Under the pieces are notes generated by a model that saw only the letters and a program-made list of their open reading frames with translations, made no database searches and was not told the origin of the DNA. The position numbers were made by a program, and so were the translations under genes. A stretch of DNA of 64,000 nt from assembly GCA_026129865.1 (NCBI GenBank), contig JAHCHG010000008.1, forward strand, positions 62,001 to 126,000. The letters are read 5' to 3'. The stretch comes from Pyrinomonadaceae bacterium. GTDB lineage: Bacteria; Acidobacteriota; Blastocatellia; Pyrinomonadales; Pyrinomonadaceae. The first letter of the stretch is position 1. Every line of letters begins with the position of its first letter. Of the stretch, positions 1 to 64,000 are shown piece after piece.

Positions 1-788
1 TCTTCAAGTACGCGAAGCAGTTTAGCCTGAAGCGAAAGATCCATTTCACCGATCTCGTCCAAAAAGATCGTGCCGCCGTCAGCGCGCTCGAAAAGACCTT
101 CTTTTCGCGATTTTGCATCGGTAAACGCTCCCTTTTCGTAGCCGAAAAGCTCCGATTCGATAAGCGTCGCGGGCAGCGCGGCGCAATTTATCGCCAGATA
201 AGGCTTTTTTGCGCGGTCGGAGGCAGAATGGATCGCGCGCGCAAAAAGATCCTTTCCGGTGCCGGTTTCCCCCTGTAAGAGAATGGCGGAAACATCGGAA
301 CGCGCCACCTTTGCGGCAAGTTTCTTCGCCTTCTGCATCGGGTCGGATTCGCCGATGATCATTTCAAAACTTAGATCGCGGTCATCGCGCGCGATCTTCA
401 GCTCGCGGCGAAGATCCCGCGTTTCAAACGCATTTTTTAACGTAACCCTTAGTTCTTCGAGCCTTACGGGCTTGCCGATAAAATCGTACGCGCCGTTTCG
501 GAGCGCCGCCACAGTATTTTCGACATCGACATTTCCGGTGACCATCACAACTACGGCATCGTTATTCTTAGATTTGATGTCCGCCAAAACATCCAGCCCG
601 GAACCATCCGGCAGATCGATATCAAGAAGAGTAACTTCCGGTTCTTCCGATTCGTACAACGACAAAGCCTCTGCAACCGAAGCCGCCTCGGCAACTTCGT
701 AGTCCCACGCCCGCAAAGCCTCGCCGAGCGTCATTCGCATGAACCGCTCGTCATCGACAACTAAAATTTTCTTCTTGATCGTTCCCAA
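1..788 (-). CDS. Sigma-54-dependent response regulator (NtrC class), partial
   Basis: This is a two-component response regulator that would activate sigma-54 promoters; the gene runs off the left edge. The protein begins with a receiver domain: the acidic pair in ILVVDDERF, the phospho-acceptor Asp in LLDIDLPDG and the conserved Lys in FIGKPV. An AAA+ domain follows, with Walker A GETGTGKD, a sigma-54 contact loop reading GAFTDA instead of GAFTGA, and Walker [12 protein letters not shown]. The rest of the AAA+ domain and the DNA-binding domain lie outside the window. I place the start at a TTG (786-788) because GGAAA lies just upstream and an in-frame TAG occurs seven codons before it. No partner histidine kinase is visible here. 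Confidence 0.9.
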
Positions 789-1119
789 CGTGTCTTTTCC
801 GATATTCTACTTTACAGCAATTCAATAATATATGGAGAAACTTTTCAACGAAGCCGGAAAGAAGGTCGGTAGCTAAAATTATCGCTCGAACCTACTTCAG
901 CCAGAACGCGACAGTCATGCATTCGATCACCAATTACGAAGCAGCCGCCGGTTGCCTGCCGATCTTAGTTCGAACGCACTTAAGATTTACCCGCCAAATC
1001 GATGATGGAATGAAGCAGCAGAAAACATTTTGTGCCGGCGTTTTTTGGAAAAAAAGACTGCCGGATAAGATAAAAATTACCCGGACAGTCTGGTTAATTA
1101 AATGATTGACGGGAAAATG
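789..1119. other. Intergenic stretch without a supported gene
   Basis: About 330 bases separate the start of the response regulator from the 3' end of the propeller gene. The only open frame (917-1105) has no recognisable motif or ribosome-binding site, and I do not regard it as a gene. The promoter of the response regulator should lie at its left end. Confidence 0.5.
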
Positions 1120-3069
1120 TTACGGCACTGCGGAGGTCGGAATTGGGATGTCTCCAACAGCACCGAACGCAGCGGCTGAGAAACCTTCGGTAGATTTCAA
1201 AACGTACCAGACGGATTCCGACGGACGGAAAACGGCTGCGTCGAATTTTCCGTCACTATCGTAATCGCCCGGAACGGGTTGGTCGCCGGGTGCGCCGAAC
1301 GGTATTGTGTAAAAAGATCCGTCTTCACTGCGAACGATGTACCAGGTTCCGTTCGATGGTCGCCAAACCGCGAGGTCCGCCTTTCCATCACCGGTGTAAT
1401 CACCGGGAACAAGACCGTCCTCCGACGTTCCGAGAATTGCTGCAAAGACTTGCCCATTAGAGCTTCGTCTTACCCACCATTCCCGATTTGACCCGTTTAT
1501 CCGGGTTATAGCAATGTCCGATTTTCCGTCGCCGTCATAATCTTCGGGAACCGGTACGTCGCCCGCGGACCCGAATGTAATAATATCTGTTCCGCCGCCT
1601 GACGATCTTATTATGTACCAGGTTTGGTTCGAAGGTCTGAACAGCGCGATGTCCGCTTTTCCGTCCCCGTCATAGTCTCGCGGAACCGGAAGGTCTTCGG
1701 AAATGCCGAAACCGAAAGCGTAATAGGAAAAGTCTTCGGAGCGCAAAACAAACCATTTGCCCTCCGACGGACGATAGAAGGCAATATCCGTTTTTCCGTC
1801 CCCCGTAAAATCGGCAGGTGTGATCTTATCGGTGGACGCTCCGAACTGAACCGCAAACGTGATATTCGCCGAACTCCGGTTTACCCACCATTCGCCTGCG
1901 CCGGGTCTAAAGATTCCGATGTCCGTTCGCCCGTCGCCGTCGAAATCGAACGGAGGGCGCTTTGAAATTCTTGGACGGTACCAATCGGTTACGGAATCCG
2001 CCGCCGTATTAAAGGTCAATCGTACAACTCCGCTGCCGTCCGCGTTCATTACGTAAATTTCATCGGAAGTCACAGCGTCGCGGCGGCTTCTGAAGGCGAT
2101 TTTCGTGCTGTCGGGCGACCATGCCTCGAAAAAATCGAACACGGAATTGTTTGTCAGGATTGCAAAATTACTTCCGTCTATGTTGACGGTGGCGACCTCC
2201 ATTGCCGCTGACGAAGCTCCGCGCAGAACTCCTCCGATCTTCGTGCCGTCAGGCGATACTTCGCCAGTAAAATTCTGCGGCGGCGTCGTATTCGTCAAAG
2301 GAATTTTATTCGAGCCGTCGGCGTTCATTATGACCGCGTTATAATCGTCGCCGTTTTGCGAAGTACCGTAAACGATCTTGCTGCCGTCCGGCGTCCAATT
2401 CGCGCCGTCGTCGTCGTTCAGATTATTCGGTGTCAGATTGACCTGATTCGATCCGTTGGCGTTCATCGTGAAAATGTCGCAGACAAACTGCGGGGTGCAG
2501 CGACCGAAAGCGATCTTGTTGCTGTCCGGCGACCAATCGGCTATATGATCAATTGTTCCGGCGTTAGTGATCTGTAGTTTATTCGTTCCGTCGGGATCCA
2601 TGGTCCAGAGGTTTTCGACTGAAGAGCTTTCCGTTCTACCGTAAAGTATCTTCTGCCCATCCGGCGAGAAGCCGTGGACAATATGCTGCCCTAATGCATC
2701 CGAAATTAGAACTTTCGCGGTTCCGTCGGCATTCATTATCCAGATTTGTCTTTGCGTTGAGCTGAGATTGAGCAGATAAACAATTTTTGTCCCGTCAGGC
2801 GACCAAAAGGCAAGGGATTCATTTTCGGCGGTGTTCGTCAACCTCTGCTGATTTGTGCCGTCCTCGTTCATCTTGTAAATTTCACTGTTTCCGTCGCGAT
2901 TTGTGATAAAAAGTATCGGCTGGTCGTTTAAGCCCGCCGCAGCAATTCGATTATCAGCTTTAGTTTCCACGGTCGCCTCCACGAATAGCACGCCAGCACA
3001 TGAAATAATAGTCGCAGCGACGACCGATTTCAGCCAATAAAAAGCACAAAAACGATTGATGTTATGCAT
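1120..3069 (-). CDS. Secreted PD40 (TolB-like) plus FG-GAP/VCBS repeat protein
   Basis: A 649-residue exported protein of unknown specific function. Residues 1-38 contain a hydrophobic segment that looks like a signal peptide. Residues about 45-370 carry TolB/PD40-type propeller repeats with recurring WSPDGTKI and MNADGS motifs. Residues about 380-649 hold six repeats of roughly 47 residues containing D-x-D-G-D-G-x-x-D, a calcium-binding signature of FG-GAP/VCBS blades, each followed by FRPS..W.V.RS. Such fusions are common in Acidobacteriota and are thought to act in surface binding or the periplasm; no enzymatic residues are evident. The gene stands alone, with gene-poor DNA upstream. Confidence 0.85.
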   Translation of the reverse strand: MHNINRFCAFYWLKSVVAATIISCAGVLFVEATVETKADNRIAAAGLNDQPILFITNRDGNSEIYKMNEDGTNQQRLTNTAENESLAFWSPDGTKIVYLLNLSSTQRQIWIMNADGTAKVLISDALGQHIVHGFSPDGQKILYGRTESSSVENLWTMDPDGTNKLQITNAGTIDHIADWSPDSNKIAFGRCTPQFVCDIFTMNANGSNQVNLTPNNLNDDDGANWTPDGSKIVYGTSQNGDDYNAVIMNADGSNKIPLTNTTPPQNFTGEVSPDGTKIGGVLRGASSAAMEVATVNIDGSNFAILTNNSVFDFFEAWSPDSTKIAFRSRRDAVTSDEIYVMNADGSGVVRLTFNTAADSVTDWYRPRISKRPPFDFDGDGRTDIGIFRPGAGEWWVNRSSANITFAVQFGASTDKITPADFTGDGKTDIAFYRPSEGKWFVLRSEDFSYYAFGFGISEDLPVPRDYDGDGKADIALFRPSNQTWYIIRSSGGGTDIITFGSAGDVPVPEDYDGDGKSDIAITRINGSNREWWVRRSSNGQVFAAILGTSEDGLVPGDYTGDGKADLAVWRPSNGTWYIVRSEDGSFYTIPFGAPGDQPVPGDYDSDGKFDAAVFRPSESVWYVLKSTEGFSAAAFGAVGDIPIPTSAVP

Positions 3070-4717
3070 TCTTCCTTCTCCTTGAAAGTAGATTTTTGAG
3101 TATCAATTAAGGAAATCTCCTTTTGAATGATATGGTTAAAACCATATTTGATTGCCTGATTCGCTCGCAGCAGCTTCTTTGTCCTGAAATCGATTCCGAC
3201 CTGTTTGCCGGTTTCAACGGTCGAACTTTCCAGAATTGGGTGGTTCCCGCGAGTGTCATTGATACAGTAGCTATAAATAAAAAAAGTATTCTAACCACTT
3301 TCTTTCTCAAAGAGTTTCCGTTGATCTCAATGTTTAATGACATTTTTTAGCCATCCGTTACACGAAAAATCTATAAGTCGAAAACGATAAACCGGTAAAA
3401 TTTAGAAATTAGTTTAATAAAAGCGCCACTTTCCTTTAGAAGCATGAAAAATTGGAATTTGGCTGTTACAACATCGGGTAAAATTCCGTATCTCGCCCGA
3501 TAGCTTCGGTAATCACTGGAATTCCACCGCCCACTCGAGGTTGAAAATAAAACACAAAAACCTTTCCGCAGCTATGGGGCGTCCGGTTAAACCTTGGCGT
3601 AAAAACGACCAATCCGGACATCGATTCGAACGCTGTCGCAAAAAATGCTTGCCGCCTTATCGTAATTTTCATCTCGGGATTTCCTATTCTTTCGCCCTTT
3701 CTAGAGCGAACAAAGGATCTAAATCTCCGCGGCGGCACATTAATAAAATCCGAGGTGATGAACGTTTATGCCCACTATGTCGCCCGGCATCGGCTCAGTC
3801 CGGGCTCACTGGCAAAACGCGGAACGCGGCGCATTGAAGTTAATAAAGATAGCCCCTCAAATTGGTTCTAAAAAAACCTGGCAGAATCCCGGGAGTTGTA
3901 TCATTCGATCCAAAAACCGTGGACAGATCGCGGATCGCTGCCCGTTTCTCACGGTTTTACGGGTTGCGTTGTTGTCAGCTGCGACGGAAGAGACCTTGGT
4001 GAATGCGAAAAAGCGCTGTCGACGATGCTCGGTTCGCATTTGATTCGTGCCGTTGCGAACGTTTTTCCATTCAAACGGGTCAGCGCCTGTGTTGAAACTG
4101 CCCCGTGCAAGATTGGCACCCTAGTTCAGGAACGACGGTTCCTTATCATCAGGCAATGTTCGCAACTTCTACTCGAAAAATACTTTGATGCCAAAAGCAG
4201 AAGGGAGAATTCATTACTCGAAACGCTGTATCGGTGGCTGAAGCAAAATGCATTTGAAGTCTTTAAGTACAAAATTCCGTCCGGGGTCAAAACGATCGAA
4301 ATTTACACGGATATAGTAAATTATCGATTAAAGATCATTCAGTTTACCGGGGAGCCCACGATGCTTCTTTAAATAAAGTGAAGATTTCTAACCGGCAAAG
4401 GGTTTTGGAACAGTTGCCTATATCTGCGTGCGACTTGAATACACCGTTCTGAATTGCAACGGGAAGATCAGATGTGGATATTGCAATCAGGGGAGCAAAA
4501 AACAAAAGAACGGTCCAAAAGATTATTAAAATATATCCTCAAAGCATAGCGTAGAAATTCCCACAACCACCATGATTCACTTGTTTGAATCGAACTAAAT
4601 TTAGACGTAACGTTTTAATCAAGGTAAGGTATTTCGTGTCGTCAGTATCCGGTCGGCGGAAATGCAACTCATCAAAAAAAAGCCGCCTCGCGGCAGCTCG
4701 AATAAAAACAATAAAAA
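3070..4717. other. Gene-poor region of about 1.6 kb
   Basis: No family was recognised in any frame. A minus-strand frame at 3107-3343 begins with a signal-peptide-like stretch (KKVVRILFLFIATVSM) but becomes unconvincing within 40 residues. Other short frames overlap one another on both strands and lack ribosome-binding sites. The region may hold decayed genes. The least implausible frame, 3896-4372, is listed separately. Confidence 0.4.
3896..4372 (+). CDS. Doubtful hypothetical ORF
   Basis: A 158-codon open frame starting at TTG in an otherwise gene-poor region. I do not recognise the product. The first half is rich in Cys and Arg and does not resemble a folded domain. The second half (SLLETLYRWLKQNAF and IEIYTDIVNYRLKIIQF) is more protein-like. 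There is no clear ribosome-binding site or operon partner. It could be a decayed gene or a chance frame. Confidence 0.2.
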   Translation: MYHSIQKPWTDRGSLPVSHGFTGCVVVSCDGRDLGECEKALSTMLGSHLIRAVANVFPFKRVSACVETAPCKIGTLVQERRFLIIRQCSQLLLEKYFDAKSRRENSLLETLYRWLKQNAFEVFKYKIPSGVKTIEIYTDIVNYRLKIIQFTGEPTMLL

Positions 4718-4793
<76 letters not shown>

Positions 4794-4917
4794 GTTTGCA
4801 TCAACTTTTCATTGAAGCAAGTTTGATAGTGTAATTAAGCCAAACTTTGATGTCAACCCGTCGTGCAAATGTTATAAATGAGCCGAATTTGCTGATGAAT
4901 GCCATCAGTATTTGTTG

Positions 4918-4945
4918 TTGACAATATGTTAAAAGCGGTTATAAT
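4918..4945 (+). promoter_or_regulatory. Consensus sigma-70 promoter
   Basis: TTGACA at 4918-4923 and TATAAT at 4940-4945 are perfect -35 and -10 hexamers, spaced 16 bp. Transcription would start near 4952 and read into the lipoprotein gene, leaving a leader of about 150 nt that contains a small hairpin (GTCCC-CCA-GGGAC). Confidence 0.8.
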
Positions 4946-5100
4946 CAGTTTTCAGTAGTTGGTAGCCTATGTCAGCTACAAACCTTCCGAATTCGTTTTA
5001 TACACCTGCCCGTGTCGGTTTGAACGCCGTCGCTGTCCCCCAGGGACGCAACATTCAAGCCGGCACAGCTATTTTAAAATACATTTTTGTGAGGAGTTTT

Positions 5101-5508
5101 ATGTTCAAAAAGTCTTTATTGTTAATTGCTCTTGCGTCTTTCGGCGCAGCGTGCGGTTCGAGCGAACCGGCGAATTCAGCAAATAATGCAAATGTTCCGC
5201 CGGAGTTTTCGGGAAACTCGGTTCCGACGTCCGGTGAAGCGACACCGGGAATTCCGGACGCAAACGCGGCTAACAATGTTCCGAAAGGCACGACGCCGAC
5301 GCCGGGAATACCGGACCCGAAGGACATCGGCAAACCGCTTCCAAAAGGCGCGACGCCGACACCGGGAATTCCGGACGAAGCTACTCTAAAGCGTCAGGCA
5401 AATACGGTGATCACCGATATGGATCTTGTTAACAACCCGCAAAATGCCAACAAGAGCAATATTCCGAAACCGCAGAACGACAGAAAAGGTCAGCGTCCGC
5501 CGCAATAA
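5101..5508 (+). CDS. Small Pro/Asn-rich lipoprotein with PTPGIPD repeats
   Basis: A 135-residue predicted lipoprotein of unknown function. Residues 1-18 form a signal peptide ending in GAAC, with Cys18 as the probable lipidation site. The mature part is low-complexity, rich in Asn, Pro and Gly, with three copies of a TPGIPD motif (preceded by PKGTTP or PKGATP in two). It is probably disordered and may act as an envelope spacer. I chose ATG 5101 because GAGGAG precedes it and the signal peptide begins there; an in-frame ATG at 4969 would add 44 residues. A strong promoter lies upstream, and a hairpin shared with recA follows. Confidence 0.8.
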   Translation: MFKKSLLLIALASFGAACGSSEPANSANNANVPPEFSGNSVPTSGEATPGIPDANAANNVPKGTTPTPGIPDPKDIGKPLPKGATPTPGIPDEATLKRQANTVITDMDLVNNPQNANKSNIPKPQNDRKGQRPPQ

Positions 5509-5529
5509 CCGCGGTTCAGCTAATCGTAA

Positions 5530-5570
5530 AAAATGCCGGAACGATCATTTATCTGATGTTCCGGCATTTT
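5530..5570. terminator. Bidirectional terminator between the lipoprotein gene and recA
   Basis: An inverted repeat with arms AAAATGCCGGAAC (5530-5542) and GTTCCGGCATTTT (5558-5570) is flanked by A and T tracts. It can therefore act on both convergent transcripts. It lies four bases from the recA stop codon. Confidence 0.85.
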
Positions 5571-5573
5571 TAT

Positions 5574-6623
5574 CTATTCGGCAGCTGTTTTTGCATCTGC
5601 CGGCGCCGGTTTGATGATCCCGAGCGCGAGTTTTACATCGTTTTCGATGCGGTCGTAGAGAGCCTGATCTTCGCCGAGCATCGTTTTAACGTTCTCGCGC
5701 CCCTGTCCCAAACGGTCTTCGCCGTAAGAAAACCACGAGCCGCTTTTTTCGACTATATTATGATTAACGGCGAGATCGAGCAGGTCGCCTTCGCGCGAGA
5801 TTCCTTTGCCGTACATAATGTCGAATTCGCATTCGTGAAACGGCGGCGCGACCTTGTTCTTAACGATCTTTGCGCGTGTCCGGTTGCCGACCATTTTGTC
5901 GCCTTCTTTGATCGCACCGATCCTGCGAATGTCGATCCTAACGGAAGCGTAAAATTTCAGAGCTTTTCCGCCCGTCGTTGTTTCCGGCGAGCCGAAAAAC
6001 ACGCCGATCTTTTCGCGCAGCTGGTTGATAAAAATGAACGTCGTTCGCGAACTTGAAACAATTCCCGCAAGTTTTCGAAGAGCCTGCGACATCAAACGCG
6101 CCTGCAGACCCATGTGCGAATCGCCCATTTCGCCGTCGAGCTCAGCGCGCGGAACGAGCGCCGCAACGGAATCGATGACGATCACGTCAACGCTGTTCGA
6201 GCGCACCAGGGTTTCCGCAATTTCCAAAGCCTGCTCGCCCGAATCCGGCTGCGATATCAAAAGATCGTTGATATTTACGCCGAGATTTGCGGCATATTCC
6301 GGATCCATCGCGTGTTCCGCATCGATATAAGCGGCGATCCCGCCTTTTTTCTGCGCCTGAGCGACGACCTGCAGCGCGAGAGTCGTTTTTCCCGAACTTT
6401 CCGGTCCGTAAACTTCAATTATTCTTCCGCGCGGCATTCCGCCGACGCCGATCGCCGCATCAAGGCTCAAACAATTTGTGGAAATTGCTCCAACCTCTTC
6501 CTGCGGACGTTCCCCGAGCCGCATGATCGAACCTTTTCCAAATTTCTTTTCGATCTGTGAAAGTGCCGATTCTATCGCCTTTCCTTTTGATTCTGCTGCC
6601 ATCTTTGTTGCTTCTCCAGCCAT
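5574..6623 (-). CDS. recA: Recombinase RecA
   Basis: RecA forms filaments on single-stranded DNA, catalyses strand exchange and triggers LexA-type repressor cleavage in the SOS response. The 349-residue length is normal. Visible hallmarks are the N-terminal KGSIMRLGE segment, Walker [10 protein letters not shown], the [11 protein letters not shown] segment, Walker [11 protein letters not shown], the loop region [16 protein letters not shown], and [10 protein letters not shown] followed by the [16 protein letters not shown] segment. The C-terminus is short and rich in Ala and Lys. Start ATG 6623 has a purine-rich stretch upstream. An inverted repeat about 80 bases upstream could be an operator. 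Confidence 0.99.
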
Positions 6624-6704
6624 TAGATTTGCTCCTTTTGCGTTATTTCTTTGAATGACTTGAGAAATGTAGCATAAAAGTGAGCATTTGTGAAATGTTG
6701 TTGC

Positions 6705-6727
6705 ACGAGTGAAACATTCTTACTCGT
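6705..6727. promoter_or_regulatory. Inverted repeat upstream of recA, possible operator
   Basis: ACGAGT (6705-6710) and ACTCGT (6722-6727) are perfectly complementary across an 11-nt spacer in the recA upstream region. It might bind a dimeric repressor such as LexA, but it does not match an SOS box I know, so the assignment is speculative. Confidence 0.25.
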
Positions 6728-6909
6728 TTGCCTGTTTTAAGTGATGTCATAAAAGTATTTGAAAATGTTCGAATTTGCAAGAGCTTTTTTCGTGCATCGG
6801 TTCCGCTCAATTTGCTTTGGAAACCGAAAGGAATAAAGGGGATCGGGTGGCAAGCAAAAAACCGCAGAATCGAATTCCGCGGTTCCGGTGTCGAGTAATG
6901 AAAAGCTTG

Positions 6910-9747
6910 CTAGTTCGCCTGTTTCTGCTCTATCTCTTTTATCTTTGCAGCCAAAGTTTTGCCGTCTGCCGATTCTGCCGGGATCAATTTATACATCGCC
7001 TTGTAGATCGAAAGCGCTTCCGCAGACGAATCAGGCTTGGTATAAATTTCGTTCGCAACTCCCCAGGCAAACTTTAAAAAATCGTTCGTGTATGCGAAAG
7101 CCTGCTGTTTGTCGGTTTGCGTTGCGGCGGAATAGTATCTTTGCCCGAGAATTTCCAGTGTAGAAACCGCAAGTGCGGCAGATTCCTTATAATTCTGTTC
7201 CATCAGAAAAGCGTGAACACTATTTTTCCGCGCGTCAAATGAATCCGGGATCTTAGAATAGTATTCCCGCGCCTTTGGGTAATTCTTTTCAAGATAATAC
7301 AAATTACCGAGCCCGTAGTTAGCGTCCAACAGATCTTTGGGACTCAGTTCGGGAAGCGACAAAATCTTTTCGTAGACAGGTTTCGCCAGCGTATATTCTT
7401 TCGCCGAATAAAGTTCTTTCACGATCTCGAGCATTTGCGAACCTTTTTTCTTTGAATCGAGATCTTTTAGTTCAAAAATCCTTCCCGCCTTCGCCGACGC
7501 GTCCGCCAATTTTTTGGACGACAGATCCATTTTCGCGAGTTGAAAATAAGCATTGGCGTAAACATTTGCATCGACGCCTTTTAGAGTTAAGATCTTTGCA
7601 TAAGTTTCCGCGACCTTTGCGGTCAATTTTTTTCCCGAATAGAGTCCGGCGAGTTTCCCATAATTTTCGGCTTTTTTCGCATCGGAGAATTTTTTCTCGC
7701 CGGCGAGAATCTCATAATATTTTATCCGCGTGTCCGGATTTCCCGAATAATTAGCAATATATTGCATCAACTCCACCTTTTCATCGGCTGCGATCTTCGA
7801 AAATGCCAATAGCCGTTCCTTTTCCGAAGCGGCTTGTGAAAATTTGGATTCTTCTTCGTAATTCTTGGAAAGACTTCGGAGAGCTTTGATCTTTGAATCT
7901 TCGGGAGCGCCAGCAAGGTTGACGACGGCTAAATATTTGTCATTGATGGCTTTTTTTCGGTCTGCTTCGGCACGATCTGCCTGGACGCTGCCGGATTTAG
8001 ATTTTCCGTTGCCGAATTTGACTTGTTCCGACGCCGAATTTGATAAGAGCAATGCTTCGGCACGCTCGGCGTCGTTTGCGGCAAGCGTGAATGCCTTTTC
8101 AAAGATCGTTGATGCCGCAAGGAATGCTTTTTCCGCAAGCTTGGTTTCGCCGGCTTTAATCGCTTCCTTAAAATTCGCGTAGCTTCCGGCTTCAACTGCA
8201 GCGCCGCTTTTCGCACCGAGCGAACATGGGCTCTTTACCTCAAAGCCGAGTTCGATCGCCTTTTGTTCGTCGCGCGATGCCAGGTCTTTCAAACCCTGTC
8301 GGCAGTACGCCTGCGAGCGACCAAAATACGAGTTCGAAAACTCAGGATTTAGCTCGATGGCTTTTGAAAGTTCGACGACCGCTTCTTTATATTTGCTCTG
8401 CGAAAAAAACGCCGCGCCCCGATTGTTATAGGCAAGCGAAAATTTCGGGTCTAGTTCGATCGAACGCGTGTACTCCGCGATCGCCGCGTCAAATCTTCCC
8501 TGACGGCTGTAAACGAATCCGCGTTCGGTGTACGGCGCGGGCTCTTTAGGTTCTAGCTCGATCAGTTTGTTCAGATCCTTTAGCGCTTCTTCATATTTCC
8601 CGGTGTTTGCGTAGATTCTGCCGCGGCTGAGCAACGCGGCAAAATAATCGGGCGACAGCTCGATCGCTTTTGAAAGATCTGTTATCGCCGCCGCATCGTT
8701 CTTTAACTCCCGATTGGCAAGCCCACGATTGTGATAGGCAAATGCGTATTTGTTGTCAGACTCGATCGCCTTGGAAAAATTTTCTAAAGCCAGCTTGTAA
8801 TTTTTTTGCGAATAATAAACGGTGCCGATATTGTTGTACGCCGAGGCGTATTTAGGGTTAAGTTCGACGGCTTTTTTCAGATCGGCAAGCGCGAGATCGT
8901 ATTTTTTCTGCAGGTAGTAAAGATAACCGCGGTTTCTATGAAACTGAGCGGACTTTGGATCGAGTTCAATGGATTTCGAATAATCCGCGAGTGCAAGTTC
9001 GTATTTCCCCTGTTTTTCATAAACGACACCGCGATTGACATAGCCCCAGACGCGCTTCGGATCAAGTTCGTTCGCTTTTGTGAAATCGTTTATCGCCTCG
9101 GCGAATGCTCCGTCTTCCATATAGGCAAGTCCGCGCGCTGTGTACGCATAGGCAGAATGCGGTTCGCGTTCGATGGCTTTTGTGTAATCGGCGATCGCTT
9201 CTTTATATTTTCTAACCGCTTTAAATGCGTCGCCGCGCCGGTTGTGAACCTTGTCCATCGCGGGGTCGAGCGAGAGCGTTTTCGTAAAATCCGCAATCGC
9301 CGCTTCAAAATTCTTTAAACTGTGATAAGCAATTCCGCGGGCTAAATAAAAAACCGCTTTCGGATTTAAGCCGATAGCGGTTGAATAATCGGCGACAGCT
9401 TCCTGATGTTTTTTCAACTGGAATAAAAGATCGCCGCGGAGACCGTATGATATATCATCTTTCGGGTTTATCTCGATCGCTTTAGTTGTGTCGCTGACTC
9501 CTTCCTGGAAATTCTTTAAAAAGAAATTGGAATAAGCACGCGAACTGTAACAAGTGCCGGAGTTAGGGCTAAGCCGAATGCATTCGGTAAAAGATTTCAC
9601 TGCCGCCTCATACTGCTTTTCGCTAAGCTGCTTCCCGCCGAGCGCTGTCCAATCGGCAGCTGTTGTCGGCGGCTGTCCGAATGCGGAAATTGCCATCGCT
9701 GAGATGACCGAAGCCAGGAAGATATAGTTGATAGCGATCGTTTTCAT
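6910..9747 (-). CDS. Secreted TPR-repeat protein (945 aa)
   Basis: A large exported scaffold protein of unknown specific role. Residues 1-24 form a signal peptide (hydrophobic core, cleavage near AFGQ). Residues about 32-490 hold around thirteen consecutive 34-residue TPRs of the type Y..RG.AY...Y..A..D..KAIEL.P. The C-terminal half is a more divergent helical, Lys/Ala-rich TPR-like array. The first TPR carries a Cys pair ten residues apart (TECIRLSPNSGTCY). The last canonical TPR carries another (AYCRQGL...KSPC), as in the two neighbouring TPR genes. TPR arrays bind other proteins; nothing identifies the partner. It is the last of three paralogous TPR genes in the same orientation. Confidence 0.85.
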   Translation of the reverse strand: MKTIAINYIFLASVISAMAISAFGQPPTTAADWTALGGKQLSEKQYEAAVKSFTECIRLSPNSGTCYSSRAYSNFFLKNFQEGVSDTTKAIEINPKDDISYGLRGDLLFQLKKHQEAVADYSTAIGLNPKAVFYLARGIAYHSLKNFEAAIADFTKTLSLDPAMDKVHNRRGDAFKAVRKYKEAIADYTKAIEREPHSAYAYTARGLAYMEDGAFAEAINDFTKANELDPKRVWGYVNRGVVYEKQGKYELALADYSKSIELDPKSAQFHRNRGYLYYLQKKYDLALADLKKAVELNPKYASAYNNIGTVYYSQKNYKLALENFSKAIESDNKYAFAYHNRGLANRELKNDAAAITDLSKAIELSPDYFAALLSRGRIYANTGKYEEALKDLNKLIELEPKEPAPYTERGFVYSRQGRFDAAIAEYTRSIELDPKFSLAYNNRGAAFFSQSKYKEAVVELSKAIELNPEFSNSYFGRSQAYCRQGLKDLASRDEQKAIELGFEVKSPCSLGAKSGAAVEAGSYANFKEAIKAGETKLAEKAFLAASTIFEKAFTLAANDAERAEALLLSNSASEQVKFGNGKSKSGSVQADRAEADRKKAINDKYLAVVNLAGAPEDSKIKALRSLSKNYEEESKFSQAASEKERLLAFSKIAADEKVELMQYIANYSGNPDTRIKYYEILAGEKKFSDAKKAENYGKLAGLYSGKKLTAKVAETYAKILTLKGVDANVYANAYFQLAKMDLSSKKLADASAKAGRIFELKDLDSKKKGSQMLEIVKELYSAKEYTLAKPVYEKILSLPELSPKDLLDANYGLGNLYYLEKNYPKAREYYSKIPDSFDARKNSVHAFLMEQNYKESAALAVSTLEILGQRYYSAATQTDKQQAFAYTNDFLKFAWGVANEIYTKPDSSAEALSIYKAMYKLIPAESADGKTLAAKIKEIEQKQAN

Positions 9748-10133
9748 AAATTTTTACACCGTTCAATTTTACTTAGACGTTGAAGCGACATCTTCTTAAT
9801 TCGAAACTTAAAGACGAATAACGAAAGTCAGAAGTGCCTTAATATTGTGCGACCCTTTTGCCGCTCAAAAAATTTGGTCTTTCCGCCGCAATTGCGATAT
9901 GTGCTATTTTGCGGTTGTTATCACAAGCGTTTACGTTGGACACGGTTTGACAATAAAGATTCATCCCTAACATCAATCGCAAAATTTTACCGTCGGTGGG
10001 GTCAAAATAATCTGCTTGAGATCACGCAGGTAAGGCTTTTATTCTAAAGCACGACAGGATCTTAACTTTGTGTGCGAGAGTCATTTTTAAGATCGATCTT
10101 GTTTCAAGCGGAACGAGCATTTATTTGGCGGGT
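9748..10133. other. Intergenic stretch between two TPR genes
   Basis: About 390 bases with no credible coding frame, no obvious terminator and no repeat that I recognise. The promoter of the 945-residue TPR gene should lie at its left end. Confidence 0.4.
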
Positions 10134-13130
10134 CTAAAAATCAGGAGCCGCGCCCGGCGGGACGAGCCAAAACTGAGTTACCGTACGATCCTCGCCGCCA
10201 TTGATCATAACGATCCTTGATAGATCAAACTTCTTGTTACCCAAATATTCCCGGATCAGTTTTTCTATTCTTTCCACTTGTGTTTTATTGCCGAAGTTTA
10301 CGACATAACCCGTTTCATCATTATTGTTTTGAAGTTCGACGGTAAATGCGTCCAATCGAAGTTTGAGGTCTTCATTTGTTGAATACTTAAATTCATCGAT
10401 TTTGGGCGCGGCGGGAGCAACCATCACCATTCCCGTTTCCGATGCTGATTTGACGCAGGCGGCGCAGCTGCTCTTTGACGTAACCGTAGCGACGATAATT
10501 ATATCGCTTAACCCCTTGGTCGAAACTCTAATTTCTGATGTTCCTTGCCCGCTGACGATCGTTCCGTTATCGACTTCCCATTTGTATGAAGCACCTTTTT
10601 CGCCCGTCAAACGTGCCGAAAAAGTCATTATTTCGCCGGAAACGACAGCCGACGACGGACCGAGAATTGACAGATCGCCGCAATCGCAATTGACCGCGGT
10701 TGATTTATTCGCGCCCGAACTTGGTCCTGCATTTGCTGTACACGGAGTTACGATCTTTTCGCCGAATCTCACAGCCTGTTCTTCGTCGGCAAGCGCAAGA
10801 TGCTGCAAGCCTTGAGCGCAATAGCCCATAGAACGAAGCCGAAAATAAATGCCGGAATCAGGTCGCAATCTGATGGCTTTGGTGAAATCACCGATGGCAA
10901 GATCGAGTTTATCCAGCGAGCCATACGATATTCCGCGATTTTGATAAGCCTGAACGAGATTTGGATCAAGCTCGATGGCTTTCGAATAATCGGAAATTGC
11001 CTGAGGATAATTTTTCAGTTCGGAATACGCAATGCCGCGATTATTGTAGGCTCTGGCGAGTTTCGGGTCCAAGTCGGTCGCTTTTGTGTAGCTTTTGATC
11101 GCTTCTTGATAATTTTTTTCCTTAGTTTGGTTGATGCCCAATTCAACCCAGTCATTCGGAGTTTTTGCCGCAAAAACACCGGACGGCAGTTTTGGAAATC
11201 CTAAATCTTTAGAATCGAATAGTAGATTCGGATTTTTATTTGCGTTATTTGCCGCATTGCTGTTCCATGAAGTTCCCGGCAACGGCACATCATTCGGATA
11301 AAGCGGTTTCGGTTTACCTTTATTGATAAATTGCCAGTTGGCAGAGTCGAATTTTTGGATCTTGACCATTGCAATTCGGATATCGGTATCAAATGATTTA
11401 AAATTTTCCAGCTTTTGATAATCGTCTACCTTAACGAGAATTAAGGCCGTATATCCGGCATAAAAATCAGTTTTCATCAGTTCGCCAACTTTTGCCCGAA
11501 TAATTTTATTTGCTTCTTCCTTTGATTTTCCCTGAATCAATCTATCCAGATTTCCTGCAAATGTTTTACCTTTTTCGTTCGAGGTTTTTAACTCCGCTTC
11601 GGTCGGTTGACGGGAATTTACAGTCTTTGTTGAAAGATCGGGCGAATCTTGACCAAACAATCCAACCGAACCTAGCTTTGTCTTTAAATCATTTGAATTT
11701 CCCGAATTTTGATTTTTTTCCGCCGGACAGGTTTTCGGGCGTGCTTGCTTGTTTTCACTCGCCGGCACTAAGCTAAAACTAAAGTTTAAACTCTTGATTT
11801 TTCCTGTTATCAAATTTGCATCTCCCAAAGGAAGTTTTGCTTCACTAAGAAGTTGAGATGCTTTTTTCAAATCTGCTTTCGCTCTTGAAATATCAATATA
11901 ACCGTATGCTTCAGCCCGACTTAAATAATGTAGTAAATCGTTCGGATTTCTCTGAATCAAAACCGTGAGTAAATTAACAGCCTCTTGAAACTGGCACGAT
12001 TTCATAGCCGAAGAAGCCATGGTAACCAGCTGAAGGCTAGACATATTGCTAAGGTCTGTGGAGGAATTGGTTTCCTGATTTGAATTGCCCGAATTTTGAT
12101 TTGTTTTCGCCGTGCATGGATTTTCTATTTTAAAACCGAGTTGGGCAGCCTTTTGTTCGTCGGATTTGGCGAGATTTAACTGTCCTGATTTGCAGTATGC
12201 TTTGGCACGATTTACATACACGGAATTTGTTAAATCCAAATCCATTTCTATGAGTATCGTGTAGTCTTTGACCGCTTCCTGATATTTGCCGGATTCAAAA
12301 TAAGCGTCGCCGCGCTTGAGATAGCCGAATATCGCTTGCGGTTTCAACTGAATGTATTTTGTGAAATCGCTGATCGCTTCATTATATTTTTTCAGATTTT
12401 TGTACGCGGTTCCGCGATATTCATATACATCGGCGAAGTCAGGTTTTAATTTGATTACGGTTGAAAAATCATTGACGGCATCCTGTAATTTATTGAGCGA
12501 GACAAAAGCATTGGCACGTTGATAATAAGCATCTACTAAATCAGGTTTCAGCTGAATGGCTTTTGAGTGATCGTTAATCGCTTCCTGATATTTTCCGAGT
12601 CTGAAATAAGAATTGCCGCGATTGTAAAAAATATATCCATCGTTCGGGTTAAGTTGAATAGATTTAGTGTAATCGGAAACTGCTTCCTGGGGCTTTCCAA
12701 TCAGACGGTAAGCATTTCCGCGACTGGAATACACACCTGCTTCGTCAGGTTTCAGATTTATCGAAGCGGAATAATCATTTATCGCCTCTGGATACTTTTT
12801 GGTCTTGTAATAAATATTACCGCGATTTTTATAAGCGGATGCGTATTTGGGGTTCAACTCAATAGCTTTTGAAAAATCGCCGATCGCTTCTCGATATTTT
12901 TCGAGGTTATCGTATGAATTCCCGCGATTTAAATAGCAGGCAGCCGCGTTTTTCGCGAGCGCAATGCATTGCGTATAAGAATTTACCGCGTCCAAATACT
13001 TTTTTTGAGTTAATTCTTGATTTCCCAACTTAAACCAATCTTCCGCATTCGTCGGCGTTTGAGCAAAAGCGAAGTTTGCCGAAAGAGAGAGAATAAAGGT
13101 AAAAATCGCGAGTTTGATTGTATTTTTCAT
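10134..13130 (-). CDS. Secreted two-array TPR protein with PKD-like and C-terminal domain (998 aa)
   Basis: An exported multidomain protein of unknown specific function. A signal peptide ends near FAFAQ (residue 24). TPR array 1 (about 30-340) starts with the pair TQCIALAKNAAACY and ends with AYCKSGQ...ENPC. A Ser/Asn/Gln-rich linker and a further helical region follow. TPR array 2 (about 670-800) ends with GYCAQGL...VTPC. Residues about 835-910 look like a PKD/Ig-like beta domain (FSARLTG..GASYKWEV). The last 75 residues (GYVVNFGNKTQVERIEKLI..SRIVMINGG) resemble a C-terminal domain that I associate with acidobacterial envelope proteins, loosely OmpA-like. That resemblance is from memory, not a search. 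Confidence 0.8.
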   Translation of the reverse strand: MKNTIKLAIFTFILSLSANFAFAQTPTNAEDWFKLGNQELTQKKYLDAVNSYTQCIALAKNAAACYLNRGNSYDNLEKYREAIGDFSKAIELNPKYASAYKNRGNIYYKTKKYPEAINDYSASINLKPDEAGVYSSRGNAYRLIGKPQEAVSDYTKSIQLNPNDGYIFYNRGNSYFRLGKYQEAINDHSKAIQLKPDLVDAYYQRANAFVSLNKLQDAVNDFSTVIKLKPDFADVYEYRGTAYKNLKKYNEAISDFTKYIQLKPQAIFGYLKRGDAYFESGKYQEAVKDYTILIEMDLDLTNSVYVNRAKAYCKSGQLNLAKSDEQKAAQLGFKIENPCTAKTNQNSGNSNQETNSSTDLSNMSSLQLVTMASSAMKSCQFQEAVNLLTVLIQRNPNDLLHYLSRAEAYGYIDISRAKADLKKASQLLSEAKLPLGDANLITGKIKSLNFSFSLVPASENKQARPKTCPAEKNQNSGNSNDLKTKLGSVGLFGQDSPDLSTKTVNSRQPTEAELKTSNEKGKTFAGNLDRLIQGKSKEEANKIIRAKVGELMKTDFYAGYTALILVKVDDYQKLENFKSFDTDIRIAMVKIQKFDSANWQFINKGKPKPLYPNDVPLPGTSWNSNAANNANKNPNLLFDSKDLGFPKLPSGVFAAKTPNDWVELGINQTKEKNYQEAIKSYTKATDLDPKLARAYNNRGIAYSELKNYPQAISDYSKAIELDPNLVQAYQNRGISYGSLDKLDLAIGDFTKAIRLRPDSGIYFRLRSMGYCAQGLQHLALADEEQAVRFGEKIVTPCTANAGPSSGANKSTAVNCDCGDLSILGPSSAVVSGEIMTFSARLTGEKGASYKWEVDNGTIVSGQGTSEIRVSTKGLSDIIIVATVTSKSSCAACVKSASETGMVMVAPAAPKIDEFKYSTNEDLKLRLDAFTVELQNNNDETGYVVNFGNKTQVERIEKLIREYLGNKKFDLSRIVMINGGEDRTVTQFWLVPPGAAPDF

Positions 13131-13191
13131 TTGTTAAGTGTAATTACTGCTGCATTTCTCGGTGGACACGGAAATATTCGAGGCGATCGAT

Positions 13192-13305
13192 TTCACGGCT
13201 AAAGCCGTTACTCTGAACGAATTCACGGCTGAAGCCGTTACTCTAAACGAATTCACGGCTGAAGCCGTTACTCTAAACGAATTCACGGCTGAAGCCGTTA
13301 CTCTG
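13192..13305. repeat. Four tandem 30-bp units around palindrome ACGGCTGAAGCCGT
   Basis: Units begin at 13192, 13222, 13252 and 13282. Each contains TTCACGGCTGAAGCCGTTAC followed by TCT(A/G)AACGAA; the first unit has ACGGCTAAAGCCGT and the last is shortened. The core can fold into a hairpin with arms ACGGCT/AGCCGT. The same 24-base segment recurs at 56218-56422 beyond the CRISPR array, so this is a dispersed family. It lies between two TPR genes and might serve as a 3' hairpin for the 275-residue gene. Confidence 0.9.
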
Positions 13306-13315
13306 ACCTGGAGGG

Positions 13316-14143
13316 TCAACTTCCGGGTTTGCAGATCTCGGCGGCGCGTTTTTCGTCTGCCCTGGCTAGATATATTTTTCGAAGCCCGCGGTATGCTTTT
13401 GCTCTGTTTATGTATGTCCAGTAATAATCGGGTCTTAGTTCGGCGGATCGTGTCAGATCTTCGACCGCTTTATTGAAAAAACCCATTTCGAGATACGTTT
13501 GCCCGCGAATATAAAATGTCCGGTCATCGGGGTTAATTTCAACGGCTTTTGAATAATCGGCGATCGCGCGGGCGTTATCGCCGCGTAATCTGAAAATGTT
13601 GCCGCGCGTGATATAAGACTCAAAATTTGACGGATCAAGCTCGATCACTTTGGTGTTGTCCGCAAGTGACTTTTCTTTGTCGATCAAAAAATAAGTCAGC
13701 CCGCGTTGGTAATACGCGTCCGCATAATCGGGTTTAAGTTCGATGGCTTTTGTAAAATATTTGATCTCGCCTTCATCGCCGATCTCGAGTTTGCCGCGTT
13801 CCAGATACGCCTCGGCGGATTTCGGGTCGATCTCTATCGCGCGGTCGAGATCTTCGATCGCCTCAATAAATTTGTTTGCTTTTGAATAGCTGACGCCGCG
13901 TTTGATGAGACATCGGGTGTTGGATTTTTCGATCACCAGGCATCTTGTAAATGAATAAATCGCGTCCTCGAAGTTTCCTTTTGCAAGCTGCTTTTCGCCT
14001 AATTCAAACCATTGTGTTCCATCGGAAACGTCTTTGGGAATCTCGCTCAACACTTGTCCGTTGACCGCATATGCGCAAATTGACAGCAGAACTAAAACGA
14101 ATAGCCGGTGAATCTTTTCCCGGTAGTTTTTGGATTTTCTCAT
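13316..14143 (-). CDS. Secreted TPR-repeat protein (275 aa)
   Basis: The shortest of three adjacent TPR paralogues. Residues 1-30 form a signal peptide (LFVLVLLSICAYAVNGQ). About six TPRs follow: FELGEKQLAKGNFEDAIYSF, then units ending in DLDRAIEIDPKS, FTKAIELKPDYA, NTKVIELDPSNF, YSKAVEINPDD and LTRSAELRPDY. The first TPR has the conserved Cys pair (TRCLVIEKSNTRCL). The terminal motif keeps LARADEKRAAEI but has only one Cys. The role is probably protein-protein interaction in the periplasm; the partner is unknown. Confidence 0.85.
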   Translation of the reverse strand: MRKSKNYREKIHRLFVLVLLSICAYAVNGQVLSEIPKDVSDGTQWFELGEKQLAKGNFEDAIYSFTRCLVIEKSNTRCLIKRGVSYSKANKFIEAIEDLDRAIEIDPKSAEAYLERGKLEIGDEGEIKYFTKAIELKPDYADAYYQRGLTYFLIDKEKSLADNTKVIELDPSNFESYITRGNIFRLRGDNARAIADYSKAVEINPDDRTFYIRGQTYLEMGFFNKAVEDLTRSAELRPDYYWTYINRAKAYRGLRKIYLARADEKRAAEICKPGS

Positions 14144-14193
14144 AAGTTTTCGCCCTTCATTTTAAATCGCAAGAATTTTGGTGAGATCGGGTC

Positions 14194-14228
14194 AAAAAAA
14201 CGCCCTGCTGCGCGATCACAACAGGGCA
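14194..14228 (-). terminator. Rho-independent terminator
   Basis: On the minus strand GCCCTGTTG pairs with CAGCAGGGC, followed by a run of seven T. It lies about 40 bases beyond the stop codon of the gene at 14268-14891. Confidence 0.85.
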
Positions 14229-14267
14229 TTCTCGAACGATCCGATTATCGGAAAGACTGCGGGGCTC

Positions 14268-14891
14268 CTAATTTCCCCATTCGGTTCCTTCGATTCTGCC
14301 GAGCAGCTGCAAATCACGCCTTTCGCGCTCGTGAAAGGAGCGGACGGTAATTTCCAGTCCGTCGGATGTTGTTTTGCCCCATTCGATATCGTAAAAATGA
14401 TACGGGTCGTCCGGCATACGCCGGCTGCCGTTTTTTCCGTAAGTTTTCAGCACAAAACTTTTGAGATCGAATTCCGGCTTGAAATCGATATACATCGAAT
14501 AAACAAAACCCTTTGCAGGGATCTTGTCGACTAACAGGCGTTGAAATTTATGATTGTATTCCATCCCGAATTCGTCCTTTTTCGGTTCCGACTCGAGCTT
14601 TAGGATCTGCGACTTGTCTTCCTGCGTCAGCCCGTGAATTCGAACTCTCAGAGTGGTGATATTTCCTTTATTTACAGGAAATGTCAGCTGAAGCCAGTCA
14701 AATCGGGCGTCGCCGACTTGCGCTGCCGATAGGTCAAATTGCTTTGCAAATTTATCAAAGGGCATTCCCAGATAAATTTCCCCCAGATCCGGCGGAATGA
14801 ATTTCCGCTGTGTCTGATACGAATACGTTTGCGCATACGCCGAAAAGGCGACTGCGATAAGAACAAATAGAACACCAAGAAGTTTTTTCAT
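14268..14891 (-). CDS. Secreted hypothetical protein (207 aa)
   Basis: I do not recognise a family. Residues 1-20 are a clear signal peptide (LLGVLFVLIAVAFSAYAQ). The mature protein contains IPPDLGEIYLGMPFDKFAKQ, a layout also seen in small periplasmic proteins whose first element is followed by a G-M-x-x-x-x-V/F segment. The rest is mixed alpha/beta and charged (YSMYIDFKPEFDLKSFVLKTYGK). The gene has its own terminator downstream and another terminator upstream, so it is probably monocistronic. Confidence 0.7.
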   Translation of the reverse strand: MKKLLGVLFVLIAVAFSAYAQTYSYQTQRKFIPPDLGEIYLGMPFDKFAKQFDLSAAQVGDARFDWLQLTFPVNKGNITTLRVRIHGLTQEDKSQILKLESEPKKDEFGMEYNHKFQRLLVDKIPAKGFVYSMYIDFKPEFDLKSFVLKTYGKNGSRRMPDDPYHFYDIEWGKTTSDGLEITVRSFHERERRDLQLLGRIEGTEWGN

Positions 14892-14947
14892 TTGGATTTG
14901 ATGCCTCTTTTTGGGGCTGCTTAGCCCAAGAATTATAAGGAATAAAT

Positions 14948-14981
14948 AAAAGGCTCCGGTTAAATCATCTTGGAGCCTTTT
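14948..14981 (-). terminator. Rho-independent terminator of the PQQ-propeller gene
   Basis: Arms AAAAGGCTCC (14948-14957) and GGAGCCTTTT (14972-14981) form a 10-bp stem just downstream of the gene ending at 14999. A/T tracts on both sides would allow some bidirectional action. Confidence 0.85.
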
Positions 14982-14998
14982 GCCAATGCCTGCCGAAA

Positions 14999-16846
14999 CT
15001 ATTTATCGCCGTCGTCCTCGGCATCGCGCTGTTCGGGTTTGTCAGCGATCGAATATGCGTTGATCTTGCCTTTATTCATATTAAAAAGGACACCGGCAAA
15101 TTCATCGACCTCGTAATCCGGCGATTTGTCATTGAAAATTATCTGCCGTTCGCCGTTTCCGGTAAGCATATTCACGCCGATCAGACCCGAACCGGAATCG
15201 CCGTCGCCCTTTATCTTTGTCAAAACGTAGTAGATGTTTCCGCTTTGTTTCGACGATTGGTATTTTTTGCCCATGAACTGCTGATAACTCGTCATCAGGT
15301 TCAAGAACCTCGAGTTTTCTCGATACGCATTATTGTAATTTCCGCGCTGAAATTGATTTGCTTCATTCGCCTGCGAAATAGCAGCAGCGGTTACGGTCAG
15401 AGCGGTCATAACGATCGATTCCCATCCGCTTATTCCGGGCGCACCGTATTTTGTTGACCACGCGATCTCCTTCGTCTTCGGATCGAAAGCCAGAAGATGC
15501 TGTTTTCCGCGAACTACGACCGTGCCGTTTTCCTGCCGGACGAGCGAAACCGGATTGTCCGTGCGTTTCGCGCCCTTGCCGAACGCTCCGCCAATGCCGC
15601 CGAAAGCGATCGCCGCGGCTTTTCCTCCGACATCCGCCGCACCGAGGCTGCGTTTGAATTTTAATTTAATTTTGTAAGCTTCCTTGACCTTTCCGGTGCT
15701 CGACAGATCGAGCCCGATCAAACTCGATTTATCGGCTATCAGCATCACGTTGTCGTTCGGCAAAACGACCATATTCGTTATCGAATCGTTGGCATCCTTA
15801 TAGATCCAATTTGTATTGCCCGAGTTTTTATCGAGCGCGACGACGCCGACCGGACCTTTTTCAAGCCATTCACCTTTCTTCGCGCTGAAAAACTGCCCGC
15901 CCATTCTGCCGTAAAGGACATTGTCGTGCAGCTGCATTTCGGCGATTCCGCCTTTGCCGAAATCCTTCGTTACCCATTTCACCGCGCCTGTGTTTTTATC
16001 GATCGCGCGGATTATGCCCTGCGCGGAAGTGTAAATAACGTCGGCGTCGATGACCGCCTGACCGTTCGTGTTCTTCAAACTTCCGTCGGTTACATCGTAA
16101 AGCGTTTTCCAGACCAGTTTGCCGTCGGTCAAACTGTACCGATGCAGACCGGCGTAGGTCATATACATCGAATCGCCGTCAAATATCGGCGGATTTTCGC
16201 CGTCGAGATTGAATCTGTCCGAACGCCCGCCGCCTGAACCGAGAAGCATTGCGCTTGCGCCGCCGCGCTTTTTCTTTTCAACGCCGTAAAGATCGACCTT
16301 TTCCGTGTATTCGTTCTGCCAGAGCAGTTCGCCGGTCGACATTTTCAGCGCGAAAATATCGGGTTTATCTTTATTCTGCCGGTTGTCCTTGATGGTTAAA
16401 AAGATCAGCATGTCGCGGTCGTAAACCGGCGAAACGTTCACCGTGAATCCGAGCATTTTATCCGTCTGCCAGACGGTTTCGCCGGTCAAAGTATCGACCG
16501 CCGTCAATTTTGTTTTCCGCTGCGCCCAGCCGGAATTATCGGCAAAAAGTATCAGCGGCGTGCCCGCAAGCTCGGTATATTCGTCTTCCTTTATCTCGCC
16601 GATGTCGGTGCGCGTCCAGACGGTTTTGCCGTCGGTGCCGCTGAGCATTGCAACGCCGGTCTTTGTTCCGACCATCAAATTGCCCGACTCCATCAGCGAA
16701 TACCATTTCGCTCCGTCAAACGACCAGACGGGCGTGTCGGCAAATAACTTGGATGGAAATATCGCGATCAGCGAAAAGGCGAAAAGAATCCCGACTGCGG
16801 CTCCAAATGTTGAAACTAAGGGTTTTTTAAATGTATTACTCTTCAT
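14999..16846 (-). CDS. Secreted PQQ-like (BamB-type) beta-propeller protein
   Basis: A 615-residue exported protein. Residues about 12-36 are a signal peptide or membrane anchor (VSTFGAAVGILFAFSLIAIF). The body holds PQQ-type blades with repeated Trp-containing strands: GTDGKTVWTRT, TLTGETVWQTDK, MSTGELLWQNEY, LTDGKLVWKTL, KNTGAVKWVTKD, KNSGNTNWIY and PKTKEIAWSTKY. This repeat is found in PQQ dehydrogenases and in BamB. No dehydrogenase catalytic or metal-binding residues stand out, so a structural or binding role is more likely. The C-terminal tail is acidic (DAEDDGDK). Confidence 0.8.
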   Translation of the reverse strand: MKSNTFKKPLVSTFGAAVGILFAFSLIAIFPSKLFADTPVWSFDGAKWYSLMESGNLMVGTKTGVAMLSGTDGKTVWTRTDIGEIKEDEYTELAGTPLILFADNSGWAQRKTKLTAVDTLTGETVWQTDKMLGFTVNVSPVYDRDMLIFLTIKDNRQNKDKPDIFALKMSTGELLWQNEYTEKVDLYGVEKKKRGGASAMLLGSGGGRSDRFNLDGENPPIFDGDSMYMTYAGLHRYSLTDGKLVWKTLYDVTDGSLKNTNGQAVIDADVIYTSAQGIIRAIDKNTGAVKWVTKDFGKGGIAEMQLHDNVLYGRMGGQFFSAKKGEWLEKGPVGVVALDKNSGNTNWIYKDANDSITNMVVLPNDNVMLIADKSSLIGLDLSSTGKVKEAYKIKLKFKRSLGAADVGGKAAAIAFGGIGGAFGKGAKRTDNPVSLVRQENGTVVVRGKQHLLAFDPKTKEIAWSTKYGAPGISGWESIVMTALTVTAAAISQANEANQFQRGNYNNAYRENSRFLNLMTSYQQFMGKKYQSSKQSGNIYYVLTKIKGDGDSGSGLIGVNMLTGNGERQIIFNDKSPDYEVDEFAGVLFNMNKGKINAYSIADKPEQRDAEDDGDK

Positions 16847-17085
16847 GATCTCCTCGTTTGGGGGTTATTTTAGATTTTTTGGACGTAGACCGTACCGTTA
16901 ATTATTAATCGCACAAAATCTAAAATTTTCGGGTCAAACTTTTTTTCGAATATAGAAATAATTGGTAAATGGAAGATAGGTTGTGTAAAATAACTCCCAA
17001 ACCAACGACAAATTTTACGATTACCGGAACGTTTTGATTTCGCACGTCTTAATGTTTGACGTCCAACTGTGAAATTACCATTTTA

Positions 17086-17640
17086 ATGACAAACGAACGA
17101 GACGTCACGGCACTTCTGAACAAAGCGCAAGAGGGCGACAAACCTTCGCTCGACAAGCTGTTTCCGCTTGTTTATGACGAACTTCGACGCGTCGCGGCGC
17201 GCCAGCTTCGCGCTGAAAGAAGCGACCACACGCTGCAGGCGACCGCGCTTGTTCACGAAGCGTATATCAGGCTGCTTGAACAAAAGGAGGTCGATTGGGA
17301 AAACCGTCTACATTTTTTTTCCATCGCGTCGGAGATGATCAGACGTATTTTGGTCAATTACGCCGTCAAGCGAAACGCGAAAAAGCGCGGTCAAAATGCA
17401 ACCAAACTCGCGCTTGATGAAGCCGTAAATTATTCGACCGGAGAGGAATTTGACGTTGTCGGCTTGGACGCAGCGCTGCGCGAGCTTGCCGAATTTGACG
17501 AAAAACAGGCAAAGATCGTCGAGCTTCGTTTTTTCGGCGGACTAACGATCGAAGAGACCGCCGAAGTTCTCGAAATTTCCGATTCGACCGTAAAACGCGA
17601 ATGGCGGATGGCAAAATCCTGGCTTCGTTCGCGTATCTGA
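17086..17640 (+). CDS. ECF-family RNA polymerase sigma factor (Sig-70_X6 type)
   Basis: A 184-residue sigma factor. Region 2 is seen in LVYDELRRVAARQLRAERS followed by TLQATALVHEAYIRLL, typical of the ECF subfamily common in Acidobacteriota and Planctomycetota (TIGR02999 type). Region 4 carries IVELRFFGGLTIEETAEVL plus the recognition-helix region STVKREWRMAKSWL. I prefer ATG 17086; an upstream TTG at 17056 would add ten residues. It is followed after 7 bases by a membrane Ser/Thr kinase. In related genomes such pairs are thought to link phosphorylation to sigma activity in place of an anti-sigma factor; here that is inference. Confidence 0.92.
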   Translation: MTNERDVTALLNKAQEGDKPSLDKLFPLVYDELRRVAARQLRAERSDHTLQATALVHEAYIRLLEQKEVDWENRLHFFSIASEMIRRILVNYAVKRNAKKRGQNATKLALDEAVNYSTGEEFDVVGLDAALRELAEFDEKQAKIVELRFFGGLTIEETAEVLEISDSTVKREWRMAKSWLRSRI

Positions 17641-17647
17641 AGTTCAA

Positions 17648-20089
17648 ATGACAAAAGACGATTGGAAATTGATCAAACAGGCTTTTAACGAAGCGGTTGA
17701 ACTCCCTCTGCTCGAACGTCAAAACTATCTTCATTCAAAATTTAACGGCAAAAGCGAACTGCGTTTCGAGGTGGAAAAAATGCTCGCCTTTGCCGACGAC
17801 GAAACCGAATTCGATACGCTGGAAATGAACGCATTCGACCTGTTTTCCGACGCGCGTTTGAAACATCCGGAAAAGATCGGCGAATATCGAATAACGCGCG
17901 AACTCGGGCGCGGCGGAATGGGCACCGTTTACGACGCGGTGCGCGAAACGGATAATTTTACCCAGCGAGTCGCGCTCAAGGTCATCAAGCGCGGCATGGA
18001 CAGCGACGCGGTCATCCGGCGATTCAGACACGAGCAGCAGATCATCTCGTCGCTTGAGCATCCGTATATCGCACGGTTTTTGGACGGCGGCGTTACCGAC
18101 GAGGGTTTACCGTTCTATGCAATGGAATTTGTCGAAGGCACTTTTATCGACGATTATTGCTGCGTCCGCGAACTCGGGATCAAAGATCGGATCGAACTTT
18201 TCCGAAAGGTCTGCGCCGCCGTTCAGTTCGCTCATCAAAATTTGATCGTTCATCGGGACATTAAACCGCAGAACGTTTTGGTAACCGACGAAGGAACTCC
18301 GAAACTTCTCGATTTCGGGATCGGAAAACTGCTTTCCGATGATGCCGCGATGGACATGGCAACCGCGACTCAGCTGGGAATGATGACGCCGGCTTATGCA
18401 TCTCCGGAACAGATTCGCGACGAACGGATCGGCACGGCGAGCGATGTTTACTCGCTCGGCATCGTGCTTTTCGAGCTTTTGACGGGAAACAAACCTTACC
18501 GCGTGTTGACAAACAGCCGGTTTGAGCTCGAGCGGGCGATACTCGAAACCGATCCCGAAAAACCTTCGTCGATCGGTTCCGGACCGGACGAAGACTCCTC
18601 CGAACGGAAACTCAACGCAATTGACAAAAGATCGTTGAAAGGCGATCTCGACAACGTTGTTTTGAAAGCCATTCGTAAAGATCCGAATGAAAGATATTCT
18701 TCGGTTCAGGAACTAAGCGAAGATCTGCGGCGTCATCTTGTCGGTCTTCCTGTTTCGGCGCGTCCTTTGACGCTTTCATATCGCGCGGCTAAATTTTTCA
18801 AGCGAAACAAGATCACCGCCGTCGCCGGAGCGCTGATCTTTATCAGTCTTTTCGCCGGATTGACGATCGCGCTGTGGCAGGCTGCCGAAGCCAGAGCGGC
18901 ACGGACACGCGCCGAGAACCGGTTTGCACAGGTTCGCGAACTGGCGAATAACGTAATCTTTAAATATCACGATTCTATTGCCGAGCTTCCCGGGTCGACC
19001 GCCGCGCGCGAAATGCTCGTCCGCGACGCACTTGCTTATCTTGACAGCCTTTCTTCGGAAGCTTCCGACAACCCCGATCTTCAGCGCGAACTCGCCCAGG
19101 CGTATCTGAAACTCGGCGATGTGCAGGGAAAAATGTATGCTGCTAACATCGGCGACACACGAGGAGCCGAGCAAAGCTATCAAAAGGCGGCAAACCTGCT
19201 AGAATCGATCGCCGGGGTTCGTCCTCAAGATCTCGGTTCAAAGGAACTTCTCGTCGACGCGTACGATAATCTCGCGTTCATCGGGCTTCGATCGGGCAGT
19301 CAAGATCACAAGAGGGAATTTATCGACAAAGCCATCGAACTTCAAAAGGAACTGATCGCCTTGTCGCCCGAAAGCACTAAACATCAGCTTCGGTTGATAG
19401 AACTATACGTTCGTCTGGGCGATGTCGATGTCGGGAACTCGGCAGAATTCGGAGGTCAAAATTTTCAAATTCGCCTGGATCATCATTTGAAAGCGATCGA
19501 ACCCGCGGAGCGGCTTGTAAAGCAGACGGGCGGCGACTTTGAAGCGGTTAAAACGCTGGCTCGGGTTTATCAGCGGATCGGGACGGACCATTTTAATATC
19601 GGAATTCAGGCAGAAGAACGCGGATCGAACGAGTTAGCGGTCGAGTCTTTTTCGAAAGCGCTCGAATTTCACCGGAAGATGTACCGCGAAGTTCAAAAAA
19701 TGGCGGCGATGAATGTCGAAAACGCTTCGGTTGACCGTTATATCGCGTCTTCATATACAAATATGGCAAATTCGCTTGCGGTCAACGGAATGTTCGCAGA
19801 AGCATTGAAAATGGCGGAGAAAAATCTAGAAAAAGCCAACGAAATTTTGCAGAACGACAAAGCTAACAAAGAAGCAAGTTTAGATCTTGCACTTGCTTAT
19901 GAGGTATTTGCGGACATTTATTCCAGGCAGAAAAATTACCGGCGGTCGCTTGAATTTCACAAAAAAACCCTTGCCGTCGAACAGAAAATCTATGAGTTTG
20001 ATAAAGCAAATAACGAGGTTTTTATCCGTATAAACCGCCGGAAAAAGAAGATCGACGAAATTTCGCGTTTAGCTGCGGGAAAAAGTTAA
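17648..20089 (+). CDS. Membrane Ser/Thr protein kinase with C-terminal TPR-like region
   Basis: An 813-residue Hanks-type kinase. The Gly-rich loop is GRGGMGTVYDAV (residues about 87-98), the ATP lysine is in VALKVIK, the catalytic loop HRDIKPQN starts near residue 202, DFG is at 222, and the P+1 region ends in YASPEQI. One transmembrane helix lies at about 388-410 (AVAGALIFISLFAGLTIALW). The outside part has helical TPR-like repeats (DLQRELAQAYLKLGDVQG) that may sense or bind a ligand. The N-terminal 80 residues are helical and precede the kinase domain. It is co-transcribed with the ECF sigma factor. Its last codons overlap the convergent gene by four bases. Confidence 0.93.
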   Translation: MTKDDWKLIKQAFNEAVELPLLERQNYLHSKFNGKSELRFEVEKMLAFADDETEFDTLEMNAFDLFSDARLKHPEKIGEYRITRELGRGGMGTVYDAVRETDNFTQRVALKVIKRGMDSDAVIRRFRHEQQIISSLEHPYIARFLDGGVTDEGLPFYAMEFVEGTFIDDYCCVRELGIKDRIELFRKVCAAVQFAHQNLIVHRDIKPQNVLVTDEGTPKLLDFGIGKLLSDDAAMDMATATQLGMMTPAYASPEQIRDERIGTASDVYSLGIVLFELLTGNKPYRVLTNSRFELERAILETDPEKPSSIGSGPDEDSSERKLNAIDKRSLKGDLDNVVLKAIRKDPNERYSSVQELSEDLRRHLVGLPVSARPLTLSYRAAKFFKRNKITAVAGALIFISLFAGLTIALWQAAEARAARTRAENRFAQVRELANNVIFKYHDSIAELPGSTAAREMLVRDALAYLDSLSSEASDNPDLQRELAQAYLKLGDVQGKMYAANIGDTRGAEQSYQKAANLLESIAGVRPQDLGSKELLVDAYDNLAFIGLRSGSQDHKREFIDKAIELQKELIALSPESTKHQLRLIELYVRLGDVDVGNSAEFGGQNFQIRLDHHLKAIEPAERLVKQTGGDFEAVKTLARVYQRIGTDHFNIGIQAEERGSNELAVESFSKALEFHRKMYREVQKMAAMNVENASVDRYIASSYTNMANSLAVNGMFAEALKMAEKNLEKANEILQNDKANKEASLDLALAYEVFADIYSRQKNYRRSLEFHKKTLAVEQKIYEFDKANNEVFIRINRRKKKIDEISRLAAGKS

Positions 20090-20382
20090 AACTCTTCGAA
20101 CGATCTTCCGGTGCGTTCTTCAAATTGTTTCACCATTGACGGCAGCTGTTCGGAATCTTCGTCGAGCGCGACGCGTTCAACCCGCCACATCGGAAAAAAC
20201 GCTTCCTGCATCGGCAAAGTTTGTTCGCCTTCGTTGATCGCTTTGATCCAATCGTCAAAATAATTCAGATCGATCCCGCGAATTGAAATTCCTGCGGAAT
20301 TTATCTCGCGAATAACACCGAGAATTTTCTCGCGCGGGTTTTGAAGGATCACAATTGCTCGATCGCCGTTTTTCATCGTCAT
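20086..20382 (-). CDS. Conserved hypothetical protein (98 aa)
   Basis: I cannot assign a function. The protein opens with a beta-rich stretch (DRAIVILQNPREKILGVIREINSAGISIRGIDL) reminiscent of small Sm-like or PilZ-like barrels, continues with FDDWIKAINEGE and FFPMWRVERVALDED, and ends in a helix. RVERV-type strands suggest a compact beta fold. It starts one base after the YCF48-like gene stop, so it is probably translated in the same operon. Its 3' end overlaps the kinase gene tail to tail. Confidence 0.7.
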   Translation of the reverse strand: MTMKNGDRAIVILQNPREKILGVIREINSAGISIRGIDLNYFDDWIKAINEGEQTLPMQEAFFPMWRVERVALDEDSEQLPSMVKQFEERTGRSFEEF

Positions 20383-20383
20383 A

Positions 20384-22408
20384 TTATTTTTGTTTTGGAC
20401 CGGTTCCTTTCGGCGGCGGCGCCAGCGGAATGTCGCCGTCGTCTGCGACCTTCTGAACAGGCTGTCGCGGCGGTGTTTTCTTGTCGCCCGAACGAACTCG
20501 CAGGACCGGCGCGGTCAAAACCTTTGCAGTTTTAACCGCTGTGAACGTTTCGGAACGTTTCAAAATGGAACCGCCCGTACCGGCGACCCAGACGTTCGCC
20601 CCGCCGCGAAATGAAAGTGCATTTAGCGAATTATTGGTAATAGTCGGCTGGAGTTCCCAATTTTCGCCGCCGTCGCGCGTCATAAGAACCCGTCCAAATT
20701 CACCGACAGCGATCACATTGTCGCGGTCGAGCGCCTGAACTGCATAGAGATTTGTCGTGAACTCATTTTCAAGATCTCGCCAGGTTTCGCCGGCATCTTC
20801 GGTTTTCAGGATCATGCCGTTCGCACCGACCGCAAAAGCGGTTGAATCGTCGCCAAAGCTGACAGCGTATAGGTTTTCCTTGATACGGCTTTCAACCCTG
20901 ATCCAAATTTCGCCGCCGTCGGGCGTAAAAAGTATCGTTCCGCGGTCGCCGACGATCAGTCCGCGTTTGGAATTAGCAAAATCGACGCTTTCGAGCCAAT
21001 TTTTTGTCGGTGAAAGCTGCGCTTCCCAGGTAACGCCGCCGTTCGACGTCATTAAAATTATGCCTTCGCCGCCGACGGCGAAACCTTTGCCTGCGGTGAT
21101 AAAATCAACGCCGAGCAGATCTTCGCCCGTGCGCGAATCAAAACGCGACCAACTCGCTCCGCCATCGACCGTTTTCAAAACAATCCCGCCGTCGCCGACC
21201 GCCCAGCCGTCTTCGGCATTGGCAAAACTGATCGCGCGAAGGTTTTGCGAAACACCCGTAAAGACGGGAAGCCAGTTCGCACCGGAATCGTTCGTGATCC
21301 AGCTTTTCCCGCGCGATCCGACAGCAACGCCGAGTTCGTCATTAAAAAATAAAATGTCGTTGATGTCTTCGCGACCGCCTTTGCTGAGCCGCTGCCAGCT
21401 GTAACCGCCGTCGTCGGAGCGAATTATCAAACCGTCTTCGCCAACCGCCCAGCCGGTATATTGATCGGCAAAATACAACGAAACAAGTTTTGGACTAGTC
21501 CGGATATTAAAAGGCAGCCAGATATTTCCTCCGTCGCCGGTCAGCCAAACCTGACCGTTCGAATCGGTCAACGATCCATTTTTCGCATCTGAGAACGACA
21601 CGGAAAGAAAATCTGCGCTGCTGAAAAGCGAGATGTTCCGCCAAGAATTTCCCGCGTCATCGCTCTTTACAACACATCCGCCGTATCCGACCGCAATTAT
21701 TTCGTTTCGCCCGAGATATGCGGCACCGGCGATCAAATTGCTTCCGCACGGCTGGCGCGCGATCCAGGTATTTCCGCCGTCGACCGTCGATTGAATATTT
21801 CCGCTCGTTCCGGCGATCACTGCGCGCGTTTCGTCAAGGACGGCAACTTTGAGTAAATGTCCTTCGGATGCGCTGATCTGGCGTTTCCATTTAGTTCCGC
21901 CGTCAACTGTTTTAAAGATCGTCCCGTGCGTTCCGACCGTCCAGCCGATCTTCGGATCATCCGGCGAAAACCCGATGCTGTAGAGATGATCCTTCGTTCC
22001 GATATCGACCGCATCCCAGCTTTTTCCTTTGTTATCGGTCGCAAATACTGAACCGCGGGCGCCGACGATGATCGCGTGCTTTTCGTCGCGCACGTAAACC
22101 CCCGAAAAATTGGCTATCACAGGCGCTTTCTGAGCGGTCCAGCGAAAACCTCCGTTCTCGGTCCGCAGGATCGTGTTATCGGCACCGACCGCGTAACCGA
22201 TCTCTTTATTTTTGGCAAAATGGATCGCAAAGAGTTCATTTCCCTGCGGAAGCGGGTTTTGCCAGTACCAGCCGAGCGATTGATAAGGCTGGGCAAACAA
22301 GACGGAAGAGAGGAAAATGACGGCGGGCAAAAGCCGAAAAAACATGGCGGAAATTTTCCGGAACATGTTTCTAAAGTGATCATACCTGTGGATCGATCTT
22401 TCCGTCAT
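20384..22408 (-). CDS. Secreted YCF48-like beta-propeller protein
   Basis: A protein of about 674 residues built of at least a dozen repeats of the type GWAVGxxGxIxxTxDGGxxW, the signature of the YCF48/Hcf136 family. In photosynthetic organisms this family assists photosystem II assembly. In non-phototrophs such repeats occur in exported proteins of unknown role, so no photosynthetic function should be inferred. A hydrophobic signal segment (FFRLLPAVIFLSSVLFAQ) occupies residues about 20-37. The C-terminus is Pro/Lys-rich. The start is uncertain: ATG 22408 overlaps the rnhA stop, and ATG 22366 is the alternative. It sits in a minus-strand run with rnhA and the HD protein. Confidence 0.85.
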   Translation of the reverse strand: MTERSIHRYDHFRNMFRKISAMFFRLLPAVIFLSSVLFAQPYQSLGWYWQNPLPQGNELFAIHFAKNKEIGYAVGADNTILRTENGGFRWTAQKAPVIANFSGVYVRDEKHAIIVGARGSVFATDNKGKSWDAVDIGTKDHLYSIGFSPDDPKIGWTVGTHGTIFKTVDGGTKWKRQISASEGHLLKVAVLDETRAVIAGTSGNIQSTVDGGNTWIARQPCGSNLIAGAAYLGRNEIIAVGYGGCVVKSDDAGNSWRNISLFSSADFLSVSFSDAKNGSLTDSNGQVWLTGDGGNIWLPFNIRTSPKLVSLYFADQYTGWAVGEDGLIIRSDDGGYSWQRLSKGGREDINDILFFNDELGVAVGSRGKSWITNDSGANWLPVFTGVSQNLRAISFANAEDGWAVGDGGIVLKTVDGGASWSRFDSRTGEDLLGVDFITAGKGFAVGGEGIILMTSNGGVTWEAQLSPTKNWLESVDFANSKRGLIVGDRGTILFTPDGGEIWIRVESRIKENLYAVSFGDDSTAFAVGANGMILKTEDAGETWRDLENEFTTNLYAVQALDRDNVIAVGEFGRVLMTRDGGENWELQPTITNNSLNALSFRGGANVWVAGTGGSILKRSETFTAVKTAKVLTAPVLRVRSGDKKTPPRQPVQKVADDGDIPLAPPPKGTGPKQK

Positions 22409-22866
22409 CAAAGTTCTAAAACGCCGATCTCTGCAACCGCTTCATCCATCAGATCGGGATCGACGCGCCCCATTTCGGCGGATTTCCGCGCTAATGTATC
22501 GGCAACTTCCTGAACGACGTGCCCCGAATGTCCTTTTACCCATTCCCACGAAATATCGTGTTTTTCGGCGGATTTTTCCAATTTTTTCCACCAATCGTGA
22601 TTTGTTTTCTTTTTAAACTTCCCGAGCATGGTTTGAACGACGTAATTCGAATCGCTCAAAACCCGAACCTTACATGGTTCCGTCAATGTCCGCAGCCCGA
22701 TCTCAGCCGCGGCGATCTCAGCCTGCTGGTTCGTCGCGCTGCCCAGATATTCACCGAATGCGCGCCAGGAGCCTTTGTACCCGAGCACGGCAACCGCCGC
22801 CGCCCGCGGATTGCCGCGACCGTTTCCTAAGCTGGACCCGTCGCAAACTATCGTCACTTTTTTCAT
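22408..22866 (-). CDS. rnhA: Ribonuclease HI
   Basis: RNase HI degrades the RNA strand of RNA-DNA hybrids such as R-loops and primers. The four catalytic acidic residues are visible: Asp in TIVCDGSSLG, Glu in NQQAEIAAAE, Asp in VLSDSNYVVQ and Asp in EVADTLARK. KGHSGH before the last one is also typical. I start at ATG 22866, giving 152 residues, because GGAAG precedes it and the fold begins at MKKVTIVCDG; a longer frame to 22944 adds 26 residues without family likeness. It sits between the HD hydrolase and the YCF48-like gene. Confidence 0.93.
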   Translation of the reverse strand: MKKVTIVCDGSSLGNGRGNPRAAAVAVLGYKGSWRAFGEYLGSATNQQAEIAAAEIGLRTLTEPCKVRVLSDSNYVVQTMLGKFKKKTNHDWWKKLEKSAEKHDISWEWVKGHSGHVVQEVADTLARKSAEMGRVDPDLMDEAVAEIGVLEL

Positions 22867-22898
22867 AAATTCTTCCAACGCCGCCCATGTTTCCGGTC

Positions 22899-23474
22899 TT
22901 ACGAATCGAAGATCGCTTCGATCTTTTCCGAAACCGCTTGCCAAACGAGCTCGCCCGCGTCGGCGATAAACGCCGTTTTCGCGAGAATCTGCTCTTTTCC
23001 GATCCCGTTTTCGTCCCAGCTCTGCCGGTTGTTGTGCAAGTTTTGCAGAACCGGCATCAAACGGTCGATCGCTTTGGCAAATTTTGCTTCTTTCGTTTCA
23101 GCCGCTTCAAACTCAAGCCAAATCGCAAGATATTGATCGCCGATCTCGCCCGGCAGCATTCCAAAAATTCGCTTCGCGGACCGCATTTCGCTTTCTTTGA
23201 TGTCGTTTCGCGCCGTTTCGTCAAAAAAGAAAACGTCGTCCGAATCTATTTCGCAAATGTCATGGATCAGCAGCATTTTTACGATCTTTTCGGCGTCAAG
23301 ATCTTCTCTGGACAGTTTAGCCAGCGTTAAACCGAGAATCGCCGCCTGCCAGCTGTGTTCCGCCGTGTTTTCGTATCGATCCTGCCCGACCGGTTTCACC
23401 TTTCGCGTTATCGACTTCAGCTTTTCGAGCTCCATAATGAACGCGAACGAACTTTCTATTTCTTCGGACGTCAT
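22899..23474 (-). CDS. HD-domain hydrolase, probable 5'-deoxynucleotidase (YfbR/HDDC2 type)
   Basis: A 191-residue HD-domain protein. The metal-binding residues are His in NTAEHSWQAA, the HD pair in LLIHDICEID, and a later Asp in KAIDRLMPVL. The layout KLKSITRKVKPVGQDRYENTAEHSW matches HDDC2/YfbR enzymes, which remove the 5' phosphate from deoxynucleoside monophosphates; activity is inferred from family. It lies 20 bases after the Rad50-like gene and 32 bases before rnhA, consistent with a nucleic-acid metabolism operon. Confidence 0.85.
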   Translation of the reverse strand: MTSEEIESSFAFIMELEKLKSITRKVKPVGQDRYENTAEHSWQAAILGLTLAKLSREDLDAEKIVKMLLIHDICEIDSDDVFFFDETARNDIKESEMRSAKRIFGMLPGEIGDQYLAIWLEFEAAETKEAKFAKAIDRLMPVLQNLHNNRQSWDENGIGKEQILAKTAFIADAGELVWQAVSEKIEAIFDS

Positions 23475-23494
23475 AGATTTCCCAAAAATTCCGT

Positions 23495-26161
23495 CTAATC
23501 GACCGCATCGGTTTCGAGCGTAACTACATTATCAACGTAACCTTCGAAAGTATCATCGTGCGAAATGACAAAAAGCTGGTCGAAAGTCTGTTTTTCCGTT
23601 ATCCGGCTGATCTGTTCCGCAAGCCGTTCGCGCCGTTCGACGTCCATGTTCGTCGTCGGTTCGTCGAAAAATGCGATTCGAATATCGGAAAGCTGTTTTA
23701 GAAGCGCCAGCCGGACCGACAATGCCGCCGCCATCTGTTCCCCGCCCGACAGGCTTAGAAACGGACGGTCGTAACCGCCTTCTTCCAGCAAAATACCGTA
23801 ATCGTCGCTCCATTTCAGAGTTCTTTCAGCGTTTCCCGTAATTTCGCGAAACATTTGATTTGCCTCGATCGCGACGTGAAAAACGTAGTTTTGAGCAACT
23901 CGCGGCGCGGCTTCCTTTAGGGTGTCGCGAATAAATTTGGTCGCTTCGCCGATCTTTTCAAGACGTTCTTTCGCGGCAAAATCCGCCTGCATCGATTTTC
24001 GAACCGCCGCAAGACGTTCAAGCTCTTTTGCGATCTCGGCTGCGCGTTTTTTTGCATTTTCAAGCTTTACACGCGTTTCCGCGGAACGCTGTTCGAATTC
24101 GCGCAAAAGAAGTTTTTCTTTTGTGTGCAGTTCCGAATCGTAATCTTTCGCGGCAGCCTGCTTTTCTTTTTCCGAGACCTCAACCTGCAGTTGTAGATCG
24201 GCTGCCGATTTGACGGCTTCGGCAAGCTCTTTTTCCTTTTCCGGAAGAGATTTTGCAGCAGTTTCGCTGACGAGATATGTACGATGCGCCTCGATCGTCT
24301 TGTCGCGAAGTTCGACCGCTTCTTTCCAATTGGAATTCAGGAACTTGTAACTTTCAAGCTGTTCAACCAGGATTCCGTGATCGTTTTGCAGCCTTTCTAG
24401 ATTTTTCTCGATCTTTGTCCGTTCGTCGCGCAAAAGGATCTCGCTTTCGGCATTTTTCTTCAAAAGCTCTATCCGACCGGCTGCGTTCCCGATCTCTTTT
24501 AATTTTCGTCCGGTTTCGTCAAACTGCGCCTTTATTTTTTCGCGTTCGGAAACCGAACTTTCCAGCGCGGCTTTTTCTTCGTTCAGCTTCGTGCCTTCAT
24601 CTTTTATCTCATCGCGTCGGCGATAAAGCGTTTCAAGCCGTGAAGAAAACTTTTCCGCCTCGCGCGCCGTTTTGATCGCGGCAGCAAGCGTGCGCTGTTC
24701 CGCTTCGAGTTTGCCGATCTCTGCGGTAACTTCCTTGAATTGATCGTTTACAAAACTGTCGAGCGTTTGACCTTCGGCTAGATTTAAGCATTTTGCCGAA
24801 AGGATCGGACAAAAACCGCCTCTTATCTGTTCCTGAAATTTTTGATCGGTTTCGAGTTTTGCCCGGAAATTAGCGATCGACGCCGTCAGCTCCTGATCGC
24901 GCTTTTGACGCTCTATCAAAGACTCAGCTTCGACCTTGTGTTTTTCGGCTTCGGCGATCTCCGCCTGGTTCGCCGAATATTTTTTTCGCAGGTCGGCGAC
25001 TTTTGTATCCAGACTTTTGATCGCGCTTTCCGCCGCATCGGCTTTTGCGAGCGCGTTGCGCAAATTTTCAAATTCTTTTTCAAGCTCGCGCTGCTCGGCG
25101 GCTTTCGGTTCTAATTCCTTAATTTCCCGATGCGCTTTTAGCGCGGCATCCAATTTTTCGGCGACATTTTTTTGATCGGCGGCGACTTTTGCCTGCGCCG
25201 ATTCGACGCGGCGAAGTTCTACGTTAAGTTTGTCGCGCTCGCCGCGCTCGCGTTCGAGTTCTTTGATCGTGCCGAGCGCTTCGAGATGTTTTTTGTGATC
25301 GCTTTCGACTTTTGTCAGGTTTTCCGCCGCCGCTGCTGCCAGATCTCTTTCTTTTTGCTTTTGTTCGGCGACAAATCCGGCTTTCGCCTGTTCCGACCTT
25401 AATTTTTCGAGTTTTGCTTCTACCTCTTTGAAGCGTTTTTCTTTTGCCTCGAAAGTTTCGACAAGAGCGGTCTTTTCTTTTAACTGAGCTTCCAGTTTTG
25501 CAAGTTCGGTTTCAAATTCACCGCTTTCTTTTGAAAAAGCGGAGTGCTCGCTTTCCAGCGATTCGATCCGCGAAAGCTCGCCCTCGGCGCGCGCGATCTT
25601 TTCCCGGGCAGACATTATCTGCGAGTCGATATAGCGCGACGTTTCAAGCAATTTATCTGCGCCCTGCCGGTATTCTTCGACCTTCAAAAGCCGGTCGAAA
25701 GCCTTTTTCCGCTCCGCCGGACTTTCCAGAAAGATCGCCGTAAACGTTCCCTGCGGCACACCGATGGCGCGTCGAAAAAGCGATTCAAGATCGGTTCCCG
25801 GCTCAACGCCGAGATGCTGCCAGAGAAATCGCGTAACCTCTTCCTTTTTGTCCGCGATCCGGATTTTCAGCTGCGGATCATAAACGTAATAACCTGTTCC
25901 CGAATCGCGGTAGATCGTATATTCGCGCTCGTCGAGACCGCTTTCAAATGACACCCGCGCAACTCCCTTCTTCGCGCCGCGGCGGACAAAATCGTCTTTT
26001 TTGTAATCGAGCAGATCGAACAAAGTCCAGGCGACGGCTTCGATCAAAGTAGTTTTTCCCGCACCGTTCTCACCCATGATCGCAGTCGTCCCGCGCTGAA
26101 ATTCATGAAGAAAATGCGCATGAGATTTTATGTCTTCAAGCTCGATCTTTGTGATGTGCAT
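23495..26161 (-). CDS. Rad50/SbcC-type SMC ATPase
   Basis: A DNA double-strand-break repair ATPase of about 888 residues. Walker A is GENGAGKTT near residue 35. Two long coiled-coil arms (about 160-430 and 470-740) flank a hinge, FCPILSAKCLNL, whose two cysteines would form the zinc hook but are six residues apart rather than the usual CxxC. The C-terminal lobe has the ABC signature SLSGGEQMAAAL and Walker B IAFFDEPTTNMD. I start at ATG 26161; a TTG at 26188 would add nine residues. The usual partner nuclease gene (SbcD/Mre11) is not adjacent or elsewhere in this window. Confidence 0.92.
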   Translation of the reverse strand: MHITKIELEDIKSHAHFLHEFQRGTTAIMGENGAGKTTLIEAVAWTLFDLLDYKKDDFVRRGAKKGVARVSFESGLDEREYTIYRDSGTGYYVYDPQLKIRIADKKEEVTRFLWQHLGVEPGTDLESLFRRAIGVPQGTFTAIFLESPAERKKAFDRLLKVEEYRQGADKLLETSRYIDSQIMSAREKIARAEGELSRIESLESEHSAFSKESGEFETELAKLEAQLKEKTALVETFEAKEKRFKEVEAKLEKLRSEQAKAGFVAEQKQKERDLAAAAAENLTKVESDHKKHLEALGTIKELERERGERDKLNVELRRVESAQAKVAADQKNVAEKLDAALKAHREIKELEPKAAEQRELEKEFENLRNALAKADAAESAIKSLDTKVADLRKKYSANQAEIAEAEKHKVEAESLIERQKRDQELTASIANFRAKLETDQKFQEQIRGGFCPILSAKCLNLAEGQTLDSFVNDQFKEVTAEIGKLEAEQRTLAAAIKTAREAEKFSSRLETLYRRRDEIKDEGTKLNEEKAALESSVSEREKIKAQFDETGRKLKEIGNAAGRIELLKKNAESEILLRDERTKIEKNLERLQNDHGILVEQLESYKFLNSNWKEAVELRDKTIEAHRTYLVSETAAKSLPEKEKELAEAVKSAADLQLQVEVSEKEKQAAAKDYDSELHTKEKLLLREFEQRSAETRVKLENAKKRAAEIAKELERLAAVRKSMQADFAAKERLEKIGEATKFIRDTLKEAAPRVAQNYVFHVAIEANQMFREITGNAERTLKWSDDYGILLEEGGYDRPFLSLSGGEQMAAALSVRLALLKQLSDIRIAFFDEPTTNMDVERRERLAEQISRITEKQTFDQLFVISHDDTFEGYVDNVVTLETDAVD

Positions 26162-26312
26162 AATTAGATGATTATTTGAAAATTTCAAATTTCAACTTTT
26201 TCGATTACATTAGATTTTAGAATGAACGTAGCGAAAGAGAAAACGTGAAAATTTATTCGTTCGCTTTTTCTAATAGATTCACCACTGGGCTTGACGCTCG
26301 CATTTGAAATCA

Positions 26313-27272
26313 ATGCTCAAAAAATGTTTACGATGTGGGTATTATGTTTCATATCAAGAATCGCTCTGCCCCAACTGCGGAATTGAAAACCCCGCAAGTA
26401 CAATCGAACGCAGATTCGCGCACAGAGCGAGAACTCCCTTCTTATATGGTTTGTTTTTTTCGAGCCTAATCACGCTAACCGCGTTTCTATTATTGTCTGC
26501 GAATCCCTTCTCGGACTACTGGTCGCTCATCCCAATTTTCCTTTTATCTTTAATATCCTCGTCGATAGCGGTTTATTTTATGATAAAGGACAGGTTCGAG
26601 GTCGAATATCACGATTTCGCGGAAAGCCCACAGTCCGATTTAGACATTCACGAAAAGATCATCAATAAGCGTCTTTCTGCACTTTCGATGAGAATTAAAA
26701 GGATTGCGGCTGTGCTCGATAAGATCAGTGACACAGACGACCCTCACCTTCTGGAAACAAAGACTGAACTTATCTCAGCAAGGGAAATACTAGTCGCTCA
26801 AAAACTTCAGTATAAACTCCACTCAAAAAGAATTGACATATTCCGGCTTCAAAGCGATATCTTTCCCGCACTTTTGAAATTGCAGGAACTAAATGATTTC
26901 GAAATAGAAGAAGCACTTTATCGGCTGGACATTACCAAACGATGCGCGAAAAAAATAAAACATAAGCTGATGGATTCGCTTGCAGAAAAAAACGCGCCAG
27001 AGGTCCAATTCGAAATGAAGTCGTTTTTGGATCAACTGACAGACACTGAAAAATCGTGCGAAAGCCTTCGCGGTGCTCTATTGCAGCGACACGCCTCAAA
27101 CGCGCTTTCCGATTCTGAAATTGCAATCGAGAGCAAAAGCGCTCCTGACAATTCCGAAATAGCCCATGAGATCGAAACTCTTAATATTCAAGTCGCACTA
27201 ACCGATTTTGCCGAAAAATTCGATCAGCTTGAGCTCGAATACAATCGCACCTTAACGAAAGACGGTAATTGA
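26313..27272 (+). CDS. Zinc-ribbon membrane protein with coiled-coil tail
   Basis: Function unknown. The N-terminus has a four-cysteine zinc ribbon (CLRCGYYVSYQESLCPNCG, residues about 5-24). Two transmembrane helices follow at about 45-65 (FLYGLFFSSLITLTAFLLL) and 73-92 (LIPIFLLSLISSSIAVYFMI), then a cytosolic helical and probably coiled-coil region of 200 residues with many Leu/Lys/Glu. A TTG at 26304 is an alternative start three codons upstream. It is divergent from the Rad50-like gene and convergent with prmA, so it is probably a single-gene unit. Confidence 0.75.
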   Translation: MLKKCLRCGYYVSYQESLCPNCGIENPASTIERRFAHRARTPFLYGLFFSSLITLTAFLLLSANPFSDYWSLIPIFLLSLISSSIAVYFMIKDRFEVEYHDFAESPQSDLDIHEKIINKRLSALSMRIKRIAAVLDKISDTDDPHLLETKTELISAREILVAQKLQYKLHSKRIDIFRLQSDIFPALLKLQELNDFEIEEALYRLDITKRCAKKIKHKLMDSLAEKNAPEVQFEMKSFLDQLTDTEKSCESLRGALLQRHASNALSDSEIAIESKSAPDNSEIAHEIETLNIQVALTDFAEKFDQLELEYNRTLTKDGN

Positions 27273-27342
27273 AGAAACAAGTACTTAGAATCGCGAAATG
27301 CCATGCCACGGACTTCAGACCGAGGAAACCCTTTAAGTTCGC

Positions 27343-28221
27343 TTAGAAAGGTATAGGCATCCGCACTGTAATTCCGATCCATTCTCCATCCAGTCGTACT
27401 TCGAAATCCTTCATTCCATGTACATTTAGTTCGTCGGTAACCTGCTTTTCCTGCGTCTCGAGAATGCCGGAAAGAACCAGAACTTTGCGCGATTTCTCGA
27501 TCAGCAGCGGCAGGATCGGAACGATCACATCGGCTGTCACGTTAGCGCAGACGAAATCGTGGTTCGGAGTCTCTGACGTGATAGAGCCTTCGAAGAACTC
27601 AATCTGCGGCGTTGAATTTAACTGTGCGTTTTCCTTTGCTATCGTTACCGAATCGCGATCGGTGTCGCAGCCCGCTATTTTCGTTTCGGCATCAGCGAGT
27701 TTCGCTGCGCAGATTGCCAAAATTCCCGTGCCCGTGCCGACATCGAAAAAGGACATTTCAGGCGAGTAAAATCTTTCTATCGCAGCAAGGCAAAGCCTTG
27801 TCGTTTCATGAGTTCCGGTTCCGAAAGCCATGTTCGGTTCGATCTTGACGACTATCTTTTCCGAGTCCGAAACGTCTTCCCACGGCGGCGCAATGATGAA
27901 CTTTTCGGATTCGGTCGGCTTCCAGTGTTTCTTCCATTCGGCAAGCCAGTCCTGTTCTTCGACCTTGCTCCAAACTGCACCGGTAACCGCGCTTTCATCA
28001 AGCTGATAGATCTCTAAACCCGATCTGAGAAAGTCGTTGACGGTTTCCGAAGGAATGGTCGATTCGAAATAACCTGTTATCGAAATAGTCGAAGGCGACT
28101 TTTCGCCGAGCGTCGAAAGTTCTATCCCGAGCGCTCCAAGTTCATTGAGCGCAAAATTCACCGCTTCTTCCGCCTCGGCTGATGCCGTAATTGAAAGCGA
28201 TTGCCAGTTTTTCTTTTCCAT
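27343..28221 (-). CDS. prmA: Ribosomal protein L11 methyltransferase
   Basis: PrmA trimethylates amino groups of ribosomal protein L11 using S-adenosylmethionine. The N-terminal domain begins near WQSLSITASAEAEEAVNFAL. The junction QDWLAEWKKHWKPTE is characteristic of the family, followed by MAFGTGTHETTRLCL, the SAM-binding motif DVGTGTGILAICAAKL, and FVCANVTADVIVPIL. The length from ATG 28221 is 292 residues, normal for the family; an upstream alternative start at 28272 adds 17 residues without likeness. Confidence 0.95.
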   Translation of the reverse strand: MEKKNWQSLSITASAEAEEAVNFALNELGALGIELSTLGEKSPSTISITGYFESTIPSETVNDFLRSGLEIYQLDESAVTGAVWSKVEEQDWLAEWKKHWKPTESEKFIIAPPWEDVSDSEKIVVKIEPNMAFGTGTHETTRLCLAAIERFYSPEMSFFDVGTGTGILAICAAKLADAETKIAGCDTDRDSVTIAKENAQLNSTPQIEFFEGSITSETPNHDFVCANVTADVIVPILPLLIEKSRKVLVLSGILETQEKQVTDELNVHGMKDFEVRLDGEWIGITVRMPIPF

Positions 28222-28284
28222 AAAAAAATCGATCGTTCCCGTATTTCGGAGAACGATCGATAAAAATATCATAAAAACGAGCGC

Positions 28285-29334
28285 TTAGTTATCCTTGCCC
28301 TTTTCTTTTTTTCCTTTCGACGAACGGTCGTCGCGCCTTTCCTGACGCTTGTCCTTGCGCTCTATCTTGTCCTCTTTCCTTTCCTGTTTTTCCAAACGCT
28401 TTTCGTATTTTTCCTTATCCTTCATCTCGCGCTTGTCTTCTTTTCGATCTATCCGGTCGTCGCGGCGATCATTCCGTTTTTCACGGCGTTTTTCGATTCG
28501 ACCTTCCCAAAGATCGCGGCTGTTTCTGCCGTCATCAACGATCTTCACATATTCACGGCTGACCGGATATTTTTCATAAAATTCGATCTGTTCGCGCGTC
28601 GGTCGCGCCATTCTCGCGTAGATCTTGTCGTAATGTTTGCCTTTGTATTTCGATTTGATCTTAATGCGGTCGTCAAACGGCTGATCGACCCGGACAAAAA
28701 CCGGATGCGGATAATATTTTTGCACTCGCGTCCGATAGACCGGCGGTTCTACGACTCGATAAACTGTGTAATCCGACGGATAATTGTCGTAATAATACGG
28801 CGATTCATAAACATCGTCTCGGTCGTTGAAAAGCCAATTTGCGATCGCAAGACTTGTATCGAGCCAGTTCGTTTCGTAATTATAATTGTCGCCGTAGATC
28901 TGTTCGTTGCCGCTTAAATAAACTCGTGCGCCTTGATTGTCGCGGACGTCGCGTTCGAAAACTATTCTCGCGATCTCCTGAATTTCATCCGGACCGAATT
29001 TATCGAATAGCGCAAAACCGCGCTGGTTGTCATAACGGTCGTCGAACTCTGCAACGCTGATGTAGTCGACATAACCGTCGCCATTCAGATCAAGATTGTT
29101 GATGCCGTCTTCGGAATTGATCAGAAATTCAAACTCTTCGGCGTCCTCCGCGCGTTCCAAAAGCGCTGCTGCCGCCGGAAGATCAAAGTTTTCCTTTGCC
29201 CAATAACCGGTTTCAGCGGAAATCACGTCTTCGTTAGGGGAAAGTTCGGCAGTGCTCTCGGAATTATTTGGTCCGCATGCCCAGCCTAAAAACGAAACTG
29301 TAAAAATTGCTAGTGATAAACCTATTAATCTCAT
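28285..29334 (-). CDS. Predicted lipoprotein with highly charged C-terminus
   Basis: I do not recognise the family. From ATG 29334 (GGGGAGAA upstream) the protein has a signal peptide (LIGLSLAIFTVSFLGWAC) with a probable lipid-modified Cys. The central domain contains LDLNGDGYVDYISVAEFDD, which resembles a calcium-binding D-x-N-x-D-G loop, and a Tyr-rich stretch (YESPYYYDNYPSDYTVYRV). The last 80 residues are almost entirely Lys, Arg, Asp and Glu, probably a long charged helix. A longer frame starting at 29409 is possible but hides the signal peptide. It precedes prmA in the same orientation with a 63-base gap. Confidence 0.75.
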   Translation of the reverse strand: MRLIGLSLAIFTVSFLGWACGPNNSESTAELSPNEDVISAETGYWAKENFDLPAAAALLERAEDAEEFEFLINSEDGINNLDLNGDGYVDYISVAEFDDRYDNQRGFALFDKFGPDEIQEIARIVFERDVRDNQGARVYLSGNEQIYGDNYNYETNWLDTSLAIANWLFNDRDDVYESPYYYDNYPSDYTVYRVVEPPVYRTRVQKYYPHPVFVRVDQPFDDRIKIKSKYKGKHYDKIYARMARPTREQIEFYEKYPVSREYVKIVDDGRNSRDLWEGRIEKRREKRNDRRDDRIDRKEDKREMKDKEKYEKRLEKQERKEDKIERKDKRQERRDDRSSKGKKEKGKDN

Positions 29335-29550
29335 AAAAATTTTCTCCCCATGGAATTTGCGCAGACAGAACTGCGCCGGCATTGTAAAACGCAAGGTGCG
29401 TGCCGACAAACGCGAGACCGGGCTTAAGTTAAAGGTTTGAAAGAGTTAGAACATGGCAACGCGTGAGGTCGACGATGCCGAACACTGCCGAAAGTTTTGC
29501 AAGTATGGTTTCGGTACGGAAAGGTTTCACGAAAGAAAATGCGGCAAAAA

Positions 29551-30450
29551 TTACTCCTCGATCCCCATTTCGTCAAGGTCGCGTTCCTGATTACGCCAAT
29601 CTTTTACGACCTTCACAAAAAGCTGAAGATGGACTTTTTTGCCCATAAGCTTTTCAATGTCGCGGCGTGCGGCTTCGCCGATCGATTTGAGCTTTGCGCC
29701 GCCTTTGCCGATGATAATTCCTTTTTGTGAAGGTCGCTCGACATAAATCGCGCAATAGATCTTCGTTCCGCCGGTTTCCGATTCGTCAAATTTCTCCGTT
29801 ACGACGGCGGTGACATAGGGAAGTTCGTCGCCGGTCGTCTGCAGGATCTTTTCACGCACCACCTCGGCGACAAGAACGCGAAGAGGCTGATCGGTCATTT
29901 CGTCTTCGTCGAAAAGCGGTTCGTTCTCCGGAAGATGTTTTGCGATCTGTTTGAGCAAAATGTCGATCGCATCGCCTTTCAGCGCCGAAACCGGAATAAT
30001 TTCCGCGAAATCATATTCCTTCGAATAAAAATCGATCAGCGGCAGCAATTGTTTCTTGTCGTTGATCTTATCGATCTTGTTCAAAACGAGCACGGCGGGT
30101 TTTTCCGCATTCTTGATCAGGTCGAGTACGAACCGGTCGCCGTTTCCGGTCGAAACCGATGCGTCGCGCATTAGAACGACGAGATCGACCGAAAGGATCG
30201 CGTCGTGAACCGCCGCCATCATCCGGCGGTTCAATAAATAGCCGGGTTTATGGACGCCGGGCGTGTCGACAAAAACGATCTGCCCGTTTTCAAGCGTTAC
30301 TATTCCGCGTATCTTGTGCCGCGTGGTCTGCGGTTTGTTGGAAACGGCGGCGATCTTTTCGCCGACCAGATGATTTAACAATGTCGATTTTCCGGCATTC
30401 GGACGTCCGATCAGCCCGACAAAACCGCTGCGGAAACTTTTTGAGCTCAT
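29551..30450 (-). CDS. era: GTPase Era
   Basis: Era is an essential GTPase that binds 16S rRNA near its 3' end and assists 30S subunit assembly. The 299-residue protein shows G1 GRPNAGKSTL, switch region KPQTTRHKIRG, G3 DTPGVHKPG, G4 NKID and G5 SALKG. A C-terminal KH RNA-binding domain follows with ERPSQKGIIIGKGGAKLKSIG. Length and order match bacterial Era. Confidence 0.98.
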   Translation of the reverse strand: MSSKSFRSGFVGLIGRPNAGKSTLLNHLVGEKIAAVSNKPQTTRHKIRGIVTLENGQIVFVDTPGVHKPGYLLNRRMMAAVHDAILSVDLVVLMRDASVSTGNGDRFVLDLIKNAEKPAVLVLNKIDKINDKKQLLPLIDFYSKEYDFAEIIPVSALKGDAIDILLKQIAKHLPENEPLFDEDEMTDQPLRVLVAEVVREKILQTTGDELPYVTAVVTEKFDESETGGTKIYCAIYVERPSQKGIIIGKGGAKLKSIGEAARRDIEKLMGKKVHLQLFVKVVKDWRNQERDLDEMGIEE

Positions 30451-30504
30451 AAAATAAAGTTAGCAGAGAACCGCGGAAAGTGGAAAAACGCACTTTGTTA
30501 TAAA

Positions 30505-30542
30505 CAAAAAACGACGGCAGAGTTTTTATCGCTCTGCCGTCG
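30505..30542 (-). terminator. Rho-independent terminator of the gene at 30564-32384
   Basis: Arms CGACGGCAGAG (30512-30522) and CTCTGCCGTCG (30532-30542) form an 11-bp stem. On the minus strand it is followed by TTTTTTG. It lies just downstream of the secreted helical protein gene and upstream of era. Confidence 0.88.
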
Positions 30543-30563
30543 AAAATTAAATTTCTTAAGTAC

Positions 30564-32384
30564 TTATTGATCCTTCAGCAGCCGTTCACGCGCGGCGACC
30601 GCCTGCGCATAGGCGCCGCCGGGAATGTCGCCGACGTTGATCGCGGCTTCGTAAACCTTTACGGCGTATTCACTTTGATCGCTGAATTCATAAATTCGCG
30701 CAAGCGCGACATATGCAAGCGAGATCAAAGCCTTGTCGGTCGTGTCCGTCTTAAATTTAATGACGTTGCTGTAAGCCTGCTGCGCCGCTACCAGGTGATT
30801 GTTTCTATCCTCCGGGTTGTTCGCGGCTTCTGCCGAAAGGCTTTCGACGCGACCGAGCGAATAAAAAACGCGCACTTTTTCATTTGGATCGTTCTCGACC
30901 GGCTCGGTTTTCAAGAGATTCTTCAACGAAATTCGTGCGACGTCGTAATTCTTGCTTTTTATCTCGGTTTCAATTTCCAAAAGCCGCTTTGTCAACGGAT
31001 TTTCAATAACGTTAGCCTGGTCGGCAATGGAAAGTTTACGCCGTTCGCGTTCGGCAATTCCGCGCGCACGCGCCTCGGAAAACTCGGCGATGCGGTCGGT
31101 CTCCTTTGCAGCATCGAGCGAAGCGATCATATTTCCGACCGATTCCGTAATATCAAAACCGGAATCTTCCATTCCCTTGAGCTTATCGGCAAAATGAAAT
31201 ACCAGAACCGCGCCGCTTTCGTAGGCATCCGAGAGCAAAACCGCGGTTTCGTCCGAAAGCTGCCGGGTAAATTCGTTGAGTTTTGCGACAACCGCTTTTT
31301 TCAAAGCATCGCGTTCCGTTTGAACGAATTTTCCTTCCTTTTTGAGCTTTTCGTCTTCGACCTCTATCGCGGCGATCGCCTGGCGCGCCTGCAGATTTGC
31401 TATCCGCGATCTTTCATATTCGACCTGCCGCGCGTCAACGGCGGCAACGAGCGAACGCGAAATTGCAAGAACAAAATCGGGCGAGATCGACGGGTTTATC
31501 TTTCTCCGCGCGTCGAGCAGCGTTTTTATCGCCGGACGCTGCGCAAATATCTGTTCCGTATTGTCCAAAACGACCGGATCGAGCACGAACTGCAAAAATG
31601 CGCGCCGCGCTTCGGACGTTGAAAGATCCGTTCCCGGCGGAACAATGGCGTAATAATCGTCGCCGACGTTGACAAAATTGATCGTTCCTTTTGGAGCAAG
31701 CAGTTCGGGAACGACGAAAAATCGTCTATCCCGTTCGCGGCGTTCGGTCGCTTCGATCTTACGTTTTGTGCCTTTCGCTGCCTGTGCCGTGTTCTTCACG
31801 CGCTCGACGTAAGAAAGTTCGGGTCGTGTGTTCAGATAATCTAGCAAGGTTCCGACCATTACCGCGGTCGAAGGGCGCATTGCATCGCCTATTTTTTGAT
31901 ATTCCTTATAATAATCGTCTATTTTTTGCGACATTTTTACTTCGCGGAAAAAATCGCGAACAAGCGGCGCAAAGTCCAAAACATCCAGCAATTCTCCCGG
32001 AAGATCCGTCGAACGGCTCGGTTCGGTCAGGTCCGGAACCGGATCGAGCGCGTACGCCATTTGAACGAACGGCGCGATTATCTCAGAATCGGTCGATCTT
32101 GCATTTCGTTTTTTATATTGAGCAACGAACGTGCTCATCCGCGTTTTCAGTGCCGGACTTATACCCGCGATATCGGCGTTCAATTTCCGGCGAAATTCGT
32201 CGCCTTTCTCGGTCAGCGGCGTGTTGATGCCTGCGGCTTCGAGAGCGGCGAGAACGACAATGACGCGTTTATCCGGTTCGATCCGAACGCCAAATTCCGT
32301 AAAATCGAGACCGCGCGGCTGTGTCTGCGCAAATACACCCGCTGATAAAACCAGTAAAAGTATAAATATTAAAGCTCTTTTCAT
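30564..32384 (-). CDS. Secreted helical (TPR-like) hypothetical protein
   Basis: A 606-residue exported protein of unknown function. From ATG 32384 it begins with a clear signal peptide (ALIFILLLVLSAGVFAQ). The central part is helical and charged, with segments such as EVEDEKLKKEGKFVQTERDALKK. The C-terminal 150 residues look TPR-like (VFYSLGRVESLSAEAANNPE, LAYVALARIYEFSDQSEYAV). Residues 1-40 of the mature protein include FTEFGVRIEPDKRVIVVLAAL. It is followed by a strong terminator and is probably transcribed alone. Confidence 0.75.
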   Translation of the reverse strand: MKRALIFILLLVLSAGVFAQTQPRGLDFTEFGVRIEPDKRVIVVLAALEAAGINTPLTEKGDEFRRKLNADIAGISPALKTRMSTFVAQYKKRNARSTDSEIIAPFVQMAYALDPVPDLTEPSRSTDLPGELLDVLDFAPLVRDFFREVKMSQKIDDYYKEYQKIGDAMRPSTAVMVGTLLDYLNTRPELSYVERVKNTAQAAKGTKRKIEATERRERDRRFFVVPELLAPKGTINFVNVGDDYYAIVPPGTDLSTSEARRAFLQFVLDPVVLDNTEQIFAQRPAIKTLLDARRKINPSISPDFVLAISRSLVAAVDARQVEYERSRIANLQARQAIAAIEVEDEKLKKEGKFVQTERDALKKAVVAKLNEFTRQLSDETAVLLSDAYESGAVLVFHFADKLKGMEDSGFDITESVGNMIASLDAAKETDRIAEFSEARARGIAERERRKLSIADQANVIENPLTKRLLEIETEIKSKNYDVARISLKNLLKTEPVENDPNEKVRVFYSLGRVESLSAEAANNPEDRNNHLVAAQQAYSNVIKFKTDTTDKALISLAYVALARIYEFSDQSEYAVKVYEAAINVGDIPGGAYAQAVAARERLLKDQ

Positions 32385-32613
32385 TTTAAGATCGGGAAAG
32401 AACCGGAAATTAATAAAAAACCGCAAAGAATCAAGATAAACAGGGAAAAGAAAGGGGGAACGATCTTTTCAAAAGCTTTTCTTGATTCTTTGCAATGCTA
32501 AAGATGCATTCGAAAAAGTCAAAGATGCCTGTCGCCTGACATTGGAAAAGGGCAATGAGAATTTCTAGAAAAATATCCCACTGCCCGCCAAAATACTCGA
32601 ACTATAAAAGATT

Positions 32614-32958
32614 TTAGAAGCTTGCAAGCGCCGTCGCTTCGTCTTCGTAAACGTCAAAAACGGTTAAAAGCTTGGTTATCGCAAGCAGATCCTGGATCTT
32701 TTCGGTCAAATTCAAAAGTTTTAATGTGCCGCCGTCCTTGTTAACTGTTGTGAAGCTTGAAACCAGTTCGCCGATACCGCTTGAATCGATATAACCAACA
32801 CTGCCCAAGTTTAATAAGATCTTTGTCTTACCTTCGCTGACAAGACGGCGGATCGTCGTTCGCAGCGCGACGCTGCCTTCGCCGATCGTTACTTTTCCGT
32901 CCATGTCAAGAATTGTTACATCGCCAGCCTGGCGTTCCGAAATGTTAAGTTCAGCCAT
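32614..32958 (-). CDS. Anti-anti-sigma factor, STAS domain (SpoIIAA/RsbV type)
   Basis: A 114-residue single-domain STAS protein. Family members bind an anti-sigma kinase when unphosphorylated and so release a sigma factor. The phosphorylation loop is [12 protein letters not shown], with Ser59 or Ser60 as the target. [10 protein letters not shown] and [19 protein letters not shown] are typical family segments. It lies 83 bases downstream of an RsbW-like kinase gene, so the two probably form a partner-switching pair. The target sigma factor or output is not encoded nearby. Confidence 0.93.
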
Positions 32959-33041
32959 TTTTATCTCCTCGTGAATAATTGAAAATGTTAGATAGCAGAT
33001 TTTAGACCAATAAGGTCAAAAATGTCCAAGACGTGCAGTGA

Positions 33042-33455
33042 TTAGCGATTTTTAATCATTTTGACGAGAGTTCCCCCGCCCTTTGGACTCATCCATTCAA
33101 CCTCGTCCATGAACGTCCGCATAAAAAGAATTCCTCTGCCGGAATCTTTCATTAAATTTTCGGCGTCGGTCGGGTCCGGAACCTCTTCGACCTTAAAGCC
33201 ATCGCCGAAATCGCGAACCGTTACTTCAAATCCGTTGTCCGAATCTTCAAATGTCAGTTCGACCGTTTTGTTTTCGTCCAGCTTATTTCCGTGCTTTACG
33301 GCATTTGCGACCACTTCGCGCACAGCCATATCAATGCCGAAGATCGCATCTTCCGCTACGCCGATGCTTTCCGCAAATGCGACCGCTGCCTGAACCGCCT
33401 TGTCGATCGATTCGATCTTGCTGGAAATTGAGATCGTCTTTAGTTTCCCGCTCAT
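33042..33455 (-). CDS. RsbW-like anti-sigma serine kinase (HATPase_c_2)
   Basis: A 137-residue GHKL-fold ATPase. The N box is in AVREVVANAVKHGNKL, the G1 box is DFGDGF and the G2 box is DSGRGILFMRTFMDEV. Members phosphorylate a STAS antagonist and sequester a sigma factor or other target. The adjacent STAS gene downstream is the likely substrate. aroA is divergent from it, sharing an intergenic region of 187 bases. Confidence 0.92.
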   Translation of the reverse strand: MSGKLKTISISSKIESIDKAVQAAVAFAESIGVAEDAIFGIDMAVREVVANAVKHGNKLDENKTVELTFEDSDNGFEVTVRDFGDGFKVEEVPDPTDAENLMKDSGRGILFMRTFMDEVEWMSPKGGGTLVKMIKNR

Positions 33456-33642
33456 CCGTTTAATTTTTGATCAAGTGATTTCTTCCAAGTTTCCGTTTTA
33501 ATCGAGTTTCTGTCAAGAACTGTCTAAATGTGCCGTGCGCTAATGATCGCGCGGAACAATTCGCAGGTTCGATCGGCTTACGATTTACCGAATTTGTTTG
33601 TTCTGTTAAATTTAACTGCTGTCATCAAATTCGCTTAAAAAT

Positions 33643-34971
33643 ATGAAAATCGAACAACCGAAAGCGCTCCGCGGACGCGTTGAGCTTCCGGGCGACAAAT
33701 CTATCTCTCACCGTGCGGCGCTTTTTCTGGCGATTTCAAAGGGCGAAGCGCGGATCGACAATTTTGCCGAAAGCGAAGATTGCGGCTCGACACTTCGCGT
33801 TTTGCGCGAACTCGGCGCGTCGATCGAAAGTCGCGATAGCGGCGTTTTTGTAAAAGGAAAAGGTAAGACGGGGTTGTTAAAACCTGCAGCCGCGCTCGAT
33901 TGCGGAAACAGCGGAACGACCGTCCGTCTGCTGTCCGGAATTCTCGCCGGTCATCCGTTCGAATCGACCTTGACCGGCGATGAAAGCCTGCAAAAACGCC
34001 CGATGAAGCGGATCATCGAACCGCTGACGTCGATGGGTGCAAAGATCTCCGCAAACGAACAGCGTCTGCCGCTGAAAATTAGCGGAACTCCGGATCTCAG
34101 ATCCATCGAACACCGCCTTGCGGTTGCCAGTGCGCAGGTTAAATCGTGCATTTTGCTCGCCGGTCTAAACGCCGCCGGAAAAACGTTCGTAAAAAGCCCG
34201 TCCGCCAAATCGAAAGAGCCGTCGTCGCGCGATCATACGGAACGAATGTTGAGATTTCTCGGCGCGGATATTAACGAATCGTTTGAGGCGGTGCCCGAAG
34301 GTTTTGTTCACAAAGTTTCAATCGACGGCGGTTCGCAGCTGATCGCGCGCGATATAAATGTCCCGGGCGATATTTCCGCAGCGGCATTTTTTATGGTCGC
34401 GGCTGCGGGTTTGGAAAATTCCGTTGTCGAGATGAAAAACGTCGGTCTAAATCCGACCCGTGCAGCCGTCGTCGATGTTCTCAAGCAGTTCGGCGCGGAT
34501 ATTTCGATCAGCGGTCGAAACGAAACCGGCGGGGAAACGCGCGGCGACATCGTTGTTCGCGGAAATAGCGGTTTTGCCGTTAACGCTGTGTCAAATATAA
34601 TTAAAGGCGATGTGATAGCAAATTTGATAGACGAGATACCGATCCTGGCGGTCTTTGCGACCAGGCTGCCGGGCGGATTGGAGTTTCGCGACGCCGCTGA
34701 ACTCCGGGTAAAGGAATCGGACCGGATTGCAGCCGTCGTTGAAAATTTACGACGAATGAACGCCGATGTTGAAGAATTTCCCGACGGATTTCGCGTCGGA
34801 CGATCCGATTTAAAAGGCGCGCGCGTCGATTCGTTCGGCGATCACCGGATTGCGATGGCATTTGCCGTTGCAGCGCTTTTTGCCGAAGGCGCAACCGAGA
34901 TTTCGGATTCGGCATGCGCGGCGGTTTCCTTTCCCGGTTTCTTTGACCAACTTTCAAAAATATCCACGTAA
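33643..34971 (+). CDS. aroA: 3-phosphoshikimate 1-carboxyvinyltransferase (EPSP synthase)
   Basis: This enzyme joins shikimate 3-phosphate and phosphoenolpyruvate in chorismate synthesis. The 442-residue protein shows PGDKSISHRAALF near residue 18, LDCGNSGTTVRLLSG, a Ser-rich stretch ending SSRDHTERML, the EIPILAVFAT motif and SFGDHRIAMAFAVAAL. The start at 33643 follows an A-rich leader. Its stop codon lies four bases before aroK, so the two shikimate-pathway genes form an operon. Confidence 0.97.
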   Translation: MKIEQPKALRGRVELPGDKSISHRAALFLAISKGEARIDNFAESEDCGSTLRVLRELGASIESRDSGVFVKGKGKTGLLKPAAALDCGNSGTTVRLLSGILAGHPFESTLTGDESLQKRPMKRIIEPLTSMGAKISANEQRLPLKISGTPDLRSIEHRLAVASAQVKSCILLAGLNAAGKTFVKSPSAKSKEPSSRDHTERMLRFLGADINESFEAVPEGFVHKVSIDGGSQLIARDINVPGDISAAAFFMVAAAGLENSVVEMKNVGLNPTRAAVVDVLKQFGADISISGRNETGGETRGDIVVRGNSGFAVNAVSNIIKGDVIANLIDEIPILAVFATRLPGGLEFRDAAELRVKESDRIAAVVENLRRMNADVEEFPDGFRVGRSDLKGARVDSFGDHRIAMAFAVAALFAEGATEISDSACAAVSFPGFFDQLSKIST

Positions 34972-34975
34972 CTAG

Positions 34976-35524
34976 ATGAAAAACGCTGCGGACAGAGTAA
35001 TATTGACCGGATTTATGGGTGTCGGAAAATCGACCGTCGCGCGGCACTTGTCCTATATTCTGCAGCGGGAACAGATCGATCTTGATGCCGTAATTGAAGA
35101 AAGTGAAGGATGTTCGATCGTCCGTCTGGTCGAACAAAAAGGCGTAGAAGTTTTCCGCACGCTTGAAACAAAATATTTGAAAATGATTTTGGAAGACGAA
35201 CGCGCGAGCATTGTCGCGCTCGGCGGCGGCGCCTGGATGACGGAAGAAAATCGCGAACTGATACGATCGTACAAATGCACAACGATCTGGCTTGAATCGA
35301 CCTTCGAACATTGCTGGCGGAACATAAATCTTTCGAAAAAAAAGCGCCCGATGGTAAAAAACAAACGGCAGGTTCGCACTCTTTTTAAGGACCGCGAACG
35401 GCTTTACTGTCTTGCCGACTGGCATTTTTTGATGAAACCCGAACTGACCTCGCTCGACGTAGCAAAACAGATCGCCGAAGAGGTTTTCAGCATAGAAATG
35501 TTAAACGGACGAAAGCGCCCGTAA
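34976..35524 (+). CDS. aroK: Shikimate kinase
   Basis: Shikimate kinase phosphorylates shikimate using ATP, one step before EPSP synthase. The protein of 182 residues shows Walker A GFMGVGKST, the shikimate-binding Asp in IDLDAVIEE, FRTLETKYL, GGGAWM (substrate-binding Gly-rich motif) and the lid segment KKRPMVKNKRQVRTLFKDRERLY. It is directly downstream of aroA, so the pathway steps are co-expressed. Confidence 0.95.
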   Translation: MKNAADRVILTGFMGVGKSTVARHLSYILQREQIDLDAVIEESEGCSIVRLVEQKGVEVFRTLETKYLKMILEDERASIVALGGGAWMTEENRELIRSYKCTTIWLESTFEHCWRNINLSKKKRPMVKNKRQVRTLFKDRERLYCLADWHFLMKPELTSLDVAKQIAEEVFSIEMLNGRKRP

Positions 35525-35671
35525 GATGTGTAATTGACAAAATACAGCTATAAGAGTAGCGTTTTCAGTACTTGAACAAAACTATCGCTCAAATTCGGTA
35601 ACACAGTCCGAAGATTCTGAGTTGAATTCAAATAACAAAATTAACAGGAAAATCGTTCCTGGGAGGAAATT

Positions 35672-36142
35672 ATGAAAATCAAATTTTTTACTATCCTGGC
35701 GCTGACAGCCGCAATTTTTCTTAGCGCGTGCGGAAAAAGCGACGCCGATCTTCAAAAATCAGCCGAAACAGCCGTAAAAGCAAAAGCTCCGGCGGCGACC
35801 GTTACCGTCAAGGACGGCGTTGCGGTTCTTTCCGGCGAAGTTGAAAACGACGCGGCAAAAGCCGCCGCCGAAACCGCTGCCAAGGTCGAAGGCGTAAAAT
35901 CTGTAACCAACAATCTGACCGTAAAACCGGCGGCAACGCCCGCACCGGTTGCCGACACGGCGATCAAAACCGAACTTGAAGACGCATTTAAGAAGAAAGG
36001 TTTCAACGATATAAGCGTTGAAGCGACGCAGACCGAAGTCACGCTTCGCGGCAGCGTTCCGGCGGATAAATATACCGAAGCTTTCCAGATCGCGACCGAG
36101 ATCGCTAAACGAAAGATCAATAACCAATTGTCCAAGAAATAA
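35672..36142 (+). CDS. BON-domain lipoprotein
   Basis: A 156-residue predicted lipoprotein. The signal peptide FTILALTAAIFLSACG ends at a lipobox Cys. Two BON-type domains follow (about 30-85 with VKDGVAVLSGEVENDAAKAA, and 97-150 with EATQTEVTLRGSVPADKYTE). BON domains bind membranes or phospholipids and occur in stress proteins such as OsmY. A ribosome-binding site GGGAGG precedes the start. The gene lies 19 bases upstream of the LysM protein gene, with which it is probably co-transcribed. Confidence 0.88.
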   Translation: MKIKFFTILALTAAIFLSACGKSDADLQKSAETAVKAKAPAATVTVKDGVAVLSGEVENDAAKAAAETAAKVEGVKSVTNNLTVKPAATPAPVADTAIKTELEDAFKKKGFNDISVEATQTEVTLRGSVPADKYTEAFQIATEIAKRKINNQLSKK

Positions 36143-36161
36143 TTAAAGGAGGAGACAAACG

Positions 36162-36542
36162 ATGCTTACAGAAAAATATCAATCGTTGATCGACATGGCA
36201 GGACAGCTCGGCGTTTCAGGTTTGGTTGTCGAAGAAGAGAACGGCGTTTTGAAAATGAGCGGCGCCGCGCCCAGCGCGGATGCAAAACAGCAGCTCTGGA
36301 ACGAATATTCGCGGCTCGACCCCGATTACCGTTCGGGCGACATGGTTCTCGACATCTCCGCACCGGAAGGCTCCGGCGGCGGCAGCTCGTCCACCTACAC
36401 CGTCCAAGCGGGCGACACGCTCAGCAAGATCGGCTCGCACCACGGCGTCAGCTGGCAAAAAATCTTCGAAGCCAACCGCGACAAACTCGACGACCCCGAC
36501 AAGATCTTCCCCGGACAGGAACTGAACATTCCTCAGGGATAG
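36162..36542 (+). CDS. BON-like plus LysM domain protein (Kbp/YgaU type)
   Basis: A 126-residue protein lacking a signal peptide. Residues 1-65 resemble a BON-type domain ([20 protein letters not shown]). A Gly/Ser linker precedes a LysM domain ([41 protein letters not shown]). The same architecture is found in E. coli Kbp (YgaU), a cytoplasmic potassium-binding protein; potassium binding here is inferred from that likeness. GGAGGAG lies just upstream. A strong terminator follows. Confidence 0.88.
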
Positions 36543-36561
36543 AGGCTTCAAATTCAGATAC

Positions 36562-36596
36562 AAAATCGCCGCGCATTTTTGCGCGGCGATTTTTTC
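36562..36596 (+). terminator. Rho-independent terminator after the LysM gene
   Basis: AATCGCCGCGC (36564-36574) and GCGCGGCGATT (36581-36591) form an 11-bp stem with a six-base loop, followed by TTTTT. Confidence 0.92.
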
Positions 36597-36632
36597 TTTT
36601 CGCTGAAGTAAAATCATATTGTGTTGTGATCT

Positions 36633-36692
36633 TTCGACAATCTGAATCTCTTCACGAGTTTTGTCGTAAAGCTGATAAACTGAGTTATCAAT
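36633..36692 (-). pseudogene. Relic of a DNA methyltransferase C-terminus (left copy)
   Basis: The minus strand reads IDNSVYQLYDKTREEIQIVE, closely resembling the usual C-terminal end of Eco57I/TaqI-type and type I N6-adenine methyltransferases (ID..VY.LYGLTEEEI.IVE). An in-frame TAG lies directly upstream and no methyltransferase body is present. A second relic lies at 38443-38502, on the other side of the HipA-like pair. The assignment rests on this one motif. Confidence 0.55.
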
Positions 36693-36951
36693 CTATGAGT
36701 TATATGCGGTAGAGTTTGCTTCAGGAGTCGTCAAATTTTTGTCTGATCCGTTAAAGGAAACCGAACGGAATGAGTTTGTTTTTACAAGACAAAAAGCTAA
36801 TCTGAGAAAATTTTGCAGCGTTTGGGAAAAACGCTTTTCCCGCCGATTTAGATCACTTAGGTAAACGAGAACGGTGAAATCAAACGAAGAAAAAAGGAAC
36901 AGTAATCGATCAATCAAGTTTTGAAACAATTAGCATCGCTTTTACTACTCT

Positions 36952-37989
36952 ATGAAAAGAAAGTTTCGAGTTTCGAAAATTGGACAAAAAAGGCACTTAA
37001 AAGAAATCAGGTATAAATCCGAGTTTCAAATTGCATGGAACAAACACATACCGGAACTCAAGAACTTCGAACTGCAGTCTGTAGACTTTTTGACAATTTC
37101 CGGCGATGCACCGAAAGACTTTATCATTGATCGAGAATATCGTCCGGGACACCGCAGCGCCCGATCGCCGAAGGACAAATTCATTGCTAAGGTCGGTTCA
37201 AAGTACTATCCGTTGGAATCGATCATTGAACAATTTATCACTCGAATCGGTCAGATATTTGACCTTAATATAGCCGACTCGAAGTTGCGTACTATAGACG
37301 GGCAAGTGCGATTTCTCAGCAAGTATTTCTTAAAGGCCGGCGAACAGCTTACGCATGGCGCGGAAATATACGAATATTCCATCGGTAGAGAAAATTACGC
37401 AGAACTCTCGGAAAAAAAGCTGGAAGCCGACTATTTCACGTTTCAAATGACATGCGAAGCCATTAATGTTCTTATTCCCGACGACGATAAGAAAATCGTG
37501 GGCGGTTATGTCGAAATGCTGACCTTTGATGCGGTAATAGGACATAACGACCGTCATCCTTACAATTGGGGCATGATAGTTCCACTTCAGAAAAAGAAGC
37601 CGCCGCGATTTGCGCCGGTTTTCGACACAGCTCGCGCCTTATTCTGGAACATTCCTGAAAAGCGGGTCGTCACAATGCTGACGAATAAAGCTTCTTTTGA
37701 AGCTTATATCCACGGATGTCAACCGCCAATTGGATGGGATGACAGGGAAAATGTTGATTTTTTTGAACTGATAGGTTTAATCTGGATCGAGTTTCCGGTT
37801 TATCGAAAACACATCGAAAAATTCCTGGAAACGGACAAACTAGAAAGAATTAATGAGGTTTTGGATAGTGAATTTGGCGAATTGTTAAGCGCCGAGCGCC
37901 GCGAACTTATTAAAAGGTGTCTGCATCAAAGACAAAGTAAACTAAAAGAAACGATCAAGGCATTTGAGAAAGAGCAGGAAGAGTTATGA
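36952..37989 (+). CDS. HipA-type Ser/Thr kinase lacking the HipA N-terminal domain (HipT-like)
   Basis: A 345-residue protein resembling the kinase body of HipA toxins. The catalytic segment VIGHNDRHPYNWGMI corresponds to the HipA D-G-H-x-K-N loop. FAPVFDTARALFWN corresponds to the metal-binding segment. KFIAKVG near residue 76 contains the probable ATP lysine, followed by an IIEQFITRIGQIFDL helix like that of HipA. The N-terminal beta domain of HipA is missing and is encoded by the next gene. Family members phosphorylate aminoacyl-tRNA synthetases or other targets and arrest growth; the substrate here is unknown. No HipB-like repressor gene is adjacent. The next gene overlaps by four bases. 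Confidence 0.8.
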   Translation: MKRKFRVSKIGQKRHLKEIRYKSEFQIAWNKHIPELKNFELQSVDFLTISGDAPKDFIIDREYRPGHRSARSPKDKFIAKVGSKYYPLESIIEQFITRIGQIFDLNIADSKLRTIDGQVRFLSKYFLKAGEQLTHGAEIYEYSIGRENYAELSEKKLEADYFTFQMTCEAINVLIPDDDKKIVGGYVEMLTFDAVIGHNDRHPYNWGMIVPLQKKKPPRFAPVFDTARALFWNIPEKRVVTMLTNKASFEAYIHGCQPPIGWDDRENVDFFELIGLIWIEFPVYRKHIEKFLETDKLERINEVLDSEFGELLSAERRELIKRCLHQRQSKLKETIKAFEKEQEEL

Positions 37990-38393
37990 AAACGATTATG
38001 CAGCGGGCAAAGGAATGGCTCGGAATGAGACAGGAATTTAAGGCTCCTTCACCTGAAGTGAAAGCCGAATTTTTGCTTTTTCACGGCAGCCTCCTCGTTG
38101 GAACCTTAAATGTAATTGAAGGACATTGGCAGTTTAAGTATTCGGAAGAATTTAAACTTCGGACGGAATTGCGCCCATTGGTCGAATTTCCCGACCTGGA
38201 TAAAATCTATAAAAATGAAGAACTCTGGCAATTTTTTGCTTCACGGATTCCGAGTACGGAGCAGCCGGATGTAGAGGAAGTTTTGGAAACCGAAAACATT
38301 GACGAAACCGATGTTGTCGCATTACTCAAACGGTTCGGGACGAGAACGATTACCAATCCGTTTGAGCTGAAATATAACAATGCGGTTGGTTAA
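37986..38393 (+). CDS. HipA N-terminal-domain protein (HipS-like)
   Basis: A 135-residue protein matching the N-terminal domain of HipA. FHGSLLVGTLNVIEGHWQFKY followed by LRPLVEFPDL and WQFFASRIPS parallels HipA segments RVGEL..FKYAPEW, RPLSLSLP and FNFFDNLLPD. The end, VVALLKRFGTRTITNPFEL, parallels the DLLSEIG segment. The first 20 residues are basic and helical. In the HipBST system a separate HipS subunit restrains kinase HipT. This gene probably plays the same role, but it follows the kinase instead of preceding it. Translation is coupled through ATGA. Confidence 0.72.
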   Translation: MKTIMQRAKEWLGMRQEFKAPSPEVKAEFLLFHGSLLVGTLNVIEGHWQFKYSEEFKLRTELRPLVEFPDLDKIYKNEELWQFFASRIPSTEQPDVEEVLETENIDETDVVALLKRFGTRTITNPFELKYNNAVG

Positions 38394-38417
38394 GACTTTG
38401 TTTTAATCTGATTGCAA

Positions 38418-38444
38418 ACGGGCGGTTTTTGACCGCCTTTTTTT
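38418..38444 (+). terminator. Rho-independent terminator after the HipA-like pair
   Basis: GGCGGT (38421-38426) pairs with ACCGCC (38432-38437) across a five-base loop, and a run of seven T follows. It lies 28 bases past the HipS-like stop codon. Confidence 0.85.
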
Positions 38445-38502
38445 ATGCCTTGCCCTCGACAATCCGAATCTCTTCATCAATCAAACCGTAAAGCTGAGAC
38501 AT
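38443..38502 (-). pseudogene. Relic of a DNA methyltransferase C-terminus (right copy)
   Basis: The minus strand reads MSQLYGLIDEEIRIVEGKA and then stops, a near-perfect methyltransferase C-terminal tail. An in-frame TGA lies one codon upstream of this segment. The adjacent minus-strand sequence up to about 38600 is open in another frame (GGVVIIYAKKYDGNDLMRI), suggesting further decayed coding sequence whose family I do not recognise. Confidence 0.55.
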
Positions 38503-38646
38503 GAATCAAACCTACTTTCCGTGATTCGCATGAGGTCATTCCCGTCGTATTTTTTCGCGTAGATAATCACGACGCCCCCTGAAATAACTTCCCTGGGCAA
38601 GTCCCCGACATACGGGGATAAATAGAAACTTAAGAAAAAAACTCTT

Positions 38647-38689
38647 GGCACGATTTTCGAATTGCGGTATGCTCTTCGAAAATCGTGCC
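38647..38689. terminator. Long perfect stem-loop upstream of the CRISPR locus
   Basis: GGCACGATTTTCGA (38647-38660) and TCGAAAATCGTGCC (38676-38689) are perfect 14-base complementary arms with a 15-base loop, followed on the plus strand by TTTATTTTGTTT. It probably insulates the WYL-cas3 unit from upstream transcription. No gene ends just before it on the plus strand, so a regulatory role is also possible. Confidence 0.7.
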
Positions 38690-38744
38690 TTTATTTTGTT
38701 TAATTTGGAGGTGATTCTCCTTTTCCCATTCTGCGGCTTTCCGT

Positions 38745-38814
38745 CGCATTATCTATTCTGATCGGGCATTTTTTGATCGGGAATTTTTAACAAACGATCG
38801 GACGGACATTATCT
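38745..38814 (+). promoter_or_regulatory. Direct repeats upstream of the WYL regulator, possible operator
   Basis: GATCGG(G/A) occurs three times (38760, 38775, 38796), and CATTATCT occurs twice, near 38747 and 38807. The repeats lie within 100 bases of the WYL start codon and could be binding sites for that regulator. No factor is known and no promoter hexamers are convincing. Confidence 0.3.
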
Positions 38815-38843
38815 GACCGCCCGGTTCGTGTAGGCTTCTCCCA

Positions 38844-39857
38844 ATGAAAATAAAGAATTCTGATTCGGGCGCAGGTCGGGAAAAACTTCAGCTTCATATT
38901 TTCGGAAGTTTAAGTTCGATTCATAAAGCACTTGCCTCAAAAACCTATCCGACAACCGCCGAGCTTGCCGGGCAATTGGAAGTTTCCGCACGAACGGTTC
39001 GCCGCTATATCGAATTTATGCGCGACCGTTTCAATGCGCCGATCTCATTTGACCGCGCAAGGAACGGGTTTTATTACACACATCCGAATTGGCAATTGCC
39101 GCTTGTTCCGCTGACCGAAGGCGAACTTCTCGCGTTTTTTATCGCAACGATCGCTTTGCAGGGCAAAGGCGCGACCTATGAAGAGAAAACTCTCCGCCGC
39201 GCGCTCGGCAAGATCGCAGTTTCGCTGCCCGACGAGATCTCGGTCAATCTCGGCTATCTTTTCGATCACACCTCTTTTCAATCGCCGCCGCATGTCATCG
39301 CGGAAATGGAAACGCTCGATCGGCTGCGCCGCTGTGTCGCAGTGCGTGAGGCGGTCGAATTTGATTACACTTCGCCAAACTCCGGCACGAGCCGCCGCTT
39401 GGCTCATCCGCTGCATCTTTTCAACCACGAAGGCACCTGGTACGCCGTCTGTTTCGACCCGGAGAAAAAAGATTTCCGGAATTTCCATCTCGCACGCATT
39501 TCTAATCTAAAGGCAAAAGCGACCTATTTCGAGCCGCCGAAAAATTGGGATAAAGAACGGCATCTGGAAAAAGGTTTCGGAATGTACAGCGGCGGCAGCG
39601 AAACCGGGGTCGAAATAATTTTCGATAAATACCAGGCGCAATGGATGCGCGAACGAACCAAATTTCACCCCGGCGAAACGCGCGAAGAACTCGCCGATGG
39701 AAGCCTGAAACTCACCTTCACCGTCGGCGAAAACGCCCTCGAAGCCGTAGCCAGATTTTGTCTGACCTACGCCGGGAATTTTATCGCGGTAAAACCGGAA
39801 AAATTGCGAGAAATTATCAAGAAGAAACTGCGGCATGCATTAAGACAGCACGAATAA
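38844..39857 (+). CDS. WYL-domain transcriptional regulator
   Basis: A 337-residue DNA-binding protein. The N-terminal winged helix-turn-helix is in YPTTAELAGQLEVSARTVRRYIEFMRD (residues about 33-58). A WYL ligand-binding domain follows, with AVEFDYTSPNSG, AHPLHLFNHEGTWYAVCFDPE and the RNFHLARISNLK segment, then a C-terminal WCX-like extension. WYL proteins often regulate CRISPR-Cas and other defence loci and may sense nucleic-acid ligands. The gene ends four bases before cas3, so it is almost certainly co-transcribed with it and likely controls the cas operon or itself; that target is inferred from context. Confidence 0.92.
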   Translation: MKIKNSDSGAGREKLQLHIFGSLSSIHKALASKTYPTTAELAGQLEVSARTVRRYIEFMRDRFNAPISFDRARNGFYYTHPNWQLPLVPLTEGELLAFFIATIALQGKGATYEEKTLRRALGKIAVSLPDEISVNLGYLFDHTSFQSPPHVIAEMETLDRLRRCVAVREAVEFDYTSPNSGTSRRLAHPLHLFNHEGTWYAVCFDPEKKDFRNFHLARISNLKAKATYFEPPKNWDKERHLEKGFGMYSGGSETGVEIIFDKYQAQWMRERTKFHPGETREELADGSLKLTFTVGENALEAVARFCLTYAGNFIAVKPEKLREIIKKKLRHALRQHE

Positions 39858-39861
39858 ACTG

Positions 39862-42693
39862 ATGAACATAATCAACTTCTGGGCGAAAACTTCAAATCAC
39901 GATGATTGCAAAAACGGGTTTCATCCACTGGTCTGCCATTTAACGGACGTTGCAGCAGTAACGAAAAAGATGTGGGACGAAGTCTTGCCCGAAGCGGCAA
40001 AAAAAAGAATCAATGAAAATTTCGGCGTGGAAAATGCCGGAAACTTGGTCGCCTTTATCGCCGGACTTCACGATCTCGGCAAATGTTCGCCGCCTTTTAC
40101 TTTGCGCGGACATAACGAAGAAGGTAAACAAACCGCAAGACTTCTCGATCTTTATCGAAACGAAGAAATTTGGACGGATTCGGCGGAGAAATCCACAAAT
40201 GCGCCGCATGGTTACATTACGGCAATCGAACTTCCCGAACTTCTCGAGGGATTCGGAATAAAAGGAAAAGCTGCTGATCAAATTGCGGTGTTGATCGGCG
40301 GTCATCACGGCGTTTTTCCGAATTCCGATTGGCGCAAAGGCGGAAACAAAGCGATTGAAAAAAATCTCGGAAAGGAAAGTTGGCGAAAAGCGAGACTCGA
40401 ACTAACCGAAACGCTCGCCCAATTGCTCGACGTGAAATCGTTAGAACCCAACAAATCGATCAAACTTGACAATGCGTCGATTATGATTTTAGCCGGACTC
40501 GTTTCCGTCGCCGATTGGATCGGCTCGGACACGCAGTTTTTCAAGTGCGAAATCGAAGATTTTGAAAAAAGCATTAATGTAAATTTAACCGAATATCTTG
40601 TCAAAGCCGAAAAACAAGCCGGACACGCGTTGGAACAATTAGGCTGGCTTGATTGGGCGCAAACCGACGAATCAAAGCAGTTTCTTGAACTTTTTCCGAA
40701 ACTCAAAAAACACGGCTTACGGCAATTGCAAAAAGATGTCGTGAAAATTGCCGAAGAGTTAAAATCACCGGGCATCGTCGTCATCGAATCGCCGACGGGC
40801 GAAGGGAAAACCGAAGCGGCGATGTTTTTAGCCGACACTTGGAACATTAACCTCAAGCAGACCGGCATCTATTTCGCGCTGCCGACCATGGCGACGAGCA
40901 ATCAGATGTTCACCAGAGTCGTCGAATTTCTCGAAGACAGATTTGAGGGCGGAAAAGTTCAAACGCAGCTTCTTCACGGTAAAGCCGTATTTTCCGATGA
41001 TGCCGACAAATTAAAAAAACGATTTCGCCAAGAACTCGAAAAGAAACTCGATTACGGTCATCAATCAACCGAAGCGGAAATTAAAACTCTCGAAAACGGC
41101 GAGAAACAGGAAATACACGGCATTCACGATGAAAATTGCGGCGATTGTATTCCGTCAGTCGTCGCGGCGGAATGGTTCACGGCACGCAAACGCGGACTTC
41201 TCGCACCATTCGGAGTCGGCACGATAGATCAAGCGTTAATGGCGGTTTTGCAGACCAAGCACGTTTTCGTCCGCCTTTTCGGACTCGCTCACAAAACCGT
41301 GATTATTGACGAAGTTCACGCCTACGACGCTTATATGTCCACGCTTTTGGAACGCCTGCTTGAATGGCTCGCCGCTTTGGGGTCGCCCGTGATTTTATTG
41401 AGCGCGACTCTGCCGATTGAACGCCGGAATAAATTGATCGAGGCTTATCAAAAAGGTTTGGGCGTTGGCACGGACGAGATACAAAAAGCCGTCTATCCGA
41501 GAATTTCTTACGCGACGGATTCGACGATAAATGTGCGAAAAATTGACGTTTCAACCAAAAGCCGAACTTTGCACGTCGAAAAAGCCGATGAAAATTTCAT
41601 CGAAAAGCTGAAAGCGAAACTCGAAACGGGCGAAGGATGCGTTGCGATTGTCTGCAACACGGTTCAGCGGGCGCAGGACATTTACGAAGAATTGTCGAAA
41701 GACGATTTTTTCAAAGATAAAATTGATCTGCTGCACGCCCGTTTTCGCTACATTGACCGCGAAAAACGCGAAAGAAGAGTCTTAGAGAGATTCGGCAAAC
41801 CCGACGAATTAGGCGAAAGTCCCGAACGCCCGAAACGCGCCGTTTTAATCGCCACGCAAATTATCGAACAATCGCTCGATCTCGACTTCGATCTGATGAT
41901 TTCCGATCTCGCTCCCATTGATCTGCTTTTGCAGCGTGCGGGCAGACTTCACCGCCACGACAGAACGAGAAGCGGAGAGTTTAAAACTCCGACGCTTTGG
42001 CTCATCGAACCGAAAATCACGGGCGACTGCGAGCCGAATTTTGAAAACAGTGTTGTTTATGACGAACACATATTGCTTCGCACTTGGCTGGCTTTGCAAA
42101 AAATCAAGAAAATCGAAATACCAGATGAAGTCGAGAAATTAATCGAAGCGGTTTATGACTTGGAAAAACCTTTTGAAAATTTAGATGAAAATCTAAAAGT
42201 TTTATGGCAAACGAGTCTGGAAAACTGCTTGAAGGCAGAAGAAGATGACGATGAGCAAGCGTCTTATCGTTTGATAAAACGTCCGAGTTACAGCCGACAC
42301 ATCAGCGGAATTTTTGCGAACAATCTGGAAGAAGATTCGCCGGAAATCCATAAAACTCTGCAAGCCGTAACCCGTTTAACGCAGCCGACGGCAACCGTCA
42401 TCTGTTTGTGGGAAAAGGGCGGCAAAATCTTTTTAGACGACGATTTTTCGGAAGAAATAATTTTAAGCAAAAAACCGAATATAAAATTAACCAAAGAATT
42501 ATTAAAGCGGTCGGTTGGAGTTTCCAAAAAATCCGTCGTGTTCAAATTATTAGCAGAAGACGTTGAGAAAAGTTGGCAGAATTCCGCTCTGCTGCGCCAT
42601 CATCGAATTCTAAAATTTGATGAAAGCCGAAAATGTGAAAAATTCGGAAATATATTCTGTTTAGACGAAAATCTTGGGTTACAAATTTTCTAG
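39862..42693 (+). CDS. cas3: CRISPR-associated helicase/nuclease Cas3 (type I-E)
   Basis: Cas3 is recruited by target-bound Cascade and unwinds and degrades DNA. The 943-residue protein has an N-terminal HD nuclease domain: His26 in CHLTDV, His70-Asp71 in GLHDLGK and the later GGHHGVFP. A superfamily 2 helicase follows: Walker A SPTGEGKTEAA near residue 310, motif II IIDEVHAYDAY near 482, motif III LLSATLP and motif VI QRAGRLHRH. A C-terminal domain of about 230 residues completes it. All catalytic residues expected of an active enzyme are present. It sits between the WYL gene and a 243-base regulatory gap, separate from the Cascade operon. Confidence 0.96.
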   Translation: MNIINFWAKTSNHDDCKNGFHPLVCHLTDVAAVTKKMWDEVLPEAAKKRINENFGVENAGNLVAFIAGLHDLGKCSPPFTLRGHNEEGKQTARLLDLYRNEEIWTDSAEKSTNAPHGYITAIELPELLEGFGIKGKAADQIAVLIGGHHGVFPNSDWRKGGNKAIEKNLGKESWRKARLELTETLAQLLDVKSLEPNKSIKLDNASIMILAGLVSVADWIGSDTQFFKCEIEDFEKSINVNLTEYLVKAEKQAGHALEQLGWLDWAQTDESKQFLELFPKLKKHGLRQLQKDVVKIAEELKSPGIVVIESPTGEGKTEAAMFLADTWNINLKQTGIYFALPTMATSNQMFTRVVEFLEDRFEGGKVQTQLLHGKAVFSDDADKLKKRFRQELEKKLDYGHQSTEAEIKTLENGEKQEIHGIHDENCGDCIPSVVAAEWFTARKRGLLAPFGVGTIDQALMAVLQTKHVFVRLFGLAHKTVIIDEVHAYDAYMSTLLERLLEWLAALGSPVILLSATLPIERRNKLIEAYQKGLGVGTDEIQKAVYPRISYATDSTINVRKIDVSTKSRTLHVEKADENFIEKLKAKLETGEGCVAIVCNTVQRAQDIYEELSKDDFFKDKIDLLHARFRYIDREKRERRVLERFGKPDELGESPERPKRAVLIATQIIEQSLDLDFDLMISDLAPIDLLLQRAGRLHRHDRTRSGEFKTPTLWLIEPKITGDCEPNFENSVVYDEHILLRTWLALQKIKKIEIPDEVEKLIEAVYDLEKPFENLDENLKVLWQTSLENCLKAEEDDDEQASYRLIKRPSYSRHISGIFANNLEEDSPEIHKTLQAVTRLTQPTATVICLWEKGGKIFLDDDFSEEIILSKKPNIKLTKELLKRSVGVSKKSVVFKLLAEDVEKSWQNSALLRHHRILKFDESRKCEKFGNIFCLDENLGLQIF

Positions 42694-42697
42694 TAAT

Positions 42698-42776
42698 TTT
42701 CCATCTCCACGTGCGTAGAGAAAATTTTTGACTTAACCCATATTTACGGTTCATCTCCACGTGCGTAGAGAAATCT
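42698..42776 (-). ncRNA. Two-repeat degenerate mini-CRISPR encoding a crRNA-like RNA (CreR/CreA candidate)
   Basis: On the minus strand a first pseudo-repeat (42776-42748, 24 of 29 bases like the array repeat) is followed by a 21-nt pseudo-spacer (42747-42727) and a second pseudo-repeat (42726-42698, 22 of 29). Both carry the same three stem changes, giving CTCTACG/CGTGGAG in place of CTCCGCG/CGCGGAG: one G-C pair became A-T and one C-G became T-G, so the Cas6e hairpin is kept. The first copy keeps the exact 8-nt 5' handle ATGAACCG; the second has lost it (ATGGAAAA), which a last repeat does not need. The pseudo-spacer begins TAAATATG. It starts four bases after the cas3 stop, antisense to cas transcription. 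Confidence 0.85.
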
Positions 42777-42823
42777 GAATCCATTGTCTGATTTATGATG
42801 AAAAAATTCAAGATAGAGGTGTT

Positions 42824-42847
42824 TTCATACTTTACTCATATTTACTT
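42824..42847. promoter_or_regulatory. Predicted Cascade operator: partial protospacer with AAG PAM
   Basis: On the minus strand AAG (42847-42845) is followed by 21 bases (42844-42824) that match the pseudo-spacer at positions 1-8, 10, 11, 13-16, 20 and 21, that is 16 of 21. Of the five mismatches (9, 12, 17, 18, 19), positions 12 and 18 are ones that type I-E Cascade flips out and does not read. AAG is the canonical type I-E PAM. The site overlaps the presumed -35 element of the cas8e promoter, so binding should block transcription. Poor distal pairing should prevent cleavage. Confidence 0.75.
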
Positions 42848-42869
42848 ACTTTAAAGTTGTAATCATATT
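42841..42869 (+). promoter_or_regulatory. Candidate promoter of the cas8e-cas2 operon
   Basis: TTTACT (42841-42846) and CATATT (42864-42869) lie 17 bp apart in an AT-rich stretch, about 70 bases upstream of cas8e. The hexamers are imperfect, so this is only the best candidate by position. Confidence 0.4.
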
Positions 42870-42936
42870 TTGAATGTGCTAAAACAATTTGCGACGGGCT
42901 GGTATTACAAAACAAAAATTATGAAGGGGAAAAATT

Positions 42937-44469
42937 ATGATTAGTTTTAACTTGATTGAAGAAAAATGGCTGCCGTGCGTGATGCTCGATAACCCTTTGA
43001 AGGATTTGAGTTTAAGAGAAGTTTTGACAAACGCAACTGAAATCCGCGAACTTGTCGGCGATTCGCCGCCGGTTACGATTGCTTTGCATCGTCTTTTGTT
43101 GGCGATTTTGCATCGTGCGCTGAATGCTCCGCAAAGTTATGAAGATTGGGAAAATTATTGGCGGGCGAAATCTTGGAACGAAGAAGGAAAATTGGTCAAA
43201 TATCTTGACGATTGGAAGCAACGGTTTGATTTATTTGATGAAAAACGTCCGTTTTATCAGGTCGGTTCGGTAAAAGACAGCGTGCAGGACGGAGCGATTA
43301 TTCAACTCTATTTTCAAGGGAAAAATAACGCCACGCTTTTCGAGCATTCGACGATAGAAGAACCTAACGCCGTTTCGCCCGCCGAAGCCGCGAGATTTTT
43401 GGTGGCGTTTCAAGGTTTCGATTTCGGCGGAATAAAAGCCGACGGTTCGGCACAAACCGCGCCTTTGCTGCAAAGCGCGATTGCTTTAATTCGCGGGAAA
43501 AATCTTTTTGAAACTTTGATGCTGAATTTTCACGCATACAGCGAAACGGACGAAATGCCGTTCAGATTTAACTTCAAAAATGATCTTCCCGCTTGGGAAC
43601 GTGAAGAAACCGAATCAAAAGAACGGCAAACGCAAGGTTACGTTGATCTTTTAACTTGGCAGGCGCGGCGGATTCTGCTTCAACCCGAACAAAATGAAAA
43701 CGGCGACATTAGCGTTAAAGATTCGGTAATTATGAAAGGTTTTCAATTTCCGAAAAGTTACCAACGCGATAAACAGGAAACAATGATGGCTTTCAGAAAA
43801 AGCAAAACCGAAGGCTTTTATTCGCTCGGTTTCAACGAAAACAAAGCGTTGTGGCGGGACAGCATTTCGCTTTTTCAAACGGTTAAAGACGAACAATACC
43901 GCCCGAAAACTCTGGATTGGCTGAACGAACTCGCTTACGAAGGCGTTTTACAAAGGACGAAAGAATATCCGATAGAATTTTACGGTCTTGCCGCCGACAA
44001 AGGAAAGCTGCTTTTTTGGCAGCAGGACAGATTTAATTTGCCGCTTGCTTATTTGAACGACAACGAATTGCTGAACGATCTTAAACAAGCAATTCAATTT
44101 GCAGAAGAAATCAGCGGAGTTTTAAGGTTTGCCGTTAAGATTTTGGCTGAACAGCTAGAATCGGACGCGAACAGTTTTCCGGCGATGGCGGTTTATTGGG
44201 CGAGTTTGGAAAATCGTTTTCAAGAACTGCTTTCCGATTTGCCTAATAATAAGGAAGCGGGGATGCAAAAATGGTTCGGGTTTGTTGATAAAACGGCGAA
44301 ACGGGCTTTTGAAGATACGGCGAACAGTTTGAGCGGTTCGGCAAACGAGCAAAAGGCGATTGTCGAAGCCGAAAGCACGTTTTATAAAACGCGGGCGAAA
44401 TTATTAAAGACGAATTCGGAATACGCGCAATTTTTGCCGAATTATAAAACAAAAGGAGGAGTGGAATGA
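42937..44469 (+). CDS. cas8e: Cascade large subunit Cas8e (Cse1/CasA)
   Basis: Cas8e recognises the PAM in target DNA and recruits Cas3. The 510-residue protein begins FNLIEEKWLPCVMLD, the typical Cse1 opening, and contains LSLREVLTNATEI, the segment PPVTIALHRLLLAILHRAL, FQGFDFGGIKADGSAQTAP and a C-terminal helical bundle. AAGGGG precedes the start. It is the first gene of the operon that runs through cas2, preceded by a promoter region that contains the predicted crRNA-like target site. It overlaps cse2 by four bases. Confidence 0.95.
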   Translation: MISFNLIEEKWLPCVMLDNPLKDLSLREVLTNATEIRELVGDSPPVTIALHRLLLAILHRALNAPQSYEDWENYWRAKSWNEEGKLVKYLDDWKQRFDLFDEKRPFYQVGSVKDSVQDGAIIQLYFQGKNNATLFEHSTIEEPNAVSPAEAARFLVAFQGFDFGGIKADGSAQTAPLLQSAIALIRGKNLFETLMLNFHAYSETDEMPFRFNFKNDLPAWEREETESKERQTQGYVDLLTWQARRILLQPEQNENGDISVKDSVIMKGFQFPKSYQRDKQETMMAFRKSKTEGFYSLGFNENKALWRDSISLFQTVKDEQYRPKTLDWLNELAYEGVLQRTKEYPIEFYGLAADKGKLLFWQQDRFNLPLAYLNDNELLNDLKQAIQFAEEISGVLRFAVKILAEQLESDANSFPAMAVYWASLENRFQELLSDLPNNKEAGMQKWFGFVDKTAKRAFEDTANSLSGSANEQKAIVEAESTFYKTRAKLLKTNSEYAQFLPNYKTKGGVE

Positions 44470-45023
44470 GTGAACATATAGAACAAAAACAGACGCTTGA
44501 CGAAAAATTTGTTGGACGTTTGGAAAAATATGTCAAAGATGAAGACCGTGCGGCGTTGGCGCATTTGAGACGCGGTTTGGGGAAAGATGCTTGGACGGCG
44601 ACGGAGATGTTTCCATACGTTGCGGGTTGGACGGCGAATCTTTCAAGACGCGATGAGAACGCTTATTTTCTCGTCGCTTCGCTCGTCGGTTTGTATCCGA
44701 CTTACAGTTGGAAGCCGACTGAGAAAATAAAATTTAACAATTTAGGCAAATCTCTGTCGTTTTTAAGCGAAGACAGCGGCAGCATCGAAAAGCGTTTTAC
44801 GGCTTTGCTGAACGCCGACGATGAAGATTTGTCAGAACATTTGCGGCAAATTGTCAGTCTTTTGAAGTCGAAGGAAGCACCGATAAATTGGCATCAACTT
44901 TTACGAGACATCAAAAATTGGTCGCACGAAAATAGATTTGTCCAGAGAAGTTGGGCAAAAGGATTTTGGGGAAATTTAGAAGAGAACAAAGAACATAAAG
45001 AAGGAGAAGAAAAACAAATATGA
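44466..45023 (+). CDS. cse2: Cascade small subunit Cse2 (CasB)
   Basis: Cse2 is the small helical subunit that stabilises the crRNA and the displaced DNA strand in Cascade. The 185-residue product is all-helical, with DRAALAHLRRGLGKDAW near residue 30 and the basic ENRFVQRSWAKGFW segment near residue 160, both characteristic of CasB. ATG overlaps the cas8e stop (ATGA) and its own stop overlaps the cas7e start, so translation is coupled on both sides. Confidence 0.92.
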   Translation: MSEHIEQKQTLDEKFVGRLEKYVKDEDRAALAHLRRGLGKDAWTATEMFPYVAGWTANLSRRDENAYFLVASLVGLYPTYSWKPTEKIKFNNLGKSLSFLSEDSGSIEKRFTALLNADDEDLSEHLRQIVSLLKSKEAPINWHQLLRDIKNWSHENRFVQRSWAKGFWGNLEENKEHKEGEEKQI

Positions 45024-46177
45024 TTTTAGAATTACACTTAATACAAAACTTTGCACCGTCAAACTTGAACAGAAGCGACACGGGTTCGCCGAAAGACTGC
45101 ACATTCGGCGGTTTTCGGCGAGCGAGAATTTCGAGCCAATGTTTCAAACGGGCGATGCGCGAGCATTTTCGGGAAAATTTTTCGGCGCAAGATAATTTAG
45201 CCGAAAGATCAACGAGACTTGTCGAAGCAATCAGCAAACATTTAATTGAAAACGGCAAAGATGAAGCGGAAGCCAAAGGTGTCGTCGAAACGGCTTTGAG
45301 CGGAGTCGGCTTGAAAATGTCGTCGAAAGACGCGACAAAAACGCAGTATTTACTGTTCTTAGGGCGCGAGGAAATCAAAGAAGTCGCCGATGTTTGTTTG
45401 GAAAATTATGACGCGTTGCTTAAAATTACACCGAAAACCGAAGAGGGAATGACGGCGAAGGAAGCGAAAAAAGCGGCGAAGGGTTCTGTTCCGCCGGAAA
45501 TTTCAAAGGCTTTGAAAAATGTTTTGGACGGCGGCAAGGCTTCCGATCTCGCACTTTTCGGCAGAATGCTGGCGGATTTGCCGGACAAAACCCGCGACGC
45601 TTCTTCGCAGGTCGCGCACGCGATTTCGACGCACAAAGTCGGAATGGAATTCGACTTTTTCACGGCAGTTGACGATTTAAAGCCGGAAGAACAATCGGGT
45701 TCGGATCATCTCGGCACGGTTGAGTTTAATTCGGCGTGTTTTTATCGTTACGCGAATGTCAATATCGAAAAGCTAAAGGACAATCTGCAAGGCGACGAAG
45801 ATTTAACGCGGGCGACGATTGAAGCGTTTATCCGTTCGGCAATCGAAGCGATTCCGACGGGCAAGCAAAATTCGTTTGCGACGCACGAAAGACCGAGTTT
45901 TGTGTTGGCGGTAGTTGGCGATGCGGGTAAATGTTCGCTGGCGAATGCGTTTGAAAAACCTGTTAAGGCGAGCGAAAAGAAAGGTTTGGTGGAAAGTTCG
46001 ATTGAAAATTTCGCCGCGCATTGGGAAGCGATTGCCGAAATTTACGGCGATGATGCGAAGGCAAAAAATTGTTTTAAGGTTAAAACCGCAGATGTTGATC
46101 TGAAATCTTTGAAAAACAATGATGCCGGAAATGTCGAAACATTGATAAATAACACGATGAAGGCGATTTTCGCGTAA
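45020..46177 (+). CDS. cas7e: Cascade backbone subunit Cas7e (Cse4/CasC)
   Basis: Cas7e polymerises along the crRNA spacer to form the Cascade backbone. The 385-residue protein begins LELHLIQNFAPSNLNRSDTG and has FGGFRRARISSQCFKRAMRE, the nucleic-acid-binding region typical of Cse4. HKVGMEFDFFTAVDDL and GTVEFNSACFYRYANVNIEKL follow, then RPSFVLAVVGDAG. The start overlaps the cse2 stop. Because each subunit covers six bases, the short 21-nt pseudo-spacer near cas3 would give a smaller complex. Confidence 0.96.
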   Translation: MILELHLIQNFAPSNLNRSDTGSPKDCTFGGFRRARISSQCFKRAMREHFRENFSAQDNLAERSTRLVEAISKHLIENGKDEAEAKGVVETALSGVGLKMSSKDATKTQYLLFLGREEIKEVADVCLENYDALLKITPKTEEGMTAKEAKKAAKGSVPPEISKALKNVLDGGKASDLALFGRMLADLPDKTRDASSQVAHAISTHKVGMEFDFFTAVDDLKPEEQSGSDHLGTVEFNSACFYRYANVNIEKLKDNLQGDEDLTRATIEAFIRSAIEAIPTGKQNSFATHERPSFVLAVVGDAGKCSLANAFEKPVKASEKKGLVESSIENFAAHWEAIAEIYGDDAKAKNCFKVKTADVDLKSLKNNDAGNVETLINNTMKAIFA

Positions 46178-46195
46178 AAACGATGAGGTAAAAAT

Positions 46196-46951
46196 ATGAA
46201 ATACACATTGCTTTTGCGCTTAAAAGCACCGATGCAGTCGTGGGGCGTTTCAAGCCGTTTTTCGATTCGTGATACGGGCAAAGAGCCTTCAAAATCCGGC
46301 GTAATCGGTTTGCTGTGCGCCGCGCTCGGCATCTCGCGTGATGAAGCAAATTTGGAAAACGAGCAATTTAAGAAATTAACAAAACTGAAAATGAACATCC
46401 GCGTTTTGCGCGAAGGCGTGATGCAGAAGGATTATCACACGGCGCAAAATGTAGCGAAAGCGGCGGGCGGAACGAAACCAACGGAACTTTCAGACCGTTG
46501 GTTTTTGGCAGACGCTGATTTTTTGGTCGGTTTGGAGAGCGAAGATTTTTCGTTTTTGGAGAATCTTCAAAACGCTCTGAAAAAACCGAAATGGCAGTTA
46601 TTTTTAGGGCGCAAGGCATTCGTCCCGAGCGTTCCGGTTTATTTTCGGAACGGCGTTTTAACGAATGAAACGGATGAGTGTTTTCTGAAAAGTAAAACGG
46701 TAGAAAAAACTCTTGTCGAACACGATAAGGATTCGAATTTTCAAAAACCGAAATACGTTGGGAAACAACGCTTAATATGTGAACCGAAAGACGGCGAAGA
46801 CGGTGCGGAAGTACGGCAGGACGTGCCTCTTGATTTTGCTAAAAGGCTCTTTAGCCTGCGGCGGGTTCGCACGGAGTTTTTCACCCCTGTCGAAATCTCA
46901 GAAGGAGGAAAGGTAAATGAAGGAAATCTATCTGACACGAATGACGCTTAA
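46196..46951 (+). CDS. cas5e: Cascade subunit Cas5e (CasD)
   Basis: Cas5e binds the crRNA 5' handle and caps the Cascade backbone. The 251-residue RAMP protein begins YTLLLRLKAPMQSWGVSSRF, a near-diagnostic CasD opening, followed by SGVIGLLCAALGISRDE and later RWFLADADFLVGLE and LGRKAFVPSVPVYF. The reading frame extends 35 bases into cas6e, so these genes overlap. The ribosome-binding site of cas6e lies inside the end of cas5e. Confidence 0.95.
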   Translation: MKYTLLLRLKAPMQSWGVSSRFSIRDTGKEPSKSGVIGLLCAALGISRDEANLENEQFKKLTKLKMNIRVLREGVMQKDYHTAQNVAKAAGGTKPTELSDRWFLADADFLVGLESEDFSFLENLQNALKKPKWQLFLGRKAFVPSVPVYFRNGVLTNETDECFLKSKTVEKTLVEHDKDSNFQKPKYVGKQRLICEPKDGEDGAEVRQDVPLDFAKRLFSLRRVRTEFFTPVEISEGGKVNEGNLSDTNDA

Positions 46952-47690
46952 TCCGCGCTCCAATCAGGTGCGCGCGGAGGTCGGAAATCCCCGCGAACTG
47001 CACAAGACTATCTCCAGAGCTTTTCCTCCTGTCGAAAATCCGCCCGATGCAAAACCGCATGAGCGGAAGACTCCGCGCAATGAATACAACATTCTACACC
47101 GGCTTGAGATCGAACGGCTTCGCGGAAAAGCTTATTTACTTGTCCAATCCGAACACGAGCCGGACTGGAGTTTCCTGCACCATAAGGATTATGCCGACGA
47201 AGTTGAAACAAAAACCGTCGGCGATAGATACGCTGCAATAGAAAATGGAACGCGGCTCATCTTTCGTCTTCAGGCAAACCCGGCTAAACGCGTTGCAAAC
47301 AGATACGAGTACCCGATCGAAACTCAGCGCGAAGAGTTTGACAGGAGGTTCAAAGATGGAAAGATCCGGCGGCGCGTTGCGCTTGTCACAGAAGAAGATC
47401 AGATAAACTGGTTAATTCGGCAGGGCGTGAACGGCGGGTTCGGCGTTGAAAACGTTACGGTCGATCCGGCGGTTCGCAACGTCGTCGCAATCAGCGAAGG
47501 AAAGATCAAATTCAAAAAGCTGGAAAAAGCCGGCGCGAACGGCGGAGACCCCGTAACCTACGGCTCCGTCGTCTTCGAGGGCGTTCTGCGTGTCGATGAT
47601 GCCGAAAAATTTCGCAAAGCATTAACCTCCGGCATCGGTCAGGGAAAAGCTTACGGATTCGGACTGCTTTCAATCGCTCCTGCGAGGTGA
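46917..47690 (+). CDS. cas6e: crRNA-processing endonuclease Cas6e (Cse3/CasE)
   Basis: Cas6e cuts the pre-crRNA at the base of each repeat hairpin and stays bound to it. The 257-residue protein has the conserved His in ELHKTISRAFP (about residue 29) and a C-terminal Gly-rich RNA-binding loop GIGQGKAYGFGLLSI. GGAGGAAAGGTAA precedes ATG 46917. This enzyme would also have to process the degenerate repeats near cas3, whose stem keeps length and pairing. Confidence 0.95.
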   Translation: MKEIYLTRMTLNPRSNQVRAEVGNPRELHKTISRAFPPVENPPDAKPHERKTPRNEYNILHRLEIERLRGKAYLLVQSEHEPDWSFLHHKDYADEVETKTVGDRYAAIENGTRLIFRLQANPAKRVANRYEYPIETQREEFDRRFKDGKIRRRVALVTEEDQINWLIRQGVNGGFGVENVTVDPAVRNVVAISEGKIKFKKLEKAGANGGDPVTYGSVVFEGVLRVDDAEKFRKALTSGIGQGKAYGFGLLSIAPAR

Positions 47691-47697
47691 TTAATTT

Positions 47698-48642
47698 ATG
47701 AAATTAAAAGATCTGCACACGTTGCCAAAGGTGCGCGACAGCCTCAGTTATCTTTATGTCGAACATTGCCGCATCGAACAGGATTCCAAGGCTATCGCAA
47801 TTTACGATGTCGAAGGCAAAACTTCCGTTCCCTGCGCCAATCTGTCGACACTTCTCATCGGTCCCGGTTCGACCATCACCCATTCAGCGGTAAAATCGCT
47901 TGCCGACAACGGCTGTCTGGTGCTGTGGTCGGGCGAGGGCGGAGTTCGCTTTTATGCACAGGGTCTCGGCGAAACGCGTTCTGCGCGCCATCTGCTGAGG
48001 CAGGCTTATCTGAGCTCGGTTCCCGAACTTCGTCTTCGCGTTGTCCGGCGAATGTATGAAATGCGTTTCAACGAATCGCTCGACGAATCGCTAACTTTGC
48101 AGCAAATTCGCGGCAAGGAAGGGGTTCGCGTCCGAACGGCTTACGGTCAGGCGAGCGAGCGAACCGGTGTCGAATGGACCGGTCGTTCGTATAACCGCAC
48201 AAATTGGTTCGATTCTTCACCTATAAACCGCGCGCTTTCGTCGGCAAACAGCTGTCTTTACGGCGTTTGCCATGCTGCCATCGTATCCGCCGGATATTCC
48301 ACCGCACTCGGGTTTATCCATATCGGGAAAATGCTTTCGTTCGTTTATGATATCGCCGACCTTTACAAAGCCGATTTAACCATTCCCGTTGCTTTCGAAA
48401 TGGTCGCGGAATCCGAAGTCGACCTGGAAAAGAGAATTCGACACCGGCTTCGAGACCAATTTTACGAACAGCGTTTTCTTCAAAGGATCATTCCGGATAT
48501 CGAACAGGCGCTGGACGTAAAGATCGAAGAATCCGAATTCGATTTTGACGACGCCGCGCCCGCCGGACTCTGGGACGGTGGCGATTCTTCGGTTTCCGGC
48601 GGTGTCAACTGGGCAGATGACCCGGAGGGCGAAGCGCAATGA
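47698..48642 (+). CDS. cas1: CRISPR integrase Cas1e
   Basis: Cas1 with Cas2 inserts new spacers beside the leader. The 314-residue protein has an N-terminal beta domain (SKAIAIYDVEGKTSVPCANL) and a helical catalytic domain. The metal-binding residues fit Glu in RGKEGVRVR, His in GFIHIGKMLS and Asp in FVYDIADLYK. GRSYNRTNWFDSSPINRALS is typical of type I-E Cas1. GAGGTGA precedes the start, and its last codon overlaps cas2. Confidence 0.97.
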   Translation: MKLKDLHTLPKVRDSLSYLYVEHCRIEQDSKAIAIYDVEGKTSVPCANLSTLLIGPGSTITHSAVKSLADNGCLVLWSGEGGVRFYAQGLGETRSARHLLRQAYLSSVPELRLRVVRRMYEMRFNESLDESLTLQQIRGKEGVRVRTAYGQASERTGVEWTGRSYNRTNWFDSSPINRALSSANSCLYGVCHAAIVSAGYSTALGFIHIGKMLSFVYDIADLYKADLTIPVAFEMVAESEVDLEKRIRHRLRDQFYEQRFLQRIIPDIEQALDVKIEESEFDFDDAAPAGLWDGGDSSVSGGVNWADDPEGEAQ

Positions 48643-48926
48643 TCGTCTTTGTCTTGGAAAAAGTTCCGGTCTCCCTTCGCGGCGAACTCACCCGCTGGCT
48701 TTCAGAACTCCGTGCTGGCGTCTTCGTCGGCAACGTCTCCGCAATGGTGCGCGACAAACTCTGGGAACATGTCTGCGAAAAACTTAAAGGCGGCGCCGCA
48801 ACTCTGCTTTACAGCGCCGCCAACGAACAGGGCTACCTAATGCGCACCCACAGCACACCTTCGCGCATCGTAAGGGATTTCGACGGTCTTCAACTGATGG
48901 TTGTCCCCGATAAAAAGAAATCGTAA
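48639..48926 (+). CDS. cas2: CRISPR adaptation protein Cas2e
   Basis: Cas2 bridges two Cas1 dimers in the spacer integration complex. The 95-residue product is of normal length for Cas2e: VFVLEKVPVSLRGELTRWL, VFVGNVSAMVRDKLWEHVC, QGYLMRTHSTPSRIVRDFDG and a short basic tail. It overlaps cas1 by four bases and ends 54 bases before the first CRISPR repeat. Confidence 0.96.
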   Translation: MIVFVLEKVPVSLRGELTRWLSELRAGVFVGNVSAMVRDKLWEHVCEKLKGGAATLLYSAANEQGYLMRTHSTPSRIVRDFDGLQLMVVPDKKKS

Positions 48927-48980
48927 AATCTAATGACACTTAGAACGAAAAAAAGCGCTGAACCGCCGATTTTTTCAAGT
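48927..48980 (+). promoter_or_regulatory. Short CRISPR leader
   Basis: Only 54 bases separate cas2 from the first repeat. The stretch contains A- and T-runs (GAAAAAAA and ATTTTTTC) but no clear promoter. The leader position is set by repeat orientation, by adjacency to cas2, and by decay of the far end of the array. The promoter may lie inside cas2, or the array may be transcribed with the cas operon. Confidence 0.6.
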
Positions 48981-51900
48981 ATTTTCTCCGCGCACGCGGA
49001 GATGAACCGAGTTGGTTATCGGCAACCTGAAACTGTACGGAATTTTCTCCGCGCACGCGGAGATGAACCGGACAGCTGAACTTTTCAAAAAAGCAAAGCA
49101 GAATTTTCTCCGCGCACGCGGAGATGAACCAGCGGTTCAGAAAAATGGTTGAAACTGTCTGCAATTTTCTCCGCGCACGCGGAGATGAACCGTTTCCTGG
49201 GATGAAAAGCTTTACAAAAACATCATTTTCTCCGCGCACGCGGAGATGAACCGGCGTAACGGTCGAAGCGACAAATTCGCATTCAATTTTCTCCGCGCAC
49301 GCGGAGATGAACCGGCTCATCTGTCTGAATCGGCTACGTTTCGGAAATTTTCTCCGCGCACGCGGAGATGAACCGTAAGCGTATCGGGAATTGATTTAAA
49401 ACTGCAAATTTTCTCCGCGCACGCGGAGATGAACCGGTTTTTGCGGTGATGGCTTTGTGTCCGCAGCAATTTTCTCCGCGCACGCGGAGATGAACCGCCT
49501 GCCGCGGTTGCGGACGTTCTTTTCGGCAAATTTTCTCCGCGCACGCGGAGATGAACCGACTTGAATTTGACATCCGATTCAGGCGAGATGATTTTCTCCG
49601 CGCACGCGGAGATGAACCGATTATTCACGACGCCCCCTGCGTCTTTCCAAAATTTTCTCCGCGCACGCGGAGATGAACCGCCGGAGCGAACATTTTAGAT
49701 AACGGTAAACCGATTTTCTCCGCGCACGCGGAGATGAACCGTTCAAACCGATGCAGTCGGAGATTATATTCTCATTTTCTCCGCGCACGCGGAGATGAAC
49801 CGCCTGCCCATAGCGAACCGCCGATGATCCGCCCCATTTTCTCCGCGCACGCGGAGATGAACCGTGGCTTTCCGTCCGGTCCGACATCCTCTTGTAATTT
49901 TCTCCGCGCACGCGGAGATGAACCGAAACCGCGCGGGTCGGCGCTTGCTATTCCTACATTTTCTCCGCGCACGCGGAGATGAACCGGTTCCTATTTTGTC
50001 AATACAGGATAAAACCGCATTTTCTCCGCGCACGCGGAGATGAACCGCCGAAAAGCCATTGTTACCGATAGCGGCTAAAATTTTCTCCGCGCACGCGGAG
50101 ATGAACCGATGAAAGCGTTTAGGGAAATGTCGAAATTAACATTTTCTCCGCGCACGCGGAGATGAACCGTGAGTTTTATTACGTCTTTTCGCTCCGGCTC
50201 CATTTTCTCCGCGCACGCGGAGATGAACCGAAATCGGCGTCGCGGCGTTCGCCCAAAATTCCATTTTCTCCGCGCACGCGGAGATGAACCGAAGATCGAC
50301 GCCGACACGCTGAAAACCCTTATATTTTCTCCGCGCACGCGGAGATGAACCGATCGCCGGTTTCGATCATAGAAAATTCAAAAAATTTTCTCCGCGCACG
50401 CGGAGATGAACCGAGAAAGGTTGGTAAGGTTGTAAGGTGGGATGGATTTTCTCCGCGCACGCGGAGATGAACCGACGCCGAACGGATCGAACGGGTATGC
50501 GGACACATTTTCTCCGCGCACGCGGAGATGAACCGATCCGCTTCTTTACGATTCGCCGGGAACGATCATTTTCTCCGCGCACGCGGAGATGAACCGGCAT
50601 ACTGTCGATCGGAGAAGAGAGATGCTATATTTTCTCCGCGCACGCGGAGATGAACCGGATTCCCGCGCGAAACCATCATTTTTACTTTCATTTTCTCCGC
50701 GCACGCGGAGATGAACCGACTCTCCGGCGTCCAGCTAACGTGTTGACTGAATTTTCTCCGCGCACGCGGAGATGAACCGGAGTTTTACAAATGCCTGAAG
50801 AAAACGACAAAATTTTCTCCGCGCACGCGGAGATGAACCGGTTTGCGTTCGAACGTCGATGAATTTGAACGCATTTTCTCCGCGCACGCGGAGATGAACC
50901 GAACACAGTCTTTGCCTTGCTCTGGACAAAAAGATTTTCTCCGCGCACGCGGAGATGAACCGACGCAGATCGCTTCGCAAAACGCTGTTCGGCGATTTTC
51001 TCCGCGCACGCGGAGATGAACCGTGATCAGCGCCATGCAGCTTATCAGCACGGCGATTTTCTCCGCGCACGCGGAGATGAACCGTATATAACATTTCTGA
51101 GTGATAATTCGATTGAATTTTCTCCGCGCACGCGGAGATGAACCGCGTATTTTTGAGCCGTAAAGCTCGCGACCGGCATTTTCTCCGCGCACGCGGAGAT
51201 GAACCGCAGTTTGATAAGGAAGTTTCGGTGCGCGTAACATTTTCTCCGCGCACGCGGAGATGAACCGGAGTTTTACAAATGCCTGATAACGAAAAAGACA
51301 TTTTCTCCGCGCACGCGGAGATGAACCGTTACCGTTTTCGTTCCCGTTGCCGATGTAACGATTTTCTCCGCGCACGCGGAGATGAACCGGACGAAAGAGA
51401 CTTATGCCTTTAAATGTAAACATTTTCTCCGCGCACGCGGAGATGAACCGCGTTTCAACCGTATCGAGCGTTCCCGGCGCGAATTTTCTCCGCGCACGCG
51501 GAGATGAACCGAAAGAATTCGAGGTCTTTATCGTCAATTTCGTATTTTCTCCGCGCACGCGGAGATGAACCGCATTCCCGCTTCGACGTGTTGAATGTTT
51601 TGCTATTTTCTCCGCGCACGCGGAGATGAACCGCGAAACGAAAGATGATCACGGTAACGGCTGAAATTTTCTCCGCGCACGCGGAGATGAACCGAACCCA
51701 GAACCCGTCGGCGTTTCCGGCTCGATATTTTCTCCGCGCACGCGGAGATGAACCGTTCGCCCGTGAGCAAGCCAAAACGAATAAATGATTTTCTCCGCGC
51801 ACGCGGAGATGAACCGGCGATCAGGCTAAACGTCAGAACCTTTATGAAATTTTCTCCGCGCACGCGGAGATGAACCGCTCGAACATTCGCGGGAAACGAT

Positions 51901-54900
51901 CGATCAGTCCATTTTCTCCGCGCACGCGGAGATGAACCGGAGACATATGATCATTACTTACCAACACAGCGATTTTCTCCGCGCACGCGGAGATGAACCG
52001 ACAGAAGTTGGATTTGTGGAATTCAACGAATACATTTTCTCCGCGCACGCGGAGATGAACCGTTTTCTAGGTATACCTGTCAAGAGAAAAAAAGATTTTC
52101 TCCGCGCACGCGGAGATGAACCGTAGCCAGATCATAAAATCAACATTGCGGCGTCATTTTCTCCGCGCACGCGGAGATGAACCGCCGTTCATCGCATTTT
52201 CAACAGACATTTCGGCATTTTCTCCGCGCACGCGGAGATGAACCGCTGCGGGCAACAGCGAAGATGTCGCGGTCGCCATTTTCTCCGCGCACGCGGAGAT
52301 GAACCGACCAAGTGATTTGCTCGAGATTCCCGAAAGCCATTTTCTCCGCGCACGCGGAGATGAACCGAAGTGTGTCCCCAACCATTAAGTCGGCGTTATA
52401 TTTTCTCCGCGCACGCGGAGATGAACCGAGTCTTTTCTGATTAGAAAGAACCCTATACCCATTTTCTCCGCGCACGCGGAGATGAACCGATCGCGACCAG
52501 ATCAAATGACCAGATCGCGACATTTTCTCCGCGCACGCGGAGATGAACCTCCGTAGTCAGCTTGAAGCCGAATACCGTTGAAATTTTCTCCGCGCACGCG
52601 GAGATGAACCGTTTGGAAAATCCGCTACATCAACGCCTTCAACATTTTCTCCGCGCACGCGGAGATGAACCGACGATTACGATAACACTCTCAGGGTCTT
52701 TCTAATTTTCTCCGCGCACGCGGAGATGAACCGCCGACAGCGACGGCAATGTCCGCACGGGCGTTATTTTCTCCGCGCACGCGGAGATGAACCGTGCCTG
52801 CTACGAACGTAGCTCGCCCGGAAAAAATTTTCTCCGCGCACGCGGAGATGAACCGCAGTTGCGCCTCTTCGCGTTCGCCTACCATGAATTTTCTCCGCGC
52901 ACGCGGAGATGAACCGATCAGATTTTAATGAAACAAGCATGGCGGGAAATTTTCTCCGCGCACGCGGAGATGAACCGTTTCCTTGATATATGGAACTGCA
53001 TTCAGCGTGGATTTTCTCCGCGCACGCGGAGATGAACCGTCAATAAGTTTTTGCAAATCGCCTTGCGCTTTATTTTCTCCGCGCACGCGGAGATGAACCG
53101 CTGATCAGATTGTTTTCAGGATCGCGGACGCGATTTTCTCCGCGCACGCGGAGATGAACCGCGATTGCAAAAGATCAAGCTTTCGATTTTGTTATTTTCT
53201 CCGCGCACGCGGAGATGAACCGAAAAGAGACGGCTGCATATTTTCAAAACCTCCATTTTCTCCGCGCACGCGGAGATGAACCGGCTCGAGGAACTTCACG
53301 GGCTGCTTGGCGACAATTTTCTCCGCGCACGCGGAGATGAACCGGATCAATTAAATGGGCAGAAAAAGCGCGGTCGATTTTCTCCGCGCACGCGGAGATG
53401 AACCGTTTTCCAGCTTGCAATTCTCCTGACCGCGAAGATTTTCTCCGCGCACGCGGAGATGAACCGGCGGCGGAAATTTCGCGGTTGGTCAAACCGTCAT
53501 TTTCTCCGCGCACGCGGAGATGAACCGAACTACCGGTTTATCGCCATCTTCGCGATAAAATTTTCTCCGCGCACGCGGAGATGAACCGTTTTCCATGTTC
53601 TCGGGAGTATTTAACAGATAATTTTCTCCGCGCACGCGGAGATGAACCGTTCTAGAATTTCCGCTTTTTCCTCTGTCGAGACATTTTCTCCGCGCACGCG
53701 GAGATGAACCGTTCGCACCGCGCAAGTCCGCACCGCGCAAGTTCATTTTCTCCGCGCACGCGGAGATGAACCGTACCAAAATCAACTTTACACACTTTCT
53801 CAACAAATTTTCTCCGCGCACGCGGAGATGAACCGTTGACGAAGTTGCGCTGAAGAAATTCCATAACATTTTCTCCGCGCACGCGGAGATGAACCGACGG
53901 TTTTGCCGATGGCATAAACAAAAATACAATTTTCTCCGCGCACGCGGAGATGAACCTGAATATCCGGGATTTAACCATTGAGTCGTAGCATTTTCTCCGC
54001 GCACGCGGAGATGAACCGTTTCGGAGCCTTTCTTTCGTGATTTCTTGCCATTTTCTCCGCGCACGCGGAGATGAACCGTCGGGCGGCATTCGCACGATTA
54101 GGTGCAGGAAATTTTCTCCGCGCACGCGGAGATGAACCGGTCGCTTTATCGCAACCAGTCGAAATGATCACATTTTCTCCGCGCACGCGGAGATGAACCG
54201 TAGGTAGAGCCGACCTGAAACTCATAAAGTTCATTTTCTCCGCGCACGCGGAGATGAACCGAGTTCGTCGCCTTCCAGCAGCAGCAGTTTCTCATTTTCT
54301 CCGCGCACGCGGAGATGAACCGAAGACAATTCGGAGCCGCCTTTGGATTTTCGCATTTTCTCCGCGCACGCGGAGATGAACCGGTCGTCAGATCGGAGCC
54401 GGAGACAACTGGTTCATTTTCTCCGCGCACGCGGAGATGAACCGGCTCGAGCGGCGAAACATGGCGAATGAAAATAATTTTCTCCGCGCACGCGGAGATG
54501 AACCGAACGGACAAGAAAAAACTTATTGACTTGGAAATTTTCTCCGCGCACGCGGAGATGAACCGAAAAATGTCACACGGATTAAAAGGAAAGGTCAATT
54601 TTCTCCGCGCACGCGGAGATGAACCGATCCTGCGAAACCAAACCGCCCATTAAACCCTTATTTTCTCCGCGCACGCGGAGATGAACCGCTGGGCGCGGTC
54701 GACGTTCATCGAATCCGCGGATTTTCTCCGCGCACGCGGAGATGAACCGAGTTTCTGCTTCATTGTAAGATCGCTCACATCATTTTCTCCGCGCACGCGG
54801 AGATGAACCGCCGCCATCATCGCAAACTACGCTAGAAAATTCATTTTCTCCGCGCACGCGGAGATGAACCGTCCCCGGCTCCGGGGTCTGCCAGATGTGA

Positions 54901-56153
54901 ACCATTTTCTCCGCGCACGCGGAGATGAACCGCAAGCTCGAGAATACTCGATGTTCGTGTCATTATTTTCTCCGCGCACGCGGAGATGAACCGATTTTAT
55001 CAATATCCATATTAACTTGTTTGACATTTTCTCCGCGCACGCGGAGATGAACCGCGATTGAAGCGCGGCATTTCCGCCGCGTGAACATTTTCTCCGCGCA
55101 CGCGGAGATGAACCGGAAGCTTACCGGTATTGCGACGGCTGCTTAAAATTTTCTCCGCGCACGCGGAGATGAACCGCCGGTTGCCGACCCAGACGTGGGG
55201 GATAGCACATTTTCTCCGCGCACGCGGAGATGAACCGAGGGAGTTTGAGGGAGAAATGTCACATTAAAAATTTTCTCCGCGCACGCGGAGATGAACCGGA
55301 TTATTCGGCTGACGTAATGGCGCGAGCCGCATTTTCTCCGCGCACGCGGAGATGAACCGGTTTAGATGTGAGATTCGAAAGTATTGAACACATTTTCTCC
55401 GCGCACGCGGAGATGAACCGAGTCAAGCAAATGCTTGAGTCAATTCGGTCAAATTTTCTCCGCGCACGCGGAGATGAACCGAACAGTATTTTCAGTTTCA
55501 ACCCGGAAACGGGCATTTTCTCCGCGCACGCGGAGATGAACCGAAAACCGATCCGGATTCGATCGCTTACGCCGAATTTTCTCCGCGCACGCGGAGATGA
55601 ACCGAAGGTGCGGAAGACGTCGACGCGGACGTTGACATTTTCTCCGCGCACGCGGAGATGAACCGCAAGCTGATGCGAAGCAAGCTGATGCGAAGCAATT
55701 TTCTCCGCGCACGCGGAGATGAACCCGTCTGAAGCGAGTTCTGACACAATGTGAATAAATTTTCTCCGCGCACGCGGAGATGAACCGATATGCTCAAATC
55801 GGGCGGTTTTCTTTTAATAATTTTCTCCGCGCACGCGGAGATGAACCGACCAGTTGCGCGAGGAGATCGCGTTTGCGGTCATTTTCTCCGCGCACGCGGA
55901 GATGAACCGGTCAAATTCGAGTAGGGGTTTGATGTGTTCCAATTTTCTCCGCGCACGCGGAGATGAACCAGGACGAAATTATTGAAATCGAAATAGGTTC
56001 AAATTTTCTCCGCGCACGCGGAGATGAACCGAAGGAAAAGTGTTTTTGGTTCGCGGCGCGTGGATTTTCTCCGCACACGCGGAGATGAACCGTTCAGGCA
56101 TCCGGCGTTTCTATCGCGTATCCAATTTTCTCCGCGCACGCGGAGATGAACCA
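48981..56153 (+). CRISPR. Type I-E CRISPR array, 118 repeats and 117 spacers
   Basis: The 29-bp repeat begins ATTTTCTCC, has a hairpin CTCCGCG/CGCGGAG and ends in the crRNA handle ATGAACCG. I located all 118 copies by position. The period is almost always 61 bp (32-bp spacers), with nine 62-bp and two 60-bp steps. Repeats are nearly invariant: six differ only in the last base (ending at 49131, 52550, 53957, 55726, 55970 and 56153), and the copy at 56064 has one internal G-to-A change. Orientation relative to cas2 puts the newest spacers on the left. Both strands are open over long distances because the repeat lacks stops; the resulting frames are not genes. Confidence 0.99.
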
Positions 56154-56185
56154 AACCTCGCGGCTAACTTGGTTCGTGTTTGTTT

Positions 56186-56425
56186 GTTTTCTCGGCGGAC
56201 GCGGAGATGGGGCTTTTTTCACGGCTGAAGCCGTAACTCTGGCGGGGGTTAGTCGGCATGTGCGGAGATGGGGCTTTTTCACGGCTGAAGCCGTAACTCT
56301 GGCGGGGGTTAGTCGGCAGGAGCGGAGATGGGGCTTTTTCACGGCTGAAGCCGTTACTCTGGCGGGGGGTTAGTCGGCAGGTGCGGAGATGAGGCTTTTT
56401 CACGGCTGAAGCCGTTACTCTGACG
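56186..56425. repeat. Decayed array end turned into a 60-bp tandem repeat with palindromic element
   Basis: Exactly 61 bases after the last repeat a degenerate copy appears (56186-56214, TTTTCTCGGCGGACGCGGAG). Its GCGGAGATG core recurs at 56262, 56322 and 56383, keeping the array's 60-61 bp period. Each interval carries the same sequence: a T run, then TTCACGGCTGAAGCCGT at 56218, 56278, 56338 and 56399, then ACTCTGGCGGGGG and TTAGTCGGC. The palindromic core is identical to that of the repeats at 13192-13305. Confidence 0.88.
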
Positions 56426-56477
56426 GGATGCCGGGGGTTATTCGATACTTCCCAATAAATCTGCTAAATTCCAACTG

Positions 56478-58046
56478 ATGTCTCTCGAAACGGATTTTAT
56501 TGTTATTGGCAGCGGGGTTGCGGGGTTGCGCTCCGCAATTGAGCTGGCGGAGACCGGGGCTCGGGTTACGGTTTTGACGAAGGACAAGACGAGCGAATCG
56601 AACACGGAATATGCGCAGGGCGGGGTTGCGGTTGTGCTTTCGGAAGATGACGAAGCCGCGCTGCATGAGGAAGATACGCTGATAGCCGGTGCCGGGCTTT
56701 GCGACGAGCGGGCGGTGGAAACGCTGGTCGTCGAGGGCACGAAATATATAAAACAGCTGATCGATTGGGGGACGGAATTTGACAAGGACGGCGGGCGGCT
56801 GGTTTTTACGCAGGAAGCGGCGCATTCGCGGCGGCGCATTTTGCATGCGCACGGCGATTCAACCGGAAAGGAGATCGTCCGGGCGCTGATCGCGCGGGCG
56901 CGTCAGGAAAAGACGATTTTGCTGATGCCGTTCGCGAATACCGAGAGTTTGATAGTTTCCGGCGGACGCTGCGCCGGCGTTCGGTTTCTCGATCCGATAC
57001 TGCGTTCGCCGCGCGAGATCTATGCAAAAGCGGTCATAATGTGCACGGGCGGCGCGGGACAACTTTACCAGCACACGACAAATCCGCCGGTCGCGACGGG
57101 CGACGGCATGGCGATGGCTTATTTCGCCGGTGCCGAAATGGCGGATATGGAATTTGTCCAATTTCATCCGACGGCTCTTAATCTTGAAAACGCTCCGCGA
57201 TTTCTGCTCAGCGAGGCGATGCGCGGCGAAGGCGGCGTTTTGCGAAACTATGCCGGCGAACGTTTTATGGAGCGTTACGACGAACGGCTCGAACTTGCGC
57301 CGCGCGACATCGTGTCGCGGTCGATAGTGGCGGAAATGCGAAAGACCGGAACGCGCAGCGTTTTTCTGGATATGACCGCTATGTCCGAAAGTTTCCTCAA
57401 AGAACGCTTTCCCAAAATTTATGACACCTGTCTTTTTTTCGGTTTGAACATCGCAGCGGATCTGCTGCCTGTGTCCCCGGCGTCGCATTACTGCATGGGC
57501 GGCGTGCGCACCGATCTGTGGGGGCGAACGACGCTTGCAGGGCTTTACGCCGCGGGCGAGGTGACATGCACGGGCGTTCACGGCGCAAACCGTCTGGCGT
57601 CAAATTCTTTGCTCGAAGGCTTGGTCTTCGGCGCGCGCGCCGGTAAAGCTGCTTTCAAAGATAGTGGTGACTGGTTAGCGCTCAGCGGACGATCTGAAGA
57701 TTCGAAATTCAAAATTCAAAATCCAAAGTCCGCAGAGATCTCGGTTGCTGTCCGCAAACGCGTCAAGCGCGTTATGTGGGAACGCGTCGGCATTTTGCGC
57801 GATAAAGATTCATTGCAGCGCGCGCTGAAGGAATTTGACCAGATACGAAGGTCAAATCTGGGAACGCTGTCGCGAAATTTCGTAACGGTTGCCACATTGA
57901 TAACCCGAGCCGCGCTCTGGCGCGAAGAATCGCGCGGCGGACATTTTCGCACCGATTTTCCGGAAACGCTGGAAAATTGGCGGGTTCATTCTATTCAAAA
58001 ACAGGGCGGCGAAGTTTCGGGTGCGGAGAAGATCGAGTTTAGTTGA
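56478..58046 (+). CDS. nadB: L-aspartate oxidase
   Basis: NadB oxidises L-aspartate to iminoaspartate, the first step of de novo NAD synthesis, using FAD. The 522-residue protein shows the FAD motif VIGSGVAGLRSA, the conserved SNTEYAQGGVAVV, HSRRRILHAHGDSTG, the QFHPTAL motif, SEAMRGEGGVL, and near the end of the FAD domain GEVTCTGVHGANRLASNSLLEGLVFG. The C-terminal helical domain is present (LREKD-like LRDKDSLQRALKE). Between the two domains, residues about 395-418 form a low-complexity insertion (SEDSKFKIQNPKSAE). nadA and nadC are not in the window. Confidence 0.96.
   Translation: MSLETDFIVIGSGVAGLRSAIELAETGARVTVLTKDKTSESNTEYAQGGVAVVLSEDDEAALHEEDTLIAGAGLCDERAVETLVVEGTKYIKQLIDWGTEFDKDGGRLVFTQEAAHSRRRILHAHGDSTGKEIVRALIARARQEKTILLMPFANTESLIVSGGRCAGVRFLDPILRSPREIYAKAVIMCTGGAGQLYQHTTNPPVATGDGMAMAYFAGAEMADMEFVQFHPTALNLENAPRFLLSEAMRGEGGVLRNYAGERFMERYDERLELAPRDIVSRSIVAEMRKTGTRSVFLDMTAMSESFLKERFPKIYDTCLFFGLNIAADLLPVSPASHYCMGGVRTDLWGRTTLAGLYAAGEVTCTGVHGANRLASNSLLEGLVFGARAGKAAFKDSGDWLALSGRSEDSKFKIQNPKSAEISVAVRKRVKRVMWERVGILRDKDSLQRALKEFDQIRRSNLGTLSRNFVTVATLITRAALWREESRGGHFRTDFPETLENWRVHSIQKQGGEVSGAEKIEFS
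57660..57731. repeat. Low-complexity insertion inside nadB
   Basis: The stretch includes GATAGTGGTGACTGGTTAG, resembling the heptamer units downstream of the gene, and AAATTCAAAATTCAAAATCC, a simple-sequence motif. The frame stays open and the insert falls in the linker between the FAD domain and the C-terminal helical domain. Confidence 0.55.
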
Positions 58047-58470
58047 TGGTGGAAAGTTGATAGGGATTAGTTGATAGTGGTTAGTGGAAAGTTGATAGGG
58101 ATTAGTTGATAGTGGTTAGTTGATAGTGGTTAGTGGTTAGTGGTTAGTTGATGACGGAAAGTTGATTTCCGATTAGCTATTAATAGTTAAACATCCATCG
58201 TCATCCATTAACCATTAACCATTAACCATTAACCATTAACTAATTACTAATAACTGATATCTAATAACTGATAACTGATAACTGATAACTGATAACTGAT
58301 AACTGATAACTGATAACTGATAACTGATAACTAATAACTAATAACTGATAACTAATAACTGATAACTGATAACTGATAACTGATAACGATTAACTAACCA
58401 CTAACCACTAACCACTAACCACTAACCACTAACCACTATCAACTATCAACTATCCACTTCCTCCCGGTTT
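58047..58470. repeat. Heptanucleotide repeat tract with complementary ends
   Basis: More than 400 bases between nadB and the transporter gene are made of 7-bp units. The left block has GTGGTTA and GTTGATA units (58050-58150). The middle has AACCATT units (58200-58240) and many ATAACTG units (58250-58390). The right block has AACCACT and ATCAACT units (58395-58460). Left and right blocks are reverse complements, so the region can fold into a very long imperfect hairpin. It contains no gene. Confidence 0.9.
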
Positions 58471-58505
58471 GTCCGAAATGCGTTCAGGTGGTTTAATCAA
58501 AGCTT

Positions 58506-59213
58506 ATGGAGATCACAGCCGAAGTGTCCTTTTTCGGGATTCTTGCCTTCGGTTTTATTTTAGGATTAAAACACGCGGTCGACGCCGACCATCTGGCGGC
58601 GGTTTCGACTATTGTTGCCGATCGAAAACATTTATTTAGTTCGACGATCATCGGCGGCTTTTGGGGACTTGGTCATACCATTTCGCTGCTGATAGTCGGC
58701 GGTTTGGTGATCTTTCTGAAGTTTCAGATCTCTGAAACGGTCGAAGCCAGGCTCGAAGCCGTGGTCGGTGCAATGCTCGTTTTGCTCGGGATCAATGCGC
58801 TGCGAAAGCTTTTTCAAAAAGAGAAGATCCACGTTCACGCGCACGAACACGAAGGGCGCGAGCATATTCACCTGCACGCGCACGAGGACGAGAAAAAAGA
58901 GGTTACGCACCATTTTATGCGGCTTTCGCCGCGTTCGGTAGCGATCGGAATGATTCACGGTCTGGCGGGCAGCGCGGGTTTGATGCTTTTGATGATTCCG
59001 GTCATCGAATCGCCGGCGGTCGCGTTTTCGTACATCTTGATCTTTGGGATCGGTTCGATAATCGGGATGATGCTGATGAGCTTATTGATCGGTCTGCCGA
59101 TGTATTTCACCGCGGGCAAATTTCAGGTTTTGAATAAATCGATCCTGGGAATTGCAGGACTTTTCAGTCTGGCGGTCGGCGCCGGATTGATCTATGAAAA
59201 ATTGCTGATGTAG
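58506..59213 (+). CDS. Nickel/cobalt transporter family (NicO/UreH-like) membrane protein
   Basis: A 235-residue integral membrane protein with about six transmembrane helices. The metal-binding signature HAVDADHLAA (H-x4-DH) sits in the first helix at residues about 23-32. A second region, GGFWGLGHTISL, is also typical. A His-rich cytoplasmic loop (HVHAHEHEGREHIHLHAHE) separates the two halves. The second half repeats the pattern in IGMIHGLAGSAGLMLL. Family members move nickel or cobalt or assist urease and hydrogenase maturation; no such enzyme genes are in this window, so direction and substrate remain open. Confidence 0.88.
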   Translation: MEITAEVSFFGILAFGFILGLKHAVDADHLAAVSTIVADRKHLFSSTIIGGFWGLGHTISLLIVGGLVIFLKFQISETVEARLEAVVGAMLVLLGINALRKLFQKEKIHVHAHEHEGREHIHLHAHEDEKKEVTHHFMRLSPRSVAIGMIHGLAGSAGLMLLMIPVIESPAVAFSYILIFGIGSIIGMMLMSLLIGLPMYFTAGKFQVLNKSILGIAGLFSLAVGAGLIYEKLLM

Positions 59214-59482
59214 ATCGTTTTTTACGATTTTTGAACTTTTGACCCGCGCCGTTCGCGGGTATTTCTATTGGCGGGACATCTTTCAGCGGAAAGCATTAAA
59301 TCGAAGCCGATAGCACGCGGGGAAGATTCCGGCGAATTTGCGAATTAGCCGCAAAATCTGATTTTGCTGAAAGCGAAAAATAAAATAGCCAGGCGTTAAG
59401 CGAAGCGCAACTGCTGATTACGTCAAATCAGGCAATTCGACCCTGAAGGGATCGCACTGAACGCGAATTATCGAGTATTCGA

Positions 59483-59772
59483 TCAAATCTGCTCAAACAT
59501 TACGCCGATCTTCGCAATGTTTTCGGCGTTTTCCCGGTCGAAAACGGGAAAATTTGTATCGGCGGCAGGTGTTTTTGTACTGGTCACGAAGGTTTTTGTA
59601 TCGGTGACAGCTGTTTTTGCGCTGCTTACGCGAGAATTTGTATTAGTGACAGGTGATTTTGTACCGCTTACGCGAGATTTTTAATTGATCACAGCTGTAT
59701 TTGTACTGGTTACACGAGAATTTGTATTGGTGATAAGTGTTTTTGAACCGGTTACGAGAGAATTTCTATTCC
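59483..59772 (-). pseudogene. Decayed Thr-rich heptad-repeat gene
   Basis: The minus strand encodes a string of 7-residue units of the form V-T-x-T-x-T-x (for example VSSAKTAVTDTKTFVTSTKT) followed by PVFDRENAENIAKIGVMFEQ and a stop at 59483-59485. The frame is kept for five 42-bp units, but a TAA interrupts it in the fourth unit, and no start codon is evident upstream before a TGA. It is either a relic or the 3' end of a gene with an unusual start. I do not recognise the family. Confidence 0.45.
59551..59760. repeat. Five 42-bp tandem repeats
   Basis: Units start at 59551, 59593, 59635, 59677 and 59719, each exactly 42 bp and each made of two related 21-bp halves (AATTTGTATTGGTGACAG type and TTTTTGTACTGGTTACGCG type). 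They diverge by substitutions only, with no length changes. Confidence 0.9.
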
Positions 59773-59852
59773 AAAAGGAGAAAAAACGAAAAGCGCGCGA
59801 AAAATTGCAGAAGATGTTTGCGGTTCGAATCCGAAATTGAAAAGTTCAAACA

Positions 59853-59989
59853 AAAACCCGAACCGTTCTGAAACGAAAGGTTCGGGTTTTCGGCTTTAAT
59901 TCGACCCCTTCAGGGTCGGCTTGTTTAATCGCTGCGTTCCCGGGGCGGCGAAACGCCGTCCCGAGCAATGAATTTATCGCCTTCGGCGA
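59853..59989. terminator. Cluster of four hairpins downstream of the POT transporter gene
   Basis: From right to left, that is downstream of the minus-strand gene ending at 60002: TCGCC/GGCGA (59977-59989), GGGGCGGCG/CGCCGTCCC (59942-59962), CGACCC/GGGTCG (59902-59918), and AAAACCCGAACC/GGTTCGGGTTTT (59853-59890), the last followed on the minus strand by TTTTTG. The last is a strong terminator; the others may be dispersed palindromes. A variant of the third (AATTCGACCCTGAAGGG) recurs at 59434-59450. Confidence 0.75.
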
Positions 59990-60001
59990 ATACTTATTCC
60001 C

Positions 60002-61642
60002 CTAAACGCCCGGCATCGCTTTTTTCAGCGGTTTAAGCAGTGCGAAGAGCACGACCGCCATAAAGAGCGCCATCAATCCTAATATCAGGAAGAAATTAGA
60101 TTGATACCAGATGCTCCAGTAAATGCCGATCATCGTCAGCTTGTTGCCGATAGCAGTTGCGACGAACCATCCGCCCATCAGCAGACCGCGCATTCGAACC
60201 GGCGCGACCTTGGAAACGAGCGAAAGTCCCATCGGCGACAGCATCAGCTCGCCGAGCGAGATGATCGCGTACGCCAGAAGCAGCCAGAACGGCGACACCT
60301 GGAAAAGCCAAGCGCGATTTAAGAACGCCTCGCGGTGCTTTGTGCCCTCGCCCGGCGCGATCTTGTCGATCGTTGCAATAAAATGCTGTTCGCCGGTTAG
60401 CTTCTGTTTCGTGGTTTCGTCCTCGTGCGCAGAAAACTTCACGTCGTTTACAACATTTTTGTCGTCCGCGTCCTTCGCCGCCATCAATTTATCCAAAACT
60501 TCCGCCGGAACTCCGTCGGCTTTCAAATTCGTTACGACGCGGTCGTTGATGCGGAAAGATCCGGCAGCGAGCTGCGCCGCGGTTGGTTTTACGCCTTCGC
60601 CTTGAATAGCTGCAAAATAAAGGACAAAGAACGAAAGCCCGGTCAGCGTCATGCCGATCGCCATTTTCGTCGGTGTCGACGGTTCTTTTCCGCGTTTATC
60701 AAGAAAACCCCAGAACCAGACGAGCGGGAACGTCAAAACGATGATCCAGAAAGGATTGATCGAGTTTGAAATGGTTCCGGAAACGTTCCATGCCGTGTTG
60801 TCGTCCGCCCAATAGGTCAGCGTCGAACCGTTTTGATGGAAGACCATCCAGAAAACTATGACGATGGCAAAGATCACGATCAGCGCACCGACGCGTTTCC
60901 AATCGGGAACGGCATCCATAAGCGCAGATTTCTTTCGTGCGTTTTCGGCGTGAATACCGTTTTGGTCGCTGATGCCGTGCGGCGGAGCATCGACCGCGGT
61001 CGCAGCGGTGTCGGCTGCCTGATCGGAATCTTCGAACGGAAGTTTTCCGTTGTCCTCGACATGCTGGCGAAAGAACCAGAGAATGGCGACCGAGATGATC
61101 ATTCCGAATGCCGCAACTGCGAATGCTGCATGAAATCCGAAATAAGCTTTAACGATCTCCATCACGACCGGAGCGATCACCGCGCCGACGTTGATTCCCA
61201 TGTAAAAGATGTTGTAAGCGCGATCTTTTAAATGACTTCCTTCGGGGTACAAATTTCCGACCATCGTCGAAACGTTCGGTTTAAAAAATCCGTTTCCGAT
61301 GACCAGACATGTCAGCGCGAGATAAACTGCCCAGATCGCCGGAATCGAAAGCAGACCGTGACCTGCCATGAAGAAAAATCCGCCGATCATTACGGCTTTT
61401 CGATAACCGGTTATTTTATCTGCGATCAATCCGCCGATCAGCGGACTGGCATAAACGAACATCAGATAATTCGCGTAAAGACCCGTCGCTTCGGTTGCCG
61501 TCCAGCCGAACCCTTCGACCGGATCGCGTAAATAAAGCGTAAACAGCGCGAGCATCGAGTAAAAACTGAAACGTTCCCACATTTCAGTTCCAAACAAAAC
61601 GTATAGACCTTTCGGATGTGTTTGCAGATCGTTAGAAGCCAT
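60002..61642 (-). CDS. POT/PTR2-family proton-dependent oligopeptide transporter
   Basis: A 546-residue major-facilitator protein. The opening PKGLYVLFGTEMWERFSFYSMLALFTLYL contains the E-x-x-E/RF-type motif of helix 1 that couples protons to peptide uptake. LIGGLIADKITGYRKAVMIGG is the loop between helices 2 and 3. GNGFFKPNVSTMVGNLYPEG and FYMGINVGAVIAPVV are PTR2 signatures. A hydrophilic insert of about 100 residues (near residues 375-450, rich in Lys, Asp and Ala) lies between late helices. The C-terminal half has GELMLSPMGLSLVSKVAP, a conserved helix-10 motif. Substrates are probably di- and tripeptides. Confidence 0.95.
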   Translation of the reverse strand: MASNDLQTHPKGLYVLFGTEMWERFSFYSMLALFTLYLRDPVEGFGWTATEATGLYANYLMFVYASPLIGGLIADKITGYRKAVMIGGFFFMAGHGLLSIPAIWAVYLALTCLVIGNGFFKPNVSTMVGNLYPEGSHLKDRAYNIFYMGINVGAVIAPVVMEIVKAYFGFHAAFAVAAFGMIISVAILWFFRQHVEDNGKLPFEDSDQAADTAATAVDAPPHGISDQNGIHAENARKKSALMDAVPDWKRVGALIVIFAIVIVFWMVFHQNGSTLTYWADDNTAWNVSGTISNSINPFWIIVLTFPLVWFWGFLDKRGKEPSTPTKMAIGMTLTGLSFFVLYFAAIQGEGVKPTAAQLAAGSFRINDRVVTNLKADGVPAEVLDKLMAAKDADDKNVVNDVKFSAHEDETTKQKLTGEQHFIATIDKIAPGEGTKHREAFLNRAWLFQVSPFWLLLAYAIISLGELMLSPMGLSLVSKVAPVRMRGLLMGGWFVATAIGNKLTMIGIYWSIWYQSNFFLILGLMALFMAVVLFALLKPLKKAMPGV

Positions 61643-61729
61643 AAATTTTCCTTAAAGTGATTTGTATTTTGAAAAGAATTAGGCAAAATATAGCAGATTA
61701 ATTAAGTTACGAAAAGGAAAGTTAAAATT

Positions 61730-62218
61730 ATGTTAAAGAAAACGTTACAAATCCTTTTCAGCGTAATCTTTTTATGCGGAACGGTTTGCATCGGTCAGGC
61801 TCAAGACCGTACGTCGGTCGGCGCAAAAGAGGTCAATGGAACTTTTCGCAGCGAATTTTCAGGCAAGTTCAAAGGCAGCGCGAACGAGATAAAGATAAAG
61901 GCTTTGGGCGGGCAGAAATTAAGAGTGTCCTTCGATCTTGTCTATCCATACGAACTTCCGAACGGCGAGTTGTCGGCAAACATGGGTTATGCGGACGGCG
62001 TCGCGGACATCGAAGCCGACGAAGCGGTTTTCGAATTTAAAAGCGAATATTCAGACGATGTATGTTCGATCGGGATAAAGTTCGTCAAACCCGGCGAAAT
62101 AAAAGTTTCGCAATTTGGATCGTCATCGGCGTGCGGATTCGGACATCGGGTCGCTGCCGACGGAACTTATAAAAAAGTGAGCGGAAAGATCCCGACATTT
62201 GATGAGCCGGAAAAGTAG
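61730..62218 (+). CDS. Secreted hypothetical protein (162 aa)
   Basis: I do not recognise the family. Residues 1-25 form a signal peptide (LQILFSVIFLCGTVCIGQAQ). The mature part is beta-rich: NGTFRSEFSGKFKGSANEIKI, LGGQKLRVSFDLVYPYEL, ADIEADEAVFEFKSEY. Two cysteines (DDVCSIGIKF and SSACGFGH) could form a disulfide. GXFRS..GKFKGS and the overall layout suggest a small lipocalin- or calycin-like barrel, but this is only an impression. It is divergent from the POT gene and 47 bases upstream of the next gene. Confidence 0.7.
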   Translation: MLKKTLQILFSVIFLCGTVCIGQAQDRTSVGAKEVNGTFRSEFSGKFKGSANEIKIKALGGQKLRVSFDLVYPYELPNGELSANMGYADGVADIEADEAVFEFKSEYSDDVCSIGIKFVKPGEIKVSQFGSSSACGFGHRVAADGTYKKVSGKIPTFDEPEK

Positions 62219-62265
62219 AATCTTCGGACATTTGGAATTGATCTAACACAGTTGAGAGAAAGTAA

Positions 62266-62625
62266 ATGTTTCTTAGCCTCATAGGATTTATCATCATCAT
62301 TATTGCCGCTGTAACCGCGTATTCAACGGCAAAGCAATACGAACGGAACGCAGCGCTTTGGGCTGGTCTTGTCGTCCTTGTCGGAATCGGCGTTCAATGG
62401 ATCTTGCCGATAATCGGTGTCGTCGCGGTCGGGTTAATAATGCTCGCAAGCGGCTACAGCGAAACCGATTTTCAACAGGCGATCTTGGGTCCCGCAACAA
62501 TAATCAGTGTCGTGTGTCTGATCCTGAGCGTTGTCGCGATGCTGCTTATCTTAAAATATCTTTCCAGTGGTCCCGTCGCCGATTCCGATTCCGCACCGCC
62601 GAAACCGCCCGAATTTTTTAATTAA
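62266..62625 (+). CDS. Small membrane protein (119 aa)
   Basis: Function unknown. Three transmembrane segments are visible: FLSLIGFIIIIIAAVTAY (residues 2-19), LWAGLVVLVGIGVQWILPII and GVVAVGLIMLA (31-61, possibly two helices), and TIISVVCLILSVVAMLLILKY (about 78-98). The tail is short, acidic and Pro-rich. It ends three bases before the next gene, so both are likely translated from one mRNA. Confidence 0.7.
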   Translation: MFLSLIGFIIIIIAAVTAYSTAKQYERNAALWAGLVVLVGIGVQWILPIIGVVAVGLIMLASGYSETDFQQAILGPATIISVVCLILSVVAMLLILKYLSSGPVADSDSAPPKPPEFFN

Positions 62626-62628
62626 TTT

Positions 62629-63900
62629 ATGGAGCAATTTGAAAAGATCGGCGAGCAGATTGAGACCGCGTGGCGCGATCAAAATTATGCGGAAGATAAA
62701 TTTCCGGACATCGCTGCCGAAGCTTTGTCGCACGCCGGTCTTCCGGAAAAGATTACCGCATGGGAAGTGGTCGAATGGACGCTCGCGCAAACGCAGCTTC
62801 CGGACCAGCGCGATCTGCGCGGCAATTTCGGCGATCCGCCGATCACGTTGTTTAACGCGCCGCGGTTTCATATCGACGTTTATTTCTGGCTGCAGGGGAC
62901 GACCGCCATTCACCAGCACGCGTTCTGCGGCGCGTTTCAGGTTCTGCACGGTTCGAGCATTCACAGCTGGTACGAGTTTTCCGTTGACGAAAAGGTAAAT
63001 TCGTTCGTCGAACTCGGGAAAATGTCTTTGAAAAGCTGCGATCTTTTAGAGGTCGGAGATATTCAGAAAATTCTCGCCGGTCGGCAATATATTCACGGGC
63101 TTTTTCATCTCGACCAGCCGTCGGCGACGATCGTCGTCAGGACGCATAAAAGCCCGCTCTATCTGCCGCAATTTTCTTATCACAAACCGTCGCTTGCGAT
63201 CGATCCTTTTTTTGAAGATCCGAATTTAATTAAAAAACTTCAATGCATTTCGGCGCTTTATCGATCGAACCACGAAAAGGCAGATGAATTTGCCGCACGC
63301 CTTTTGGAAGTGAGCGATTTTCAGTCGAGTTATTCGATCCTTTCAAATACGCGCGGATTTCTGAAGAACGAACAGATCAACCGCGTTTTTGATATCAAGC
63401 CGTCAAACGAACGTTTCGATGCGATGGTTGAAATAGTCCGTCGGCGGCATGGCGCGCGCGCCGAGGTTTTACCGGCGGTATTCGCGCATAACGACATGGT
63501 CGCCGAGATCGTCGATCGTCGCGGATTTATTACCGATCCCGAACTTCGGTTTTTTCTCGCGTTGCTAATGAACATCGACGGACGGGAAAAAATACTCGAA
63601 TTGATCTCGTCGCGGTTTCCTGAAAACGATCCGGTCGAAAAAGTTCTCGACTGGGTTTTCGAACTTTCACAGGTTCGGGTTATGGGTTCGAGCGTTCCGA
63701 ACGCGCTCGGGATCGCAGACTTCGGCGCGCTCGATCTTTTTGTTTTGGAATGCAGATTACGGGCGTTTTCGGACAAAGATGCCGCCGCGGAATTTCAAAA
63801 GCAATTTCCCGGCGAAGATCCTGCTAAATTCGCCGAAAGGATCGCTGACAAGGGCGCACAGCTGAATGATTGTGTGGTTTTGCGCCCGCTATTTCTTTAA
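62629..63900 (+). CDS. Hypothetical protein with cupin-like N-terminal half (423 aa)
   Basis: No family could be named. The N-terminal 190 residues contain FHIDVYFWLQGTTAIHQHAFCGAFQVLHG, with an H-Q-H pair, and QYIHGLFHLDQPSATIVVRTH. The pattern of two histidines, a distal histidine and a beta-rich surround resembles metal-binding cupins such as cysteine dioxygenase-like enzymes. The C-terminal half (210-423) is helical, with FDAMVEIVRRRHG and AFSDKDAAAEFQKQF. No signal peptide is present. It follows the small membrane protein gene and is the last gene in the window. Confidence 0.7.
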   Translation: MEQFEKIGEQIETAWRDQNYAEDKFPDIAAEALSHAGLPEKITAWEVVEWTLAQTQLPDQRDLRGNFGDPPITLFNAPRFHIDVYFWLQGTTAIHQHAFCGAFQVLHGSSIHSWYEFSVDEKVNSFVELGKMSLKSCDLLEVGDIQKILAGRQYIHGLFHLDQPSATIVVRTHKSPLYLPQFSYHKPSLAIDPFFEDPNLIKKLQCISALYRSNHEKADEFAARLLEVSDFQSSYSILSNTRGFLKNEQINRVFDIKPSNERFDAMVEIVRRRHGARAEVLPAVFAHNDMVAEIVDRRGFITDPELRFFLALLMNIDGREKILELISSRFPENDPVEKVLDWVFELSQVRVMGSSVPNALGIADFGALDLFVLECRLRAFSDKDAAAEFQKQFPGEDPAKFAERIADKGAQLNDCVVLRPLFL

Positions 63901-64000
63901 GAATTTCGCTGCGAAAGGTTCGGAGAATGATCCTTTTTCAAATAGATCATCGCTAAAGCACGAACGACAGACGCTTCAAACCATTTCGCTGTTGCATTAT

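Follow-up and report, generated by a model that had tools for sequence, protein, structure and literature searches.

Introduction

In type II-A CRISPR systems, a natural single guide, the long tracrRNA, autoregulates Cas9. The cas-regulating RNAs termed CreR are reportedly owed to Liu et al. 2023 (Cell Host Microbe 31:1481), the source that three reviews credit for them (PMC13131331, PMC12737573, and PMC12948488). As summarized in one of these reviews, CreR bring about autorepression in type I-B, I-E, and V-A systems through partial complementarity to the promoter. CreA, the antitoxin RNA of CreTA modules, requires a seed comprising positions 1–5 and 7–11, and creA genes display the same pattern of repeat decay as the degenerate repeats (psi-repeats) considered here (PMC8501985).

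The stretch of DNA analyzed, a window of 64,000 nucleotides, carries a complete type I-E locus with a mini-CRISPR between cas3 and cas8e. Judging from its sequence, this mini-CRISPR very probably encodes a CreR by which Cascade would repress its own operon.

Results

A mini-CRISPR between cas3 and cas8e

The features of the locus are collected in Table 1; cas2 was identified from sequence reading. The main array has spacers of 31–33 nt. The 244-nt gap between cas3 and cas8e holds two extra repeats, 50 nt apart and on the opposite strand, which constitute a minus-strand mini-CRISPR reading toward the 3′ end of cas3. The element extends from 42697 to 42847, not over positions 42727–42869 as given in the original prediction. 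A whole-genome search for repeat-like sequences returned 119 forward and 2 reverse hits, which, among the matches listed, fall only in the main array and the two mini-CRISPR repeats. Rfam contains no family for the mini-CRISPR element and gave chance-level hits only.

Table 1. Annotated features of the type I-E locus, in window coordinates
Feature	Position	Strand	Basis
WYL-domain transcriptional regulator, adjoins cas3	38844–39857	+	Pfam WYL/WCX/HTH_11
cas3, upstream neighbor of mini-CRISPR	39862–42693	+	Pfam Cas3_HD and helicase
psi-repeat 2, ATTTTCTCTACGCACGTGGAGATGGAAAA; hairpin and 5′ part preserved, final 8 nt decayed (4/8)	42697–42725	-	
Pseudo-spacer (putative CreR guide), 21 nt, TAAATATGGGTTAAGTCAAAA	42726–42746	-	
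psi-repeat 1, GATTTCTCTACGCACGTGGAGATGAACCG; Cas6e hairpin, intact 8-nt 5′ handle ATGAACCG	42747–42775	-	
Tentative mini-CRISPR promoter: TTGAAT (42811–42806), 17 nt, GACAAT (42788–42783)	42783–42811	-	sequence reading; weak
Target protospacer in cas8e promoter region, TAAATATGAGTAAAGTATGAA	42824–42844	-	
AAG PAM (CTT on + strand)	42845–42847	-	
Tentative cas8e promoter: TTTACT (42841–42846), 17 nt, CATATT (42864–42869)	42841–42869	+	sequence reading; weak
cas8e (cse1), first gene of Cascade operon, presumed regulated gene	42937–44469	+	Pfam PF09481, E=9e-105
cse2, cas7e, cas5e, cas6e, cas1	44466–48642	+	Pfam
Main I-E array, 118 repeats, ATTTTCTCCGCGCACGCGGAGATGAACCG	48981–56153	+	

Both mini-repeats have the common hairpin CTCTAC-GCAC-GTGGAG, which differs from the array hairpin, CTCCGC-GCAC-GCGGAG, with one compensated pair (G-C to A-U) among the changes. 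The mini-repeat hairpin is nearer to the hairpin found in the arrays of the nearest relatives, CTCCAC-GCAC-GTGGAG (15/16 positions), than to that of its own array (13/16) and may thus preserve an older repeat. psi-repeat 1, at whose 5′ end transcription from the tentative mini-CRISPR promoter would start, has lost its own 5′ end and retains a handle identical at 8/8 positions to the last 8 nt of the array repeat. psi-repeat 2 has kept its 5′ end (5/5) and its hairpin and has lost the handle. Decay limited to the parts that lie outside one mature crRNA is the trace that would be expected from selection for that crRNA.

Other features surround the locus. Two adjoining ORFs at 36952–38393, near the CRISPR locus, encode HipA C-terminal and HipA N-terminal (Couple_hipA) domains and are a candidate split HipA-like toxin-antitoxin. 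At the distal end of the array (56190–56440) lie tandem copies of ~60 bp in which the 3′ portion of the CRISPR repeat (GCGGAGATG) occurs together with a single recurring “spacer” sequence (GGGGCTTTTTTCACGGCTGAAGCCG...). Directly upstream of cas3 in the window (38844–39857) and in loci L128, L129, L132, and L133 sits a transcriptional regulator, of the WYL-domain or another type, an arrangement in several I-E loci that suggests a second control layer; the WYL protein is a possible second regulator of the window locus.

The pseudo-spacer matches a site in the cas8e promoter region

The predicted 8-nt seed was borne out: the pseudo-spacer is identical to the target at positions 1–8 and at 16 of 21 positions overall. 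AAG stands immediately 5′ of the target and on the correct side, as had also been claimed (42824–42847, minus strand, AAG-TAAATATGAGTAAAGTATGAA). AAG was taken as the I-E PAM by assumption, and a comparison of main-array spacers with phage records gave no usable protospacer for checking the PAM of this system. When the 164-nt promoter was dinucleotide-shuffled 20,000 times, an AAG-flanked 8-nt seed arose at a frequency of 0.00055; shuffling the spacer gave 0.00165. The best seed among the 118 array spacers against the same promoter is 4 nt long, and the PAM-plus-seed sequence AAGTAAATATGNGTNA occurs in the 4.4-Mb genome a single time, at this site.

The spacer–target mismatches are at positions 9, 12, 17, 18, and 19. 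In type I-E complexes, Cascade leaves guide positions 12 and 18 unpaired (flipped-out), and the assignment of two mismatches to these positions was confirmed. As the mismatch at position 9 is an rG:dT wobble and positions 12 and 18 are flipped-out, the only true mismatches are 17 and 19 and pairing runs almost unbroken to position 16, so that the “weak distal pairing” of the original prediction is an understatement. Position 9 is wobbled in the window guide, though the published essential positions of CreA are 1–5 and 7–11. Relative to an immune crRNA, complementarity is limited, with 16/21 identity over a 21-nt guide.

The target site precedes cas8e by ~90 nt, and its PAM and seed are overlapped by the tentative cas8e promoter. 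The proposed overlap with a −35 element is accordingly seen for the tentative TTTACT hexamer, but each hexamer of this promoter has 4/6 consensus positions, and a consensus scan of the cas3–cas8e gap at a stricter threshold found no promoter, for which reason the promoter is graded weak.

Equivalent elements recur in other type I-E loci

In a main collection of 86 I-E loci, 207 hairpin-plus-handle candidates were located near cas3 or cas8e; this form of search was used because a repeat-profile scan alone missed degenerate copies of psi-repeat 1. Each candidate was given a seed score over positions 1–11 without position 6 against an AAG-flanked site in its own region, with the regions of other loci as the control. 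A score of at least 9 of 10 was reached by 8 of the 207 candidates versus 0.33 expected, and a score of 10 by 4 candidates versus 0 in the control. These eight strict matches, whose seeds are mutually unrelated, are the window (L001), a genome of the same family (L005/L116), L038, L061, L065, L074 (Chloroflexota), L082 (Desulfuromonadaceae), and L068, which is on a contig binned as Nanosynbacter and probably misbinned. A score of at least 9 is also reached in four of nine additional loci, all nine from named organisms.

The genome of the same family has its mini-CRISPR in the same gap and on the same strand, with a match to its own promoter, and an equivalent layout is found in Chloroflexota, Cyanobacteriota, Gammaproteobacteria, and Escherichia coli K-12. 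Overall, the design was found in at least 14 other I-E loci, with unrelated seeds that each match the cas promoter of their own locus. The gene after the matched site is usually cas8e, cas3, or a small ORF before cas3. As read by eye, the PAM overlaps a clear −35 hexamer in L061, L074, and L082, and in L038 the site is just downstream of TTGACA-17-TATCAT.

CreR-like elements were observed in the cas3–cas8e gaps of Pseudoalteromonas piscicida (L127, score 9), Acaryochloris marina pREC1 (L132, score 10), and a Synechococcus elongatus plasmid (L133, score 10). The cas3–casA gap of E. coli K-12 MG1655 (L126:7354–7540) contains a CreR-like element, ACCTTCCCTACTTAAGTAGGGATAAACCG then TTATTGGTCTTATTATCGTCA, the guide of which matches AAG-TTATTCGTTTTATTATT upstream of casA with mismatches at positions 6 and 9 and is then paired to position 16. 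In three other E. coli strains, the spacer of this element differs at positions 12 and 28 only.

Searches across the order, class, and phylum of the window yielded no element closer than that of the same-family genome; the extra loci from the phylum search (L118–L125) were excluded from the upstream-region scan. The two nearest cas8e relatives (50% identity) and L004 have no cas3–cas8e gap and no element there. A search of genome contigs with the window Cas8e alone gave no close relatives, and an alignment query was used instead; a search of viral contigs for Cas8e relatives gave none.

Spacer and promoter site change together

The same seed test was applied to 31 I-E upstream regions from Desulfuromonadales, the order of L082. 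Four elements, one of which is L082 itself, score at least 9 versus 0.26 expected, and three score 10 versus 0. Aligned together with L068, these elements have a common psi-repeat 1 (GTTCCCTTT...AGGGATGAACCG) and psi-repeat 2 (GTTCCCCGCAAACGCGGGGATGAG). The degenerate repeats are conserved, and the spacers differ, each matching its own AAG-flanked promoter site, which indicates that seed and target change together. The original prediction had named, as a finding that would refute it, relatives in which the pseudo-spacer changes and the promoter site does not; in Desulfuromonadales the outcome was the reverse. This covariation holds for the family and not for the window copy, as no close ortholog of the window’s own element was found in the collections searched.

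Pairing geometry and guide length

Pairing was compared across 15 elements picked by seed score, about five of which are homologous, so that not all are independent; positions 6, 12, and above were outside the selection criteria. Position 12 is matched in 4 of the 15 elements, about as expected by chance, whereas position 13 is matched in all 15 and position 14 in 12 (p=0.002 for position 12 versus 13–16). Position 6 is matched in 6 of 15. A guide bound in Cascade and reading the site would be expected to leave such a six-base periodicity.

With repeats set at 29 nt and lengths counted by hand from the sequences (the automatic boundary of the script may differ by one), the guide is 21 nt long in 5 of the 15 elements (the window, L116, L068, L082, and L132) and 31–33 nt long in the other 10, with none between these classes. 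Type I-B spacers of 21–24 nt in Haloarcula bring about repression but neither interference nor priming (PMC10989794), in keeping with a guide that serves repression alone. We tentatively propose, with rather less than even confidence, that I-E CreR form two discrete length classes, that Cascade on a 21-nt guide would be about two Cas7 subunits smaller and act as a dedicated repressor that cannot license Cas3, and that at least one class switch took place within one homologous group; the E. coli K-12 cas3–casA gap is included in this proposal.

Discussion

The proposal that Cascade regulates its own operon is supported by the recurrence of the design, by covariation in the family, and by the pattern at positions 12 and 13; repression itself is inferred. 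Provided that the element is transcribed, Cas6e would process its RNA into a guide of 21 nt between an 8-nt handle and a 3′ hairpin, and Cascade would load this CreR and bind the AAG-flanked site in the cas8e promoter. Bound Cascade would block RNA polymerase, so that the genes from cas8e to cas2 are repressed, and Cas3 would probably spare the chromosome from cutting, the guide being too short and the pairing too incomplete. CreR would compete for Cascade with crRNAs from the large array; given this competition, a shortage of Cascade, its titration by crRNAs, or its inactivation by an anti-CRISPR should each raise cas expression. The predicted responses to crRNA scarcity and to anti-CRISPRs are carried over, by analogy, from published CreR work.

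Degenerate repeats, a spacer of sub-normal length, and a target next door could also be read as a decaying remnant of an old array, its self-targeting spacer acquired from the neighboring promoter and without present function. We consider this unlikely, because the hairpins are kept with a compensated pair, decay is found only where one mature crRNA does not need the sequence, and the target match was kept while the array repeat diverged; equivalent own-promoter elements moreover recur far above chance, with mismatches at positions 6 and 12. Less probable still, the mini-CRISPR could be a CreTA-type antitoxin whose regulated gene is not cas8e but a small toxin within the 90 nt that precede it. 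Its guide is designed as in creA (PMC8501985), and there is a 7-codon ORF with a start at ~42920; apart from this ORF, no toxin gene was found under the matched promoter. The ORF, however, overlaps the ribosome-binding region and start of cas8e, which is the next gene; the space between site and cas8e is only ~90 nt, and the genes that usually follow the site elsewhere also speak against a toxin.

We give the least credence, and very little of it, to a chance resemblance in which the 32-nt similarity is an AT-rich promoter duplication with no Cascade guidance. Such a coincidence would have to supply both an exact seed and a correctly placed AAG at a site that is unique in the genome, and it is at odds with independent recurrence and with mismatches at flipped positions, even though the similarity runs a few bases past the spacer and, taken as one case, a raw p of 5e-4 is hardly extreme.

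Autorepression by a CreR thus remains the preferred reading, and the window supplies another case, strongly supported and accompanied by comparative covariation, for an I-E Cascade that would measure its own level via a special guide. The CreR design is frequent enough among I-E loci for sequence analysis by itself to reveal it. Should the E. coli K-12 candidate prove genuine, it would open the best-studied I-E system to immediate testing, with a bearing on the silence of its cas promoter.

The likeness to the CreR and CreA design that was originally pointed out is upheld in the repeat-derived handle and hairpin and in the seed beside a PAM at the cognate cas promoter. Type II-A long-tracrRNA autoregulation of Cas9 likewise has an effector repressing its own promoter with a special guide and limited pairing, but the RNA and the effector are unrelated, and the window guide comes from a mini-CRISPR and not from a long tracrRNA. 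CreA of CreTA (PMC8501985) is similar in its two degenerate repeats, with the 5′ handle from psi-repeat 1 and the hairpin from psi-repeat 2, and in seed pairing that leaves positions 6 and 12 free; the target in the window is the cas8e promoter rather than a toxin RNA. Since reviews already give CreR autorepression in type I-E, the window element is, by its sequence and by comparison with CreR as the citing reviews present them, a new and well-supported example of CreR and not a new kind of system. As in those accounts, a mini-CRISPR in the cas locus has partial complementarity to a cas promoter and Cascade is the presumed repressor; relative to the CreR reported there, the window element differs in its new host lineage and its 21-nt guide.
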